Of a stretch of DNA of 35,606 bases, positions 1-35,606 are shown piece after piece. Below the pieces are notes generated by a model. The model did no database searches, had not been told where the DNA came from, and was given only the letters and a program-made list of their open reading frames with translations. The stretch lies in the NCBI GenBank assembly GCA_017404725.1, contig JAFRBS010000020.1:1-35606 (forward strand). The letters are read 5' to 3'. The translations under genes were made by a program, and so were the position numbers. Within the stretch, counting starts at the first letter, position 1. The number at the start of each line of letters is the position of its first letter. The DNA comes from Candidatus Saccharimonadota bacterium. GTDB taxonomy: Bacteria; Patescibacteriota; Saccharimonadia; Saccharimonadales; Saccharimonadaceae.

Positions 1-317
1 GCCGTGTCTCAGTCCCAGTCTGGATGATCATCCTCTCAAACCATCTAACGATCGTCGACTTGGTGGGCCTTTACCCCGCCAACTATCTAATCGTACGCAG
101 GCCAGTCCCAAACCGCCGAAGCTTTAATCCGAAGATCACATGCGGTATTAGCCACTCTTTCGAGTAGTTATCCCTCAGTTTGGGGTCCGTTCCCACGCGT
201 TACTCAGCCGTCCGCCGCTCGTCAGCAGGTAGCAAGCTACCTCTGTTACCGCTCGACTTGCAGGTATTAGGCACGCCGCCAGCATTCATCCTGAGCCAGG
301 GTCAAACTCTCCATTAA
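1..317 (-). rRNA. rrs: 16S ribosomal RNA, 5' part (cut by window edge)
   Basis: Read on the minus strand this is the first ~317 nt of 16S rRNA. It contains AGAGTTTGACCCTGGCTCAG near 291-310 (helix 1/27F region), then GGATGAATGCTGGCGGCGTG and the V1/V2 stems, ending in the conserved ACTGGGACTGAGACACGGC near position 1. The mature 5' end (~317) is placed from the E. coli spacing of 7 nt before AGAG. The 27F site has C where the universal primer has T (GACC for GATC). The rest of the gene lies outside the window. Confidence 0.97.
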
Positions 318-385
318 AGTGTTTTGAACCTTAGTTCAACATAATGACTGACAAGTTAAATTGCACAACTAAACTGTTAAACTAC

Positions 386-395
386 TCTAAGAGCA
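386..395 (-). promoter_or_regulatory. boxA-like antitermination signal in rRNA leader
   Basis: Minus strand TGCTCTTAGA resembles the boxA consensus TGCTCTTTA and sits between the rRNA promoter and the 16S start, the usual place for Nus-factor antitermination. Confidence 0.5.
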
Positions 396-436
396 CCTGA
401 AAATACAAGATCTCGCAGCTGTTAGACTATTTCTAT

Positions 437-464
437 CTTATATCATCCGAAACGAAATGTCAAG
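437..464 (-). promoter_or_regulatory. rRNA operon promoter
   Basis: On the minus strand there is a perfect -35 TTGACA (459-464) and a -10 TATAAG (437-442) with 15 nt between them; TAAGAT, shifted by two, would give 17 nt. It lies ~120 nt upstream of the 16S 5' end, preceded by T/A-rich sequence that could act as an UP element. Confidence 0.75.
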
Positions 465-507
465 ACTTTTTTTAACTTTTTTCGACTTTTTTTGAAAAAT
501 CTTCAAA

Positions 508-969
508 TTAAGCGGCCGAAATCAGCCCGTACAGATAATACGCCACTGTTCCGATGACTAGCCCGATCAAAATCCCGACGAACGCTTGCGGCAAAGTGTG
601 CCCCTCGACCAGCTTTTGTGGCTTCGTTTTTACATTCCCATCATTTCTCGCAATCTCGTTTAGGAGTTTCCCGTGCTCCCCTACCGCATAGCGCACATTT
701 ACCGCATCATAGATAATAATCACCGACATACAAATCAAAATCACACATTCTACCGAAGTAAAGCCACGCGCCCACCCGCAGGCCGTCGCCGCTGCCACGA
801 AACTCGCCGAATGACCTGAAGGCATCCCACCCGAGCGAAACAGCCAGTAAATCACTTCTTTCCCGCTCATCTTCTCCCTCTGACGAGCCAGCGCCGTCAG
901 CAGTTTCGCGACTTGCGCAATGATAAAGCCCGAGATAAAAGATATCAGTATCAAAATCCCATCGTTCAT
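508..969 (-). CDS. YuiD/DUF212 family membrane protein (PAP2-related)
   Basis: 153 aa, the usual length for the DUF212 (YuiD) family, which is related to acid phosphatase/vanadium haloperoxidases. Visible motifs are SGGMPSGHSA (near residue 46), YDAVNVR and a late HTLPQAFVG segment. These are the histidine-bearing signatures of the family. Three to four hydrophobic segments indicate a membrane protein. The substrate is unknown; a lipid or prenyl phosphate is only a guess. The ATG lies 6 nt after a TATAAT (976-981), so the mRNA is probably leaderless. It is transcribed towards the rRNA promoter on the same strand. Confidence 0.88.
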   Translation of the reverse strand: MNDGILILISFISGFIIAQVAKLLTALARQREKMSGKEVIYWLFRSGGMPSGHSASFVAAATACGWARGFTSVECVILICMSVIIIYDAVNVRYAVGEHGKLLNEIARNDGNVKTKPQKLVEGHTLPQAFVGILIGLVIGTVAYYLYGLISAA

Positions 970-975
970 ATCTCT

Positions 976-981
976 ATTATA
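976..981 (-). promoter_or_regulatory. -10 box, probable leaderless start of the DUF212 gene
   Basis: Minus strand TATGCTATAAT followed by AGAGAT and then ATG. The expected transcription start coincides with or touches the start codon, and no ribosome binding site fits in between. Confidence 0.65.
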
Positions 982-986
982 GCATA

Positions 987-2093
987 CTATTTACGCTTTT
1001 GGTCAGACTTCTCCGAGCGGCGACGACGCGGCGCAATCATCGGCAGAACGAACCAGAATAGCGCGCCAGTCGCCCCGACCGCGACCATCCCCGAAAGTCC
1101 CAGCCACCAGAGCAAACTACCCGCCGAATTTTTCTTCGGCCCACCCAATTCTGGTACTTCCGGCACCTCTGTCGTCGCCGATATTCCCTCCGATGAAGCC
1201 GTCGTATCGGTGGTAATCCCCTCCTCTGCCTGAGATTCTACCCCAGTTTCAGTATTTTTTACAACACTTTCATTATTTACTATTACCGGCACCCCAAACG
1301 GCTTCAGAACCTCTTTTACCTCTGTTACCAGCCGCTCGACCATGACTTCCTTCGCTACCTCGACCGGCACTTCCTTCTCAATAATCTTCTCAACGATCTT
1401 CTCGACCTCTGTCGGTACCTCAACCACTCTGTCCACATATTCCACCTCCCGCGCCGGCTTCAGCTTCTTCCAGCTCTGGTCGTAAGCGCTGTAAAACGAC
1501 TCGCCGTCAGCATATTCGTCCCTGGAGCAGAACACTCCCCCCGTCTCCGCATAACCGATAGAACTCGTACACCGCGAATAATCTACCCGCCCCGCGATAA
1601 TCTTGTCCGAAAGCTCTGGCTTCTTTGTCTCAATTTTAACGACATATGTGATCACTTTCGCAGAATTGTCCGCCAAACTCACCCCCTCCGGCGCGACCAA
1701 CTCAATTTGCGCATACGGATTTCCAAAAATCGTCGCCCCATCGCTACCCCTGGCGATCGTCGTCACTCCATCCGCGCGGTTTAGCATCCCCGGAAGGTCG
1801 TCGTCGCTTACTTCCCCTAGAAAGATGTGATAATCCGTCAGATCATAATCTCGCGTCGCCGGGCTCCATCCAACATTCATGTCCCAGGCCGCCTTTATCA
1901 TATTCGCGCCTTCGTCTATCTGCGTGATATGGAAATCATTGCCATAATTTGTTTTAAAAATTTCGATTATCGGCTCCTCAGCATAAGCCAAACCATTCGC
2001 CATCAAGCCAGCCGCCCCTGCCAAGCCGGCCGCAGCCAAGCCCATAATCTTTAATTTTGTTGTTTTTGCGAATTCTCGCGTTGATTTTTCCAT
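987..2093 (-). CDS. Predicted surface-anchored protein with glutamate/valine-rich stalk
   Basis: 368 aa. An N-terminal signal peptide (hydrophobic core LKIMGLAAAGLAGAAG, likely cleavage after AYA near residue 38) is followed by a globular region of ~170 residues. Next comes a heptad-like stalk with repeated VEVP/VEK/EKI/EVPVEV units (about residues 217-265), then a low-complexity Thr/Glu linker. A C-terminal transmembrane helix (about 330-352) ends in a strongly basic tail (RRRRSEKSDQKRK). No LPXTG motif is seen. The architecture suggests a protein held in the membrane and projecting outward. No enzymatic family is recognised. The start is preceded by AAAAGGAG. It shares its promoter with ncRNA E1 and the ComM fusion gene. 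Confidence 0.8.
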   Translation of the reverse strand: MEKSTREFAKTTKLKIMGLAAAGLAGAAGLMANGLAYAEEPIIEIFKTNYGNDFHITQIDEGANMIKAAWDMNVGWSPATRDYDLTDYHIFLGEVSDDDLPGMLNRADGVTTIARGSDGATIFGNPYAQIELVAPEGVSLADNSAKVITYVVKIETKKPELSDKIIAGRVDYSRCTSSIGYAETGGVFCSRDEYADGESFYSAYDQSWKKLKPAREVEYVDRVVEVPTEVEKIVEKIIEKEVPVEVAKEVMVERLVTEVKEVLKPFGVPVIVNNESVVKNTETGVESQAEEGITTDTTASSEGISATTEVPEVPELGGPKKNSAGSLLWWLGLSGMVAVGATGALFWFVLPMIAPRRRRSEKSDQKRK

Positions 2094-2124
2094 AAAAACT
2101 CCTTTTAATTTATTTTACTTCGCG

Positions 2125-2154
2125 AGTATATAACATATTTTGAAATTTTTACAA
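2125..2154 (-). promoter_or_regulatory. Promoter of the surface protein gene (shared module)
   Basis: Minus strand CCTCTTGTAAAAATTT with -35 TTGTAA (2149-2154), an 18-nt spacer and -10 TATACT (2125-2130). The block from CCTC to TATACT is almost identical to those at 2332-2361 and 15488-15517. Confidence 0.75.
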
Positions 2155-2190
2155 GAGGTTTAAGCGACAAAATTTTGTTTTGCAGTTCTC

Positions 2191-2220
2191 TTGTAAATTT
2201 CTCTTGATTTGTGCTATAAT
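2191..2220 (+). promoter_or_regulatory. Promoter for a short plus-strand transcript
   Basis: TTGTAA (2191-2196), 18-nt spacer, TATAAT (2215-2220). No ORF follows. The first terminator-like hairpin is at 2304-2344, so the product would be an RNA of ~115 nt (about 2227-2344) of unknown role. Confidence 0.6.
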
Positions 2221-2303
2221 TAAAGATTTTACCTCAACCTAGGCTAACAGGGACGAAAAAGCGACCAATAAAAATCCGCTTCAAATTACCTCTGTTCAAG
2301 TAT

Positions 2304-2344
2304 TTTTTTACAACATTTGGCAAAAAGCCTCTTGTAATTTTTTT
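2304..2344 (+). terminator. Terminator-like hairpin overlapping the next promoter
   Basis: TTACAA and TTGTAA flank an inner GGC-AAAAA-GCC hairpin, followed by seven T. The right arm TTGTAA is at the same time the -35 box of the promoter at 2332-2361, so ending one RNA and starting the next use the same bases. Confidence 0.6.
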
Positions 2345-2361
2345 CAAATATGTTATATACT
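2332..2361 (+). promoter_or_regulatory. Promoter of ncRNA E1 (shared module)
   Basis: TTGTAA (2332-2337), 18-nt spacer, TATACT (2356-2361). Predicted start near 2368. The sequence from position ~2302 to 2362 matches the ComM fusion promoter region (~15457-15519) at most positions, including the GGCAAAAA core between the inverted arms. Confidence 0.75.
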
Positions 2362-2367
2362 AGGCGC

Positions 2368-2655
2368 GTGTTGGCACCTTTAGTGTTCAGAAAATTGAAA
2401 TCCAGCGGCGTACGCGCGGGTGTGGACCTACAGCGTAAAAACTGCGAGGGGGTTTCAATGAACGACGATTCTAGATAAGTTAGAAACTCTCGGAAAGGAG
2501 AGAAAATGAGATTTGGGCTAGACTATTAGGCTTAAAGCTTGTTGTAACCCTGAAAAGAGTTAAAACTAAAAAATCTAGTCACCGATAACGGCGACTAGAT
2601 CACCAACACGAAGGTAAGTTTTCTAGAGGCTTGCCTTCTATGATTTCATTATACG
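2368..2655 (+). ncRNA. Structured ncRNA element E1 (paralogue of E2), unknown family
   Basis: Gene-free stretch with its own promoter that aligns from end to end with element E2 at 7415-7708. Identical or near-identical blocks occur in the same order: GCGCGGGTGTGG (2414-2425), CTGCGAGG, AACG-C-ATTCTAG, GAAAGGAGA, CTAAAAAAT, TCACCAAC. A closing stem reads TTGAAA/TTTCAA here (2395-2400 with 2453-2458) and TTGAGG/CCTCAA in E2, a compensatory change. Downstream hairpins are TCTAGTC/GACTAGA (~2573-2598) and GAAGGTAAG/CTTGCCTTC (2610-2638), the latter with a CTAGAG loop that can pair with the conserved TTCTAG. It is convergent with gyrA and ends in a weak U-rich tail. I do not recognise a known RNA family. 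Confidence 0.7.
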
Positions 2656-2697
2656 AAAACATAACGATTTTGTAAAGACAAATCGCCCAGTTTCGTA

Positions 2698-5259
2698 CTA
2701 TTTCTCGCCGTCTTTGTCTTCTTCCTCGTCCTCAGGCAAAATCCCGATCGACGCAACCGTGTCCCCATCGCTCATCTTCATAATGCGAACCCCCTGCGTT
2801 GCGCGACCAAGCGTTGGAATCTCCTCTGTCGCGACCCGAATCGCCTGACCCTTAGTGGACATCATAATCACCTCTTTAGCGTTCGGCTCCAAGGTATGAA
2901 CCGCTACGATCGGGCCAGTCTTCGCCGTAACTGAAGCAACTTTAATCCCGACGCCGCCGCGGCGATGCTCAGGGAAGTTCACCACCTCTGTCGCCTTACC
3001 GTAGCCGTTCGCCGAAACCGCGATTAACTTCTGATTTTCCGGATCGGTAACGACGTCCATCCCGACTAGCTCATCCTTCGGGCGAAGCCGCATGCCGCGA
3101 ACCCCCCTAGCCGCACGACCCATCGCGCGAACCTCAGATTCGTTAAAACGTAGCGCCTGACCAGCCGAGGTAGAAACTACAATATCAGAGGAGCCAGTCG
3201 TCCCCTTGACCCACTTCAGCTCGTCGCCCTCGTCCAGTTTAATCGTAATTAAACCATTCGTGCGGATATTCTCGTAGTCGGAAAGCGAAGTCTTCTTGAC
3301 CGTACCCTTCTTCGTCGCCATAAACAGGAACCCGTTCGGACCAGCCTCTGACCCCTGTTTAATAATCGCGGTGATCTTCTCCTCAGGGTGCATATTCAGG
3401 ACATTAACCGCCGCCGTGCCCTTCGCCGCCAGCGAAGCCTGTGGCACTTCGTAAGCCTTCAAACGGAAGATTCGCCCCTGGGAAGTAAAGAATAGCAGGA
3501 AGTCGTGCGAGTTCGCCGTAACGATCTGCGCAATCACATCCTCTTCCTTCGTCGTCATCCCACGCTTACCTTTGCCACCCCTGTTCTGCTTCCTAAAATC
3601 GTTCTGCGGCACACGCTTGATGTAGTTTTCAGAGGTCAGCAAAATCACGCTCTCTTCCTCTGGAATTAGCTCTTCCTCAGAGAATTTGCCAACTTCGTGA
3701 TTGATAATCTTCGAGCGGCGTTTATCGCCATACTTCTCCTTAAGCGCGATCAGCTCGGTCTTGATCAGGTTCAAAATCTCCTGTTCATCCGCCAAAATCG
3801 CCTCCAGCTTCTTGATCAGCTCGTGAAGCTCTTTCAGCTCTTCCTCAATCTTATCACGCTCCAACCCCTGTAAACGACGCAGTTGCATCGCCAAAATCGC
3901 CGCCGCCTGAATCTCAGAGAGGCCAAACTTCTTCATGAGTTGTTTGTCCGCATCATCATAAGAGGCGCGAATCGTCGCAATCACTTCGTCAATATTATCT
4001 AGCGCAATCTTCAAACCTTCGAGAATATGTGCGCGTTCTTTCGCTTTCTTGAGCTCAAACTCAGTCCTGCGGCGCACCACCTTCTGACGGTGTTTGATGA
4101 ACTCCGCAAGAATCTCTTTCAGCCCTAAGATCCGCGGCTGTACCCCGTCAACCAGAGCCAGCATATTATAGTGGAAAGTCGTCTGAAGCGCGGTCATCTT
4201 ATAGAGCTGGTTTAGAATCTTCTTCGGGAAAGCGTCTTTCTTAAGCTCAACCACGACCCGAATCTTACCTCTAGCCGACTCGTCGCGCGCCCCTGCGATA
4301 TGATCCAGCTTCTTCGCCATCACTAGCTCGCCGACCTTGTCCACGAACGCTTCCTTGCTCATACCGTATGGCACCTCTGTAATCACGATGTTATAGCGGC
4401 CACCTTTTCTCTCCTCAATGTTCGCCACGGCCCGAATCGTTACCGACCCCTTACCAGTTGCATAGGCCTGTTTCATCGGCGTACCGCCGTAAACTTCTGC
4501 CCCTGTTGGGAAATCTGGACCCTTAACATACTGCATCAGCCCGTCCAGCGAAATCTCCGGATCATCAATCTGAGCCACGGTCGCGTCGATCAACTCACCG
4601 AGATTATGCGGCGGAATATTCGTCGCCATACCGACCGCGATACCCATCTGGCCGTTCAAGAGAATATTCGGTACTGCCGCCGGCAAAACTACCGGCTCCT
4701 GCTCAGTTCCATCGAAGTTATCACGAAAATCAACGGTATCTTTCTCAATATCAGTCAGCAGTTCCGCGCCGATTTTATCCATGCGCGCCTCTGTATAACG
4801 ATAGGCCGCCGGCTCATCACCATCCATCGAACCGAAGTTACCTTGCCCCTCAATCAGGGTGTAGCGCATCTTCCAAGGCTGCGCCAGGTTCACCATCGCC
4901 ATATAGATAGAAGAGTCACCGTGTGGGTGGTATTTACCCATGACATCACCGACGATACGCGCCGATTTTACGGTCGCGTGCGGGGCCTTCCAGCCATTTT
5001 TATTCATCGTATAGAGGATACGACGGTTTACCGGTTTAAGACCATCACGCACATCAGGGAGCGCACGGTCGATAATCACCGACATAGAATACTTTAGGAA
5101 GTACTCTTCCATCGTGGACTCAACACCACGATTCTCAATTCCGTCAACGACCTCACCTTCTTCAGCAGGATTGCTATCTAAGACCTCTTCTGGCGCCTCT
5201 GGTGCGCTCTCAGGGGTATTTTCCGCGGGGTTATTCTTTAATTTATCATCTTCTGCCAT
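2698..5259 (-). CDS. gyrA: DNA gyrase subunit A
   Basis: 853 aa, slightly shorter than E. coli GyrA (875). Catalytic core: HPHGDSS near residue 111, catalytic Tyr155 in AAYRYTEARM, then the tower/coiled-coil region. The GyrA box reads QNRGGKG at the start of the C-terminal beta-pinwheel, which marks it as GyrA rather than ParC. About 45 acidic, low-complexity residues precede the conserved start. Residue 116 is Ser (E. coli Ser83), but residue 120 is Met where E. coli has Asp87 and most bacteria have Asp or Glu. With GyrB it forms the A2B2 enzyme that introduces negative supercoils. It starts 9 nt after the gyrB stop with AAGGAGG in the gap, so the two are co-transcribed. Confidence 0.98.
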   Translation of the reverse strand: MAEDDKLKNNPAENTPESAPEAPEEVLDSNPAEEGEVVDGIENRGVESTMEEYFLKYSMSVIIDRALPDVRDGLKPVNRRILYTMNKNGWKAPHATVKSARIVGDVMGKYHPHGDSSIYMAMVNLAQPWKMRYTLIEGQGNFGSMDGDEPAAYRYTEARMDKIGAELLTDIEKDTVDFRDNFDGTEQEPVVLPAAVPNILLNGQMGIAVGMATNIPPHNLGELIDATVAQIDDPEISLDGLMQYVKGPDFPTGAEVYGGTPMKQAYATGKGSVTIRAVANIEERKGGRYNIVITEVPYGMSKEAFVDKVGELVMAKKLDHIAGARDESARGKIRVVVELKKDAFPKKILNQLYKMTALQTTFHYNMLALVDGVQPRILGLKEILAEFIKHRQKVVRRRTEFELKKAKERAHILEGLKIALDNIDEVIATIRASYDDADKQLMKKFGLSEIQAAAILAMQLRRLQGLERDKIEEELKELHELIKKLEAILADEQEILNLIKTELIALKEKYGDKRRSKIINHEVGKFSEEELIPEEESVILLTSENYIKRVPQNDFRKQNRGGKGKRGMTTKEEDVIAQIVTANSHDFLLFFTSQGRIFRLKAYEVPQASLAAKGTAAVNVLNMHPEEKITAIIKQGSEAGPNGFLFMATKKGTVKKTSLSDYENIRTNGLITIKLDEGDELKWVKGTTGSSDIVVSTSAGQALRFNESEVRAMGRAARGVRGMRLRPKDELVGMDVVTDPENQKLIAVSANGYGKATEVVNFPEHRRGGVGIKVASVTAKTGPIVAVHTLEPNAKEVIMMSTKGQAIRVATEEIPTLGRATQGVRIMKMSDGDTVASIGILPEDEEEDKDGEK

Positions 5260-5268
5260 ACTTCCTCC

Positions 5269-7251
5269 TTAAAAGTCCAAATCATCCAAATTAACACTCG
5301 CCGCTCCAGCCTGAATGAAGTTTTTACGAAGATCGACCTGATCCCCCATCAGCTTCGTAAATACGGCGTCTGCCTTTTCTGCGTCATCAATATGTACCTG
5401 AACGAGAATGCGATTCTCCGGATCCATTGTCGTCTCCCAGAGCTGCTTCGCATCCATTTCACCCAAACCTTTGAACCGCTGTTGTGCGGTATAACCGGCT
5501 TGTTTGAATCGCTCCTGATTCTCGTCAATCTTCGTACCATTCGCGCGCTTTTCCTCAATCTTCTCTGTCAACTTCTTTTCCAGCGCGACCTCGTCATACA
5601 TATAATCAATCTTCCTGGTATTCCCTGTCCCCTTAATCAGGCCGAACAGCGGCGGTTTCGCCAAATAAACGTGTCCCTCAGAGATTACCTCTGGCATATA
5701 GCGGAAGAAGAAGGTCATGAGAAGCGTTGCGATATGCAGACCATCGACATCAGCATCGGTCATAAACACAATCTTGTCATAACGAAGTCCCGAAATATCA
5801 AACTGATCGCCGATTCCGACCCCTAGACCCTTAATCAGAGAAACCAGCTCTTGGTTCGCGAGCATCTTATCTAGGCGTGCGCGCTCGGTGTTGAGCACCT
5901 TACCACGAAGCGGCAAAATCGCCTGAATCTTCGGGTTGCGCCCCTCTTTCGCCGAGCCAGCCGCCGAGTTACCCTCTACGATAAAGAGCTCACACTCGGA
6001 TCGATCACGAGAGCTACAATCCGCCAGCTTCGAAGGCAGGTTAAGCCCCTCAAACGCCCCCTTACGAATAACGTTATCACGCGCCGCCCGCGCCGCTTTA
6101 CGCGCCCGCGCCGCGAGAGTCGCCTTCTGGACGATCTTCTTCGCAATCTGTGGGTTCTCCTCAAGATAATAGCCGAAATATTCGCTCATTACCTTATCAA
6201 CGTAACCACGAGCCTCTGGGTTACCGAGTTTATTCTTCGTCTGACCCTCGAACTCTGGGTTAGAGAGTTTAATCAAGATAACCGCAGTCAGACCTTCCTT
6301 AATATCATCCCCTGTTAGGTTATCTTCCTTCTCCTTAAGAAGCCCAGATTTACGAGCATAGTCGTTGATCGTACGGTTTAGAGCTGTTCTGAAACCGACT
6401 ACGTGCGTACCACCATCAGGGGTAAGAACGTTGTTCACGAATGGTTTCATCGTTTCGGCGTAACTATCATTATATTGCACGGCGATTTCTACGCCCGCGG
6501 TTTCATCCTGTTTGTCGACATAGAAGATGTCGTCGCCAAGTACCTCTTTACCGTTGTTCAAGCGTTTAATGTAGCTACGAATCCCACCTTCGAAGTAGAA
6601 GGTCTCTCTCGCCCCTGTTCGCTCGTCGGCAGTCGCGATCACGACCCCTTTAGTCAGATAAGCTTGATGTCTTGCATAAGATAATACCCAGTTGAAATCA
6701 ATTTTTGTTCCGCCCTTGAAGATTTTCTCATCAGGGTAAAAAGTGATAGATGTTCCCCGCTTCTCGGTTTTCCCGGTAACCTGCAAGTCCGAAGTTGGTT
6801 TACCGGTGTCAAATTCAATGTGGTGGATCTTTCCATCCCTGTAAACTTCCGCCACCATCCGCGTAGATAGCGCGTTCACAACCGAAGAACCGACGCCATG
6901 AAGACCAGAGGAGGTCTTATAGCCACCATCACCAAACTTACCACCGGCGTGAAGCACGGTCAAAACCGTTTCTAGCGTAGATTTCTTAGTTTTAGGGTGA
7001 ATATCAACCGGGATACCACGCCCGTTATCTTCGACCTTTACTCCCCCATCTGCCTGGACTGTAATCTCAATCTTCGTACAGTATCCTGCGATCGCCTCAT
7101 CAATCGAGTTGTCCGCGATTTCCTTAATCAAGTGATGTAGACCGTCGTAACCTGTCGAACCGATATACATACCCGGACGGACTCGGACTGCTTCTAGTCC
7201 TTCCAAAACCCGAATTTCAGAGCTGTCGTAATTATTAGCATTGTCTGCCAC
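5269..7251 (-). CDS. gyrB: DNA gyrase subunit B
   Basis: 660 aa. The GHKL ATPase part carries the ADNSIDEA, DNGRGIPVD and GGKFGDGGYKTSSGLHGVG signatures. The TOPRIM part carries EGNSAAGSA, PLRGKVLN and MTDADVDG, followed by RFKGLGEM. It lacks the ~165-residue insert of E. coli GyrB and so has the short form typical of most bacteria. The start codon is GTG (7249-7251), preceded by GAGGT 7 nt upstream. It is the first gene of the gyrB-gyrA operon with a promoter at 7287-7315. It provides the ATP-driven gate of gyrase. Confidence 0.98.
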   Translation of the reverse strand: MADNANNYDSSEIRVLEGLEAVRVRPGMYIGSTGYDGLHHLIKEIADNSIDEAIAGYCTKIEITVQADGGVKVEDNGRGIPVDIHPKTKKSTLETVLTVLHAGGKFGDGGYKTSSGLHGVGSSVVNALSTRMVAEVYRDGKIHHIEFDTGKPTSDLQVTGKTEKRGTSITFYPDEKIFKGGTKIDFNWVLSYARHQAYLTKGVVIATADERTGARETFYFEGGIRSYIKRLNNGKEVLGDDIFYVDKQDETAGVEIAVQYNDSYAETMKPFVNNVLTPDGGTHVVGFRTALNRTINDYARKSGLLKEKEDNLTGDDIKEGLTAVILIKLSNPEFEGQTKNKLGNPEARGYVDKVMSEYFGYYLEENPQIAKKIVQKATLAARARKAARAARDNVIRKGAFEGLNLPSKLADCSSRDRSECELFIVEGNSAAGSAKEGRNPKIQAILPLRGKVLNTERARLDKMLANQELVSLIKGLGVGIGDQFDISGLRYDKIVFMTDADVDGLHIATLLMTFFFRYMPEVISEGHVYLAKPPLFGLIKGTGNTRKIDYMYDEVALEKKLTEKIEEKRANGTKIDENQERFKQAGYTAQQRFKGLGEMDAKQLWETTMDPENRILVQVHIDDAEKADAVFTKLMGDQVDLRKNFIQAGAASVNLDDLDF

Positions 7252-7286
7252 TGGAATTACCTCACTTTTTTATTAATATTACCCCT

Positions 7287-7315
7287 ATTTTACACCGAAC
7301 TCTGAAAAAATTCAA
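7287..7315 (-). promoter_or_regulatory. gyrB-gyrA promoter
   Basis: Minus strand TTGAAT (7310-7315), 17-nt spacer, TAAAAT (7287-7292), 36 nt upstream of the GTG start with a GAGGT ribosome binding site. Confidence 0.7.
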
Positions 7316-7378
7316 GCGATAAAAGATAATATATCAATATATTTCAGATAGATAACAGAGGCCAAGCATTTTTTGTGC

Positions 7379-7408
7379 TTGTAAAAATTTGACAAAGTAT
7401 GCTATAAT
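7379..7408 (+). promoter_or_regulatory. Promoter of ncRNA E2
   Basis: CTTGTAAAAATTT containing -35 TTGTAA (7379-7384), 18-nt spacer, -10 TATAAT (7403-7408). Same -35 style and spacing as the E1 promoter, with a consensus -10. Confidence 0.75.
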
Positions 7409-7414
7409 GGACGA

Positions 7415-7708
7415 CGTTTGGTTCGTTAAAATTTTTTAGGGGTGAAATTGAGGCGCGGGTGTGGCTTGCGCTAGAGCTACGCTCAAAAGCTGCGAGGCTC
7501 CTCAATAAACGGCTATTCTAGTTGCGCTAAAGGCGCTTAGAAAGGAGATGCCTATGACTATCACGCTAGAAATTGCGCGCATAATCTTCCGTGTCGGCCT
7601 GAAAGTTGCCAAACCTAAAAAATGATTAGTTACCCGTAAAGGATAACTAATCACCAACCAAACATGGGAGTTATGTTACTAGAGCATAACTTTCCTGTCA
7701 TTATTTTA
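7415..7708 (+). ncRNA. Structured ncRNA element E2 (paralogue of E1), unknown family
   Basis: Second copy of the E1 element, ~294 nt, in the gap between gyrB and an antitoxin gene that are both on the other strand. Same block order as E1: GCGCGGGTGTGG (7453-7464), CTGCGAGG, AACGGCTATTCTAG, GAAAGGAGA, CTAAAAAAT, TCACCAAC. Stems: TTGAGG/CCTCAA (7448-7453 with 7500-7505), GATTAGTTA/TAACTAATC (~7623-7652) and a last hairpin at ~7666-7695 with an ACTAGAG loop. The last two stems differ in sequence from E1 but keep pairing, which supports selection on RNA structure. It contains a good ribosome binding site and a 23-codon ORF. Confidence 0.72.
7554..7625 (+). CDS. Possible 23-aa cationic peptide inside ncRNA E2
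   Basis: ATG at 7554 lies 6 nt after AAAGGAG. The ORF starts MTITLEIARIIFR and ends GLKVAKPKK, giving a short hydrophobic stretch with a basic tail. The E1 element has a matching ribosome binding site and ATG (2506), but that frame stops after 7 codons; a related peptide (WARLLGLKL to LKRVKTKK) sits in another frame up to 2588. It could be a leader peptide, a type I toxin-like peptide, or incidental to RNA structure. Confidence 0.4.
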   Translation: MTITLEIARIIFRVGLKVAKPKK

Positions 7709-7727
7709 TCATAGGCGAAATCTCGCG

Positions 7728-7982
7728 TCAAGCGAAGTATCTCTCCACGCCCCACCCATCGTCCTCTGGGGTTTCAACTTCCTTCGGTACCTCATCCACC
7801 TCTGTTTCCCCCTCATAACGTTCCGGCAGGCTTATCTGTAAAGGAATGCTCTTAGTTAGAACACATTGCCTCAAAAACACATTAATCACCCCTGGAAGGT
7901 CAGTCCCCAGCTCCTTAAAAAGCCGCGAGGCTTCTTCCTTAGTTTCTTTATCTATTCTGATCTGTACCGGTATCGTGCTCAT
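7728..7982 (-). CDS. RelB/DinJ-like antitoxin without a toxin partner
   Basis: 84 aa. The N-terminus (IPVQIRIDKETKEEASRLFKELG, split here as IPVQIRIDKETK and EEASRLFKELG) followed by DLPGVINVFLRQCV is the ribbon-helix-helix DNA-binding and dimerisation region of the RelB/DinJ family. The acidic C-terminus would normally wrap the toxin. Position 2 of the expected operon is empty: downstream lies ncRNA E2, with no RelE/YafQ ORF. Upstream on the same strand is a Fic protein, which might be a substitute partner, but nothing in the sequence proves it. Start preceded by AAAGGAG. The promoter has TATAAT at 8001-8006. Confidence 0.8.
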   Translation of the reverse strand: MSTIPVQIRIDKETKEEASRLFKELGTDLPGVINVFLRQCVLTKSIPLQISLPERYEGETEVDEVPKEVETPEDDGWGVERYFA

Positions 7983-7992
7983 ATTTTCTCCT

Positions 7993-8040
7993 TTACTACA
8001 ATTATACTACAAAAACACTACAAATGTAATATTTTTGTAA
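7993..8040 (-). promoter_or_regulatory. Promoter with TTGTAGT repeats before the RelB-like gene
   Basis: The minus strand has TATAAT (8001-8006) embedded in a series of TTGTAGT/TTGTAGTA copies (three within ~30 nt) and a nearby TTGTTACAAAAA. Repeats of this kind over the -10 region suit autoregulation by a ribbon-helix-helix antitoxin. Confidence 0.45.
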
Positions 8041-8068
8041 CAATTTCGCAGTGTTTCGTATAAAAAAT

Positions 8069-8995
8069 CTATTCAACCGGCGTCGTAATAAAGTCGCCCC
8101 ATGGCGAAGGGTCCGGCGCCGGCGCATAATTTGCATTAATTCGCCATCGCCCATCATGCCGAAACGCCGGAATACTTTGCCGCTTAGCCTTATTTGACGC
8201 AATATTGGCTTTTATGTTGTGATTTTTTGCCCATTTTCCAAGCGTCATCGTCTTCTCGCTCGAAAGTAGCGCAATATATTTGCGCAGCGATTCTACTAAT
8301 GCTAAAGCGAAAAATATCACGAGCTCGTCACAATTCCCCGTCTTTTTGTACTGTTTGATTAGCGCCTGATATTCCGCCGCGCAGCCTTTATTCTGAATAA
8401 TAATCGGCGGAAAACCATTTTCCATCAGCTCTTTATCGATCAAAAGACGCGCGACTTGTCCGTTCCCCTCTGGAAACGGCCGCATCGCTAACAGTTCTAC
8501 GTGAAAAAACGCTATTTTTTCCAAAAATTCACGATTATCTTCATTATGCCGTTTTATCAAATCTTCCAGTAAAGCACGAACGAATTCAGGGCTAGTTTCG
8601 GCTTGCGCATCCTTTTTCGCCCGCCGATTATCAATCCTGAACTGTCCAGCCGCCACATCGTTCACCCCTGAAAGAAACTTCTTATGTAATTCTAGAATCA
8701 GAAGGACCGACAATCTCTGATCCAAATTCTCATAAGCCAAATCTGCCGCTAAGCTTAAGTTCTTTGCCCGGTAAATCTCTTTTACGCTCGCCGCACGCTC
8801 CACCTTACCCTTTATGATAATGCTTTTTACCTCTTTAAGCGTAAGCGTAGAACCCTCAATCGCGTTGGAATTATAAACTGCTTCTGGTAATTCCCTCCGC
8901 AAAATTTTCGAAAACCCCTGGGGATCTGCCTCTACGAGCTTATGGTATTCTTCACCCAAAGTCTGAATTTCCGTCCTCAGTCGATTGATTTTCAT
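8069..8995 (-). CDS. Fic-domain protein with degenerate active site
   Basis: 308 aa. An N-terminal inhibitory helix carries the class II motif S43-N-A-I-E47-G48, then the Fic core, then a winged-helix-like C-terminus with RQSIPAFRHDGRWRI typical of stand-alone Fic regulators. The catalytic loop should read HPFxxGNGRxxR but here reads RPFPEGNGQVAR (172-183): the catalytic His is Arg (codon CGG) and the GNGR Arg is Gln. AMP transfer is therefore unlikely. The inhibitory motif is kept, so loss of activity may be recent or the protein may do something else, such as nucleotide binding or gene regulation. ATG lies 8 nt after TATAAT. Confidence 0.88.
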   Translation of the reverse strand: MKINRLRTEIQTLGEEYHKLVEADPQGFSKILRRELPEAVYNSNAIEGSTLTLKEVKSIIIKGKVERAASVKEIYRAKNLSLAADLAYENLDQRLSVLLILELHKKFLSGVNDVAAGQFRIDNRRAKKDAQAETSPEFVRALLEDLIKRHNEDNREFLEKIAFFHVELLAMRPFPEGNGQVARLLIDKELMENGFPPIIIQNKGCAAEYQALIKQYKKTGNCDELVIFFALALVESLRKYIALLSSEKTMTLGKWAKNHNIKANIASNKAKRQSIPAFRHDGRWRINANYAPAPDPSPWGDFITTPVE

Positions 8996-9003
8996 ATTTT
9001 TCT

Positions 9004-9062
9004 ATTATACCATAAATTTCCGCATTTCGCGTGAAAATCCACGATTTCACGATTTTTTCACG
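9004..9062 (-). promoter_or_regulatory. fic promoter with CGTGAAA repeats
   Basis: Minus strand -10 TATAAT (9004-9009). Just upstream are two direct CGTGAAA copies and one inverted copy (TTTCACG/CGTGAAA at 9030-9062), able to form a hairpin or to be an operator. The winged-helix tail of the Fic protein is one candidate binder. Confidence 0.45.
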
Positions 9063-9118
9063 AATTTTCCCCCACCCCTGTAAGTTAATCTAATAAACTA
9101 ACTCTATTTTATCATATT

Positions 9119-11989
9119 CTAGCGGATTTTTATGACCTGATCTTCTTGCAAAATATCCTTGTCCGGCATGCTCAGCTCCTCCGCCGGCTTGTGCAGAGCC
9201 TCCGCGACCTCCTCGTCCGGCACGACATCCTCAAATACATCCGGCTCGTCATGGGCTACGGCTGGTTTTGGCTCCGATGCGACGGGTGACCGCCCCTTGG
9301 GACGCGGAACGCCGGAGGCGTACGCGTCGAGGGGTCCCGCCGCCCCCCGAGCCGAAAGGCGAGCGGGGGTGGATGGGCGATGCGACGCGGCAGGACCCGT
9401 CGCCTCAGCGCCCGGAACCAATGGTAGTCCATCATCCCCCAGCTTAATCGGCTCTGACGAGCCCTGAGAGCCAGCATAAGCGCTTTTCTCCTTCCACTTG
9501 TCCAAGAACCCACCTGGCTCTTCAGGAACGCCTTCTGGGGCCTTAGGTGCGCTCTTGGTAGCACCTAACCTCTCATTAATCTCGCGCTCTACCTCTGCTC
9601 TCATCCGCCCATACTTCGTCGCCGAATATAGCTTCAGCGATTCCATCACCTCTGGATTTTCCTTCCCCAGCGGCGGATTCAAAGCCATCGTGAACGGCTT
9701 GGACGGCATGTCAAACATCATTACCGTCGAGACCGCGTGGAAGTTCGGCTGGTTATGTAGATCCTCGGCGTTAAACACTGGTACAAACGCCTTTTCCATC
9801 ATCTCCGCGTCCGTAATACCGATTCTACCGCAGATAATCGTCCCCACGTTACCGAGAATCCCCTCGCGAATCTTATCTGTTAGCTGGGTCATAAACTGGT
9901 TCGCCACCACAAGGTTCAACCGGAACTTCCTAGCCTCGGAAAGAATACTCTCAAAGCTCTCTGTTGCGAAGTTCTGGAACTCGTCCACAAACAGACAGAA
10001 GTCGTTGCGCTCGTCCTCAGGGGTATCTACCCTGGACATCGCCGCCGTCTGGAACTTCATCACGAAAATCATACCTAGAAGCTTCGAGTTCAGCTCACCC
10101 ATCTTACCCTTGGACAAATTCACGAGCAAGATCTTCTTCTGATCCATAATCTCTCTGATGTCAAACCCAGATTTAACCTGACCCATCACGTTTCGCATCA
10201 TCGTATTAGAGAGAAACGGCGACCACTTCGACACCATCCAAGTAATCACCTCGCCGGCATCATTCGACTTCTGTGACGCTGGAAACTCCTTTGTCCAGTA
10301 GTCATAAACCGCCTTATCCGTCACATACTGCAACTTCTCTCTGACGAAATTCGGATCTGTAAAACAGCGTGGAATCTCAATAAAGGTCGCCCCATTCGGA
10401 TCACTCATCAGAAGTAGCGCCGCATTCCTGAACATGTGCTCCATTCTCGGTCCGACAATACCCGTATGACCGGGGTCGTATAGAGAGTAAAGCATGTTAA
10501 TTCCCTCTTGAACAATAAAGTCCTTCTGATCAGGGGAAGAAAACTCAAACATATTCATCCCCATCGGATGCTCAAGATCGCCCGGATCAAAGTAGATCAC
10601 ATCGTCTACCCTCTCTGGTGGAATCATCGCTAGAATCTCCTCACAGACGTCACCGTGCGGATCGATAAAAGCGAACCCGCGCCCTGCCATCACATCCTGA
10701 TAAGCGAGGTTTTTAAGGAGTACCGACTTACCCATACCTGTTGCGCCGATGACGTAAGTGTGACGACGGCGATCCTTCTCCGACAGATAAATCTTCTTCT
10801 TCTGACCCCTGAACTCGTTCACGCCCAGCCATAGCCCTTCGGTCGGCACCTTGGCCGGCCCGTCAACCTGTTTAGTCAACTGGCGCTCAATCTGGGAAGT
10901 CGGTATCGAGCTCTGGGACGGAAGATGGAAAATCGTCGAAAGTTCCATGCTGTTCAAGATACAAGAACGATTGGAAACTGGGAAGATACGGAAGATGTAA
11001 TCCGCGGTCAGTTTATCCATATCTCTTAGGCCGTCGTACTTGAACCCGTTGTTAGCCGGGGAGTCGAACTGTGAAAATGCGCTAACCAGGCCCCCTAGGA
11101 GCGCCTCTGAGCGCGCTTGGTTAGCCGAGCTGGCCACAACCCTGATTAGCGTCTCAAACGCCGGATAGCGCGTCTTACCTTCAATTGCAGCGATTTCCTC
11201 TTGTTGGAGATTCGTAATCGGCTCTTGCCCCTCTGCTTTACTCTTTTCGTGCATCTCTGGCACCTCGAATGGCGCCCGGATGATATCCGCCACCGACTCT
11301 AGTCCTATCCCTGAAAAGCCGCGCTTCTTTTTCCCGTCGCGAATCTCCTGAACTCTCTGAGCTGCTTTCTTGGTCCACCCCTGATCAACCGGTCTAAACA
11401 TCATTTGCATCGCCATCCCCTCCCCTGGCTTGACGCTAGACATTGCGTTTAAAATCGCCCCTGTTGCGTCCCATTTCGACTCCTCGTAAGTCGCAATCGG
11501 ATAGACAAACTCCTTTTTAAGCTCTAGCTCACCCCCGGCGACCCCAGTAATACCACCCTCTTTGCTAAAGATGTTCTCCTCATCAGTTTCCTCCAGGCGC
11601 GCCGTCGGATAAGCCGAAACCACCGCCTGTTTCACCGTCTCTGTTAGAACCGCCGGCACTACCGCGTAGTACTTGACCATCCCGTTGCTCGCCACAATCT
11701 CAAAAGAGATGTGCCTCTGGCCATAAATCTTGGCTTTCCAATCCTTGTTCAGGGTAGAAGCGATGATAGAATACATCACCTGCGCCCCTGAAATCGCCTC
11801 GTTCGTCACGTCGCGCTCATCGCGCCCGCCCCCCTGAATATCGTCGGTCTGCGGCGGCAAATGAATCAGCATCGGTACCATCTTAAGCCCGCGTTCTAAC
11901 TCCTTACCCTCTCTCTGGCGTTTAACGTTAATCACCCAAGCCGCAACCGCAACCAAACCTATAATCAGCAAAAATACTATCAGACCCAT
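9119..11989 (-). CDS. VirD4/TraG-like (HerA-FtsK superfamily) DNA-translocating ATPase
   Basis: 956 aa. One N-terminal transmembrane helix (residues ~2-20) is followed by ~380 residues of periplasm/cytosol-type domain. The ATPase carries Walker A VIGATGMGKS (near 415), the FIDPHGD motif shortly after, Walker B FVDEFQNFATES (near 666), and ANQF. This order matches type IV secretion coupling proteins and CPR type IV secretion DNA-binding proteins. The last ~180 residues are a Pro/Ala/acidic low-complexity tail containing GC-rich hairpin DNA. Likely role: membrane-bound DNA or protein translocation; partners are not in the window. It is the last gene of a three-gene run; AGGGGGG precedes the ATG. 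Confidence 0.88.
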   Translation of the reverse strand: MGLIVFLLIIGLVAVAAWVINVKRQREGKELERGLKMVPMLIHLPPQTDDIQGGGRDERDVTNEAISGAQVMYSIIASTLNKDWKAKIYGQRHISFEIVASNGMVKYYAVVPAVLTETVKQAVVSAYPTARLEETDEENIFSKEGGITGVAGGELELKKEFVYPIATYEESKWDATGAILNAMSSVKPGEGMAMQMMFRPVDQGWTKKAAQRVQEIRDGKKKRGFSGIGLESVADIIRAPFEVPEMHEKSKAEGQEPITNLQQEEIAAIEGKTRYPAFETLIRVVASSANQARSEALLGGLVSAFSQFDSPANNGFKYDGLRDMDKLTADYIFRIFPVSNRSCILNSMELSTIFHLPSQSSIPTSQIERQLTKQVDGPAKVPTEGLWLGVNEFRGQKKKIYLSEKDRRRHTYVIGATGMGKSVLLKNLAYQDVMAGRGFAFIDPHGDVCEEILAMIPPERVDDVIYFDPGDLEHPMGMNMFEFSSPDQKDFIVQEGINMLYSLYDPGHTGIVGPRMEHMFRNAALLLMSDPNGATFIEIPRCFTDPNFVREKLQYVTDKAVYDYWTKEFPASQKSNDAGEVITWMVSKWSPFLSNTMMRNVMGQVKSGFDIREIMDQKKILLVNLSKGKMGELNSKLLGMIFVMKFQTAAMSRVDTPEDERNDFCLFVDEFQNFATESFESILSEARKFRLNLVVANQFMTQLTDKIREGILGNVGTIICGRIGITDAEMMEKAFVPVFNAEDLHNQPNFHAVSTVMMFDMPSKPFTMALNPPLGKENPEVMESLKLYSATKYGRMRAEVEREINERLGATKSAPKAPEGVPEEPGGFLDKWKEKSAYAGSQGSSEPIKLGDDGLPLVPGAEATGPAASHRPSTPARLSARGAAGPLDAYASGVPRPKGRSPVASEPKPAVAHDEPDVFEDVVPDEEVAEALHKPAEELSMPDKDILQEDQVIKIR
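9288..9380. repeat. GC-rich hairpin repeat inside the TraG-like gene
   Basis: A 22-nt block (9288-9309) is identical to 34619-34640 inside pilT. It is followed by a 5-bp hairpin with a GGA loop (ACGCC/GGCGT) and an outer GACGCG/CGCGTC stem, then further C/G-rich inverted sequence up to ~9380. Much richer in GC than the surrounding gene. Confidence 0.7.
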
Positions 11990-12053
11990 CAGCGCGCCCC
12001 CCTGTTATCGCTCACGCTCCTGCCGGCCCCTGTTCTGCCCACCACTAGCCCAC

Positions 12054-12605
12054 TCATGCCGCTACTGGCTCCTCTGTTACATCATTTCGATCGCCCAAAA
12101 TCCGATTAAAGCGCTTCCGCATATACTCTTCCCTGAGCAACGCCACGTCCAGCAAGCGCTTATTGGGGTCGCCCTTCGTCTCATTGACCGCGCGCCGCGC
12201 TCGCTCCATCCAGTCCTTTTCCATCTTGTCACCATCTCGCGCCACCTCTGGCGCATCAATCGCGATCTCCTCAGTCGTCCGGTTATCGTGCGGCAGGACC
12301 CCAGACATCTGCGCCACTGTCGGCGCGCCCACCATCTCTGTCGCGCCCACGGTAACGATGCCGATCGCGTTCTCTAGACCTGGATTTCGCCCCTGTTCCG
12401 CGCTAGCGACCTGCTCTCCTTCCCTGGTCATTTCCGCGATATTCAACTCCTGGTTGGGATTTTTGCCCCTGTTCTCCATCTGTTCCGGCGTAACCTGCGT
12501 CGAAAAATCCGGCGTCAACTCTTCTCCGAGCATCCTGCTTTGGTTCTCAAAATTACCCCAGTCAAACAGATTAACCTCGTTTACTCCTCCACCGGAATTA
12601 TCCAT
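12054..12605 (-). CDS. Unknown acidic soluble protein upstream of the TraG-like ATPase
   Basis: 183 aa from ATG at 12605. An upstream in-frame GTG at 12623 would add six residues, but its codons are the -10 box TACAAT, so the start is placed 6 nt after that box (leaderless). The protein has no transmembrane segment. It is rich in Glu, Asn and Gln in the first half (FENQSRMLGEELTPDF) and ends in a basic helical stretch (LREEYMRKRFNRILGDRND). No family is recognised. Its position between a small membrane protein and the TraG-like ATPase suggests an accessory of that system. The gap to the ATPase is 64 nt. Confidence 0.7.
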   Translation of the reverse strand: MDNSGGGVNEVNLFDWGNFENQSRMLGEELTPDFSTQVTPEQMENRGKNPNQELNIAEMTREGEQVASAEQGRNPGLENAIGIVTVGATEMVGAPTVAQMSGVLPHDNRTTEEIAIDAPEVARDGDKMEKDWMERARRAVNETKGDPNKRLLDVALLREEYMRKRFNRILGDRNDVTEEPVAA

Positions 12606-12611
12606 AAGCTT

Positions 12612-12640
12612 ATTGTACCACACCCGCGAAAATCAGACAA
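12612..12640 (-). promoter_or_regulatory. Promoter of the acidic protein gene, leaderless
   Basis: Minus strand TTGTCT, 17-nt spacer, TACAAT (12612-12617) with TGTGG in front (extended -10), then AAGCTT and ATG. The -35 lies in the end of the upstream gene. Confidence 0.65.
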
Positions 12641-12977
12641 GCTTTTTTACCAAAAAACACCCCAGTCCCACAAAAACCAGAACTAGCACCCCTGTTAGAA
12701 TCGATAAACTGCCGAACGACCTAACCAGAAGTAGCATAATCGGCGCAAAAGAGATCACCGCCGCATAAAACCGCCCCTTTCGCCCCATTTTCTTCTTGTT
12801 CATCCGATAAACGATTTGGACCAGCCAAGTGACGATCCCAAACACGATTACATAAATTGTTGTAAAAAATAATAAAACACCGAGGGGGCCAACTTCCATC
12901 GGTGTTGTAAAATTCATCATCGCAAGTAGGACGATCATCAGAGCCAAACTAACGAGCAACATCACGCGGTTAAACAT
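12633..12977 (-). CDS. Small membrane protein, unknown function
   Basis: 114 aa from ATG at 12977, which follows TATAAT by 6 nt. An apparent in-frame GTG at 12995 encodes MWYN only because it runs through the promoter. Four hydrophobic segments are visible (VMLLVSLALMIVLLAMM, then LLFFTTIYVIVFGIVTW, FAPIMLLLV and LTGVLVLVFVGLGCFLV). A basic loop KKKMGRKGRF sits between the second and third, consistent with a cytoplasmic loop. First gene of the run leading to the TraG-like ATPase. Confidence 0.7.
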   Translation of the reverse strand: MFNRVMLLVSLALMIVLLAMMNFTTPMEVGPLGVLLFFTTIYVIVFGIVTWLVQIVYRMNKKKMGRKGRFYAAVISFAPIMLLLVRSFGSLSILTGVLVLVFVGLGCFLVKKLV

Positions 12978-12983
12978 AACCTC

Positions 12984-12989
12984 ATTATA
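12984..12989 (-). promoter_or_regulatory. -10 box, leaderless start of the small membrane protein
   Basis: Minus strand TGTGGTATAAT (extended -10), then GAGGTT and ATG. A matching TTATCA lies 18 nt upstream. Confidence 0.65.
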
Positions 12990-13025
12990 CCACACTTATT
13001 TTGTTTCTGATAATCCCCCTAAAAG

Positions 13026-13064
13026 AAGATGAGACCCATAAGAAGCTGCGATCTCTTATGGGTC
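13026..13064 (-). terminator. Terminator of the minus-strand ncRNA
   Basis: Perfect 10-bp stem GACCCATAAG/CTTATGGGTC (13055-13064 with 13032-13041), followed on the minus strand by TCATCTTCTTTTAG. Confidence 0.65.
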
Positions 13065-13415
13065 GCAGAGCGAGAGGTTATCCAGCGCTTGATTACAACT
13101 ATTGGCCGCAACCTTTAATCTCGCTCCTTGACTTTTGACCGCTCCACGTATAGTGGGGCATAGGTCCTTTACTTCCTCTTCCTTCTCTGTTTTTTCTAAT
13201 GTGCTAGTTGGAAGATTTAGTAGCGCTCTACGCATTCGCGGAGCTTTAATCCCGCGTTTGGCGGAGCTAGGTAGGTAATTCCTATTCGGAAAGTGTAATT
13301 TATGGCTAGAAATTACCTATTCGCCCAACCAAACCAGTACGTTATTTGTACTTCATTTTGGTTTTCCTTGTTAATTTGCTATTTTGTCTTGGACTTTTTG
13401 TGTTGTCTTTCGACT
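13030..13415 (-). ncRNA. Candidate structured RNA of unknown family (~385 nt)
   Basis: A promoter at 13422-13450 and a terminator at 13026-13064 bracket a stretch with no ORF longer than a few codons. Paired segments on the minus strand include GGTAATTT/AAATTAC, a nested TAGC...CGCGG/CCGCG...GCTA arm, and GCGAG/CTCGC closing an AGGTT/AACCT arm near the 3' end. A tiny ORF with AAGGA before it (MKYK) lies near the 5' end. It does not resemble SRP RNA, 6S RNA, RNase P RNA or tmRNA that I can recall. AATT-CCTATTCG occurs twice (13277-13289 and 13311-13323). Confidence 0.5.
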
Positions 13416-13421
13416 AATTTC

Positions 13422-13450
13422 ACTATAGCACACATCCGAAAAATAAGCAA
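13422..13450 (-). promoter_or_regulatory. Promoter of the 13.0-13.4 kb ncRNA
   Basis: Minus strand TTGCTT (13445-13450), 17-nt spacer, TATAGT (13422-13427) preceded by TGTGC (extended -10). Confidence 0.65.
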
Positions 13451-13607
13451 TACCTTTTTCGGACTTTTTTCATGTAATTTTTACAACATTCACTATTTTT
13501 ACTCAACTTTCGCCTCTGTTACACCCATTATTCCCTAGTGTTGTATTTTTTACAACAAAACCCTCCTTCCCCACCCAATTTTTTGAATAAAATTATTAAC
13601 TTTGCTG

Positions 13608-13795
13608 CATAAAAGGCAGAAACCGTTTTCGTGAAAAGGGCTCTGCGCGCAATATAAAAATGACAACAATTTTTAACGCAAATTTTTAGCTACGGCAACT
13701 CGCTTGCGCTCGTGCGCTAAAAATTTACTAAATTGTTGTCATTTTTATTTTGGCTTGAGCCAATTTTTCACAAAAAACGATCTCTGCCTTTTATG
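13608..13795. repeat. Long imperfect palindrome (IR1, ~188 bp)
   Basis: The left arm starts CATAAAAGGCAGA and contains AAAATGACAACAATTT and TTTTTAGC. The right arm contains GCTAAAAA, AAATTGTTGTCATTTT and ends TCTGCCTTTTATG, the reverse complement in order. No protein is encoded. It could form a ~90-bp hairpin as DNA or RNA. The left end is preceded by TTTTGAATAAAATTATT, which recurs with small changes at ~14066-14088. Confidence 0.75.
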
Positions 13796-13798
13796 AAG

Positions 13799-13953
13799 CC
13801 AAACACTACCTTTCCGAAACATAATGAGATTTAGGCCAGATTTGAGCGCGTAGATTTTATCAACAGATTAATCGCGAAAAACGCCAGTTTTTCCGATTTA
13901 GATGTTGTAAAATCTACTGGCGCTCAAGTCCGTTTCGGAAAGGTAGTGTTTGG
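13799..13953. mobile_element. MITE-like element with perfect 22-bp terminal inverted repeats (IR2)
   Basis: 13799-13820 and 13932-13953 are perfect reverse complements (CCAAACACTACC... and ...GGTAGTGTTTGG). Inner arms (TTGAGCGCGTAGATTTTATC against GTAAAATCTACTGGCGCTCAA) continue the pairing imperfectly. Both ends are flanked by TTTTATGAA in direct orientation, as expected for a target-site duplication. No ORF. A non-autonomous mobile element is the simplest reading; no transposase is in the window. Confidence 0.6.
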
Positions 13954-14025
13954 TTTTATGAAAAGGCAACCAAAAACCCTGTGGAAAACTTTCTGAAAAA
14001 AGTCGAAAAAAGTCCAAAAAAACTA

Positions 14026-14054
14026 TTGACATAAGCTTTTTTCTGCGATATTAT
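14026..14054 (+). promoter_or_regulatory. Strong consensus promoter of a small RNA
   Basis: TTGACA (14026-14031), 17-nt spacer, TATTAT (14049-14054). The only perfect -35 box in the 12.98-14.28 kb gap. The 70 bases before it (13954-14025) show nothing else. Confidence 0.7.
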
Positions 14055-14060
14055 AGAGGT

Positions 14061-14168
14061 AGCTTTTGAATAAAAAAATTATTCAGGGCCAAAAACAAAC
14101 AACATAGCCAAAAACTCCACACTCTTTAGAAAGGCCCGGTTTCCTCGCAGTTAACGGGCCCTTTCTTC
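14061..14168 (+). ncRNA. Candidate small RNA (~105 nt) with terminator
   Basis: Begins with a TGAATAA/TTATTCA hairpin (~14067-14087) and an unpaired A/C-rich middle (CCAAAAACAAACAACATAGC). It ends in a GC-rich hairpin GGCCCG/CGGGCC (14133-14160) followed by CTTTCTTC. No ORF. The A/C-rich single-stranded middle would suit pairing with G/U-rich targets such as ribosome binding sites. Family unknown. Confidence 0.5.
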
Positions 14169-14207
14169 ATCTAAAGCGCCAAACCAGGCGCCATTTTTAT
14201 GCCCGAA

Positions 14208-14236
14208 TTGACCAAAAAAATCGCCCATGTTAAAAT
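14208..14236 (+). promoter_or_regulatory. Promoter of the 215-aa protein gene
   Basis: TTGACC (14208-14213), 17-nt spacer, TAAAAT (14231-14236); AAAGGAG follows before the ATG at 14282. Confidence 0.7.
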
Positions 14237-14281
14237 GAAAAAAGAAACTTTTGTTTAGTTCTTTGAAAGGAGCGTGATTCT

Positions 14282-14929
14282 ATGAAAATCAAGGAGGGCG
14301 GCCATGTCTTTCTCCAGCGATATGATGTCGATTTCATTCGCAAAGATTTAAATATGGCCTCGTATTGTATCTTGGATGAGATTTTTCACCCTGATACAGT
14401 GGCGCCTGCCCATACTTTTGAGCTAAATTCTGCTAAAAAGGACCCCTATGAGTTCGCCTTCGTGTTTTGCCATCCGAACAATGTAGTTTGGATCATGAAG
14501 CAGGATTGGATCGTGGACTACGACAGATACGCTAAGAAATCTGCCGAAGAAATGCACAAAATTGTCAGTGCCGCCGACGCGAAACTGAGAAGAATCGTTA
14601 CTAGTCGAAATGGCAGCCGCATAGAAAGCAAGCGAAAAGATGCAAGCTTCTCTGATATGATGCAGAAAACTGCTCATCATTGCCGCTCGCTTGATATCCT
14701 CTATAACTATCTGGCCGGCGACGAGGATTTCATTTTCCCCAGAATATTGATCTCCCATGCCATCCGGCAGCCCGTAAAAATTGCCGATGACCATTCCATA
14801 CGCGAATGTGCCAGCCTTAAACCGGAGAATACCCCAAATGTTCTGACCCCGTTTGAAAAATTTCTACTAAAGCTAGATCACCTCTTACCCTGGCATAAAA
14901 CCGCCAGCTCTTCTAAAAACACCTCTTAA
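14282..14929 (+). CDS. Unknown protein, 215 aa
   Basis: Well supported as a gene: promoter, AAAGGAG ribosome binding site 9 nt before ATG, and its own terminator. No family recognised. The first half has a mixed alpha/beta pattern (ending FVFCHPNNVVWIMKQDW). A basic patch follows (DAKLRRIVTSRNGSRIESK), then a helical region with Cys and His (KTAHHCRSLDILYNYLAG). No signal peptide or transmembrane segment. The C-terminal tail is Lys/Ser-rich. It stands alone upstream of tmRNA and its terminator overlaps the tmRNA promoter. Possibly an accessory or phage-derived gene; not assignable. Confidence 0.75.
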   Translation: MKIKEGGHVFLQRYDVDFIRKDLNMASYCILDEIFHPDTVAPAHTFELNSAKKDPYEFAFVFCHPNNVVWIMKQDWIVDYDRYAKKSAEEMHKIVSAADAKLRRIVTSRNGSRIESKRKDASFSDMMQKTAHHCRSLDILYNYLAGDEDFIFPRILISHAIRQPVKIADDHSIRECASLKPENTPNVLTPFEKFLLKLDHLLPWHKTASSSKNTS

Positions 14930-14945
14930 AAACAGGGGTGTTTTT
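14917..14945 (+). terminator. Terminator of the 215-aa protein gene
   Basis: AACACC/GGTGTT stem around TCTTAAAAACAGG followed by five T. The stem begins inside the last codons of the gene. Confidence 0.7.
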
Positions 14946-14971
14946 CTCTGGACTTTTTAAGGCGTTTGTGC

Positions 14972-14977
14972 TATAAT
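14972..14977 (+). promoter_or_regulatory. -10 box of tmRNA
   Basis: TGTGCTATAAT ten bases before the tmRNA 5' end. A -35-like TGGACT (14949-14954) at 17 nt lies directly after the preceding terminator. Confidence 0.7.
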
Positions 14978-14986
14978 GTAAAAGTT

Positions 14987-15342
14987 GGGGCTGACAAAGC
15001 TTAGACGGGTCATTAACAGATATCAAGCGTGTCGATTTATACCGTAAGTATAGTTTAACTGCAGAAAACAAAACTGCAAAGCACGTGCTTTACGCACCTG
15101 CTTATGCTTAGATCTACGGATTTAAGCTCGGCCCTCGTGTGATTTCTCATAGCATCGATGGGTTGTCATAGCATGAGAATAGGGGTCCGCCCGACGCACG
15201 GTTCCCCGAAATCTAGTCGCGGCGCCTAGGCGGTCTTGTCTATCTTCCGCCAGGATTTCGCCTTTAAAGAAACAGACTACACACGTAGAAAGATATCCCC
15301 GTGATGATTCGGACGCGGAGGCAGTATCCGCCAGCTCCACCA
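14987..15342 (+). ncRNA. ssrA: tmRNA (ssrA) with tag AENKTAKHVLYAPAYA
   Basis: One-piece tmRNA of 356 nt. The acceptor stem GGGGCTG pairs with CAGCTCC followed by ACCA (15332-15342). The tag reading frame runs 15061-15108 with stop TAG at 15109 and encodes AENKTAKHVLYAPAYA, so the tag ends in AYA rather than the common LAA. CGGACGCGG before the T-arm matches other tmRNAs, but the T-loop is GGCAGTA instead of TTCRANY, and the D-loop part reads AGCTTAGAC instead of GGNTTCGAC. It rescues stalled ribosomes with SmpB. CCA is encoded. Confidence 0.95.
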
Positions 15343-15420
15343 GAGAACGCAAAACGACCAAAGGTCGTTTTTTGTTGTGCTACGCACAACAAGCCGAGCT
15401 TCACTCGGCGCGTTCTCTGG
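15340..15420. repeat. Perfect four-way-junction palindrome at the tmRNA 3' end
   Basis: Outer stem CCAGAGAACGC (15340-15350) with GCGTTCTCTGG (15410-15420) encloses three hairpins with no unpaired base between them. They are AAAACGACC-AAA-GGTCGTTTT (15351-15371), TTGTTGTGC-TAC-GCACAACAA (15372-15392) and GCCGAG-CTTCA-CTCGGC (15393-15409). The first hairpin followed by T could end tmRNA transcription. The outer stem uses the CCA of tmRNA. Confidence 0.8.
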
Positions 15421-15487
15421 AAAGCCAGGAAAAATACCCCCTCCGCCCCCGTTTCAGTATTTTTTACAACACTTGGCAAAAAACCTC

Positions 15488-15517
15488 TTGTAAAAATTTT
15501 AAAATGTGTTATATACT
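15488..15517 (+). promoter_or_regulatory. Promoter of the ComM fusion gene (shared module)
   Basis: TTGTAA (15488-15493), 18-nt spacer, TATACT (15512-15517), then 7 nt to ATG (leaderless). The upstream TTTTTTACAA...TTGTAAAAA inverted repeat with GGCAAAAA core matches the one at 2304-2344. The 24 bases at 15451-15474 are identical to 1246-1269 inside the surface protein gene. Confidence 0.75.
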
Positions 15518-15524
15518 GGACGCT

Positions 15525-17849
15525 ATGATGAAAAATGTACCCCCAACCCCCGACCTAGAGGTTACACTAGGAACCAAGCCCTTAAGTTTCGCGCCAGACG
15601 GCACGCCAGAGTTCGTCAAGCGTGGCACCAAACAAACTGAGCTAAAAAACACCGACAACTCTAAATCTGCCAGAGAGAGCCGCTTTAAGCAGTTCATCGA
15701 CAGTTTAAGATCTAGCGACGATCCTATTGTCCAAAAATTTTATGAGCTCGGCATAAAAAGTCGCACTAGCGCAGTAATCGCCGAACTAACAGAGTGGGAA
15801 GCTGAATATTATCGCGATAAAACCGGCTTAAACATCGAAGACGGCGCACAATTCGTCCTGCGGATCAATACCGTTCGTCACGAGGACAACAGCGGCCATC
15901 TAACTGGAATTAGAAGAAGTGCAGAACAAAAAACCGGCTATTTTATAGATGCGAACCCCCTTACAAAAACCGACATCTCTATGCTGGGCCGAGTGCTAAA
16001 AACGCCAGATTCCATTAGATATTGCGGAAAGGGCCGCAAAGAGCGGCAAAAATTAGTGATCCAGAAGCGTATAAACGACAAAGCTCGCATCGTTATAGAG
16101 ATGATCAGAGATGCGGACGAGCTAGAGATTGTAGACTATTACAAAATAAATAAAGTTCCCCAAACGGAGAACTTTACCGACAGTCGGATTGCTCCTCAGT
16201 CTGCGGCAAGTGCCCATATTTCAATGGGTTATACGCGCAAAGCGAACTTGCCTGACCCTTCCATTATAGCACAACCAGACACCTCTGTCAATTCTAAAAT
16301 CTCCAAAGTCACCTCTTTCGTTCCCCTCGGCGCCACCGCCGCCAAAATCGAGGTCGAGGGCGACAGCTCCGAAGGTCTGCCCAGTTTCAACCTGGTCGGC
16401 CTCGCCAGTAAAACTGTCTGCGAGTCCAGAGAACGTGTCAGAAGCGCCTTGAGGTCGTCCGGCTTCTCCTTCCCAAGAAATCGGATTACTATTTCCCTCG
16501 CCCCAGCCGAGCTAAGTAAAGACGGCCCCCATCTCGACCTGCCGATCGCCCTCTCGGTCCTAGTCTTAAGCGGCCAACTCCGAAAATCCGACCTAAAAAA
16601 CGCCACCTTCTTCGGTGAGCTTTCCCTGGAAGGCAACCTCCGCCCAGTTCGCGGCATTATTAACCTCGTCGAGGCCGCCAAAGAGGCTGGCATCAAAAAA
16701 ATCTTCCTCCCAGAGGAAAATTGTGCCGCCGCCAGCCTGATTAAAGGAGTCAGACTCTACGGGGTCAAAAACCTAGATCAGCTTTACCGCCATTTAACAG
16801 CCCAAGATCTCATCAAACCCATATGCCCGCAAACCGCTCAACTAGCCCAGCGCACCAAAACCCACCCGAGTATCCGCTCTAATTCCCCCTCAGAGGCCTC
16901 AGAAGCCCCAGAAACGCCCGAACTAACCTTTAGCGTGATAAAAGGCCAATCACGCGCTAAACGTGCCCTAGCCATCGCTATTGCCGGCAGACACAATATT
17001 CTCTTAGAGGGTCCACCCGGCGCGGGTAAAACTATGCTGGCGAAGGCCGCCGCCGATTTGCTCCCACCCCTGACCGATCAGGAGAAGATTACCGTTACGA
17101 AACTCCATTCCCTGAAAACTCCAGGCAAGATCTATGAAAAGCCACCCTTTCGCGCTCCCCACCACGCTTCCAGCCCCGCCTCTGTAATCGGCGGCGGCCA
17201 CGACGTCTTCCCTGGCGAAATCTCTCTGGCGCATAAAGGCATCCTCTTTTTGGACGAATTCCCTGAATTTCCCCGAAATATCCTCGAAGCTCTGCGCCAA
17301 CCCCTGGAAGATCGCCAGGTCACTATCTCTCGCGCCAACCTGAAAGTCACTTACCCCGCTGATTTTATGCTGATTGCCACTATGAACCCCTGTCCTTGCG
17401 GCTATCTGGGCGACCCGAACCACCCCTGTTCCTGCACCGATCATCAGATCCAAACCTACCAAAAACGCATCTCTGGTCCCCTTCTAGACCGTATCGACCT
17501 CTATGTCGAGGTCAGACAACAAAGCCCGACCAACCTGTTAGAAGACGACGAGCAGGCCGCCGAGAATAGTCTAAAAACCGCCCTAGAAACCGCTATAAAC
17601 CGCCAAGCCGAGCGCAAAAAACGCAATGCCCATCTTACCGCCACCGACCTCCGCGACCGTGCCTGCCTCAAAAAACCCGCCAAAGACCTCTTAAACACCG
17701 CCGCTGATAAGCTTGCTCTCTCCGCTAGAAGCTATCTAAAAGTCCTCCGCGTCGCCCGCACCATCGCCGACCTTGAAGACAAAACCGAAATCTCTGAGGA
17801 ACATATCTCCGAGGCCCTTTCTTTCCGAAAAACCGAAAAAACCTTATAA
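15525..17849 (+). CDS. comM: ComM-like AAA+ (Mg-chelatase family) protein fused to a nuclease-toxin-like N-terminal region
   Basis: 774 aa from ATG 15525, against ~500-510 for normal ComM. Residues ~259-774 are a complete ComM: KVTSFVPLGATAAKIEVEG, GLPSFNLVGL and ESRERVRSAL at its start, Walker A GPPGAGKTMLAKA, Walker B ILFLDEFPEF, the CPCG zinc-like motif, and the C-terminal Mg-chelatase domain. Residues ~1-258 are extra. In them, LGRVLKTPDSI followed by KLVIQKRI and IVIEMIRDADELEIVDYYKI looks like a BECR-fold (RelE/EndoU-like, PBECR) domain of phage MuF-type proteins; that call is tentative. ComM promotes branch migration when taken-up DNA is integrated. No Met lies at the expected ComM start; the nearest internal ATG is 16223. 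Confidence 0.85.
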   Translation: MMKNVPPTPDLEVTLGTKPLSFAPDGTPEFVKRGTKQTELKNTDNSKSARESRFKQFIDSLRSSDDPIVQKFYELGIKSRTSAVIAELTEWEAEYYRDKTGLNIEDGAQFVLRINTVRHEDNSGHLTGIRRSAEQKTGYFIDANPLTKTDISMLGRVLKTPDSIRYCGKGRKERQKLVIQKRINDKARIVIEMIRDADELEIVDYYKINKVPQTENFTDSRIAPQSAASAHISMGYTRKANLPDPSIIAQPDTSVNSKISKVTSFVPLGATAAKIEVEGDSSEGLPSFNLVGLASKTVCESRERVRSALRSSGFSFPRNRITISLAPAELSKDGPHLDLPIALSVLVLSGQLRKSDLKNATFFGELSLEGNLRPVRGIINLVEAAKEAGIKKIFLPEENCAAASLIKGVRLYGVKNLDQLYRHLTAQDLIKPICPQTAQLAQRTKTHPSIRSNSPSEASEAPETPELTFSVIKGQSRAKRALAIAIAGRHNILLEGPPGAGKTMLAKAAADLLPPLTDQEKITVTKLHSLKTPGKIYEKPPFRAPHHASSPASVIGGGHDVFPGEISLAHKGILFLDEFPEFPRNILEALRQPLEDRQVTISRANLKVTYPADFMLIATMNPCPCGYLGDPNHPCSCTDHQIQTYQKRISGPLLDRIDLYVEVRQQSPTNLLEDDEQAAENSLKTALETAINRQAERKKRNAHLTATDLRDRACLKKPAKDLLNTAADKLALSARSYLKVLRVARTIADLEDKTEISEEHISEALSFRKTEKTL

Positions 17850-17856
17850 AAACCCC

Positions 17857-17885
17857 TTGAAAAAGCTTTAAACCTATGCTAAAAT
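17857..17885 (+). promoter_or_regulatory. Promoter of the infC-rpmI-rplT-rpmB operon
   Basis: TTGAAA (17857-17862), 17-nt spacer, TAAAAT (17880-17885), starting 8 nt after the comM stop. Confidence 0.75.
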
Positions 17886-17914
17886 AGAACAGATACTAAA
17901 AAGGAAGGAGTAAC

Positions 17915-18433
17915 ATTAGTAACAATCAGCATACCCGGATTAATGGAGAAATTCGTTATCCAGAAGTCCGCGTAATTGGCGCCAGCGGTGAGCAGCTCGG
18001 CATCATGTCTAGTAAAGAAGCTCAAGCCATCGCCAACGACCAAGGTGTTGACCTTGTCGAGATTGCCGCTAATGCGAATCCCCCTGTTGTCAAAGTCATC
18101 GACTGGGGTAAATACCAGTACCAGAAGATGAAAGAACAGGCGAAAAATCGCAAAAAAGCCCGCGAAAAACAATCTGAGCTTAAAACGATGAAATTCGGCC
18201 TGAAAATCAGCGACAACGACCTCGGTATCAAACTCCGCAAAGTTAACAAATTCCTCGAGGATGGTGACCGCGTGAAGATTATGATCGTCTTCAGGGGTCG
18301 CGAGATGGCTCATAAAGAGCTCGGCCATGAAATGCTTGATAAAGTGATTGGCATGCTCGGCAAAGACATCGTTATCGAAGGAAAACCGAACTTTGCCGGA
18401 AGAAATCTTTCTGCGAGTGTTCGCCGAAAGTAA
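17915..18433 (+). CDS. infC: Translation initiation factor IF-3, AUU start codon
   Basis: 172 aa when started at ATT 17915. The next ATG (18005) would delete the conserved N-terminus RINGEIRYPEVRVIGASGEQ (here split RINGEIRYPE and VRVIGASGEQ). AAGGAAGGAG lies 4 nt upstream of the ATT, and no ATG/GTG/TTG is in frame between them. The N-terminal domain, Lys-rich linker (KEQAKNRKKAREKQ) and C-terminal domain (VKIMIVFRGREMAHKELG) are complete. AUU start codons are the known basis of IF3 autoregulation in other bacteria, because IF3 itself rejects non-canonical starts. It prevents subunit joining and proofreads initiation. First gene of the classic IF3-L35-L20 operon. Confidence 0.95.
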   Translation: MSNNQHTRINGEIRYPEVRVIGASGEQLGIMSSKEAQAIANDQGVDLVEIAANANPPVVKVIDWGKYQYQKMKEQAKNRKKAREKQSELKTMKFGLKISDNDLGIKLRKVNKFLEDGDRVKIMIVFRGREMAHKELGHEMLDKVIGMLGKDIVIEGKPNFAGRNLSASVRRK

Positions 18434-18544
18434 CTAAGCAGGCTCTTGTAGCTTAACCAGGTACGAATTCGGAAGAAGTTATTCCTGACTTCCACGGTTC
18501 CCTGGTCGCACCTTCCCCAATATTAACTAAACAAGGAGAAAATT
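18434..18544 (+). promoter_or_regulatory. Structured leader before rpmI (possible L20 autoregulatory site)
   Basis: The 111-nt gap between infC and rpmI holds nested pairings: ACCAGG/CCTGGT outside and GGAAG/CTTCC (with GAAGT/ACTTC) inside. In other bacteria L20 binds such a leader to repress rpmI-rplT. Family membership cannot be confirmed by eye. Confidence 0.45.
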
Positions 18545-18739
18545 ATGCCGAAACTAAAGACGCATAAAGGCACCGCTAAGCGTGTCAAACTAACCGGTAC
18601 CGGTAAGATTTCCCGTGGCCGCGCCTATAAGAACCATATCTTGGCGAAAAAATCGAAATCCCGGAAGCGCAACATGAAAACCGCTGCGTTCGTCCAGGGG
18701 AAAATTAAGAAAAATGTTAAGAATGCGTTAGGAGTTTAA
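18545..18739 (+). CDS. rpmI: 50S ribosomal protein L35
   Basis: 64 aa, the normal length. [20 protein letters not shown] and the basic C-terminal region ([16 protein letters not shown]) are the family signature. AAGGAGAAAATT precedes the ATG. Located in the infC-rpmI-rplT order conserved in most bacteria. Confidence 0.97.
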
Positions 18740-18740
18740 G

Positions 18741-19088
18741 ATGAGAGTTAAACGAGGAGTTCCAGCTAGGAACAAACATAAGAAAATCTTAAAAGCCGCT
18801 AAAGGCATGGATCACTACCGCACCCGCAGCTATCGCATGGCGAAACAGGGTGTCATCAAAGCTTTAAGATACAGCTACCGCGACCGTCGCAATAAAAAAC
18901 GCGACCTCCGCGCGCTCTGGATTACTAGAATTAACAACGCTTCCCGCGCCGAAGGCTTAAGCTATTCCCAGCTCATCGCTGGCATGAAAGCGAAGAACAT
19001 CGCCGTTGATCGCAAAATCCTTGCCGATCTCGCGGTAAATAACCCGGAAGCATTTAAGGCTATCGTAGCCGCCGTAAAGGAGAAATAA
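18741..19088 (+). CDS. rplT: 50S ribosomal protein L20
   Basis: 115 aa. [20 protein letters not shown], then [15 protein letters not shown] and the Arg-rich [18 protein letters not shown] segment identify L20. ATG lies one base after the L35 stop, with AGGAG inside the end of rpmI, so translation is coupled. L20 binds 23S rRNA early in assembly and in other bacteria represses its own operon. Confidence 0.97.
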
Positions 19089-19089
19089 G

Positions 19090-19281
19090 ATGGCAATCTG
19101 TGAAGTCACCGGAAAAGGTAAAATGTACGGCCATAACGTCTCTTTCTCCCAGAGAAAGACCCGTAAAGTTTTCAAACCAAACGTCCAGAAAAAGACCTTG
19201 GTCATCGATGGCAAAAAAGTAAAACTAAACGTCGCGACCTCGACGCTCCGTACTCTGAAGAAAAAAGGCCTAGTTAAATAG
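19090..19281 (+). CDS. rpmB: 50S ribosomal protein L28
   Basis: 63 aa. CEVTGKGKMYGHNVSFSQRK followed by TRKVFKPNVQKKTL fits L28 (usual form C..CGK...GN.VSHS..KTKR...PN). Only one of the usual zinc Cys residues is present. ATG lies one base after the rplT stop, preceded by AAGGAG. rpmB is appended to the IF3-L35-L20 operon here. A strong terminator follows. Confidence 0.95.
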   Translation: MAICEVTGKGKMYGHNVSFSQRKTRKVFKPNVQKKTLVIDGKKVKLNVATSTLRTLKKKGLVK

Positions 19282-19293
19282 ATCTTGGAGACA

Positions 19294-19337
19294 ACCAAAA
19301 GAGTCAAGCGGTTTGGGCTTGACTCTTTTGGTTTTTT
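19294..19337 (+). terminator. Terminator of the infC operon
   Basis: Perfect 16-bp stem (ACCAAAAGAGTCAAGC and its complement) followed by T6. The right arm also carries the -35 box of the next promoter. Confidence 0.9.
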
Positions 19338-19347
19338 ATGATAAAAT
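19319..19347 (+). promoter_or_regulatory. Promoter embedded in the terminator
   Basis: TTGACT (19319-19324) lies inside the right arm of the terminator stem, 17-nt spacer, TAAAAT (19342-19347). Serves the small membrane protein at 19389. Confidence 0.75.
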
Positions 19348-19388
19348 TAAAGAGTATCTATAGTCTCTCACTGCAAGGAGGTGATTGT

Positions 19389-19712
19389 ATGTTTGAACCT
19401 TACGATACTGACGAATGTATCTATTTCAGGAGAATGGTCAAAAGAATAATTTGGACCCGACGCATAGTGCGCGCCGTCATCATTGCCACTCTAATGGAGA
19501 TTGGGATATGGATGGAAATTACATCGCGCCCAGAACCACAGTCTGTCACGATAATTTTTGGCATATTCTGCGCTATAATATTAACACCGTTATGCTCTAT
19601 ACTATTCACCTTGATGTTCGAAGTAAACTTAATCGGCCCTGGGCGCGATTACGAAGATGAGGTAGCAAGAAAATTAAAAAAGAAAATAGCCAGACGCAAC
19701 AGACACTCTTGA
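19389..19712 (+). CDS. Small membrane protein, unknown function
   Basis: 107 aa from ATG 19389, chosen because the full-length AAGGAGGTGATTGT precedes it. The in-frame ATG at 19338 is inside the promoter. Two hydrophobic segments (about residues 27-45 and 53-77: VTIIFGIFCAIILTPLC then SILFTLMFEV), a basic start and a basic tail (ARKLKKKIARRNRHS) suggest both ends face the cytoplasm. No family recognised. Own promoter and terminator. Confidence 0.7.
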   Translation: MFEPYDTDECIYFRRMVKRIIWTRRIVRAVIIATLMEIGIWMEITSRPEPQSVTIIFGIFCAIILTPLCSILFTLMFEVNLIGPGRDYEDEVARKLKKKIARRNRHS

Positions 19713-19717
19713 AAAAC

Positions 19718-19747
19718 AAAAACCCAGCCTAACTTTGGCTGGGTTTT
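19718..19747. terminator. Terminator between the small membrane gene and rnpB (works both ways)
   Basis: AAACCCAGCC/GGCTGGGTTT with runs of T on the plus and A on the minus side, so it can end the plus-strand gene and the minus-strand RNase P RNA. Confidence 0.8.
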
Positions 19748-19755
19748 TCATACCT

Positions 19756-20087
19756 TAGTGGCCCTCAATAAGCCGGGTTTTGTCCACTGATAAATCAGCT
19801 GGGCAACCATCTATCTAGACCCTAAATTGCTCTAGGGTTCAAGCGGTGAGCGTGCATCCTCGGACCAAGGTTTACTAGCACTCCTTGCAGCCAGTGGGGT
19901 TTGCCTCCGTACTATATCACTATAGCACGCCGTGAGCTCTTACCTCACACTTTTCACCCTTGCCAAATGGCGGTATTGTTTCTGTGGTACTTTCCCTATT
20001 CTTGCGAACGGTCGCCGTTAGCGACCACCGTGCCCTATGCTGCCCGGACTTTCCTCTGGAAAACCAGCGGTTGCCTTTCGGACCACT
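19756..20087 (-). ncRNA. rnpB: RNase P RNA (catalytic subunit), bacterial type A
   Basis: Minus strand shows GAGGAAAGTCCGGGC (20042-20056), CCACAGAAA of the P4 core (~19980-19988) and GACAAAACCCGGCTTA near the 3' end. TAGTGGTC at the 5' end pairs with GGCCACTA at the 3' end to form P1. About 332 nt. It processes tRNA and tmRNA 5' ends with the RnpA protein (not in this window). The TATAAT at 20091-20096 is its promoter. Confidence 0.97.
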
Positions 20088-20090
20088 ACC

Positions 20091-20096
20091 ATTATA
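20091..20096 (-). promoter_or_regulatory. -10 box of rnpB
   Basis: Minus strand TATGGTATAAT (extended -10), just inside the gap after the NUDIX-RNase H gene. No convincing -35. Confidence 0.65.
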
Positions 20097-20106
20097 CCAT
20101 AAAAAC

Positions 20107-20994
20107 TTATTCCTCGCTATGGCTCCCGCCGTCCCCTGGAATCTTAAAATGCCGATTTATCGCTCTGTTTACCTCTTTGTCCGCCGCCGCATTCATATTT
20201 CGCCGAACATGGACGAACGCCACCGCCTCAAACTTCGGTAGCATCTTCTGAATATCGTTATAAATCGGCAAAATATCTCGGTTTTTGACCTTAAAAATGC
20301 CATTCATCTGGTTAATCATCATTAGGTTATCGCCCACAAAGCGCACCCGGGAAAGCCCAAGCTCCAGCGCCTGCTCAATCCCCTCTTTCAGTGCATAATA
20401 CTCCGCAACGCGAGAAGTCGCAAACCCAATAAACTCGCCACCGCGCCGAAGAACTTCCCCGTTTTCGCCCACGATGTAATAACCGATGCCTGCCGGACCC
20501 GGATTCCCGCGCGATCCGCCGTCGACATAGACCGTCGCCCCGTTCGCCGCGCTCCGTGCTTCCTCTGAAGACGTCGTCGAAGCCTTCCGAATGTTCTCGA
20601 TTTGTAACACCGAGACCGTCGCTTCGTCTAACCGAAGCCCTGAAAAATCAGTAGCAGCTACATATTTATACGCCGAATACCGCTCGCGCGCTACCTCTAT
20701 TTTCGCCGATTCTGGGAGCGAGACCTCGTAGACAATGTACAGGTTGCCCATCTGGCTCGCCCCCGAAAGCCCGGTAAAAGTAATCGCATCTTTAAGAGTC
20801 ACCGAAGAAACCTGGACCCCTAAATTCTCTGAAAACATCCTCGATAAAGCTTCTTCTGGCTGCTCGCCAAAGCGAATCTTCCCTGTCGGAAGCTCAAAAC
20901 TTGGCAGCTCTTCAACTCGGCCGCGCAATTTCTTAAGAAGCAAAATATCTTCCCCCTTTTTCACAATCCCCACCACGCGAATTCTTTGCTTCAT
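20107..20994 (-). CDS. NUDIX hydrolase fused to RNase HI
   Basis: 295 aa. Residues 1-130 are a NUDIX domain: G38-x5-E44 is present, but the REUXEEXGU part reads RMFSENLGV, so two acidic metal ligands are missing and hydrolysis is doubtful. Residues ~153-285 are an RNase HI-like domain with all four carboxylates visible (D158 in VYVDGG, E198 in AEYYAL, D222 in GDNLMM, D272 in NAAADKEVN). It would cut RNA in RNA-DNA hybrids. The first ATG follows TATAAT by 10 nt, so the leader is nearly absent. Last gene before rnpB. Confidence 0.88.
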   Translation of the reverse strand: MKQRIRVVGIVKKGEDILLLKKLRGRVEELPSFELPTGKIRFGEQPEEALSRMFSENLGVQVSSVTLKDAITFTGLSGASQMGNLYIVYEVSLPESAKIEVARERYSAYKYVAATDFSGLRLDEATVSVLQIENIRKASTTSSEEARSAANGATVYVDGGSRGNPGPAGIGYYIVGENGEVLRRGGEFIGFATSRVAEYYALKEGIEQALELGLSRVRFVGDNLMMINQMNGIFKVKNRDILPIYNDIQKMLPKFEAVAFVHVRRNMNAAADKEVNRAINRHFKIPGDGGSHSEE

Positions 20995-21010
20995 ACTTAC
21001 GTTTATTATA

Positions 21011-21670
21011 TCACGCCCCGACGATAAATCGGAAAAAGTCCAAGATCCCGTTCATCCCGCCAATGAGTAGCCTAGATAGCGCGCTTGAAAATATCATTAC
21101 GAGCACAAGCACAATAATCATCCCATATTTTTCCACCCCTTCTAAAAATCTCCTTGCCCCATCCGGCGCAATCGCATACAAAATCCTAGACCCGTCTAGC
21201 GGTGGAATCGGGATCAGGTTAAAAATACCGAAACCGAGGTTAATAAACATTGCTTCCTCGAGTATATAACCCATTTGACCTGAATAATATAATTCCCCGC
21301 CCTCGGAAATAAATGCTCCAGAAAAATAACCAATTAAAAATACTCCAAAAGCCAAAAGAAAGTTCGTCAGCGGCCCGGCGATCGCGACCAGCGCCATCCC
21401 CCAAGGCCCCCATTTCAGCTTCCTAGAATCCACCGGCACTGGCTTCGCCCCTCCAAAAATCGGCCCGCCGAGAAGATATAAGATTATCGGCACCAAAATC
21501 GACATGTACGGATCAATATGTTTTAGCGGATTTAAAGACAGCCGACCGTTTTCTTTCGCCGTCGTGTCCCCGAGAAGATATGCCACTCCTCCGTGCGCCA
21601 TCTCGTGGAGCACAGTAGAAATAACCAGGATGACAATGACGATTAGAAACTCGCCCACATCAAATTTCAT
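21011..21670 (-). CDS. Site-2 protease family (M50) membrane metalloprotease
   Basis: 219 aa, four to five transmembrane helices. HEMAH (HExxH zinc motif, near residue 23) in the first helix, the second-half motif NLIPIPPLDGSRIL supplying the Asp ligand, and LSLNPLKHIDP between them. This is the short M50B form without PDZ domain. Substrate unknown; such proteases cut membrane-bound regulators or peptides. ATG overlaps the stop codon of the preceding gene (TAATG), so translation is coupled. Confidence 0.92.
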   Translation of the reverse strand: MKFDVGEFLIVIVILVISTVLHEMAHGGVAYLLGDTTAKENGRLSLNPLKHIDPYMSILVPIILYLLGGPIFGGAKPVPVDSRKLKWGPWGMALVAIAGPLTNFLLAFGVFLIGYFSGAFISEGGELYYSGQMGYILEEAMFINLGFGIFNLIPIPPLDGSRILYAIAPDGARRFLEGVEKYGMIIVLVLVMIFSSALSRLLIGGMNGILDFFRFIVGA

Positions 21671-22194
21671 TAAAGCGAAACCACCTCAAGCGTTGCTGGC
21701 AGAGAAGCCTCATTTTTAACCTTAAATTTCTTCTCTGTTCTTGCCGAAATTTTCAGTTCCGTAACCATGCCATCGATATTTCCCATGGAAATCACTACTT
21801 TCGGCTCAATTTCGCGCACCGCTCGGACCGAAGAAGTGCAGAGGATGTCTGAAACCCCAAGTTCGTCTAACGCATCTTCGCACCCGCCGATGATACCGAT
21901 GTGAATCCCGCCGACCTCAGCGTCATAAATCGTCTTTCCTGAGCTCTTAATCGTCGGATCCGCCTCGGTCGCATCCGCATCTTCCCCAGCGGCTTCTTTC
22001 TTAGCAACAGCCTTCGCCTTATCAACATCAATCCCCCGAATCGTGACGTCACCAATCTCAAATTCACCCGGACCTTTAATTTTTCCGACCGATAGCCCCG
22101 CATCAATCTCATTTTCCACAACATTAAAAGTTACTGAAGTCTTTTTCGTGTTAATCGTAATTTCGTCTGGATTTTTACTTTCTAAATCAAACAT
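21670..22194 (-). CDS. MBL-fold-like protein lacking the metal site (hypothetical)
   Basis: 174 aa. GPGEFEIGDVTIRGI and a later GIIGGCEDAL/VISMGN pattern resemble the second half of UlaG-like metal-dependent hydrolases (GPGEYEV-GI). The N-terminal half with HxHxDH is absent, and an Ala/Glu/Asp-rich loop is inserted. Probably a non-catalytic remnant or a specialised derivative. Operon with the M50 protease downstream (1-nt overlap). Upstream is a regulator gene 8 nt away. Confidence 0.55.
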   Translation of the reverse strand: MFDLESKNPDEITINTKKTSVTFNVVENEIDAGLSVGKIKGPGEFEIGDVTIRGIDVDKAKAVAKKEAAGEDADATEADPTIKSSGKTIYDAEVGGIHIGIIGGCEDALDELGVSDILCTSSVRAVREIEPKVVISMGNIDGMVTELKISARTEKKFKVKNEASLPATLEVVSL

Positions 22195-22202
22195 AATACC
22201 TC

Positions 22203-22808
22203 CTATTTTATAATTTTTTCAGGGTCGTAAATTTCCGAAATGTCCATCTCGAACACCTCAGTAATAAACCGGTCGCGCACGCTCTTCCGATACAAATAAT
22301 CTTCAAGCGACATAATCACATAATTTAGCGGCTTCCCCTGCTTCTTTTCTACTACTTCCGCCCAGCGGGTCAATTTCTTCGTCTTATCATCCCCGACGAT
22401 CAGCATATCAATCCCATCCTGACCCGGAACCCGGTTCGTTACGATTAGGCCCGAAACATACTTCCGAACCGGCTTTACGTACTCGTCCCAAGTACTCTTT
22501 CTAACATCTTTCTCACGCGCCGTTCCGCCGATCTTCGCCTTAAATAGATCCGAAAGCGCCCTAGCGTACGGATGTTTTGTGTTCGCGGAATAATAAACCT
22601 TGTTATCGTAGGTTTCATTTTTAATAATTCCGATACTATCTAGGTTCAGAAGTTCCCGACGGACGGAGTTAATTTGTTCATCAATTACCCTGGTAATTTC
22701 CCTTACATAATAAGATTTATCAGGGTTTTCAAAGAAAAGTCTAAGCAATTTTGTTCGAGTCTTCGAGCCGAACAATCTTTCTAGGGGAGTTGCATTTTCT
22801 TTAACCAT
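22203..22808 (-). CDS. Winged-helix regulator with nucleotidyltransferase-like C-terminal part
   Basis: 201 aa. LFGSKTRTKLLRLFFENP and YYVREITRVIDEQINSVRRE form a winged helix of ArsR/MarR type. The C-terminal ~90 residues (GLIVTNRVPGQDGIDMLIVG...LNYVIMSLEDYLYRK) resemble the MJ0435-type nucleotidyltransferase-like domain found after such helices in CPR and archaeal proteins. Targets unknown. Overlaps the end of miaA by 8 nt. A -10 TAAAAT 9 nt before the ATG may give an extra, nearly leaderless transcript. Confidence 0.72.
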   Translation of the reverse strand: MVKENATPLERLFGSKTRTKLLRLFFENPDKSYYVREITRVIDEQINSVRRELLNLDSIGIIKNETYDNKVYYSANTKHPYARALSDLFKAKIGGTAREKDVRKSTWDEYVKPVRKYVSGLIVTNRVPGQDGIDMLIVGDDKTKKLTRWAEVVEKKQGKPLNYVIMSLEDYLYRKSVRDRFITEVFEMDISEIYDPEKIIK

Positions 22809-23556
22809 CTTGTATATATTTTACCACACTCTGAACTATTTTTTCAAGCGGCAGCCAAATAATTTTATCGTTTCTCTTAAACCATGTCATCTGCCGTTTC
22901 GCAAGATGATAATCATCCAGCGCCGCCAAGCGTTTTGCTTCTTCGAGCGAATACTCACCCTGCATATAACCCCAGACAAACTGATAAATATCACTTTTCA
23001 TCGCCTGCGAGTCCCAGCCATATTTTTGTACTAAAAACTTCGTTTCCGTGTACAACTCGTCACAAAATAGTTCATCAATCCGCCGCTTTAATCGCTCGCG
23101 CAACTCATCCGTACTCCATTTTATTCCAAAAACCTTGTATTCGGGTCGCATCTCTTGTCGGTCGGTATAATTTTCCCGAGCCTCCTCAGAAAACTGGTAG
23201 TCAAAAATCAGTGCATCAACATAAAGTCCCGTCCCACCAACGATCATTGGCACATGCCCACGCGCCAGAATCTCCGCGATTTTCTCTTCCGCATACTCCT
23301 TCCAGTCCGCCACCGTAAATCGCTCACCCGGTTCTACTAAATCTATGCCAAAATGTGGAACTTCGGCCTGCTCATGCGCCGTCGGCTTCGCCGTCCCAAT
23401 ATCCATATACTTATAAATCGCTCTAGAATCCGCGGAAATAATCTCCCCGCCTATTTTCTTGGCAATCTCAATCGCCGCCAAAGTTTTCCCTGACCCCGTC
23501 GGCCCGATGATAACTGGGATCTTACAGACTTCGGATGTACTCTTCGAGTTTCTCAA
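22801..23556 (-). CDS. miaA: tRNA dimethylallyltransferase
   Basis: 251 aa, shorter than E. coli MiaA (316); the C-terminal part is reduced. P-loop GPTGSGKT (near residue 17), SADSRAIYKYMDIGTAKPT, HFGIDLVEP, VGGTGLYVDAL and RQMTWFKRN identify it. It adds dimethylallyl to A37 of tRNAs reading UNN codons. The best start is TTG at 23556 behind GAGGAAAAGG, giving a 35-nt overlap with thrS. Translation is probably coupled. Confidence 0.95.
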   Translation of the reverse strand: MRNSKSTSEVCKIPVIIGPTGSGKTLAAIEIAKKIGGEIISADSRAIYKYMDIGTAKPTAHEQAEVPHFGIDLVEPGERFTVADWKEYAEEKIAEILARGHVPMIVGGTGLYVDALIFDYQFSEEARENYTDRQEMRPEYKVFGIKWSTDELRERLKRRIDELFCDELYTETKFLVQKYGWDSQAMKSDIYQFVWGYMQGEYSLEEAKRLAALDDYHLAKRQMTWFKRNDKIIWLPLEKIVQSVVKYIQDG

Positions 23557-25300
23557 GCTTTACCTTTTCCTCGCGAGACCCACCTTCAGCTTTTTCATCA
23601 TGAATACGCACCGAAACCTGGCCTTCTTCGGCATCTTTCGGCCCAACGATCAAGACGCAAGGCACCTTCATGTCCGTTGCACGACGAATCTTCTTGCCTA
23701 GAGAATCCGAAGAGTCGTCAACCGTGTAGCGCATCTCATTATGCGCAATCGGGTCATTTAGTTCCATGCCGTCAAGCACCTCGGTAATCTTTGCAACGTA
23801 GTCAGAAACCTGATCATTAACGGTCAAAATTCTGACCTGTTCTGGCGCTACCCATAGTGGAAACCATCCTGCCGTATGCTCAATATAAACGCTCATAAAG
23901 CGTTCGATCGAGCCAATCAGGGCGCAGTGAATCATGATCGGAGTCTTCTTTGAGCCATCTTCTGCGACGTATTCTAGGCCAAAGCGTGCTGGCATAGCAT
24001 AGTCTAGCTGAACCGTAGCAAGTTGCCATTCACGCCCAAGCGCATCCATCGCCATAAAGTCCATTTTCGGACCATACATCGCTGCTTCACCCTCGCCGAT
24101 GAAGTAGTCCATCTTAAATTTCTCGGCCATTTCTTTAATCTGGCTTTCAGCCTTAGCCCACATCTCTGGCGTACCGATGTAGCCATCGCCATCGTCGCGA
24201 AAAGATAAGCGCAACTTCAGTTTCATATTGACTCGCTTGTACAAATCTTTTGCCGCTGCAATTAACTCGCCAAAGATATCACCAACCTGCTCGTCGGTAC
24301 AGAACACATGTGAATCATCCTGGGTAATCGCACGCACGCGCGAAAGACCGCCAAGCTCACCTTTACGCTCATCGCGGTAAACCATCGTCGTTTCCAGATA
24401 TTTAACCGGCAACTCCTTATAAGAGCGCGGCACGCTCGCGAAAATTTGCGAGTGGTGCGGGCAGCTTACCGGCTTGATTGCGAGATGATCGCCCGATTCT
24501 TGCGAAACGAACTGTAACATCTCTGGGAATTTCTCATAATGTCCCGAGGTCTTATAGAGATCGACGTTCGCGATATGCGGAATACAAACCTTCTTATACC
24601 CCGCTTTTAGACGGTAGCTCTGGGTAAAATCGTTCAGCTTATCACGAAGTACAGTACCACGCGGAGTAAATAGTGGCAGACCTGAGCCAACTAGCGGCGA
24701 GTTACAGAATAAATCCAGCTGCTGGCCAAGTTTACGATGATCCCGCGCTTTCGCCTCCTCTTGCTTCTTCAAATATTCCTCAAGTTCGTCTTCTTTCTCA
24801 AACGCCACTCCGTAAAGTCGGGTCAACATCTGGCGTTTCTCGTCGCCACGCCAGTACGCCCCCGCCACGCGGTTTAACTTGAACGCCGGCGAAATCTCTT
24901 TTGAGTCGACAACGTGCGGCCCCTTACAAAGGTCCTCAAACAGCGGCTTCCCCGCCATAGAAGTAATTGTGTAGAAAGAAATTGTTTCCCCTTCTGAGAG
25001 TTCTTGGGTTAGCTCACGCTTCAAATCCTGCTTATTTTCATCCGCCCACTTTAGAGCTTCCTCGCGCGACTTTTCCGACCGCTCCATGCTGAAGCCAGCC
25101 TGAATAATTTTGCGCATCCTCTTCTCGATCTTCGCAAGATCCGCCTCAACAATTTTCGCGGAACCGAAGTCAATATCGTAATAAAATCCGTCATTAATCG
25201 CCGGCCCAATCCCGAACTTCGCTTCCGGATACATCTCTTTTACCGCGGCCGCCATCACGTGCGAAAGCGTATGCCGCATACTTTCTAATTTTTCGCTCAT
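23522..25300 (-). CDS. thrS: Threonyl-tRNA synthetase without TGS domain
   Basis: 592 aa. The ~60-residue N-terminal TGS domain of typical ThrRS is missing; the protein begins directly with the editing domain (HTLSH at residues 10-14, later DLCKGPHV). The catalytic core is intact: PVSCPHHSQIF, motif 2 TMVYRDERKGELGGLSRVR, DDSHVF, and MIHCALIGSIERF give the zinc ligands Cys-His-His. The anticodon-binding domain is complete. AAAGGAAG precedes the ATG. It heads the thrS-miaA-regulator-MBL-M50 run. It charges tRNA-Thr and clears Ser-tRNA-Thr. Confidence 0.97.
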   Translation of the reverse strand: MSEKLESMRHTLSHVMAAAVKEMYPEAKFGIGPAINDGFYYDIDFGSAKIVEADLAKIEKRMRKIIQAGFSMERSEKSREEALKWADENKQDLKRELTQELSEGETISFYTITSMAGKPLFEDLCKGPHVVDSKEISPAFKLNRVAGAYWRGDEKRQMLTRLYGVAFEKEDELEEYLKKQEEAKARDHRKLGQQLDLFCNSPLVGSGLPLFTPRGTVLRDKLNDFTQSYRLKAGYKKVCIPHIANVDLYKTSGHYEKFPEMLQFVSQESGDHLAIKPVSCPHHSQIFASVPRSYKELPVKYLETTMVYRDERKGELGGLSRVRAITQDDSHVFCTDEQVGDIFGELIAAAKDLYKRVNMKLKLRLSFRDDGDGYIGTPEMWAKAESQIKEMAEKFKMDYFIGEGEAAMYGPKMDFMAMDALGREWQLATVQLDYAMPARFGLEYVAEDGSKKTPIMIHCALIGSIERFMSVYIEHTAGWFPLWVAPEQVRILTVNDQVSDYVAKITEVLDGMELNDPIAHNEMRYTVDDSSDSLGKKIRRATDMKVPCVLIVGPKDAEEGQVSVRIHDEKAEGGSREEKVKLEKLEEYIRSL

Positions 25301-25358
25301 TGAAAAACTTCCTTTCTTTATTCCATTTTACCACAGAATATGCTAAAATAACAGACAA

Positions 25359-25435
25359 GGGTCGCTAGCTCAGTTGGCTAGAGCGTCTCGTTTACACCGA
25401 GAAGGTCGGGGGTTCGAGCCCCTCGCGACCCACCA
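25359..25435 (+). tRNA. tRNA-Val (anticodon TAC)
   Basis: 77 nt with encoded CCA. Acceptor GGGTCGC/GCGACCC, D arm GCTC/GAGC, anticodon stem TCTCG/CGAGA with loop TTTACAC, T arm GGGGG/CCCTC (one G-T pair) and the normal TTCGAGC loop. A TAAAAT -10 lies ~10 nt upstream. Confidence 0.97.
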
Positions 25436-25452
25436 TCAAATCAGCATATCAA

Positions 25453-25484
25453 AAAAAGCGCCGCCATTTTAGCGACGCTTTTTA
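25453..25484. terminator. Terminator between tRNA-Val and the 175-aa gene (both directions)
   Basis: AAAAAGCG/CGCTTTTT around CCGCCATTTTAGCGA; A run on one side, T run on the other. Confidence 0.75.
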
Positions 25485-26012
25485 TCACGCACTCGTGCGC
25501 CAGTCCCCCGAAAGATCTTTTTCGTGAAAATTATACCATTTCATGAACAGATCTTTATCCGGTCTGATATGCTTGTCAACTTCCGGCTCATTTACAGGTA
25601 TGTTAATTCTCTTCGAAATAATATAGAGTAGATACTCAACCGAGTATTGCAACTCTGAAAGCTGATTCTCTGTTGCTTTCCACTCTTCTTCTGTCATATA
25701 ACCATTCGAAAAATCGCGTCTTCCGTGGTGACTAATCGCCCAAACCTCATACGTGATCGCATAATAGATTTCAAACAATTCACGCTCGGACATTTTTTCG
25801 ATTTCCTTAACATCCAGTCCACCCGGATCTTTGCCATATATTCGCGCATTCTTCACGCGCTCGGCCTCAATCTCGCGATTTCTCTGCATCTCAGCATCAC
25901 TCTGATAATCCACCAGCTTCCTCTCGCCGAACAACTCGATATTCGAAAGTTTTAGCTTCGCAAATTCCCCGCCTCCATTTACGATCTTCCGAATTCGCCC
26001 TTCCGGATCCAT
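25485..26012 (-). CDS. Unknown protein, 175 aa
   Basis: Mostly helical and charged, with no signal peptide or membrane segment. Noticeable stretches are EKMSERELFEIYYAITYEVW and the tail DKDLFMKWYNFHEKDLSGDW. No family recognised. It follows the 95-aa gene by 10 nt on the same strand, with only a weak ribosome binding site (GTGGGA), so it probably depends on translation of that gene. Confidence 0.65.
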   Translation of the reverse strand: MDPEGRIRKIVNGGGEFAKLKLSNIELFGERKLVDYQSDAEMQRNREIEAERVKNARIYGKDPGGLDVKEIEKMSERELFEIYYAITYEVWAISHHGRRDFSNGYMTEEEWKATENQLSELQYSVEYLLYIISKRINIPVNEPEVDKHIRPDKDLFMKWYNFHEKDLSGDWRTSA

Positions 26013-26022
26013 TAAGTCCCAC

Positions 26023-26310
26023 TCAAGCGTAATCCGATCCGGTTCTTTTTTCCTCGTAAGAGATGATCGGTCCAGCGCCCATAAAATCAGTTACAACTCC
26101 GCTTAATTTTTCGACTGCTTTCCGAAAATCTGCGCCTTCGGCAACCGTCAACATAAAATATTGATCAGTCTTATTCTTCGCGAAAGTAATGTGAAATGGA
26201 TTTCCCATTAACTCTCCGCTCGGATTTCCCGCATTGTCCAGTGTCCTTAGTTCTGAGAAAAAATCGATTTCACAACCAACTTCCCGAAGTTTGTCAAGTA
26301 TCCCTCTCAT
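26023..26310 (-). CDS. Unknown protein, 95 aa
   Basis: Short alpha/beta protein (LREVGCEIDFFSELR, NPFHITFAKNKTDQYFMLTV, AVEKLSGVVTDFMG). Strong AAAGGAGG ribosome binding site 8 nt before ATG and a good promoter at 26374-26402. First gene of a two-gene operon with the 175-aa protein. No family recognised; the two could be partners. Confidence 0.7.
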   Translation of the reverse strand: MRGILDKLREVGCEIDFFSELRTLDNAGNPSGELMGNPFHITFAKNKTDQYFMLTVAEGADFRKAVEKLSGVVTDFMGAGPIISYEEKRTGSDYA

Positions 26311-26373
26311 ATTCAGACCTCCTTTGAAAAGTACTAGTTTTCAGCTCCAAAAACAACAAAAACTTCGAAACAC

Positions 26374-26402
26374 ATTATACCACAAAACTCACATTTATAC
26401 AA
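26374..26402 (-). promoter_or_regulatory. Promoter of the 95-aa/175-aa operon
   Basis: Minus strand TTGTAT (26397-26402), 17-nt spacer, TATAAT (26374-26379) preceded by TGTGG. Confidence 0.75.
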
Positions 26403-26427
26403 CAGGCCTGGCCTAGCAAGACCCGAG

Positions 26428-26931
26428 TTATTCCTCTTCCCTGCTACAGTTAATCAGCCCATCAATATTATGGTTTGCTAAAATCATTATTTCCCCCTTC
26501 GAATTCTGTACCCGCGTAGTTTTTAGACTCATACTAATAACCTCGCCCTTGAAGTCGTTGATCATAACTGTGTCCCCGACGCTGAATTGATTCTCAACGA
26601 TAAACATCACTCCCGCGATCACGTCTTTTAGCATATCCTGAAATGCTAAACCCATAATCGCCGCCATGATTCCCAGCCCTGCCAGTATCGAAGTTACGTT
26701 AACGCCCAGGTTCGCAAGCACCGTCAAAACTACTAGAATCAATGCGACATACCTAAGAATGCTCTCAAGCATTTCATGAATCGTTTTTAACCGATGTGCC
26801 TGCGCAGATTCTACCCCCTTTTTCCTCTGCGCCTTAGAAAACACCGTCTTTAACGTTCGCGAAACCACCAGATAAACCGCCAAAACTATCAGCAGATAAA
26901 TCAATGAGCCAATCAGTTTGTCGATATTCAT
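26428..26931 (-). CDS. Short MscS-type mechanosensitive channel
   Basis: 167 aa. Two N-terminal helices, then the MscS pore helix and beta domain start (ILAGLGIMAAIMGLAFQDML, IVENQFSVGDTV, LKTTRVQNSKGEIMILAN). It stops shortly after the beta domain, so the large C-terminal alpha/beta vestibule of E. coli MscS (286 aa) is missing. Expected to release solutes during osmotic downshock. ATG overlaps the stop of the choloylglycine hydrolase gene (TAATG), so it is translated from that mRNA. Confidence 0.88.
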   Translation of the reverse strand: MNIDKLIGSLIYLLIVLAVYLVVSRTLKTVFSKAQRKKGVESAQAHRLKTIHEMLESILRYVALILVVLTVLANLGVNVTSILAGLGIMAAIMGLAFQDMLKDVIAGVMFIVENQFSVGDTVMINDFKGEVISMSLKTTRVQNSKGEIMILANHNIDGLINCSREEE

Positions 26932-27878
26932 TAGCTTACGACCAGCTCCGCACCATTTATATCATAGTCATCAAGTTTCGCCGAGGAAATTGCTGGATTT
27001 TCATAAGTGTTCCAGTAATAAGTTTTCGTCGCTGCCGAGTAGCCACCAGTATAAACCGTCTTCTCAAAATCGCCATTTGCCATTGCCGCCGCACCGTCGA
27101 TCATCGACACGCCTGCGAGCGTGTGGAATAGACGCGAAACGTTTTCTTCTTCGGAAGATTTAACTGGATAATGAGTGTTCAGATAAGCTACACGTACGAA
27201 GCGTGATGGCGAGTAGTAATCGCCAGGAATGCCACGCATCAAAGAACCGGAACCGAACGGACGCATCTCTGCTTTGCCCCAACGCACACCCTTCGGCTGT
27301 AAGTTGACTAGGTTCATATAGTTGCGCAAGTTCTCTTTGTGCCAACCATAGCCCGGCTGGTTTGTCAGCACGTCAACATCATTCTCGAAGATTTCCATTC
27401 CCTTCTCGGTGTATTCGACAACGATACTGCGCTTAGAATCGCCAATAATCCAATGCAAAAGCGAAACTGGATACTGGTCATTAATCGGCTTCGCCACGAT
27501 CGCAACGCTCTTAAGAGCTTCTTCAACCTCATCGACCGTGCTAAAGTTCATCGCTACCCAAAGTGGAAACTCGTAAGCTGCGACATTAGTTTTACCATCC
27601 ACGGCGTTCGGCTCGTATTGCGCGTACCCAGGGAAGTTAAGGCCCGCAATCGCTAATCCCGCCTCATTGCCACAATCGAAATATAGTGGTACATTTTCTT
27701 GAACAATACCCATGCCGATTAGAGCGTACTTCGGCGACATCTCACCTAGAAAGGCCGAGTTATATTTATAACCCTTTGGCGTGACTACGATTTTCTGTCC
27801 ATATCCTACGGACCAATCCAAATTCCGTCCAAAGAACATGTTCCCTTTGTCATCTGTAAATCGTACGCCTGTACACAT
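26931..27878 (-). CDS. Choloylglycine hydrolase family (bile salt hydrolase/penicillin V acylase)
   Basis: 315 aa, standard length. An Ntn hydrolase: after Met removal Cys2 (MCTGVRF) is the nucleophile. R18 and D21 in FFGRNLDW, N81 in AGLNFPGY, the later LTNQPGYGWHKENLRNY Asn, and the Arg in SPSRFVR complete the catalytic set. No signal peptide, as in known family members. Whether it cleaves bile salts or other amides (penicillin V, N-acyl homoserine lactones) cannot be told by eye. GGGAGGC precedes ATG and TATAAT lies upstream. Downstream of a TetR gene and upstream of an MscS-like channel. Likely acquired by transfer from a host-associated Firmicute or Actinobacterium. Confidence 0.94.
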   Translation of the reverse strand: MCTGVRFTDDKGNMFFGRNLDWSVGYGQKIVVTPKGYKYNSAFLGEMSPKYALIGMGIVQENVPLYFDCGNEAGLAIAGLNFPGYAQYEPNAVDGKTNVAAYEFPLWVAMNFSTVDEVEEALKSVAIVAKPINDQYPVSLLHWIIGDSKRSIVVEYTEKGMEIFENDVDVLTNQPGYGWHKENLRNYMNLVNLQPKGVRWGKAEMRPFGSGSLMRGIPGDYYSPSRFVRVAYLNTHYPVKSSEEENVSRLFHTLAGVSMIDGAAAMANGDFEKTVYTGGYSAATKTYYWNTYENPAISSAKLDDYDINGAELVVS

Positions 27879-27927
27879 AAAGCCTCCCTTTGTTTCTTAT
27901 TTTGCTTATGTCTATTATACCACAAAT

Positions 27928-28473
27928 CTACGAAATATTCCGGCTCAAAATCTTCGCAATCTCCGGCACCTCTTTTCTTGCGACCTTGTCATCTAGTCCA
28001 TTCGCCAGCCAACGCATTGCTAACCCAAACAACGCCGACGCATAACAATCTAGAACAACTTGCCGATTTGGAAGGTCTGAAAGATTCGCTGGTTTTGCCT
28101 GCGCCATCACATGCTTCCAATAATTCTCCGCCAGAACATAGCAAACTTCGAACAAATATTTTTCAAACACCGCCCGAGACAGCGAGTTATATATATGTCG
28201 AATTATCATCTGGTTATCACGCACCAGGTCCAAAATTGCATAAAGACACTCTTCTATCGAGCTTAGGTCCGGGTGCACCGAAAGCAGCGCATTCGTCTGC
28301 TCCATTACGATCTCCTCGACCAGCGCCGGAATATCCCGGAAATGATAATAAAAAGTGTTCCGATTTATCCCGCATTTCTCCGTCAGCTCGCGCACAGAAA
28401 TCTCGCTCAAAGATTTCTCTTTTAAAAGCTCCAAAAACGTTTTCTTTATCTCTTGTTTCGTAAAATCTGCCAT
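27928..28473 (-). CDS. TetR/AcrR-family transcriptional regulator
   Basis: 181 aa. N-terminal helix-turn-helix FTKQEIKKTFLELLKEK, ISVRELTEKCGINRNTFYYHF is a textbook TetR domain. The C-terminal ligand-binding helices are of the DhaS-like (TetR_C_8) type. Divergent from the MMPL-YhgE genes with 117 bp between, so it very likely represses them and itself. It may also influence the downstream hydrolase gene. Confidence 0.93.
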   Translation of the reverse strand: MADFTKQEIKKTFLELLKEKSLSEISVRELTEKCGINRNTFYYHFRDIPALVEEIVMEQTNALLSVHPDLSSIEECLYAILDLVRDNQMIIRHIYNSLSRAVFEKYLFEVCYVLAENYWKHVMAQAKPANLSDLPNRQVVLDCYASALFGLAMRWLANGLDDKVARKEVPEIAKILSRNIS

Positions 28474-28484
28474 ATATTATATAT

Positions 28485-28583
28485 ATTATAGCACATTTTA
28501 CTAGACACTTTACCGAAAATGCCTAAAAATTGGGCATATGCCTAGAAATTACCATTTCATTTTTCTCTATTAGGTGCTAAAAT
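28485..28583. promoter_or_regulatory. Divergent promoters and candidate TetR operator
   Basis: The tetR -10 TATAAT lies at 28485-28490 (minus). The MMPL -10 TAAAAT is at 28578-28583 (plus), 7 nt before its ATG. Between them are a perfect palindrome GGCATATGCC (28533-28542) and two direct copies of ATGCCTARAAATT (28519-28531, 28538-28550). Confidence 0.6.
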
Positions 28584-28590
28584 AACAGAT

Positions 28591-30666
28591 ATGAAGGCCA
28601 GTAAATTTGTCGTAAAACACCGTATCGCGATTCTTTTCGCGACTATCCTTTTGATGATTCCGGCGCTGTTTGGTATGCTAAACACGCGCGTTAACTATGA
28701 TATGCTGACCTATCTTCCTGAATCTATGGATACCATGGTTGGTCAGGAAGAATTGAAGAAAGAATTCGGTAAAGGTGCTTTCTCGCTGATTGTTTATGAA
28801 AACGCCCCTGAGAATCAGGTTAATGACGCAAAAGAGAAAATCGAAGAAGTCCCTGGCGTCGATTCCGTCGTCTGGTACACTTCCGCCGCCAACCTAAGTG
28901 TCCCAATGGAAATTCTTCCGACCGATCTGTATAACGCTTTTAATACCGAAAATAGTACTATGCTCGCCGTCTTCTTCGATGGCGGGACCTCAGAGGACCA
29001 GACTCTAGATGCTGTAATTAAAATTCGCGACCTCGCCGGCGAACACGCTTACGTTTCCGGCATGACCGCCCTCGTCCTCGACCTAAAACAACTTTGCGAA
29101 TCCGAGGAAATGATTTACGTCGCCATCGCCGTCGTCCTCGCGATTATCGCCATGCTTATCTTCCTCGACAACTGGCTTACCCCGTTTGTCTTCATCGTGT
29201 CGATCGGCATGATGATTCTCTTAAACCTCGGGACAAACATCTTCCTCGGCGAAATCTCGTTCATCACAAAAGCTTTAAGCGCCGTTCTCCAACTCGCCGT
29301 TACCATGGACTATTCCATCTTCCTCTGGCACAGTTATAAAGAGGAGCAGGAGCACGCGAAGACTAACGAGGAGGCCATGTCCCACGCCATCCGAAAAACC
29401 TTTACCTCTGTCGTCGGCTCTTCGATCACGACTGTCGCCGGCTTCGTCGCCCTCTGTTTCATGTCTTTTACCATGGGTCGCGACCTCGGTATCGTCATGG
29501 CGAAAGGCGTCATTCTCGGCGTTATCGGCTGCGTAACGGTCCTGCCTGCGCTTATTCTCATTCTCGACAAACCTCTCTCTAAAGCCTCCCATAAGCCGCT
29601 CATTAGAAGTACTAAAGGCCTCAGCCGTACTATCTTAAAGCTTGCGCCGGCCCTGCTCGCGATCTTCCTCGTCCTCATTCCGCCAGCCTATCTTGGCTAT
29701 AAAGAAACTAATAACGAAGTCTATTATAACCTCGGCGAATCCATGCCAGACCGCATGTCTTATAAAATCGCCTCGAAAAAACTTGACGAGAATTTCCATA
29801 TGGGCGCGACCCATATGCTCCTCATAAAATCCGACACCCCTGAAGATAATGTCCGCGAGACCATCGACGAAATGGAAAATGTCAAGGGAGTAAAATATGT
29901 ACTCGGGCTTGAATCATTAATTGGTAAACGCGTTCCGATCGAATTCCTGCCGAAAGAATTGACTAGCAAACTTAAGAACGACAAGTGGGAGCTGATACTC
30001 ATTGGTTCTGAATATGGTACAGCCTCCGACGAAGCGAACAACCAAATTGACGAGCTGGATAAAATCGTTAAAAAACACACCGATGGTTCCCTGTTGATCG
30101 GCGAAGCCCCGGCGATGAAAGACATGATCGAGACTACCGACACCGACTTCAAGGTCGTAAACGCCATCTCCATCATCGCCATCTTTATCATCATCGCCCT
30201 CGTTGAAAAATCTATCAGCCTACCATTTATCCTTATCGCCGTAATCGAACTCGCGATCTTTATCAACCTCGCCATAGCCCACTTTACCGGCACACGCCTA
30301 CCATTCATCGCTCCGATTTGTCTCAGCACTATCCAGCTCGGCGCCACGGTAGACTACGCGATCTTAATGACTACACGCTACAAAACTGAACGCATGGGTG
30401 GCAAAGCCAAAAAGGAAGCTATCTTTATCGCTCTCTCAACTTCTATTCCGTCGATCATCGTTTCCGGCGCCGGCTTATTCGTCGCCACCCTCGGCGTTGC
30501 GATTTACTCCGATATTGATATTATTAGTTCCATCTGTTTACTTCTATCGCGCGGCGCCGTCATCAGCGTCATCATGGTGATTCTATTCTTGCCTACCATG
30601 TTTATGGTATTCGATAAATTAATTTGTAGAACAACAAAGGAGATGAAAAAATGTCTAAAAAATTAA
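28591..30666 (+). CDS. MMPL/RND-family membrane transporter
   Basis: 691 aa, ~12 transmembrane helices in two repeats, each with an extracytoplasmic domain (about residues 40-170 and 375-510). Conserved intramembrane acidic/Tyr motif VTMDYSIFLWHSYKEE in the first half and ATVDYAILMTTRYKTE in the second mark MMPL transporters. Driven by proton flow; exports lipids, peptides or drugs, substrate unknown. Very short or no leader. Overlaps the YhgE-like gene by 16 nt. Confidence 0.94.
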   Translation: MKASKFVVKHRIAILFATILLMIPALFGMLNTRVNYDMLTYLPESMDTMVGQEELKKEFGKGAFSLIVYENAPENQVNDAKEKIEEVPGVDSVVWYTSAANLSVPMEILPTDLYNAFNTENSTMLAVFFDGGTSEDQTLDAVIKIRDLAGEHAYVSGMTALVLDLKQLCESEEMIYVAIAVVLAIIAMLIFLDNWLTPFVFIVSIGMMILLNLGTNIFLGEISFITKALSAVLQLAVTMDYSIFLWHSYKEEQEHAKTNEEAMSHAIRKTFTSVVGSSITTVAGFVALCFMSFTMGRDLGIVMAKGVILGVIGCVTVLPALILILDKPLSKASHKPLIRSTKGLSRTILKLAPALLAIFLVLIPPAYLGYKETNNEVYYNLGESMPDRMSYKIASKKLDENFHMGATHMLLIKSDTPEDNVRETIDEMENVKGVKYVLGLESLIGKRVPIEFLPKELTSKLKNDKWELILIGSEYGTASDEANNQIDELDKIVKKHTDGSLLIGEAPAMKDMIETTDTDFKVVNAISIIAIFIIIALVEKSISLPFILIAVIELAIFINLAIAHFTGTRLPFIAPICLSTIQLGATVDYAILMTTRYKTERMGGKAKKEAIFIALSTSIPSIIVSGAGLFVATLGVAIYSDIDIISSICLLLSRGAVISVIMVILFLPTMFMVFDKLICRTTKEMKKCLKN

Positions 30667-32198
30667 TACCAACCATTTTAACCACGGCGGCCATCGCTGG
30701 TAGCTTCGGCGCAACTTTCGCGCTAGCGAGTAACAGCTCCGCCGTCAAAAACGACCTGAACGAAGTCACGATCGCTCAGGCCGCCACGACCGGAGATACG
30801 GATTTAACCGGCTCGCTCATCGATGAAACCATTTATGTCTTCGCCGAAAACAACGGCTCCGTTAAAAAGACCATTTCTTCCGACTGGACGAAAAATTCTC
30901 TCGGCGTTAGCGAGTACAAAAAGACTGAAGGAAACGTCAAGACCCCGATCGAAATGAATGTCAGCTATACTCTTGACGGCAAAGAAATCAAAGCCGAAGA
31001 TTTGAAAGGTAAATCCGGCAAAGTAACCATCTCCTATAATTATAAGAACACCGAAAAATCCGGCGGACTTTTCGTTCCCTACGCCGTTATGACCGGCTTG
31101 ATACTTGATAACAATATCTTCGAAAACGTCGAAGTCGAGGGCGGAAAGCTCGTAAACGACGGCGATAAATCCATCGTCGCTGGCATCGCTTTCCCAGGAA
31201 TGTCCGAAAATCTTGGCGTAAGTAAGGCTGCCATAAACATCCCGAGCTCCCTAAAAGTTACCGCCGACGCTAAAGATTTTAAACTCGGCATGGCCATGTC
31301 TATCGCAACCAGCGAAATCTTCAGCAACCTCGACGTCTCGAGCTTCAGCTCGCTTAGCAGCCTAACTGGCGAACTCGGCAAACTTACCGGCGGCATGGAC
31401 CAGCTCATCTCCGGCTCTTCCGCGCTTTATAACGGCCTTTCTGAACTAAACGACAAATCCGGCGCTCTCGTTTCCGGCATCGACCAACTCGCCGCCGGCG
31501 CCACTGAACTAAAAAATGGCACAGCGACGCTCGCCTCCGGCCTTGAAACTGCCGCCGCTGGCGCAGAAAAAGCTGGCGCCGGCTTGACCCAGCTTGCCTC
31601 GAAAAATACCACCATCGTCGCCGGCGTTAACCAAGCCGCCTCTGGCATTGAATCCGCTGTGACCAATCTCCAGAGCCTCAACCTCGGAACCATCATAGAT
31701 ACTTCTGGCGTCATTACCGACGAGCAAAAAGCTACTATGAAATATGCGCTTAGCGCCATTACTACTGGCCTAAGTCAGGCTGCCGCTGGCTTAAAAGCTA
31801 ATGTTACTTATGCCGAAGGCGTGAATAACCTCGCCGCTTACCTCGCTGGCGTAAAAACTCTCGCCGATGAGAAAACCGGCGTGCCTTATCTCGCTACAAA
31901 ACTTACCGAAGCCGCAGAGGGCGCGAAAGCTTTGAACGCTGGCGCTGAGAAGCTAGAAAACGGCCTCGCTACCCTAAACGCTAAAACTCCAGCCTTGACA
32001 GATGGCATTACGAAACTTAAAAACGGTTCAAACGACCTTAGAAACGGACTAAACACCTTTAACCAACAAGGCGTCGAACGTCTCGTCTCCGCCGCCGGCA
32101 GTATCGAGAACCTCGCTAGCCGTTTGAAGAACACGATTAACCTCGCCAAAGCCCAAAAGCCAGTCAAATACGTCTACCGCATCGACGAAATCAAATAA
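30651..32198 (+). CDS. YhgE/Pip-like secreted repeat protein, partner of the MMPL transporter
   Basis: 515 aa. Signal peptide (ILTTAAIAGSFGATFALAS). Residues ~50-230 are a beta-rich domain. Residues ~240-500 are long helices with repeated L-x2-G-x-x-x-L-x-x-G units (GLSELNDKSGALVSGIDQLA, then AGATELKNGTATLASGLETA) typical of the YhgE/Pip coiled-coil region. The C-terminal membrane part found in full YhgE is missing. Such proteins occur next to or fused with MMPL transporters in Firmicutes and Actinobacteria. AAAGGAGAT precedes ATG inside the transporter gene. Probably a periplasmic or surface extension of the pump. Confidence 0.85.
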   Translation: MSKKLIPTILTTAAIAGSFGATFALASNSSAVKNDLNEVTIAQAATTGDTDLTGSLIDETIYVFAENNGSVKKTISSDWTKNSLGVSEYKKTEGNVKTPIEMNVSYTLDGKEIKAEDLKGKSGKVTISYNYKNTEKSGGLFVPYAVMTGLILDNNIFENVEVEGGKLVNDGDKSIVAGIAFPGMSENLGVSKAAINIPSSLKVTADAKDFKLGMAMSIATSEIFSNLDVSSFSSLSSLTGELGKLTGGMDQLISGSSALYNGLSELNDKSGALVSGIDQLAAGATELKNGTATLASGLETAAAGAEKAGAGLTQLASKNTTIVAGVNQAASGIESAVTNLQSLNLGTIIDTSGVITDEQKATMKYALSAITTGLSQAAAGLKANVTYAEGVNNLAAYLAGVKTLADEKTGVPYLATKLTEAAEGAKALNAGAEKLENGLATLNAKTPALTDGITKLKNGSNDLRNGLNTFNQQGVERLVSAAGSIENLASRLKNTINLAKAQKPVKYVYRIDEIK

Positions 32199-32201
32199 AA
32201 A

Positions 32202-32226
32202 AAGCCCCGAAAGGGGCTTGTTTTTT
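32202..32226. terminator. Terminator between the YhgE-like gene and pilC (both directions)
   Basis: AAGCCCC-GAAA-GGGGCTT followed by GTTTTTT on the plus side and preceded by A7 for the minus side. It ends both convergent transcripts. Confidence 0.9.
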
Positions 32227-33436
32227 ATCCGATATTGTTGACGAGAGAGTAGATCGGGAACAGAATCGCGCCGATAATACCGCCCGCCATCACCGCGAGA
32301 AGTACCATCATGATCGGCTCAATCATCTGCGAAATGCGCGCAACCTGTTCATCGACTTCGTCCTCATAGACCTGCGCCGCCTTACCTAGCATCTCGTCAA
32401 TCTTACCTGATTCCTCACCAATCGAGGCCATCTGCGGCACAAGCGGCAAAATATAATCCGCCTCTTTTAGCGCCTCCGAAAGCGGCCGACCCGCCTGGAC
32501 TTTCTTCTCTGCCTTATCAATTTGCTCTTGAATCACCATATTGTTCATCGCTTCCGCCGAAATCTTCATCGAATCAAGCATCGCCACGCCAGTAGAAAGC
32601 AAGTTCTGCATCGTCCGCGCGAACCGCCCCATATAAAGGCGCAAGAATAGCCCCTTAAATAGCGGTACATTAATCTTTACCGTCGCCGCCGCCTTCTGCC
32701 CAGTATCGGTCTTTCTAAACCAGATAAAGAACCAAACGATTACCGCCACGACAATCAAAATCACCCACCATTGGTGGATCAAAAACTCCGCCCCCGCAAC
32801 CATCACCGCGGTAAGAGCCGGCAATTCCTCGCCTAGGCTCTCGTAAAGATCCTTGACCTGCGGTACAACCTCAAGCATCAGGAAAATAATCACGGCGATA
32901 ATCACAGCAAGCGTAATCAGCGGATTCGTCAAAGCGCTTCTAATTTTCGACATTACCGCCGCATCCTTTTCCTGCTGGGTCGCCAACCGCTTCAAAGACA
33001 GGTCCAAGGTACCGCTCATCTCGCCCGCCGAAAGCAACGCGAGATAAACTTTGTCGAAAACTTCCGGATGTTTCGCGCAAGCGTCGGTCAGATTCGTACC
33101 ACCCTCAACATCCGCCAAAATCTCGTCAATAATTGCCCGCATCGGCTTACTATCAGTCTGTTCAGAAAGTGTCCTAAGCGCTGCCGAGAGCGGCAAACCC
33201 GCGCCGATTAAGGTCGCAAACTGCCTAGTAAAGACGATTTTATCTTTAGAGCTAACTTTATTGTTATGAAACAGGTTACTAAGAAAACCGCCTTCCTGCT
33301 CTTCCTCGATCAAAATCGGCGAAAGCCCTTGTTCGATCAAAAGTTTACCTGCAGACCGCTCAGTTTCAGCCTGAATTACCCCTTTCAGGGTCTTCTTCGT
33401 CTTCGGATCCGTCGCCTTATAGGTAAACCTGCGCAT
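32225..33436 (-). CDS. pilC: Type IV pilus inner-membrane platform protein PilC
   Basis: 403 aa, normal length. Two T2SSF domains (about 70-190 and 270-395), each ending in transmembrane helices; FTRQFATLIGAGLPLSAALR and YMGRFARTMQNLLSTGVAML are the repeated signatures. Start Met-Arg-Arg-Phe-x-Tyr is typical. Four nt after pilT. Forms the platform that ATPases turn to build or pull in the pilus. Confidence 0.96.
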   Translation of the reverse strand: MRRFTYKATDPKTKKTLKGVIQAETERSAGKLLIEQGLSPILIEEEQEGGFLSNLFHNNKVSSKDKIVFTRQFATLIGAGLPLSAALRTLSEQTDSKPMRAIIDEILADVEGGTNLTDACAKHPEVFDKVYLALLSAGEMSGTLDLSLKRLATQQEKDAAVMSKIRSALTNPLITLAVIIAVIIFLMLEVVPQVKDLYESLGEELPALTAVMVAGAEFLIHQWWVILIVVAVIVWFFIWFRKTDTGQKAAATVKINVPLFKGLFLRLYMGRFARTMQNLLSTGVAMLDSMKISAEAMNNMVIQEQIDKAEKKVQAGRPLSEALKEADYILPLVPQMASIGEESGKIDEMLGKAAQVYEDEVDEQVARISQMIEPIMMVLLAVMAGGIIGAILFPIYSLVNNIG

Positions 33437-33439
33437 TTA

Positions 33440-34723
33440 CTAGCCTCTTGATAATCTCTCAAACTCTGCCATATCAACTGCAAATTCACGTGCATCATCG
33501 TGAGTAATTACGCCAGACTGAACCAACTTAACCAAGGTTCTATCCATCGTCTGCATACCCTGAGAGACGCCAGTCTGAATCGCTGTGTCGATTTGGTGTG
33601 TCTTACCATCGCGGATCAAAGCCTTAATCGCTGGGTTAGTGATCATAATCTCTGCCGCCGCAACGCGTCCGCCACCAATCGCCGGAACTAAACGTTGGGC
33701 ACAAACCGCCTGAAGAACGCTCGCTAGCTGAATTCTAATCTGTTGCTGCTGGTGCGCCGGGAAAACATCAACCATACGATCGATCGACTGCGCCGCCGAG
33801 TTTGTATGAAGCGTACCGAAGACCAGGTGACCAGTCTCCGCGACCGTAATCGCCGCCTGGATCGTCTCGAGATCGCGCATCTCACCAATCAGTACAACAT
33901 CCGGATCTTCACGAAGCGCGCTTTTAAGCGCCCGCGAGAACGAATAAGTATCGTAATGGACTTCCCTCTGCGCGACAAGCGCCTTCTTCGACTGATAAGT
34001 AAACTCGATCGGATCCTCAATCGTCAAGATATGAACCGCTTTCGTCTGGTTAATTTTCTCAAGCAGCGCCGCCAAAGTCGTAGATTTACCAGAGCCAGTC
34101 GGACCAGTAACTAGAACTAAACCGCGTGGAAATTCAGTAAATTTCTCGACCACTGCCGGAAGACCTAGGTCTTGGCAAGACAAAATCTTATCTGGAATCA
34201 AACGCAGTGCCGCAGCTAGGTTTCCCATCTCTTGGAAAGCATTAACACGGAAACGTCCGAGGCTGCCGAACGCAAACGAATAATCAAACTCCTTGTCTTT
34301 CGACAAAACCTGCTGCTGTTCCGAATCCATCGTCGAGAAAATCATTCTCTCCGCATCCGACTCCGTCACAACCGGCGTATTCGGAATTGGCCGAAGTACG
34401 CCATCGACGCGTAACATCGGTTGAAGCCCAACCTGAATATGCAGGTCCGAAGCCTTCGCCCGTACACACTCCTCGAGTAAGTTTTCCATCTTCAAAGCCA
34501 TCTGTCCGCCCGAAGCAGGAGCCGGTGCTGGAGCAGCTGGAGCAGGCGTAGCGGGTGACGCAACTGGGGGGACCCCCGCGGATCCGCCTAACGCGGACTC
34601 TGTGGGGGAACCTGTTGCGACCGCCCCTTGGGACGCGGAAGACCGAAGGTCTACAGGACCCGCTACGGCTGCGCCGGCTGTATTAGGTATTGTTGGTGTT
34701 GTCATTTGCCCACTATTTTCCAT
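33440..34723 (-). CDS. pilT: Type IV pilus retraction ATPase PilT
   Basis: 427 aa, longer than usual (~345-370) because of a ~75-residue Ala/Pro/Gly-rich N-terminal linker. Walker A GPTGSGKST (near 208), ILTIEDPIEF Asp box, EDPDVVLIGEMRD Walker B and GHLVFGTLHTNSA His box are intact. ASDLHIQVG and QGMQTMDRTLVKL place it with PilT rather than PilB. The linker DNA holds GC-rich hairpins, one shared with the TraG-like gene. ATG lies 6 nt after TATAAT (leaderless). Powers pilus retraction for attachment and DNA uptake. Confidence 0.95.
   Translation of the reverse strand: MENSGQMTTPTIPNTAGAAVAGPVDLRSSASQGAVATGSPTESALGGSAGVPPVASPATPAPAAPAPAPASGGQMALKMENLLEECVRAKASDLHIQVGLQPMLRVDGVLRPIPNTPVVTESDAERMIFSTMDSEQQQVLSKDKEFDYSFAFGSLGRFRVNAFQEMGNLAAALRLIPDKILSCQDLGLPAVVEKFTEFPRGLVLVTGPTGSGKSTTLAALLEKINQTKAVHILTIEDPIEFTYQSKKALVAQREVHYDTYSFSRALKSALREDPDVVLIGEMRDLETIQAAITVAETGHLVFGTLHTNSAAQSIDRMVDVFPAHQQQQIRIQLASVLQAVCAQRLVPAIGGGRVAAAEIMITNPAIKALIRDGKTHQIDTAIQTGVSQGMQTMDRTLVKLVQSGVITHDDAREFAVDMAEFERLSRG
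34565..34660. repeat. GC-rich hairpin repeats inside pilT linker
   Basis: 34619-34640 is identical to 9288-9309. It is followed by AGACC-GAA-GGTCT (34640-34652). Just upstream lies a second palindrome, CCCCC...TCCGC/GCGGA...GGGGG (34566-34608). The shared block is read in a different codon phase here than in the TraG-like gene. Confidence 0.7.
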
Positions 34724-34729
34724 ATTCCC

Positions 34730-34735
34730 ATTATA
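34730..34735 (-). promoter_or_regulatory. -10 box of pilT-pilC, leaderless
   Basis: Minus strand TTGCTA, 18-nt spacer, TATAAT (34730-34735), GGGAAT, ATG. Confidence 0.65.
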
Positions 34736-34744
34736 CCATAAGTA

Positions 34745-34954
34745 TTATGAAAATAGCAATTTCTCAAAATTTCGCCGCGCGAAAATGATCGCCTGAATTT
34801 CGACGATTTTATCGGCTTTATTGACCGAATAAAAAATCGCATATCTGTGACTATGCGCAACACGAAGTTCTTTCCCATGAACCGTATATTTTACCTGTAG
34901 AACCTCTAAAAGATCCTGATTTGCTCTCGATAAAAAGGTTACTCAGTATCTCAT
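34745..34954 (-). pseudogene. Decayed RelE/ParE-family toxin
   Basis: ATG overlaps the antitoxin stop (TAATG), the normal TA layout, but codon 4 is TGA. Beyond it the frame continues without a start as RANQDLLEVLQVKYTVHGKE, LRVAHSHRYAIFYSV and IVEIQAIIFARRNFEKLLFS, the recognisable C-terminal part of a RelE-type toxin. A +1 frame over the first ~40 nt reads LNEILSNLF, so a frameshift joins two toxin pieces, and the first 30-40 residues are deleted. No functional toxin can be made. Confidence 0.8.
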
Positions 34955-35265
34955 TAAGCCGTCTCCGCTATACCTAGATTTTTGCGGATTTCGGCGGCGC
35001 TATAACTTTCCTCACTGTTCTCGTTAGTTTCAACGGCTTTATCTAAAAACCTCAATAGTTCATCCTCGGTTTTAATACTCATGCAGGCCGGCATCTTTTC
35101 GTCAACTTTCGTATCAAAAGGAATATTACGCTCATAAATAACCCGGCGCAAAGTCATATTTATCAGGTCGGACATCGAAATCCCGATCTGTTCTAACACG
35201 CTTTCCGAGCACTCCTTAACCATTGGGTCTACTTTTACATGTATATCTGCGGTTGCAATTGCCAT
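34954..35265 (-). CDS. RelB/DinJ-like antitoxin
   Basis: 103 aa from ATG 35265, preceded by GGAGAAAA; the in-frame upstream ATG at 35316 lies in the operator. Ribbon-helix-helix start (TADIHVKVDPMVKECSESVL), GISMSDLINMTLRRVIYERN dimerisation helix, then an acidic tail. The promoter is covered by a perfect palindrome (35292-35322). Its toxin gene is broken, so it survives as an orphan regulator, perhaps still acting on other toxins or on its own promoter. Confidence 0.85.
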   Translation of the reverse strand: MAIATADIHVKVDPMVKECSESVLEQIGISMSDLINMTLRRVIYERNIPFDTKVDEKMPACMSIKTEDELLRFLDKAVETNENSEESYSAAEIRKNLGIAETA

Positions 35266-35485
35266 ATTTTTTCTCCTTACCCCTATTATACCATATTTTG
35301 TACATATTGTGTACAAAATATGAGTTCAACCCGTGCAAACCGTGGACCAAGATACAACAGTCTACCGGTAAAAAATCCGCTAGATCCTTAAAATTCTCCG
35401 GCGCCGGCGTAACCTCTGCTGAAAAATCCGAAACATCAAAAACTCGCAAAATAATTTTCGTAATCTGTTCCCGAATTTCTTCCAT
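35216..35485 (-). pseudogene. Short ORF, possibly an ArgS N-terminal remnant
   Basis: 89 aa as read. The first ~40 residues (MEEIREQITKIILRVFDVSD, FSAEVTPAPENFKDLA) resemble the start of arginyl-tRNA synthetases (usually ...F-x-V-x-x-P-x-x-x-x-GDLATN). The rest runs through the antitoxin operator and into its gene and looks random. It starts 7 nt after TACAAT (35493-35498). Likely a gene start cut off by the toxin-antitoxin locus; the ArgS link is tentative. Confidence 0.4.
35292..35322. promoter_or_regulatory. Perfect palindromic operator of the antitoxin
   Basis: CATATTTTGTACA and TGTACAAAATATG, 13-bp arms with a 5-nt spacer, directly upstream of the minus-strand -10 TATAAT (35285-35290). 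Ideal for binding by two ribbon-helix-helix dimers. Confidence 0.75.
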
Positions 35486-35527
35486 CCCTTATATTGTAGC
35501 ACAATTATCCCCCTCTTACAAAAATCA

Positions 35528-35606
35528 TCACCTATAGCATATGACTTTCGCCGCATTGCTCTTCGGGTGAGCACCAGATACCGAATGATCGCTATATACG
35601 CCTAAA
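35528..35606 (-). CDS. C-terminal end of an unknown gene (cut by window edge)
   Basis: Open minus-strand frame entering from beyond position 35606 and ending in TGA at 35528-35530, last residues GVYSDHSVSGAHPKSNAAKV then ICYR. Too short to assign; plausible as coding by composition only. Confidence 0.35.
   Translation of the reverse strand, partial: LGVYSDHSVSGAHPKSNAAKVICYR

Follow-up and report, generated by a model that had tools for sequence, protein, structure and literature searches.

The Fic-family protein encoded at 8069-8995 of the window, by which we mean the whole stretch of 35,606 nucleotides that was analysed, is probably a naturally occurring Fic pseudoenzyme that has been retained to bind DNA and regulate its own gene. 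Proteins of the Fic family usually attach AMP onto other proteins. In the protein studied here, which is shared by two related small-genome bacteria, the catalytic His and the first Arg of the family motif have been replaced, and the conserved residues of the flap have mostly gone, so that nucleotide transfer has very probably been lost with them. The Fic fold, a predicted DNA-binding tail and an inverted repeat in front of the gene have all been kept, and this combination of loss and retention is the reason to think that a former enzyme has probably become a regulator. Accounts of Fic pseudoenzymes that lack the catalytic His and clearly do something else are scarce in the literature searched; the non-catalytic or degenerate cases found there are BepC, other Bep domains, and Fic2 of C. 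fetus. In the titles and abstract openings covered, to which subscription journals contribute thinly, no His-to-Arg Fic protein kept as a DNA-binding protein is described, and searches on Fic proteins in Saccharibacteria gave nothing relevant.

The gene and the segments of its product are placed as follows:

8069-8995, minus strand: gene of the probable Fic-fold pseudoenzyme, an open reading frame of 308 amino acids
8852-8869, minus strand: inhibitory-helix motif SNAIEG, residues 43-48 (S43-N-A-I-E47-G48), intact
8591-8650, minus strand: former flap segment, residues 116-135, in which the family consensus EWVRVGTH has become RRAKKDAQ at residues 124-131
8447-8482, minus strand: active-site loop RPFPEGNGQVAR, residues 172-183, the R..Q core of which is found by pattern search at 8456-8482
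8126-8251, minus strand: predicted C-terminal winged-helix (HTH) domain, approximately residues 249-290, from the AlphaFold2 model and column conservation

The protein matches the Pfam Fic family (PF02661) with 51.3 bits, at a cut-off of 24. The original prediction, made from the DNA letters, was of a Fic protein with Arg for the catalytic His, Gln for the first motif Arg, and an intact SNAIEG, and all of these residues were confirmed. The motif of Fic AMP transferases, HxFx(D/E)GNGRxxR, has no match in the loop of this protein, nor in that of its orthologue, RPFVTGNGQIGR. What remains of the loop is PFxxGNG together with the last motif Arg (R183), so that the protein may still bind phosphate or a mononucleotide. 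By its N-terminal inhibitory helix, with the (S/T)xxxE(G/N) consensus, the protein belongs to class II Fic proteins; the orthologue has SNAIDG at the same place, off that consensus. Examined as a potential FicTA module, the gene has a TraD-like gene and a RelB gene for neighbours and no small adjacent antitoxin, the inhibitory helix being provided in cis.

The window genome (738,871 bases in 32 contigs, 97.9% complete) contains six Fic-domain places, among them an active-looking paralogue at C19:69523-70383 that is 41% identical to the window protein and has HPFGDGNGRIGR and SNAIEN at the two motifs. Three protein searches, with overlapping genome sets, were used for the census of relatives: matches were obtained in 43 of 151 genomes from the taxonomic family, in 69 of 174 from the genus and, with a two-row profile, in 121 of 394 from the family. 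In these searches, the sole full-length protein with more than 50% identity is encoded at G180:C6:8272-9195 (locus L038) in another species; it is 67% identical and lies in a syntenic region, in which gyrA is 91%, gyrB 96%, relB 51%, fic 67% and the TraD-like gene 85% identical between the two genomes. The prediction had asked whether orthologues share the Arg and Gln replacements; this one true orthologue shares both, and the two proteins will be called the R/Q proteins. Since the same pair of residues occurs in the orthologue, a sequencing or assembly error is an unlikely source of it, and the synteny suggests, most simply, that the replacements predate the split of the two species.

The other homologues form a set of 41 full-length or near full-length proteins (32 collected first and 9 more added later, two pairs, L040/L041 and L044/L149, being identical proteins), scoring above a census limit of 100 bits and excluding partial L021, L057 and L058; weaker matches, below about 75 bits, appear in the loci inspected to belong to different Fic groups or to be fragments. 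The catalytic His is found in 41 of 41 of these homologues, and so is SNAIEN; the first motif Arg is found in 39. A normal HPF..GNGR motif in orthologues had been named as the sign that this copy is merely mutated. It is absent from the one true orthologue found, and the His is present in all 41 of the more distant proteins. The two homologues that depart from the first motif Arg, L019 with Cys (GNGC) and L077 with His (GNGH), retain the catalytic His, and from their sequences they may possibly represent the first steps of the same decay. Another member, L021 (G149:C1:610515-611335), is split across two frames and is apparently a broken gene.

In a tree of 35 rows, in which the bootstrap had not quite converged and a very long branch leads to the outgroup, the R/Q proteins form one clade with 100/100 support on a stem of 1.74, amid active-looking Fic proteins. 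The RPFxxGNGQ motif was found in one of 392 genomes of the order, namely the window genome itself (G180 is not part of that set). A collection of genome contigs outside the genome set gave one remote match from Deltaproteobacteria, 34% identical in its best segment (residues 77-186). No close relative was found in viral contigs, and all 340 matching plasmid records were below 60% identity to the window protein, with 27-33% among the 20 matches listed.

Comparison of the two R/Q genes gives dN of 0.220, dS of 1.083 and dN/dS of 0.203 (bootstrap 0.132-0.283), rough values that come from a single gene pair at dS near 1. For the same species pair, dS is 1.148 in gyrA, 1.113 in gyrB and 0.938 in traD, and the similar value in fic fits common descent with its neighbours. 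Its dN, however, is about 3 to 7 times that of these neighbours (0.220 versus 0.031 for gyrB), and this rate, along with the place of the gene in an accessory cassette that is missing in 11 of 14 congeners with a visible site, could be taken to indicate a decaying, functionless pseudogene of a mobile Fic module. Such a reading is already disfavoured, and we hold it to be very unlikely, given that neither copy is interrupted over its 308 codons, that dN/dS is near 0.20 (0.13-0.28), and that operator, promoter and winged helix have all been retained.

The distribution of changes along the protein is uneven. Of six regions compared, residues 246-308 have the lowest dN (0.137) and the active loop, residues 166-190, the highest (0.353). 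A similar picture emerges from the 122 columns in which at least 90% of 32 homologues have one residue: both R/Q proteins keep that residue in 3 of 13 such columns in the flap (116-135), in 9 of 20 in the loop (165-190), and in 13 of 14 in residues 251-308 (Fisher test, p = 0.0004 against flap and loop together, and p = 0.007 against all other columns, where 59 of 108 are kept). Conserved columns are also well retained in residues 136-164 (8/11) and 221-250 (6/8), therefore the whole fold appears to be maintained, and selection in the R/Q proteins does not act on the DNA-binding part alone. Raw identity between the two proteins is mildly higher in residues 251-290 (32 of 40 positions) than in the rest (174 of 268), a difference that is not significant (Fisher test, p = 0.07).

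These patterns also bear on the alternative that the protein is still an enzyme, with changed chemistry: the PFxxGNG anion nest and the last Arg would bind nucleotide or phosphate, another residue would replace the His, and a different substrate would be modified or hydrolysed. Both R/Q proteins retain PFxxGNG and R183; non-canonical Fic motifs support other reactions (PMC8401265), and C. fetus Fic2 is toxic despite a degenerate motif (PMC5651007). Against this, the metal-site acid of the motif is E in the window protein and has become T in its orthologue, the flap has lost its consensus, and none of the other five regions compared changes as fast as the loop. If a new activity were under conservation, the pocket would be expected to stay constant. 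We consider changed chemistry quite unlikely.

The regulatory reading is helped by the predicted structure. The original prediction had named structure prediction as a check. In the AlphaFold2 model of the window protein, made with 33 family sequences as input, a winged helix comes after the Fic fold (mean pLDDT 86.3, pTM 0.85). The elements of the winged helix in the model are strand E249-251, helices H252-258 and H263-271, and strands E277-280 and E283-287, with pLDDT of 92-95 in this block; the same domain is predicted in the model of the active paralogue (mean pLDDT 86.0). At the sequence level, the Pfam HTH_17 match to the winged helix is below threshold (12.5 bits, E = 0.18), and the sequence profile of the domain finds no convincing relative in the PDB. 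Model confidence is low for the flap in the window protein and active paralogue alike, therefore the loss of the flap is judged from sequence. The window model superimposes by VIA-align on C. elegans Fic-1 (5jj6_B) with Z of 27.6 and rmsd of 1.8 over 230 residues. C. elegans Fic-1 and human FICD are class II Fic enzymes that have the inhibitory motif; the window protein has the same fold and an inhibitory motif as well, but differs from both in the replaced catalytic His and first Arg and in the winged helix that follows the Fic domain.

The region upstream of the gene contains two elements:

9030-9062, no strand assigned: putative operator, the inverted repeat CGTGAAAA-N17-TTTTCACG, formed by the outer two CGTGAAA repeats
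9004-9012, minus strand: extended -10 promoter TGGTATAAT, 8 nt ahead of the fic ATG

The CGTGAAA repeats that had been pointed out before fic are real, and the outer two of them are the arms of a 33-bp inverted repeat with perfect 8-nt arms, 17 nt apart, which is conserved in the orthologous locus. The exact pattern CGTGAAAA-N10..24-TTTTCACG has a single match in the 738,871-base genome, at this very site. When three mismatches are allowed, 26 of 100 shuffles of the window have a match, so a single match in the window is unremarkable at that level, and the weight lies on exactness of the repeat and on the family comparison. In the latter, the pattern CGT(G/T)(A/T)AA-N18..22-TT(A/T)(A/C)ACG is found ahead of 26 of the 33 family genes that have at least 100 nt of upstream sequence, starting 53-67 nt before the ATG (mean 0.003 and maximum 1 in dinucleotide shuffles of the same upstream regions). 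Of 30 full-length relatives, 23 are among these 26, which also include the window gene, its orthologue and the broken L021. A looser pattern is found in 29 of 33 (0.39 when shuffled), near versions can be seen by eye in several of the misses (L010, L016, L040, L041), and a slightly looser pattern matches in 7 of 9 further family members. With its occurrence across the family, the operator suggests that small-genome bacteria have a whole set of probable Fic-HTH autoregulators, and its sequence supplies exact probes for testing DNA binding directly.

No regulon beyond the gene's own promoter is visible, as no further copy with spacing N17 and up to two mismatches exists in the window genome. At up to three mismatches there are 10 places, compared to 6 for a reversed control, and all but the window site have three mismatches; other spacings were scanned for exact matches alone. 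The paralogue has an operator of a different type, CGTTTAA. We considered the choice between CGTGAAA and CGTTTAA as a readout of the winged helix and rejected it: L049 has a helix close to that of the CGTTTAA type but a CGTGAAA site, and the operator types mostly track the tree.

The promoter is a family trait, too. Within their last 45 nt, all 33 family upstream regions have a TGN with a -10-like hexamer behind it (e.g., L002, L015, L049; shuffled mean 0.28), and in 32 of 33 this extended -10 sits 6-8 nt ahead of the ATG (shuffled mean 0.01), start codons having been picked by a simple rule. From so short a distance, the mRNAs of this family, including that of the window gene, are probably leaderless or near-leaderless. 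The end of the repeat lies 10 nt upstream of the -10 element in 20 of the 24 other genes with a repeat, versus 20-21 nt in the two R/Q genes, where the operator is shifted away from the -10 by about one helical turn relative to the other members. With the winged helix and the operator, the idea of a repurposed regulator gains a mechanism that the original prediction did not have. Points against it are the sub-threshold Pfam match of the winged helix, the shifted operator and the lack of a visible regulon; to these may be added that Fic2 of C. fetus, with its degenerate motif, is still a toxin (PMC5651007).

The closest known system is CccR of Yersinia pseudotuberculosis (PMC9755527, PDB 7XUX), a class II Fic protein with a C-terminal HTH domain, which has FtsZ as its AMPylation target and also represses its own promoter via the inverted repeat AGATAATCAT-N26-ATGATAATCT. 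Dimerisation is required for repression, and in H192A strains the reporter was still repressed in recipient cells, the two activities being termed independent by the authors (PMC9755527). The window protein resembles CccR in the N-terminal inhibitory helix, the Fic fold, the predicted C-terminal HTH and the inverted repeat near its own promoter, and residues 1-283 of its model superimpose on 7XUX by VIA-align with Z of 20.7 and rmsd of 3.0 over 237 residues. The two proteins differ in that CccR is active, with H192PFGNGNGRTVR203, whereas the catalytic His and the first motif Arg are replaced in the window protein; the repeats differ as well (10-N26-10 in CccR, 8-N17-8 here). Repression by CccR in its H192A form lends support to the regulatory reading, and by this analogy the window protein corresponds to an H192A mutant made by nature: evolution appears to have repeated the mutational separation of functions, with loss of the enzyme and survival of the DNA-binding half.

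A plausible course of events can be proposed. The ancestors would have been class II Fic enzymes, with the N-terminal inhibitory helix and a C-terminal winged helix, and Fic proteins of this ancestral type most likely bind, as dimers, to the inverted repeat, which overlaps the region ahead of the extended -10 element in their own promoter, thereby controlling their own expression. In the lineage of the window protein, the catalytic His would have changed to Arg and the first motif Arg to Gln, and the flap that clamps the substrate would have lost most of its conserved residues, with retention of the fold, the inhibitory-helix region, the winged helix and the operator. The present-day dimer would then bind the 33-bp repeat and control expression of its own gene, presumably, by analogy with CccR, through repression. 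Dimeric binding to DNA, like any further target, is something that we infer. The benefit to the cell may lie in the control of this gene by itself, in an effect further downstream or in protection against active relatives.

Other degenerate Fic proteins offer partial parallels. The FIC domain of BepC acts without catalysis, via partner binding, and shares with the window protein the Fic domain; it is part of a secreted Bartonella effector that binds host GEF-H1 and has a BID domain, and the portion of the report at hand describes no DNA-binding domain (PMC7842960). C. fetus Fic2 has the degenerate motif HPFREGNTRTIA (PMC5651007), and like the window protein it comes from a genome with several Fic proteins; it is toxic, keeps the His and has no inhibitory helix, whereas the window protein lacks the His and has the helix. 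Neutralisation of one Fic protein by another was shown in that species (PMC5651007), a precedent for thinking that the window protein might be an antitoxin-like partner, restraining an active Fic protein in mixed dimers through the inhibitory helix or by dimer poisoning. The retained inhibitory-helix region and the active-looking paralogue in the same genome would suit such a role. Yet G180, 98% complete, has no active-type family member, only a distant Fic match, the inhibitory Glu is Asp in the orthologue, and the paralogue's operator is of the other type, all of which makes the partner role unlikely. The autoregulator remains our preferred interpretation.

The gene does not stand alone. Downstream of it lie the following features:

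7993-8025 (approximate), minus strand: TTGTAGT-type repeats before relB, conserved in the orthologous locus and promoter/operator-like
7728-7982, minus strand: gene of a RelB/DinJ-like antitoxin (NCBIfam RelB_DinJ, 53.4 bits, cut-off 45.65)
7370-7711, plus strand: conserved structured element of the same cassette, containing a 23-residue ORF, MTITLEIARIIFRVGLKVAKPKK (7554-7625, ATG at 7554)

As had been predicted, the gene next to fic is RelB-like and has no toxin beside it: between relB and gyrB, the ORF listing has no frame of at least 60 amino acids, the 23-residue ORF being present there. The accompanying suggestion that fic and relB form a repurposed pair, not an AMPylase, held up in part. 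Comparison supports a regulator for the Fic protein, but relB as its functional partner is not supported, as relB has a promoter-like region of its own and tblastn finds no copy of it beside other family members, in loci mostly reaching about 1.5 kb from the gene. That region, with its repeats, is conserved in both species, so relB is probably a transcription unit separate from fic, even though the two genes share one cassette in both. A second RelB-like gene is found at 35062-35247 on the minus strand, near the end of the contig, and the genome has four RelB places altogether.

The structured element is 92.7% identical in DNA sequence to its counterpart in G180, and positions 7409-7705 have an RNA folding z-score of -4.0; a hairpin follows the 23-residue ORF. 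In 29 other relatives there are merely three matches of 25-28 bases, so that, among the loci compared, the element is limited to these two genomes; Rfam has nothing at gathering score for it. Judging by these features, it might possibly be an sRNA or encode a small membrane peptide.

We searched for the TraD-like gene in 17 other genomes of the genus and found 14 orthologues and 3 distant paralogues (36-38% identical). In 11 of the 14 orthologous loci, gyrB follows within about 0.6 kb and the cassette is absent; in the remaining three, gyrB is not within the flank compared. No fic or relB was detected by tblastn in any of 29 loci. Because the loci of the relatives compared have neither fic, relB nor the structured element, these three most likely form a cassette that was gained at this site, with the TraD-like gene on one side and gyrB on the other. 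One may speculate, although we deem it improbable, that this cassette is an antidote island, in which the dead Fic protein, still able to dimerise and to occupy CGTGAAA-type operators, and the orphan RelB guard the cell against incoming modules. If true, a toxin would have been turned into an immunity factor against active Fic-HTH and RelE modules, working by repression of incoming promoters or by poisoning of dimers.

Two more places, below the score limit of the census, were examined separately. At G210:C3:14738-15358 (L060:1288-1908), a truncated relative of 207 amino acids matches residues 157-284 of the window protein at 33% identity. It has VRPFGRRDAEV where other members show IHPFxDGNGRIGR, the region of the inhibitory motif is absent and the Pfam Fic match is gone, and the winged-helix segment is retained (NKARRQTIPAFRKNGKW). 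Its gene starts directly after the stop codon of an upstream gene, which we take by its appearance to be of the RelA/SpoT type, and the family operator was not found before it. With no orthologue above 36% identity among the 174 genomes of the genus, the G210 relative may simply be decaying. The other place, in G289 (L064), encodes a 92-residue piece without the motif region. By the G210 relative, loss of the catalytic loop with retention of the winged helix has probably happened more than once.

Elsewhere in the window, where ARAGORN reports no tmRNA, Rfam identifies one at 14987-15342 on the plus strand, with 96.4 bits.

Follow-up and report, generated by a model that had tools for sequence, protein, structure and literature searches.

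The window, by which we mean the whole 35,606-nt stretch analysed here, is contig C9 of a Saccharibacteria genome of 739 kb in 32 contigs (G000). It carries a tmRNA gene preceded by a promoter-like site; Infernal called the gene, and ARAGORN did not call it in this window. The next gene on the forward strand starts near 15525 and, as read from its translation, presumably encodes a ComM/YifB-type chelatase. At the 3' end of the tmRNA lies a palindrome that reads CCAGAGAACGC / AAAACGACC-AAA-GGTCGTTTT / TTGTTGTGC-TAC-GCACAACAA / GCCGAG-CTTCA-CTCGGC / GCGTTCTCTGG. These five parts (11 + 21 + 21 + 17 + 11 = 81 nt, 15340-15420) form an 11-bp outer stem around hairpins of 9, 9 and 6 bp, with perfect Watson-Crick pairing in every stem and zero unpaired bases at the four-way junction, exactly as the initial annotation had described. 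Its placing of the start of the outer stem within the tmRNA CCA also holds, given that the RF00023 match ends at 15342 and the stem starts at 15340. No Rfam family scored above its gathering threshold over 15343-15420. Folded as single-strand DNA, 15330-15440 reached -38.5 kcal/mol, compared with a mean of -12.3 for shuffled sequences (z = -11.4, with 0 of 200 shuffles as low), and the RNA fold of this copy is very stable.

Table 1. Features of the tmRNA locus in the window and of the class A rods elsewhere in the genome (L numbers denote stretches of G000)
Feature	Position	Strand	Remarks
Promoter-like site of tmRNA	14949-14977		
tmRNA (ssrA)	14987..15342	+	RF00023, Infernal 96.4 bits over the full model; encoded CCA at 15340-15342
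Outer clamp stem, 5' arm CCAGAGAACGC	15340..15350	+	Starts inside the tmRNA CCA; same position in nearly all relatives' copies
Hairpin 1, AAAACGACC-AAA-GGTCGTTTT	15351..15371	+	Predicted forward intrinsic terminator (terminator scan)
Hairpin 2, TTGTTGTGC-TAC-GCACAACAA	15372..15392	+	Pairs the T-rich tail of the forward terminator with the complement of that of the reverse one
Hairpin 3, minus-strand GCCGAG-TGAAG-CTCGGC then TTGTTGTG	15393..15409	-	Predicted reverse intrinsic terminator (terminator scan)
Outer clamp stem, 3' arm GCGTTCTCTGG	15410..15420	+	Terminal TGG faces CCA
AAAGCCAGGAAAAATACC, candidate rod-domain remnant	15421..15438	+	Position and ends as in relatives' elements
Class A rod	L167:6800-6915		
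Class A rod	L164:3592-3710		
Class A rod	L159:712-831		
Class A rod	L168:9901-9985		
Class A rod	L152:6935-7049		
Class A rod	L152:13723-13838		
Class A rod	L194:17873-17991		

An exact-stem scan covering 723 kb of G000 identified two cloverleaves, compared with 0 and 0 in order-1 shuffles: the tmRNA copy and a second at C7:45001-45076. The latter follows the same plan (an 8-bp clamp and hairpins of 8, 11 and 6 bp), shows no sequence likeness to the tmRNA copy and lies flush against the CCA of tRNA-Pro(tgg), 3' of which tandem units are present. Most tRNA genes of G000 are without a cloverleaf. DNA similarity searches with the 111-bp region against phages, its own genome and 99 genomes of the genus returned no further copy, and the cloverleaf family is thus invisible at the level of sequence. 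MAFFT aligned the two G000 cloverleaves out of structural register, and we therefore based the first cloverleaf model on a single copy.

This single-copy covariance model (R2), made from the tmRNA cloverleaf, matched five relatives in the genus, all at tRNA 3' ends: tRNA-Pro (in G133), tRNA-Ile, tRNA-Met, tRNA-Val and a contig edge 3' of a tRNA end. In each case a second hairpin follows the cloverleaf; in four of the five it is a rod with conserved AAGCGA...TTAGAGCG, and the element ends in TACCA. With a bipartite covariance model of cloverleaf plus rod (R3), 19 of the 170 genus genomes proved to carry such elements, about 30 in all. Of 198 genomes of the order it matched two, both inside the genus, and no cloverleaf element was found outside the genus in that sample. 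The full unit, of about 130-145 nt, consists of the cloverleaf, TGG and a rod hairpin with conserved internal-loop sequences, is bounded by two CCA trinucleotides and closes with TACCA. All 23 copies scoring above 57 bits start at a CCA, which belongs to a tRNA or, in one case, to a duplicated fragment of a tRNA 3' end, and the TACCA terminus is present in 23 of 26 elements; R3 was trained on CCA...TACCA elements, so these boundary counts are not fully independent of the model, whereas adjacency to tRNA genes is. The outer stem and three hairpins could be parsed in 22 of 26 copies. Hosts of the copies above 57 bits are tRNA-Met, Val(tac), Val(gac), Ile(gat), Ile(tat), Pro(tgg), Pro(ggg), Lys, Ala(cgc), Glu(ttc), Glu(ctc) and Leu(caa), to which weaker R3 matches add tRNA-Phe and tmRNA.

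The tmRNA copy itself scored 43 bits with R3, because its rod is reduced to AAAGCCAGGAAAAATACC. Full rods in the relatives' elements have the pattern AAAGCCGGC-AAGCGATA...TTAGAGCG-GCCGGCTTACCA, and from its position and ends we interpret AAAGCCAGGAAAAATACC as the probable remnant of a decayed rod, the rod itself being gone. The genomes compared are largely metagenome assemblies; those relatives that the rod pattern matched bear the name Candidatus Saccharibacteria, and several come from goat duodenum or jejunum. We conclude that the tmRNA cloverleaf is one copy of a dispersed palindromic family located at the CCA ends of tRNA and tmRNA genes in one genus of gut Saccharibacteria. Apparently this family is undescribed so far: the open-access literature yielded no known palindrome family that is CCA-anchored or defined by its fold, and an earlier description elsewhere is possible.

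The fold is maintained while the sequence changes. Across the 23 copies, in an alignment that was fitted to the model and hence leans toward it, 94.4% of cells are paired and 43 of 52 pairs have changed on both sides. The covariation score of these copies is 0.689, compared with 0.159 in shuffles (0 of 500 as high), and sliding the partners by one column lowers pairing to about 45%. A MAFFT alignment of five sequences, from which its structure was also derived, points in the same direction (21 of 53 pairs; 0 of 500 shuffles). The cells of the cloverleaf domain comprise 690 Watson-Crick, 13 G-T, 8 A-C and 12 other combinations, a strict Watson-Crick share of about 95%; over all cells there are 17 G-T against 1,065 Watson-Crick. 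RNA helices are expected to tolerate many more G-U pairs. The scarcity of G-T pairs, unlike the usual RNA helix, points to the DNA strand as the folding molecule and suggests a constraint or an origin at the level of DNA.

Comparison of 131 distinct tmRNA 3' flanks gathered from the genus and the order revealed the CCA-clamped three-hairpin cloverleaf in one flank, that of G000, and its absence from the other 130. Two other flanks count three hairpins, but their folds are loose and AT-rich and the outer stem has only 7 bp; in many relatives simple terminators occupy the slot. The initial annotation had reasoned that the same structure in all relatives, with no other genomic copies, would favour a simple processing or terminator role for the tmRNA; the opposite was found on both counts. 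In the nearest relative, the sister species G133, the tmRNA is 79% identical and is followed by an ordinary terminator instead of the cloverleaf, with homology to the G000 gene stopping at the CCA. Together with its promoter, the G133 tmRNA lies in inverted orientation with respect to the downstream gene and to a hairpin region conserved upstream; because of this inversion the downstream flanks are not alignable, and no exact empty site for the tmRNA copy can be read from them. The region at 14020-14175 of the window, which holds a promoter-like sequence (TTGACA..TATTAT), AACTCCACACTC and a hairpin with GGTTTCCTCGCAGTTAAC, is conserved: much of the genus has it close to the tmRNA, in any of several orientations to it, and it is perhaps a small RNA gene.

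We infer mobility from the comparison of genomes. Copies occur at non-homologous sites of one genome, both in G000 (tmRNA and tRNA-Pro) and in G191, where four of five tRNA sites carry related cloverleaves. Within G191, tRNA-Leu(caa) and tRNA-Val(gac) carry cloverleaves of 93% identity but rods of 71%, with related cloverleaves also at tRNA-Ile and tRNA-Ala, and at tRNA-Ile(gat) the rods of G111 and G165 are 98% identical and the cloverleaves 62%. Given these discordant identities, cloverleaves and rods have separate histories, and the cloverleaves act as CCA-TGG cassettes. At tRNA-Ile(tat), G192 has one complete CCA-to-CCA unit more than G111, and the downstream DNA is the same; at tRNA-Val(tac), an element is present in G133 and none in G000, with 84% identity in the upstream DNA. 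The tmRNA copy shares 26 of 28 nt (arm end, hairpin 1 and T-run) with the tRNA-Val element of G164, and its outer arm CCAGAGAAC with the tRNA-Ile element of G165. Gene conversion between copies, rather than transposition, could explain part of the near-identity within genomes.

Among the suggestions of the initial annotation (a mobile palindromic element at the tmRNA end, a protein-bound cruciform or a processing signal), the mobile element fits best, given its recurrence at tRNA CCA ends; its movement would be the work of an enzyme that was not found, and no transposase or recombinase was linked to the cloverleaf element. An IS200/IS605-type Y1 transposase (PF01797) is absent from G000, for which we rejected it as the partner enzyme, and is present in only 8 of the 170 genomes of the genus. 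Viral contigs contain no match to the rod pattern, and we discarded a viral origin; 11 of the 15 matching stretches in genome contigs belong to Saccharibacteria, and by a rough estimate the other four do not exceed what chance would give.

The terminator scan predicted one site on each strand (15351-15371 on the plus strand and 15409-15393 on the minus strand), each a G+C-containing stem followed by a T-run. On the plus strand, the last four stem pairs of hairpin 1 are A-T, and its TTGTTGTG tail has the T-run TTTTTT; the minus-strand T-run of the tmRNA copy is weaker than in most relatives. In 22 copies there are on average 6.1 T among the 9 positions after hairpin 1 and 5.1 A among the 9 before hairpin 3. 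The cloverleaf probably doubles, by these predictions, as a two-way intrinsic terminator in which hairpin 1 would act forward, hairpin 3 in reverse, and hairpin 2 would be the opposing T-runs paired with each other. A back-to-back terminator with paired T-runs explains the three hairpins, contrary to the earlier view that a terminator needs only the first of them. The CCA clamp, the TGG, the rod with its fixed loops and the TACCA end are not accounted for by termination, and suggest an element that docks at the CCA.

From these sequence comparisons, we regard a CCA-anchored, exchangeable palindromic element that serves as a two-way terminator as the best reading and a fairly likely one. Units would be inserted or swapped at the CCA as cassettes, moved by a factor that would recognize the folded DNA and not its sequence, and they would persist harmlessly because the host gene, tRNA or tmRNA, would gain from the cloverleaf an intrinsic terminator that works in both directions. 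A more specific version, which we entertain only tentatively, is that of a DNA cassette selected for its shape, a CCA-TGG four-way-junction cloverleaf that an enzyme would read by its fold and would insert or exchange separately from the rod, with the universal CCA end of tRNAs for docking. The terminator-like sites on both strands, the T-rich and A-rich positions flanking the hairpins in 22 copies, and the simple terminators that fill the same slot in many relatives' tmRNA flanks would be expected of a two-way terminator and nothing else, built in place without any movement by local selection on sense and antisense termination and homogenized by gene conversion. We consider this unlikely, as it leaves unexplained a clamp stem ending precisely at CCA/TGG, the conserved loops of the rod, the TACCA ends, the tandem units that run from CCA to CCA and the restriction to tRNA and tmRNA genes.

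A transcribed cloverleaf that keeps the CCA in a nuclease-recognized stem, as a structure for tRNA or tmRNA 3' processing or RNA stability, would fit the pairing of the CCA in nearly all copies and the stable RNA fold of the tmRNA copy. It is, however, very unlikely: the T-run of hairpin 1 should stop transcription before hairpins 2 and 3 and the rod, G-U pairs are rare, and most tRNA genes of G000 do without a cloverleaf. Even less probable are purely mutational palindromes, made and corrected again and again by template switching during replication near tRNA genes, a process that would involve neither selection nor an element. Palindromes whose perfect arms differ from copy to copy are unusually common in G000, and the cloverleaf cells are almost strictly Watson-Crick, but undirected mutation would hardly produce the same division into four parts, the 3-nt loops and the conserved loops of the rod at different tRNA genes in different species.

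We compared the family with known systems. Passages of two accounts (PMC8266576, PMC6006769) describe REP/BIME palindromes as small, extragenic and gene-free, recognized as folded DNA and probably mobilized in trans; REPs measure 20-40 bp, carry a GTAG or CGTC tag and have a possible role in termination (PMC3733652). The cloverleaf family resembles REP/BIME with TnpA-REP (RAYT) in being small, palindromic and gene-free and in its possible termination role. It differs in size (81 nt, or 130-145 nt for the full unit), in combining a cloverleaf with a rod, in the freedom of its stem sequences and in its location at the tRNA CCA; neither tag forms a conserved column, and G000 is without a Y1 (HUH) transposase. 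Of the traits of a non-autonomous IS200/IS605 derivative, hairpins and a fixed CCA junction are seen, and PF01797 is missing from G000. The palindromic elements of Rickettsia (RPE) and Wolbachia, of about 100-150 bp, are dispersed in reduced, host-associated genomes (PMC3767692), a likeness in both size and setting. RPEs are, however, families defined by sequence and often lie inside ORFs, whereas the cloverleaf family is defined by its fold, its stems vary almost freely, and it lies at tRNA and tmRNA CCA ends. Mitochondrial repetitive hairpin-forming and double-hairpin elements are alike in structure, divergent in sequence and scattered, according to part of one source (PMC2800124); these are organellar, and that part of the account mentions neither anchoring at a CCA nor a plan for two-way termination. 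Bidirectional intrinsic terminators share the stem and T-run on each strand; the cloverleaf departs from ordinary back-to-back terminators in that its opposing T-runs pair as the middle hairpin and its clamp includes the CCA of the gene.

Other palindrome families occur in the genome. Class A rods (model R1) are present in 97 of 170 genomes of the genus, with up to 19 per genome and 7 in G000 (Table 1). They have the form ATCT...AATCT with a conserved TTCGCTC/GCGCTTC loop, show compensatory change in 28 of 41 pairs (8 sequences), and lie at tRNA or tmRNA CCA ends or in terminator loops after protein genes. They share the slot of the cloverleaf family, but several sit inside intrinsic terminators of protein genes, and we therefore treat them as a separate family. 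We also rejected the idea that the tmRNA element could fold alternatively into a class A rod, since hairpins 1 and 3 of that copy are not homologous to each other. A further type of element flush with the CCA, CCACGGTAG[GA]AAGCGAG...GCGAGCTGACGCCCCGTG...TACCA, is found at L150:7574, L182:11061 and L194:4411, where its hosts are tRNA-Val(cac), tRNA-Glu(ctc) and a tRNA-Arg-like 3' end, with the CCA...TACCA frame of the cloverleaf family.

Two palindromes of the window lie inside ORFs (34567-34640 and 9293-9375), with cores GGGGGACCCCC... and CGTCCCAAGGGG, close or nested, and recall the Rickettsia elements. The former is at the N-terminus of the ORF at 33440-34723 on the minus strand, which we take from its translation to be a PilT-like ATPase, and the latter at the C-terminus of a 956-aa ORF (9119-11989, minus strand), presumably, again from its translation, a type IV secretion ATPase. 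If one mismatch is allowed, the core CGTCCCAAGGGG occurs 22 times in G000, at sites including L155:5049, L172:13776, L174:16783 and L188:18368, and most copies have perfect arms of their own. At four tRNA genes (Trp, Ala, Val and Asp) it has the intact tRNA on one side and a duplicate of the tRNA 3' end on the other, and its arms are tRNA sequence. A family CGAAGGnCCTAAGACTTGGCC...CGGCCCGGAGCGGCCCGAG with arms of about 20-26 bp is found at L155:9202, L188:258, L147:2479, L157:12762 and L157:13665; two of these copies hold the CGTCCCAAGGGG core within their loop, a sign that palindrome loops may receive insertions. The long palindrome at 13831-13940 of the window belongs to another family, GATTTGAGCGCGTA...TACTGGCGCTCAAGTCC, which G000 also carries at L177:9963 and L181:16982.

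If our reading is correct, the cloverleaf family would be an exchangeable or mobile element in which the fold is selected and almost no sequence, and which ordinary repeat finders would hence miss. The CCA end of a tRNA would be a safe harbour for such an element, and the supply of a terminator may pay for its place. The tRNA trailers of this group of Saccharibacteria would often be inserted elements, a warning to anyone interpreting them, and about 30 natural variants are available for asking which enzyme recognizes folded DNA in these minimal genomes.
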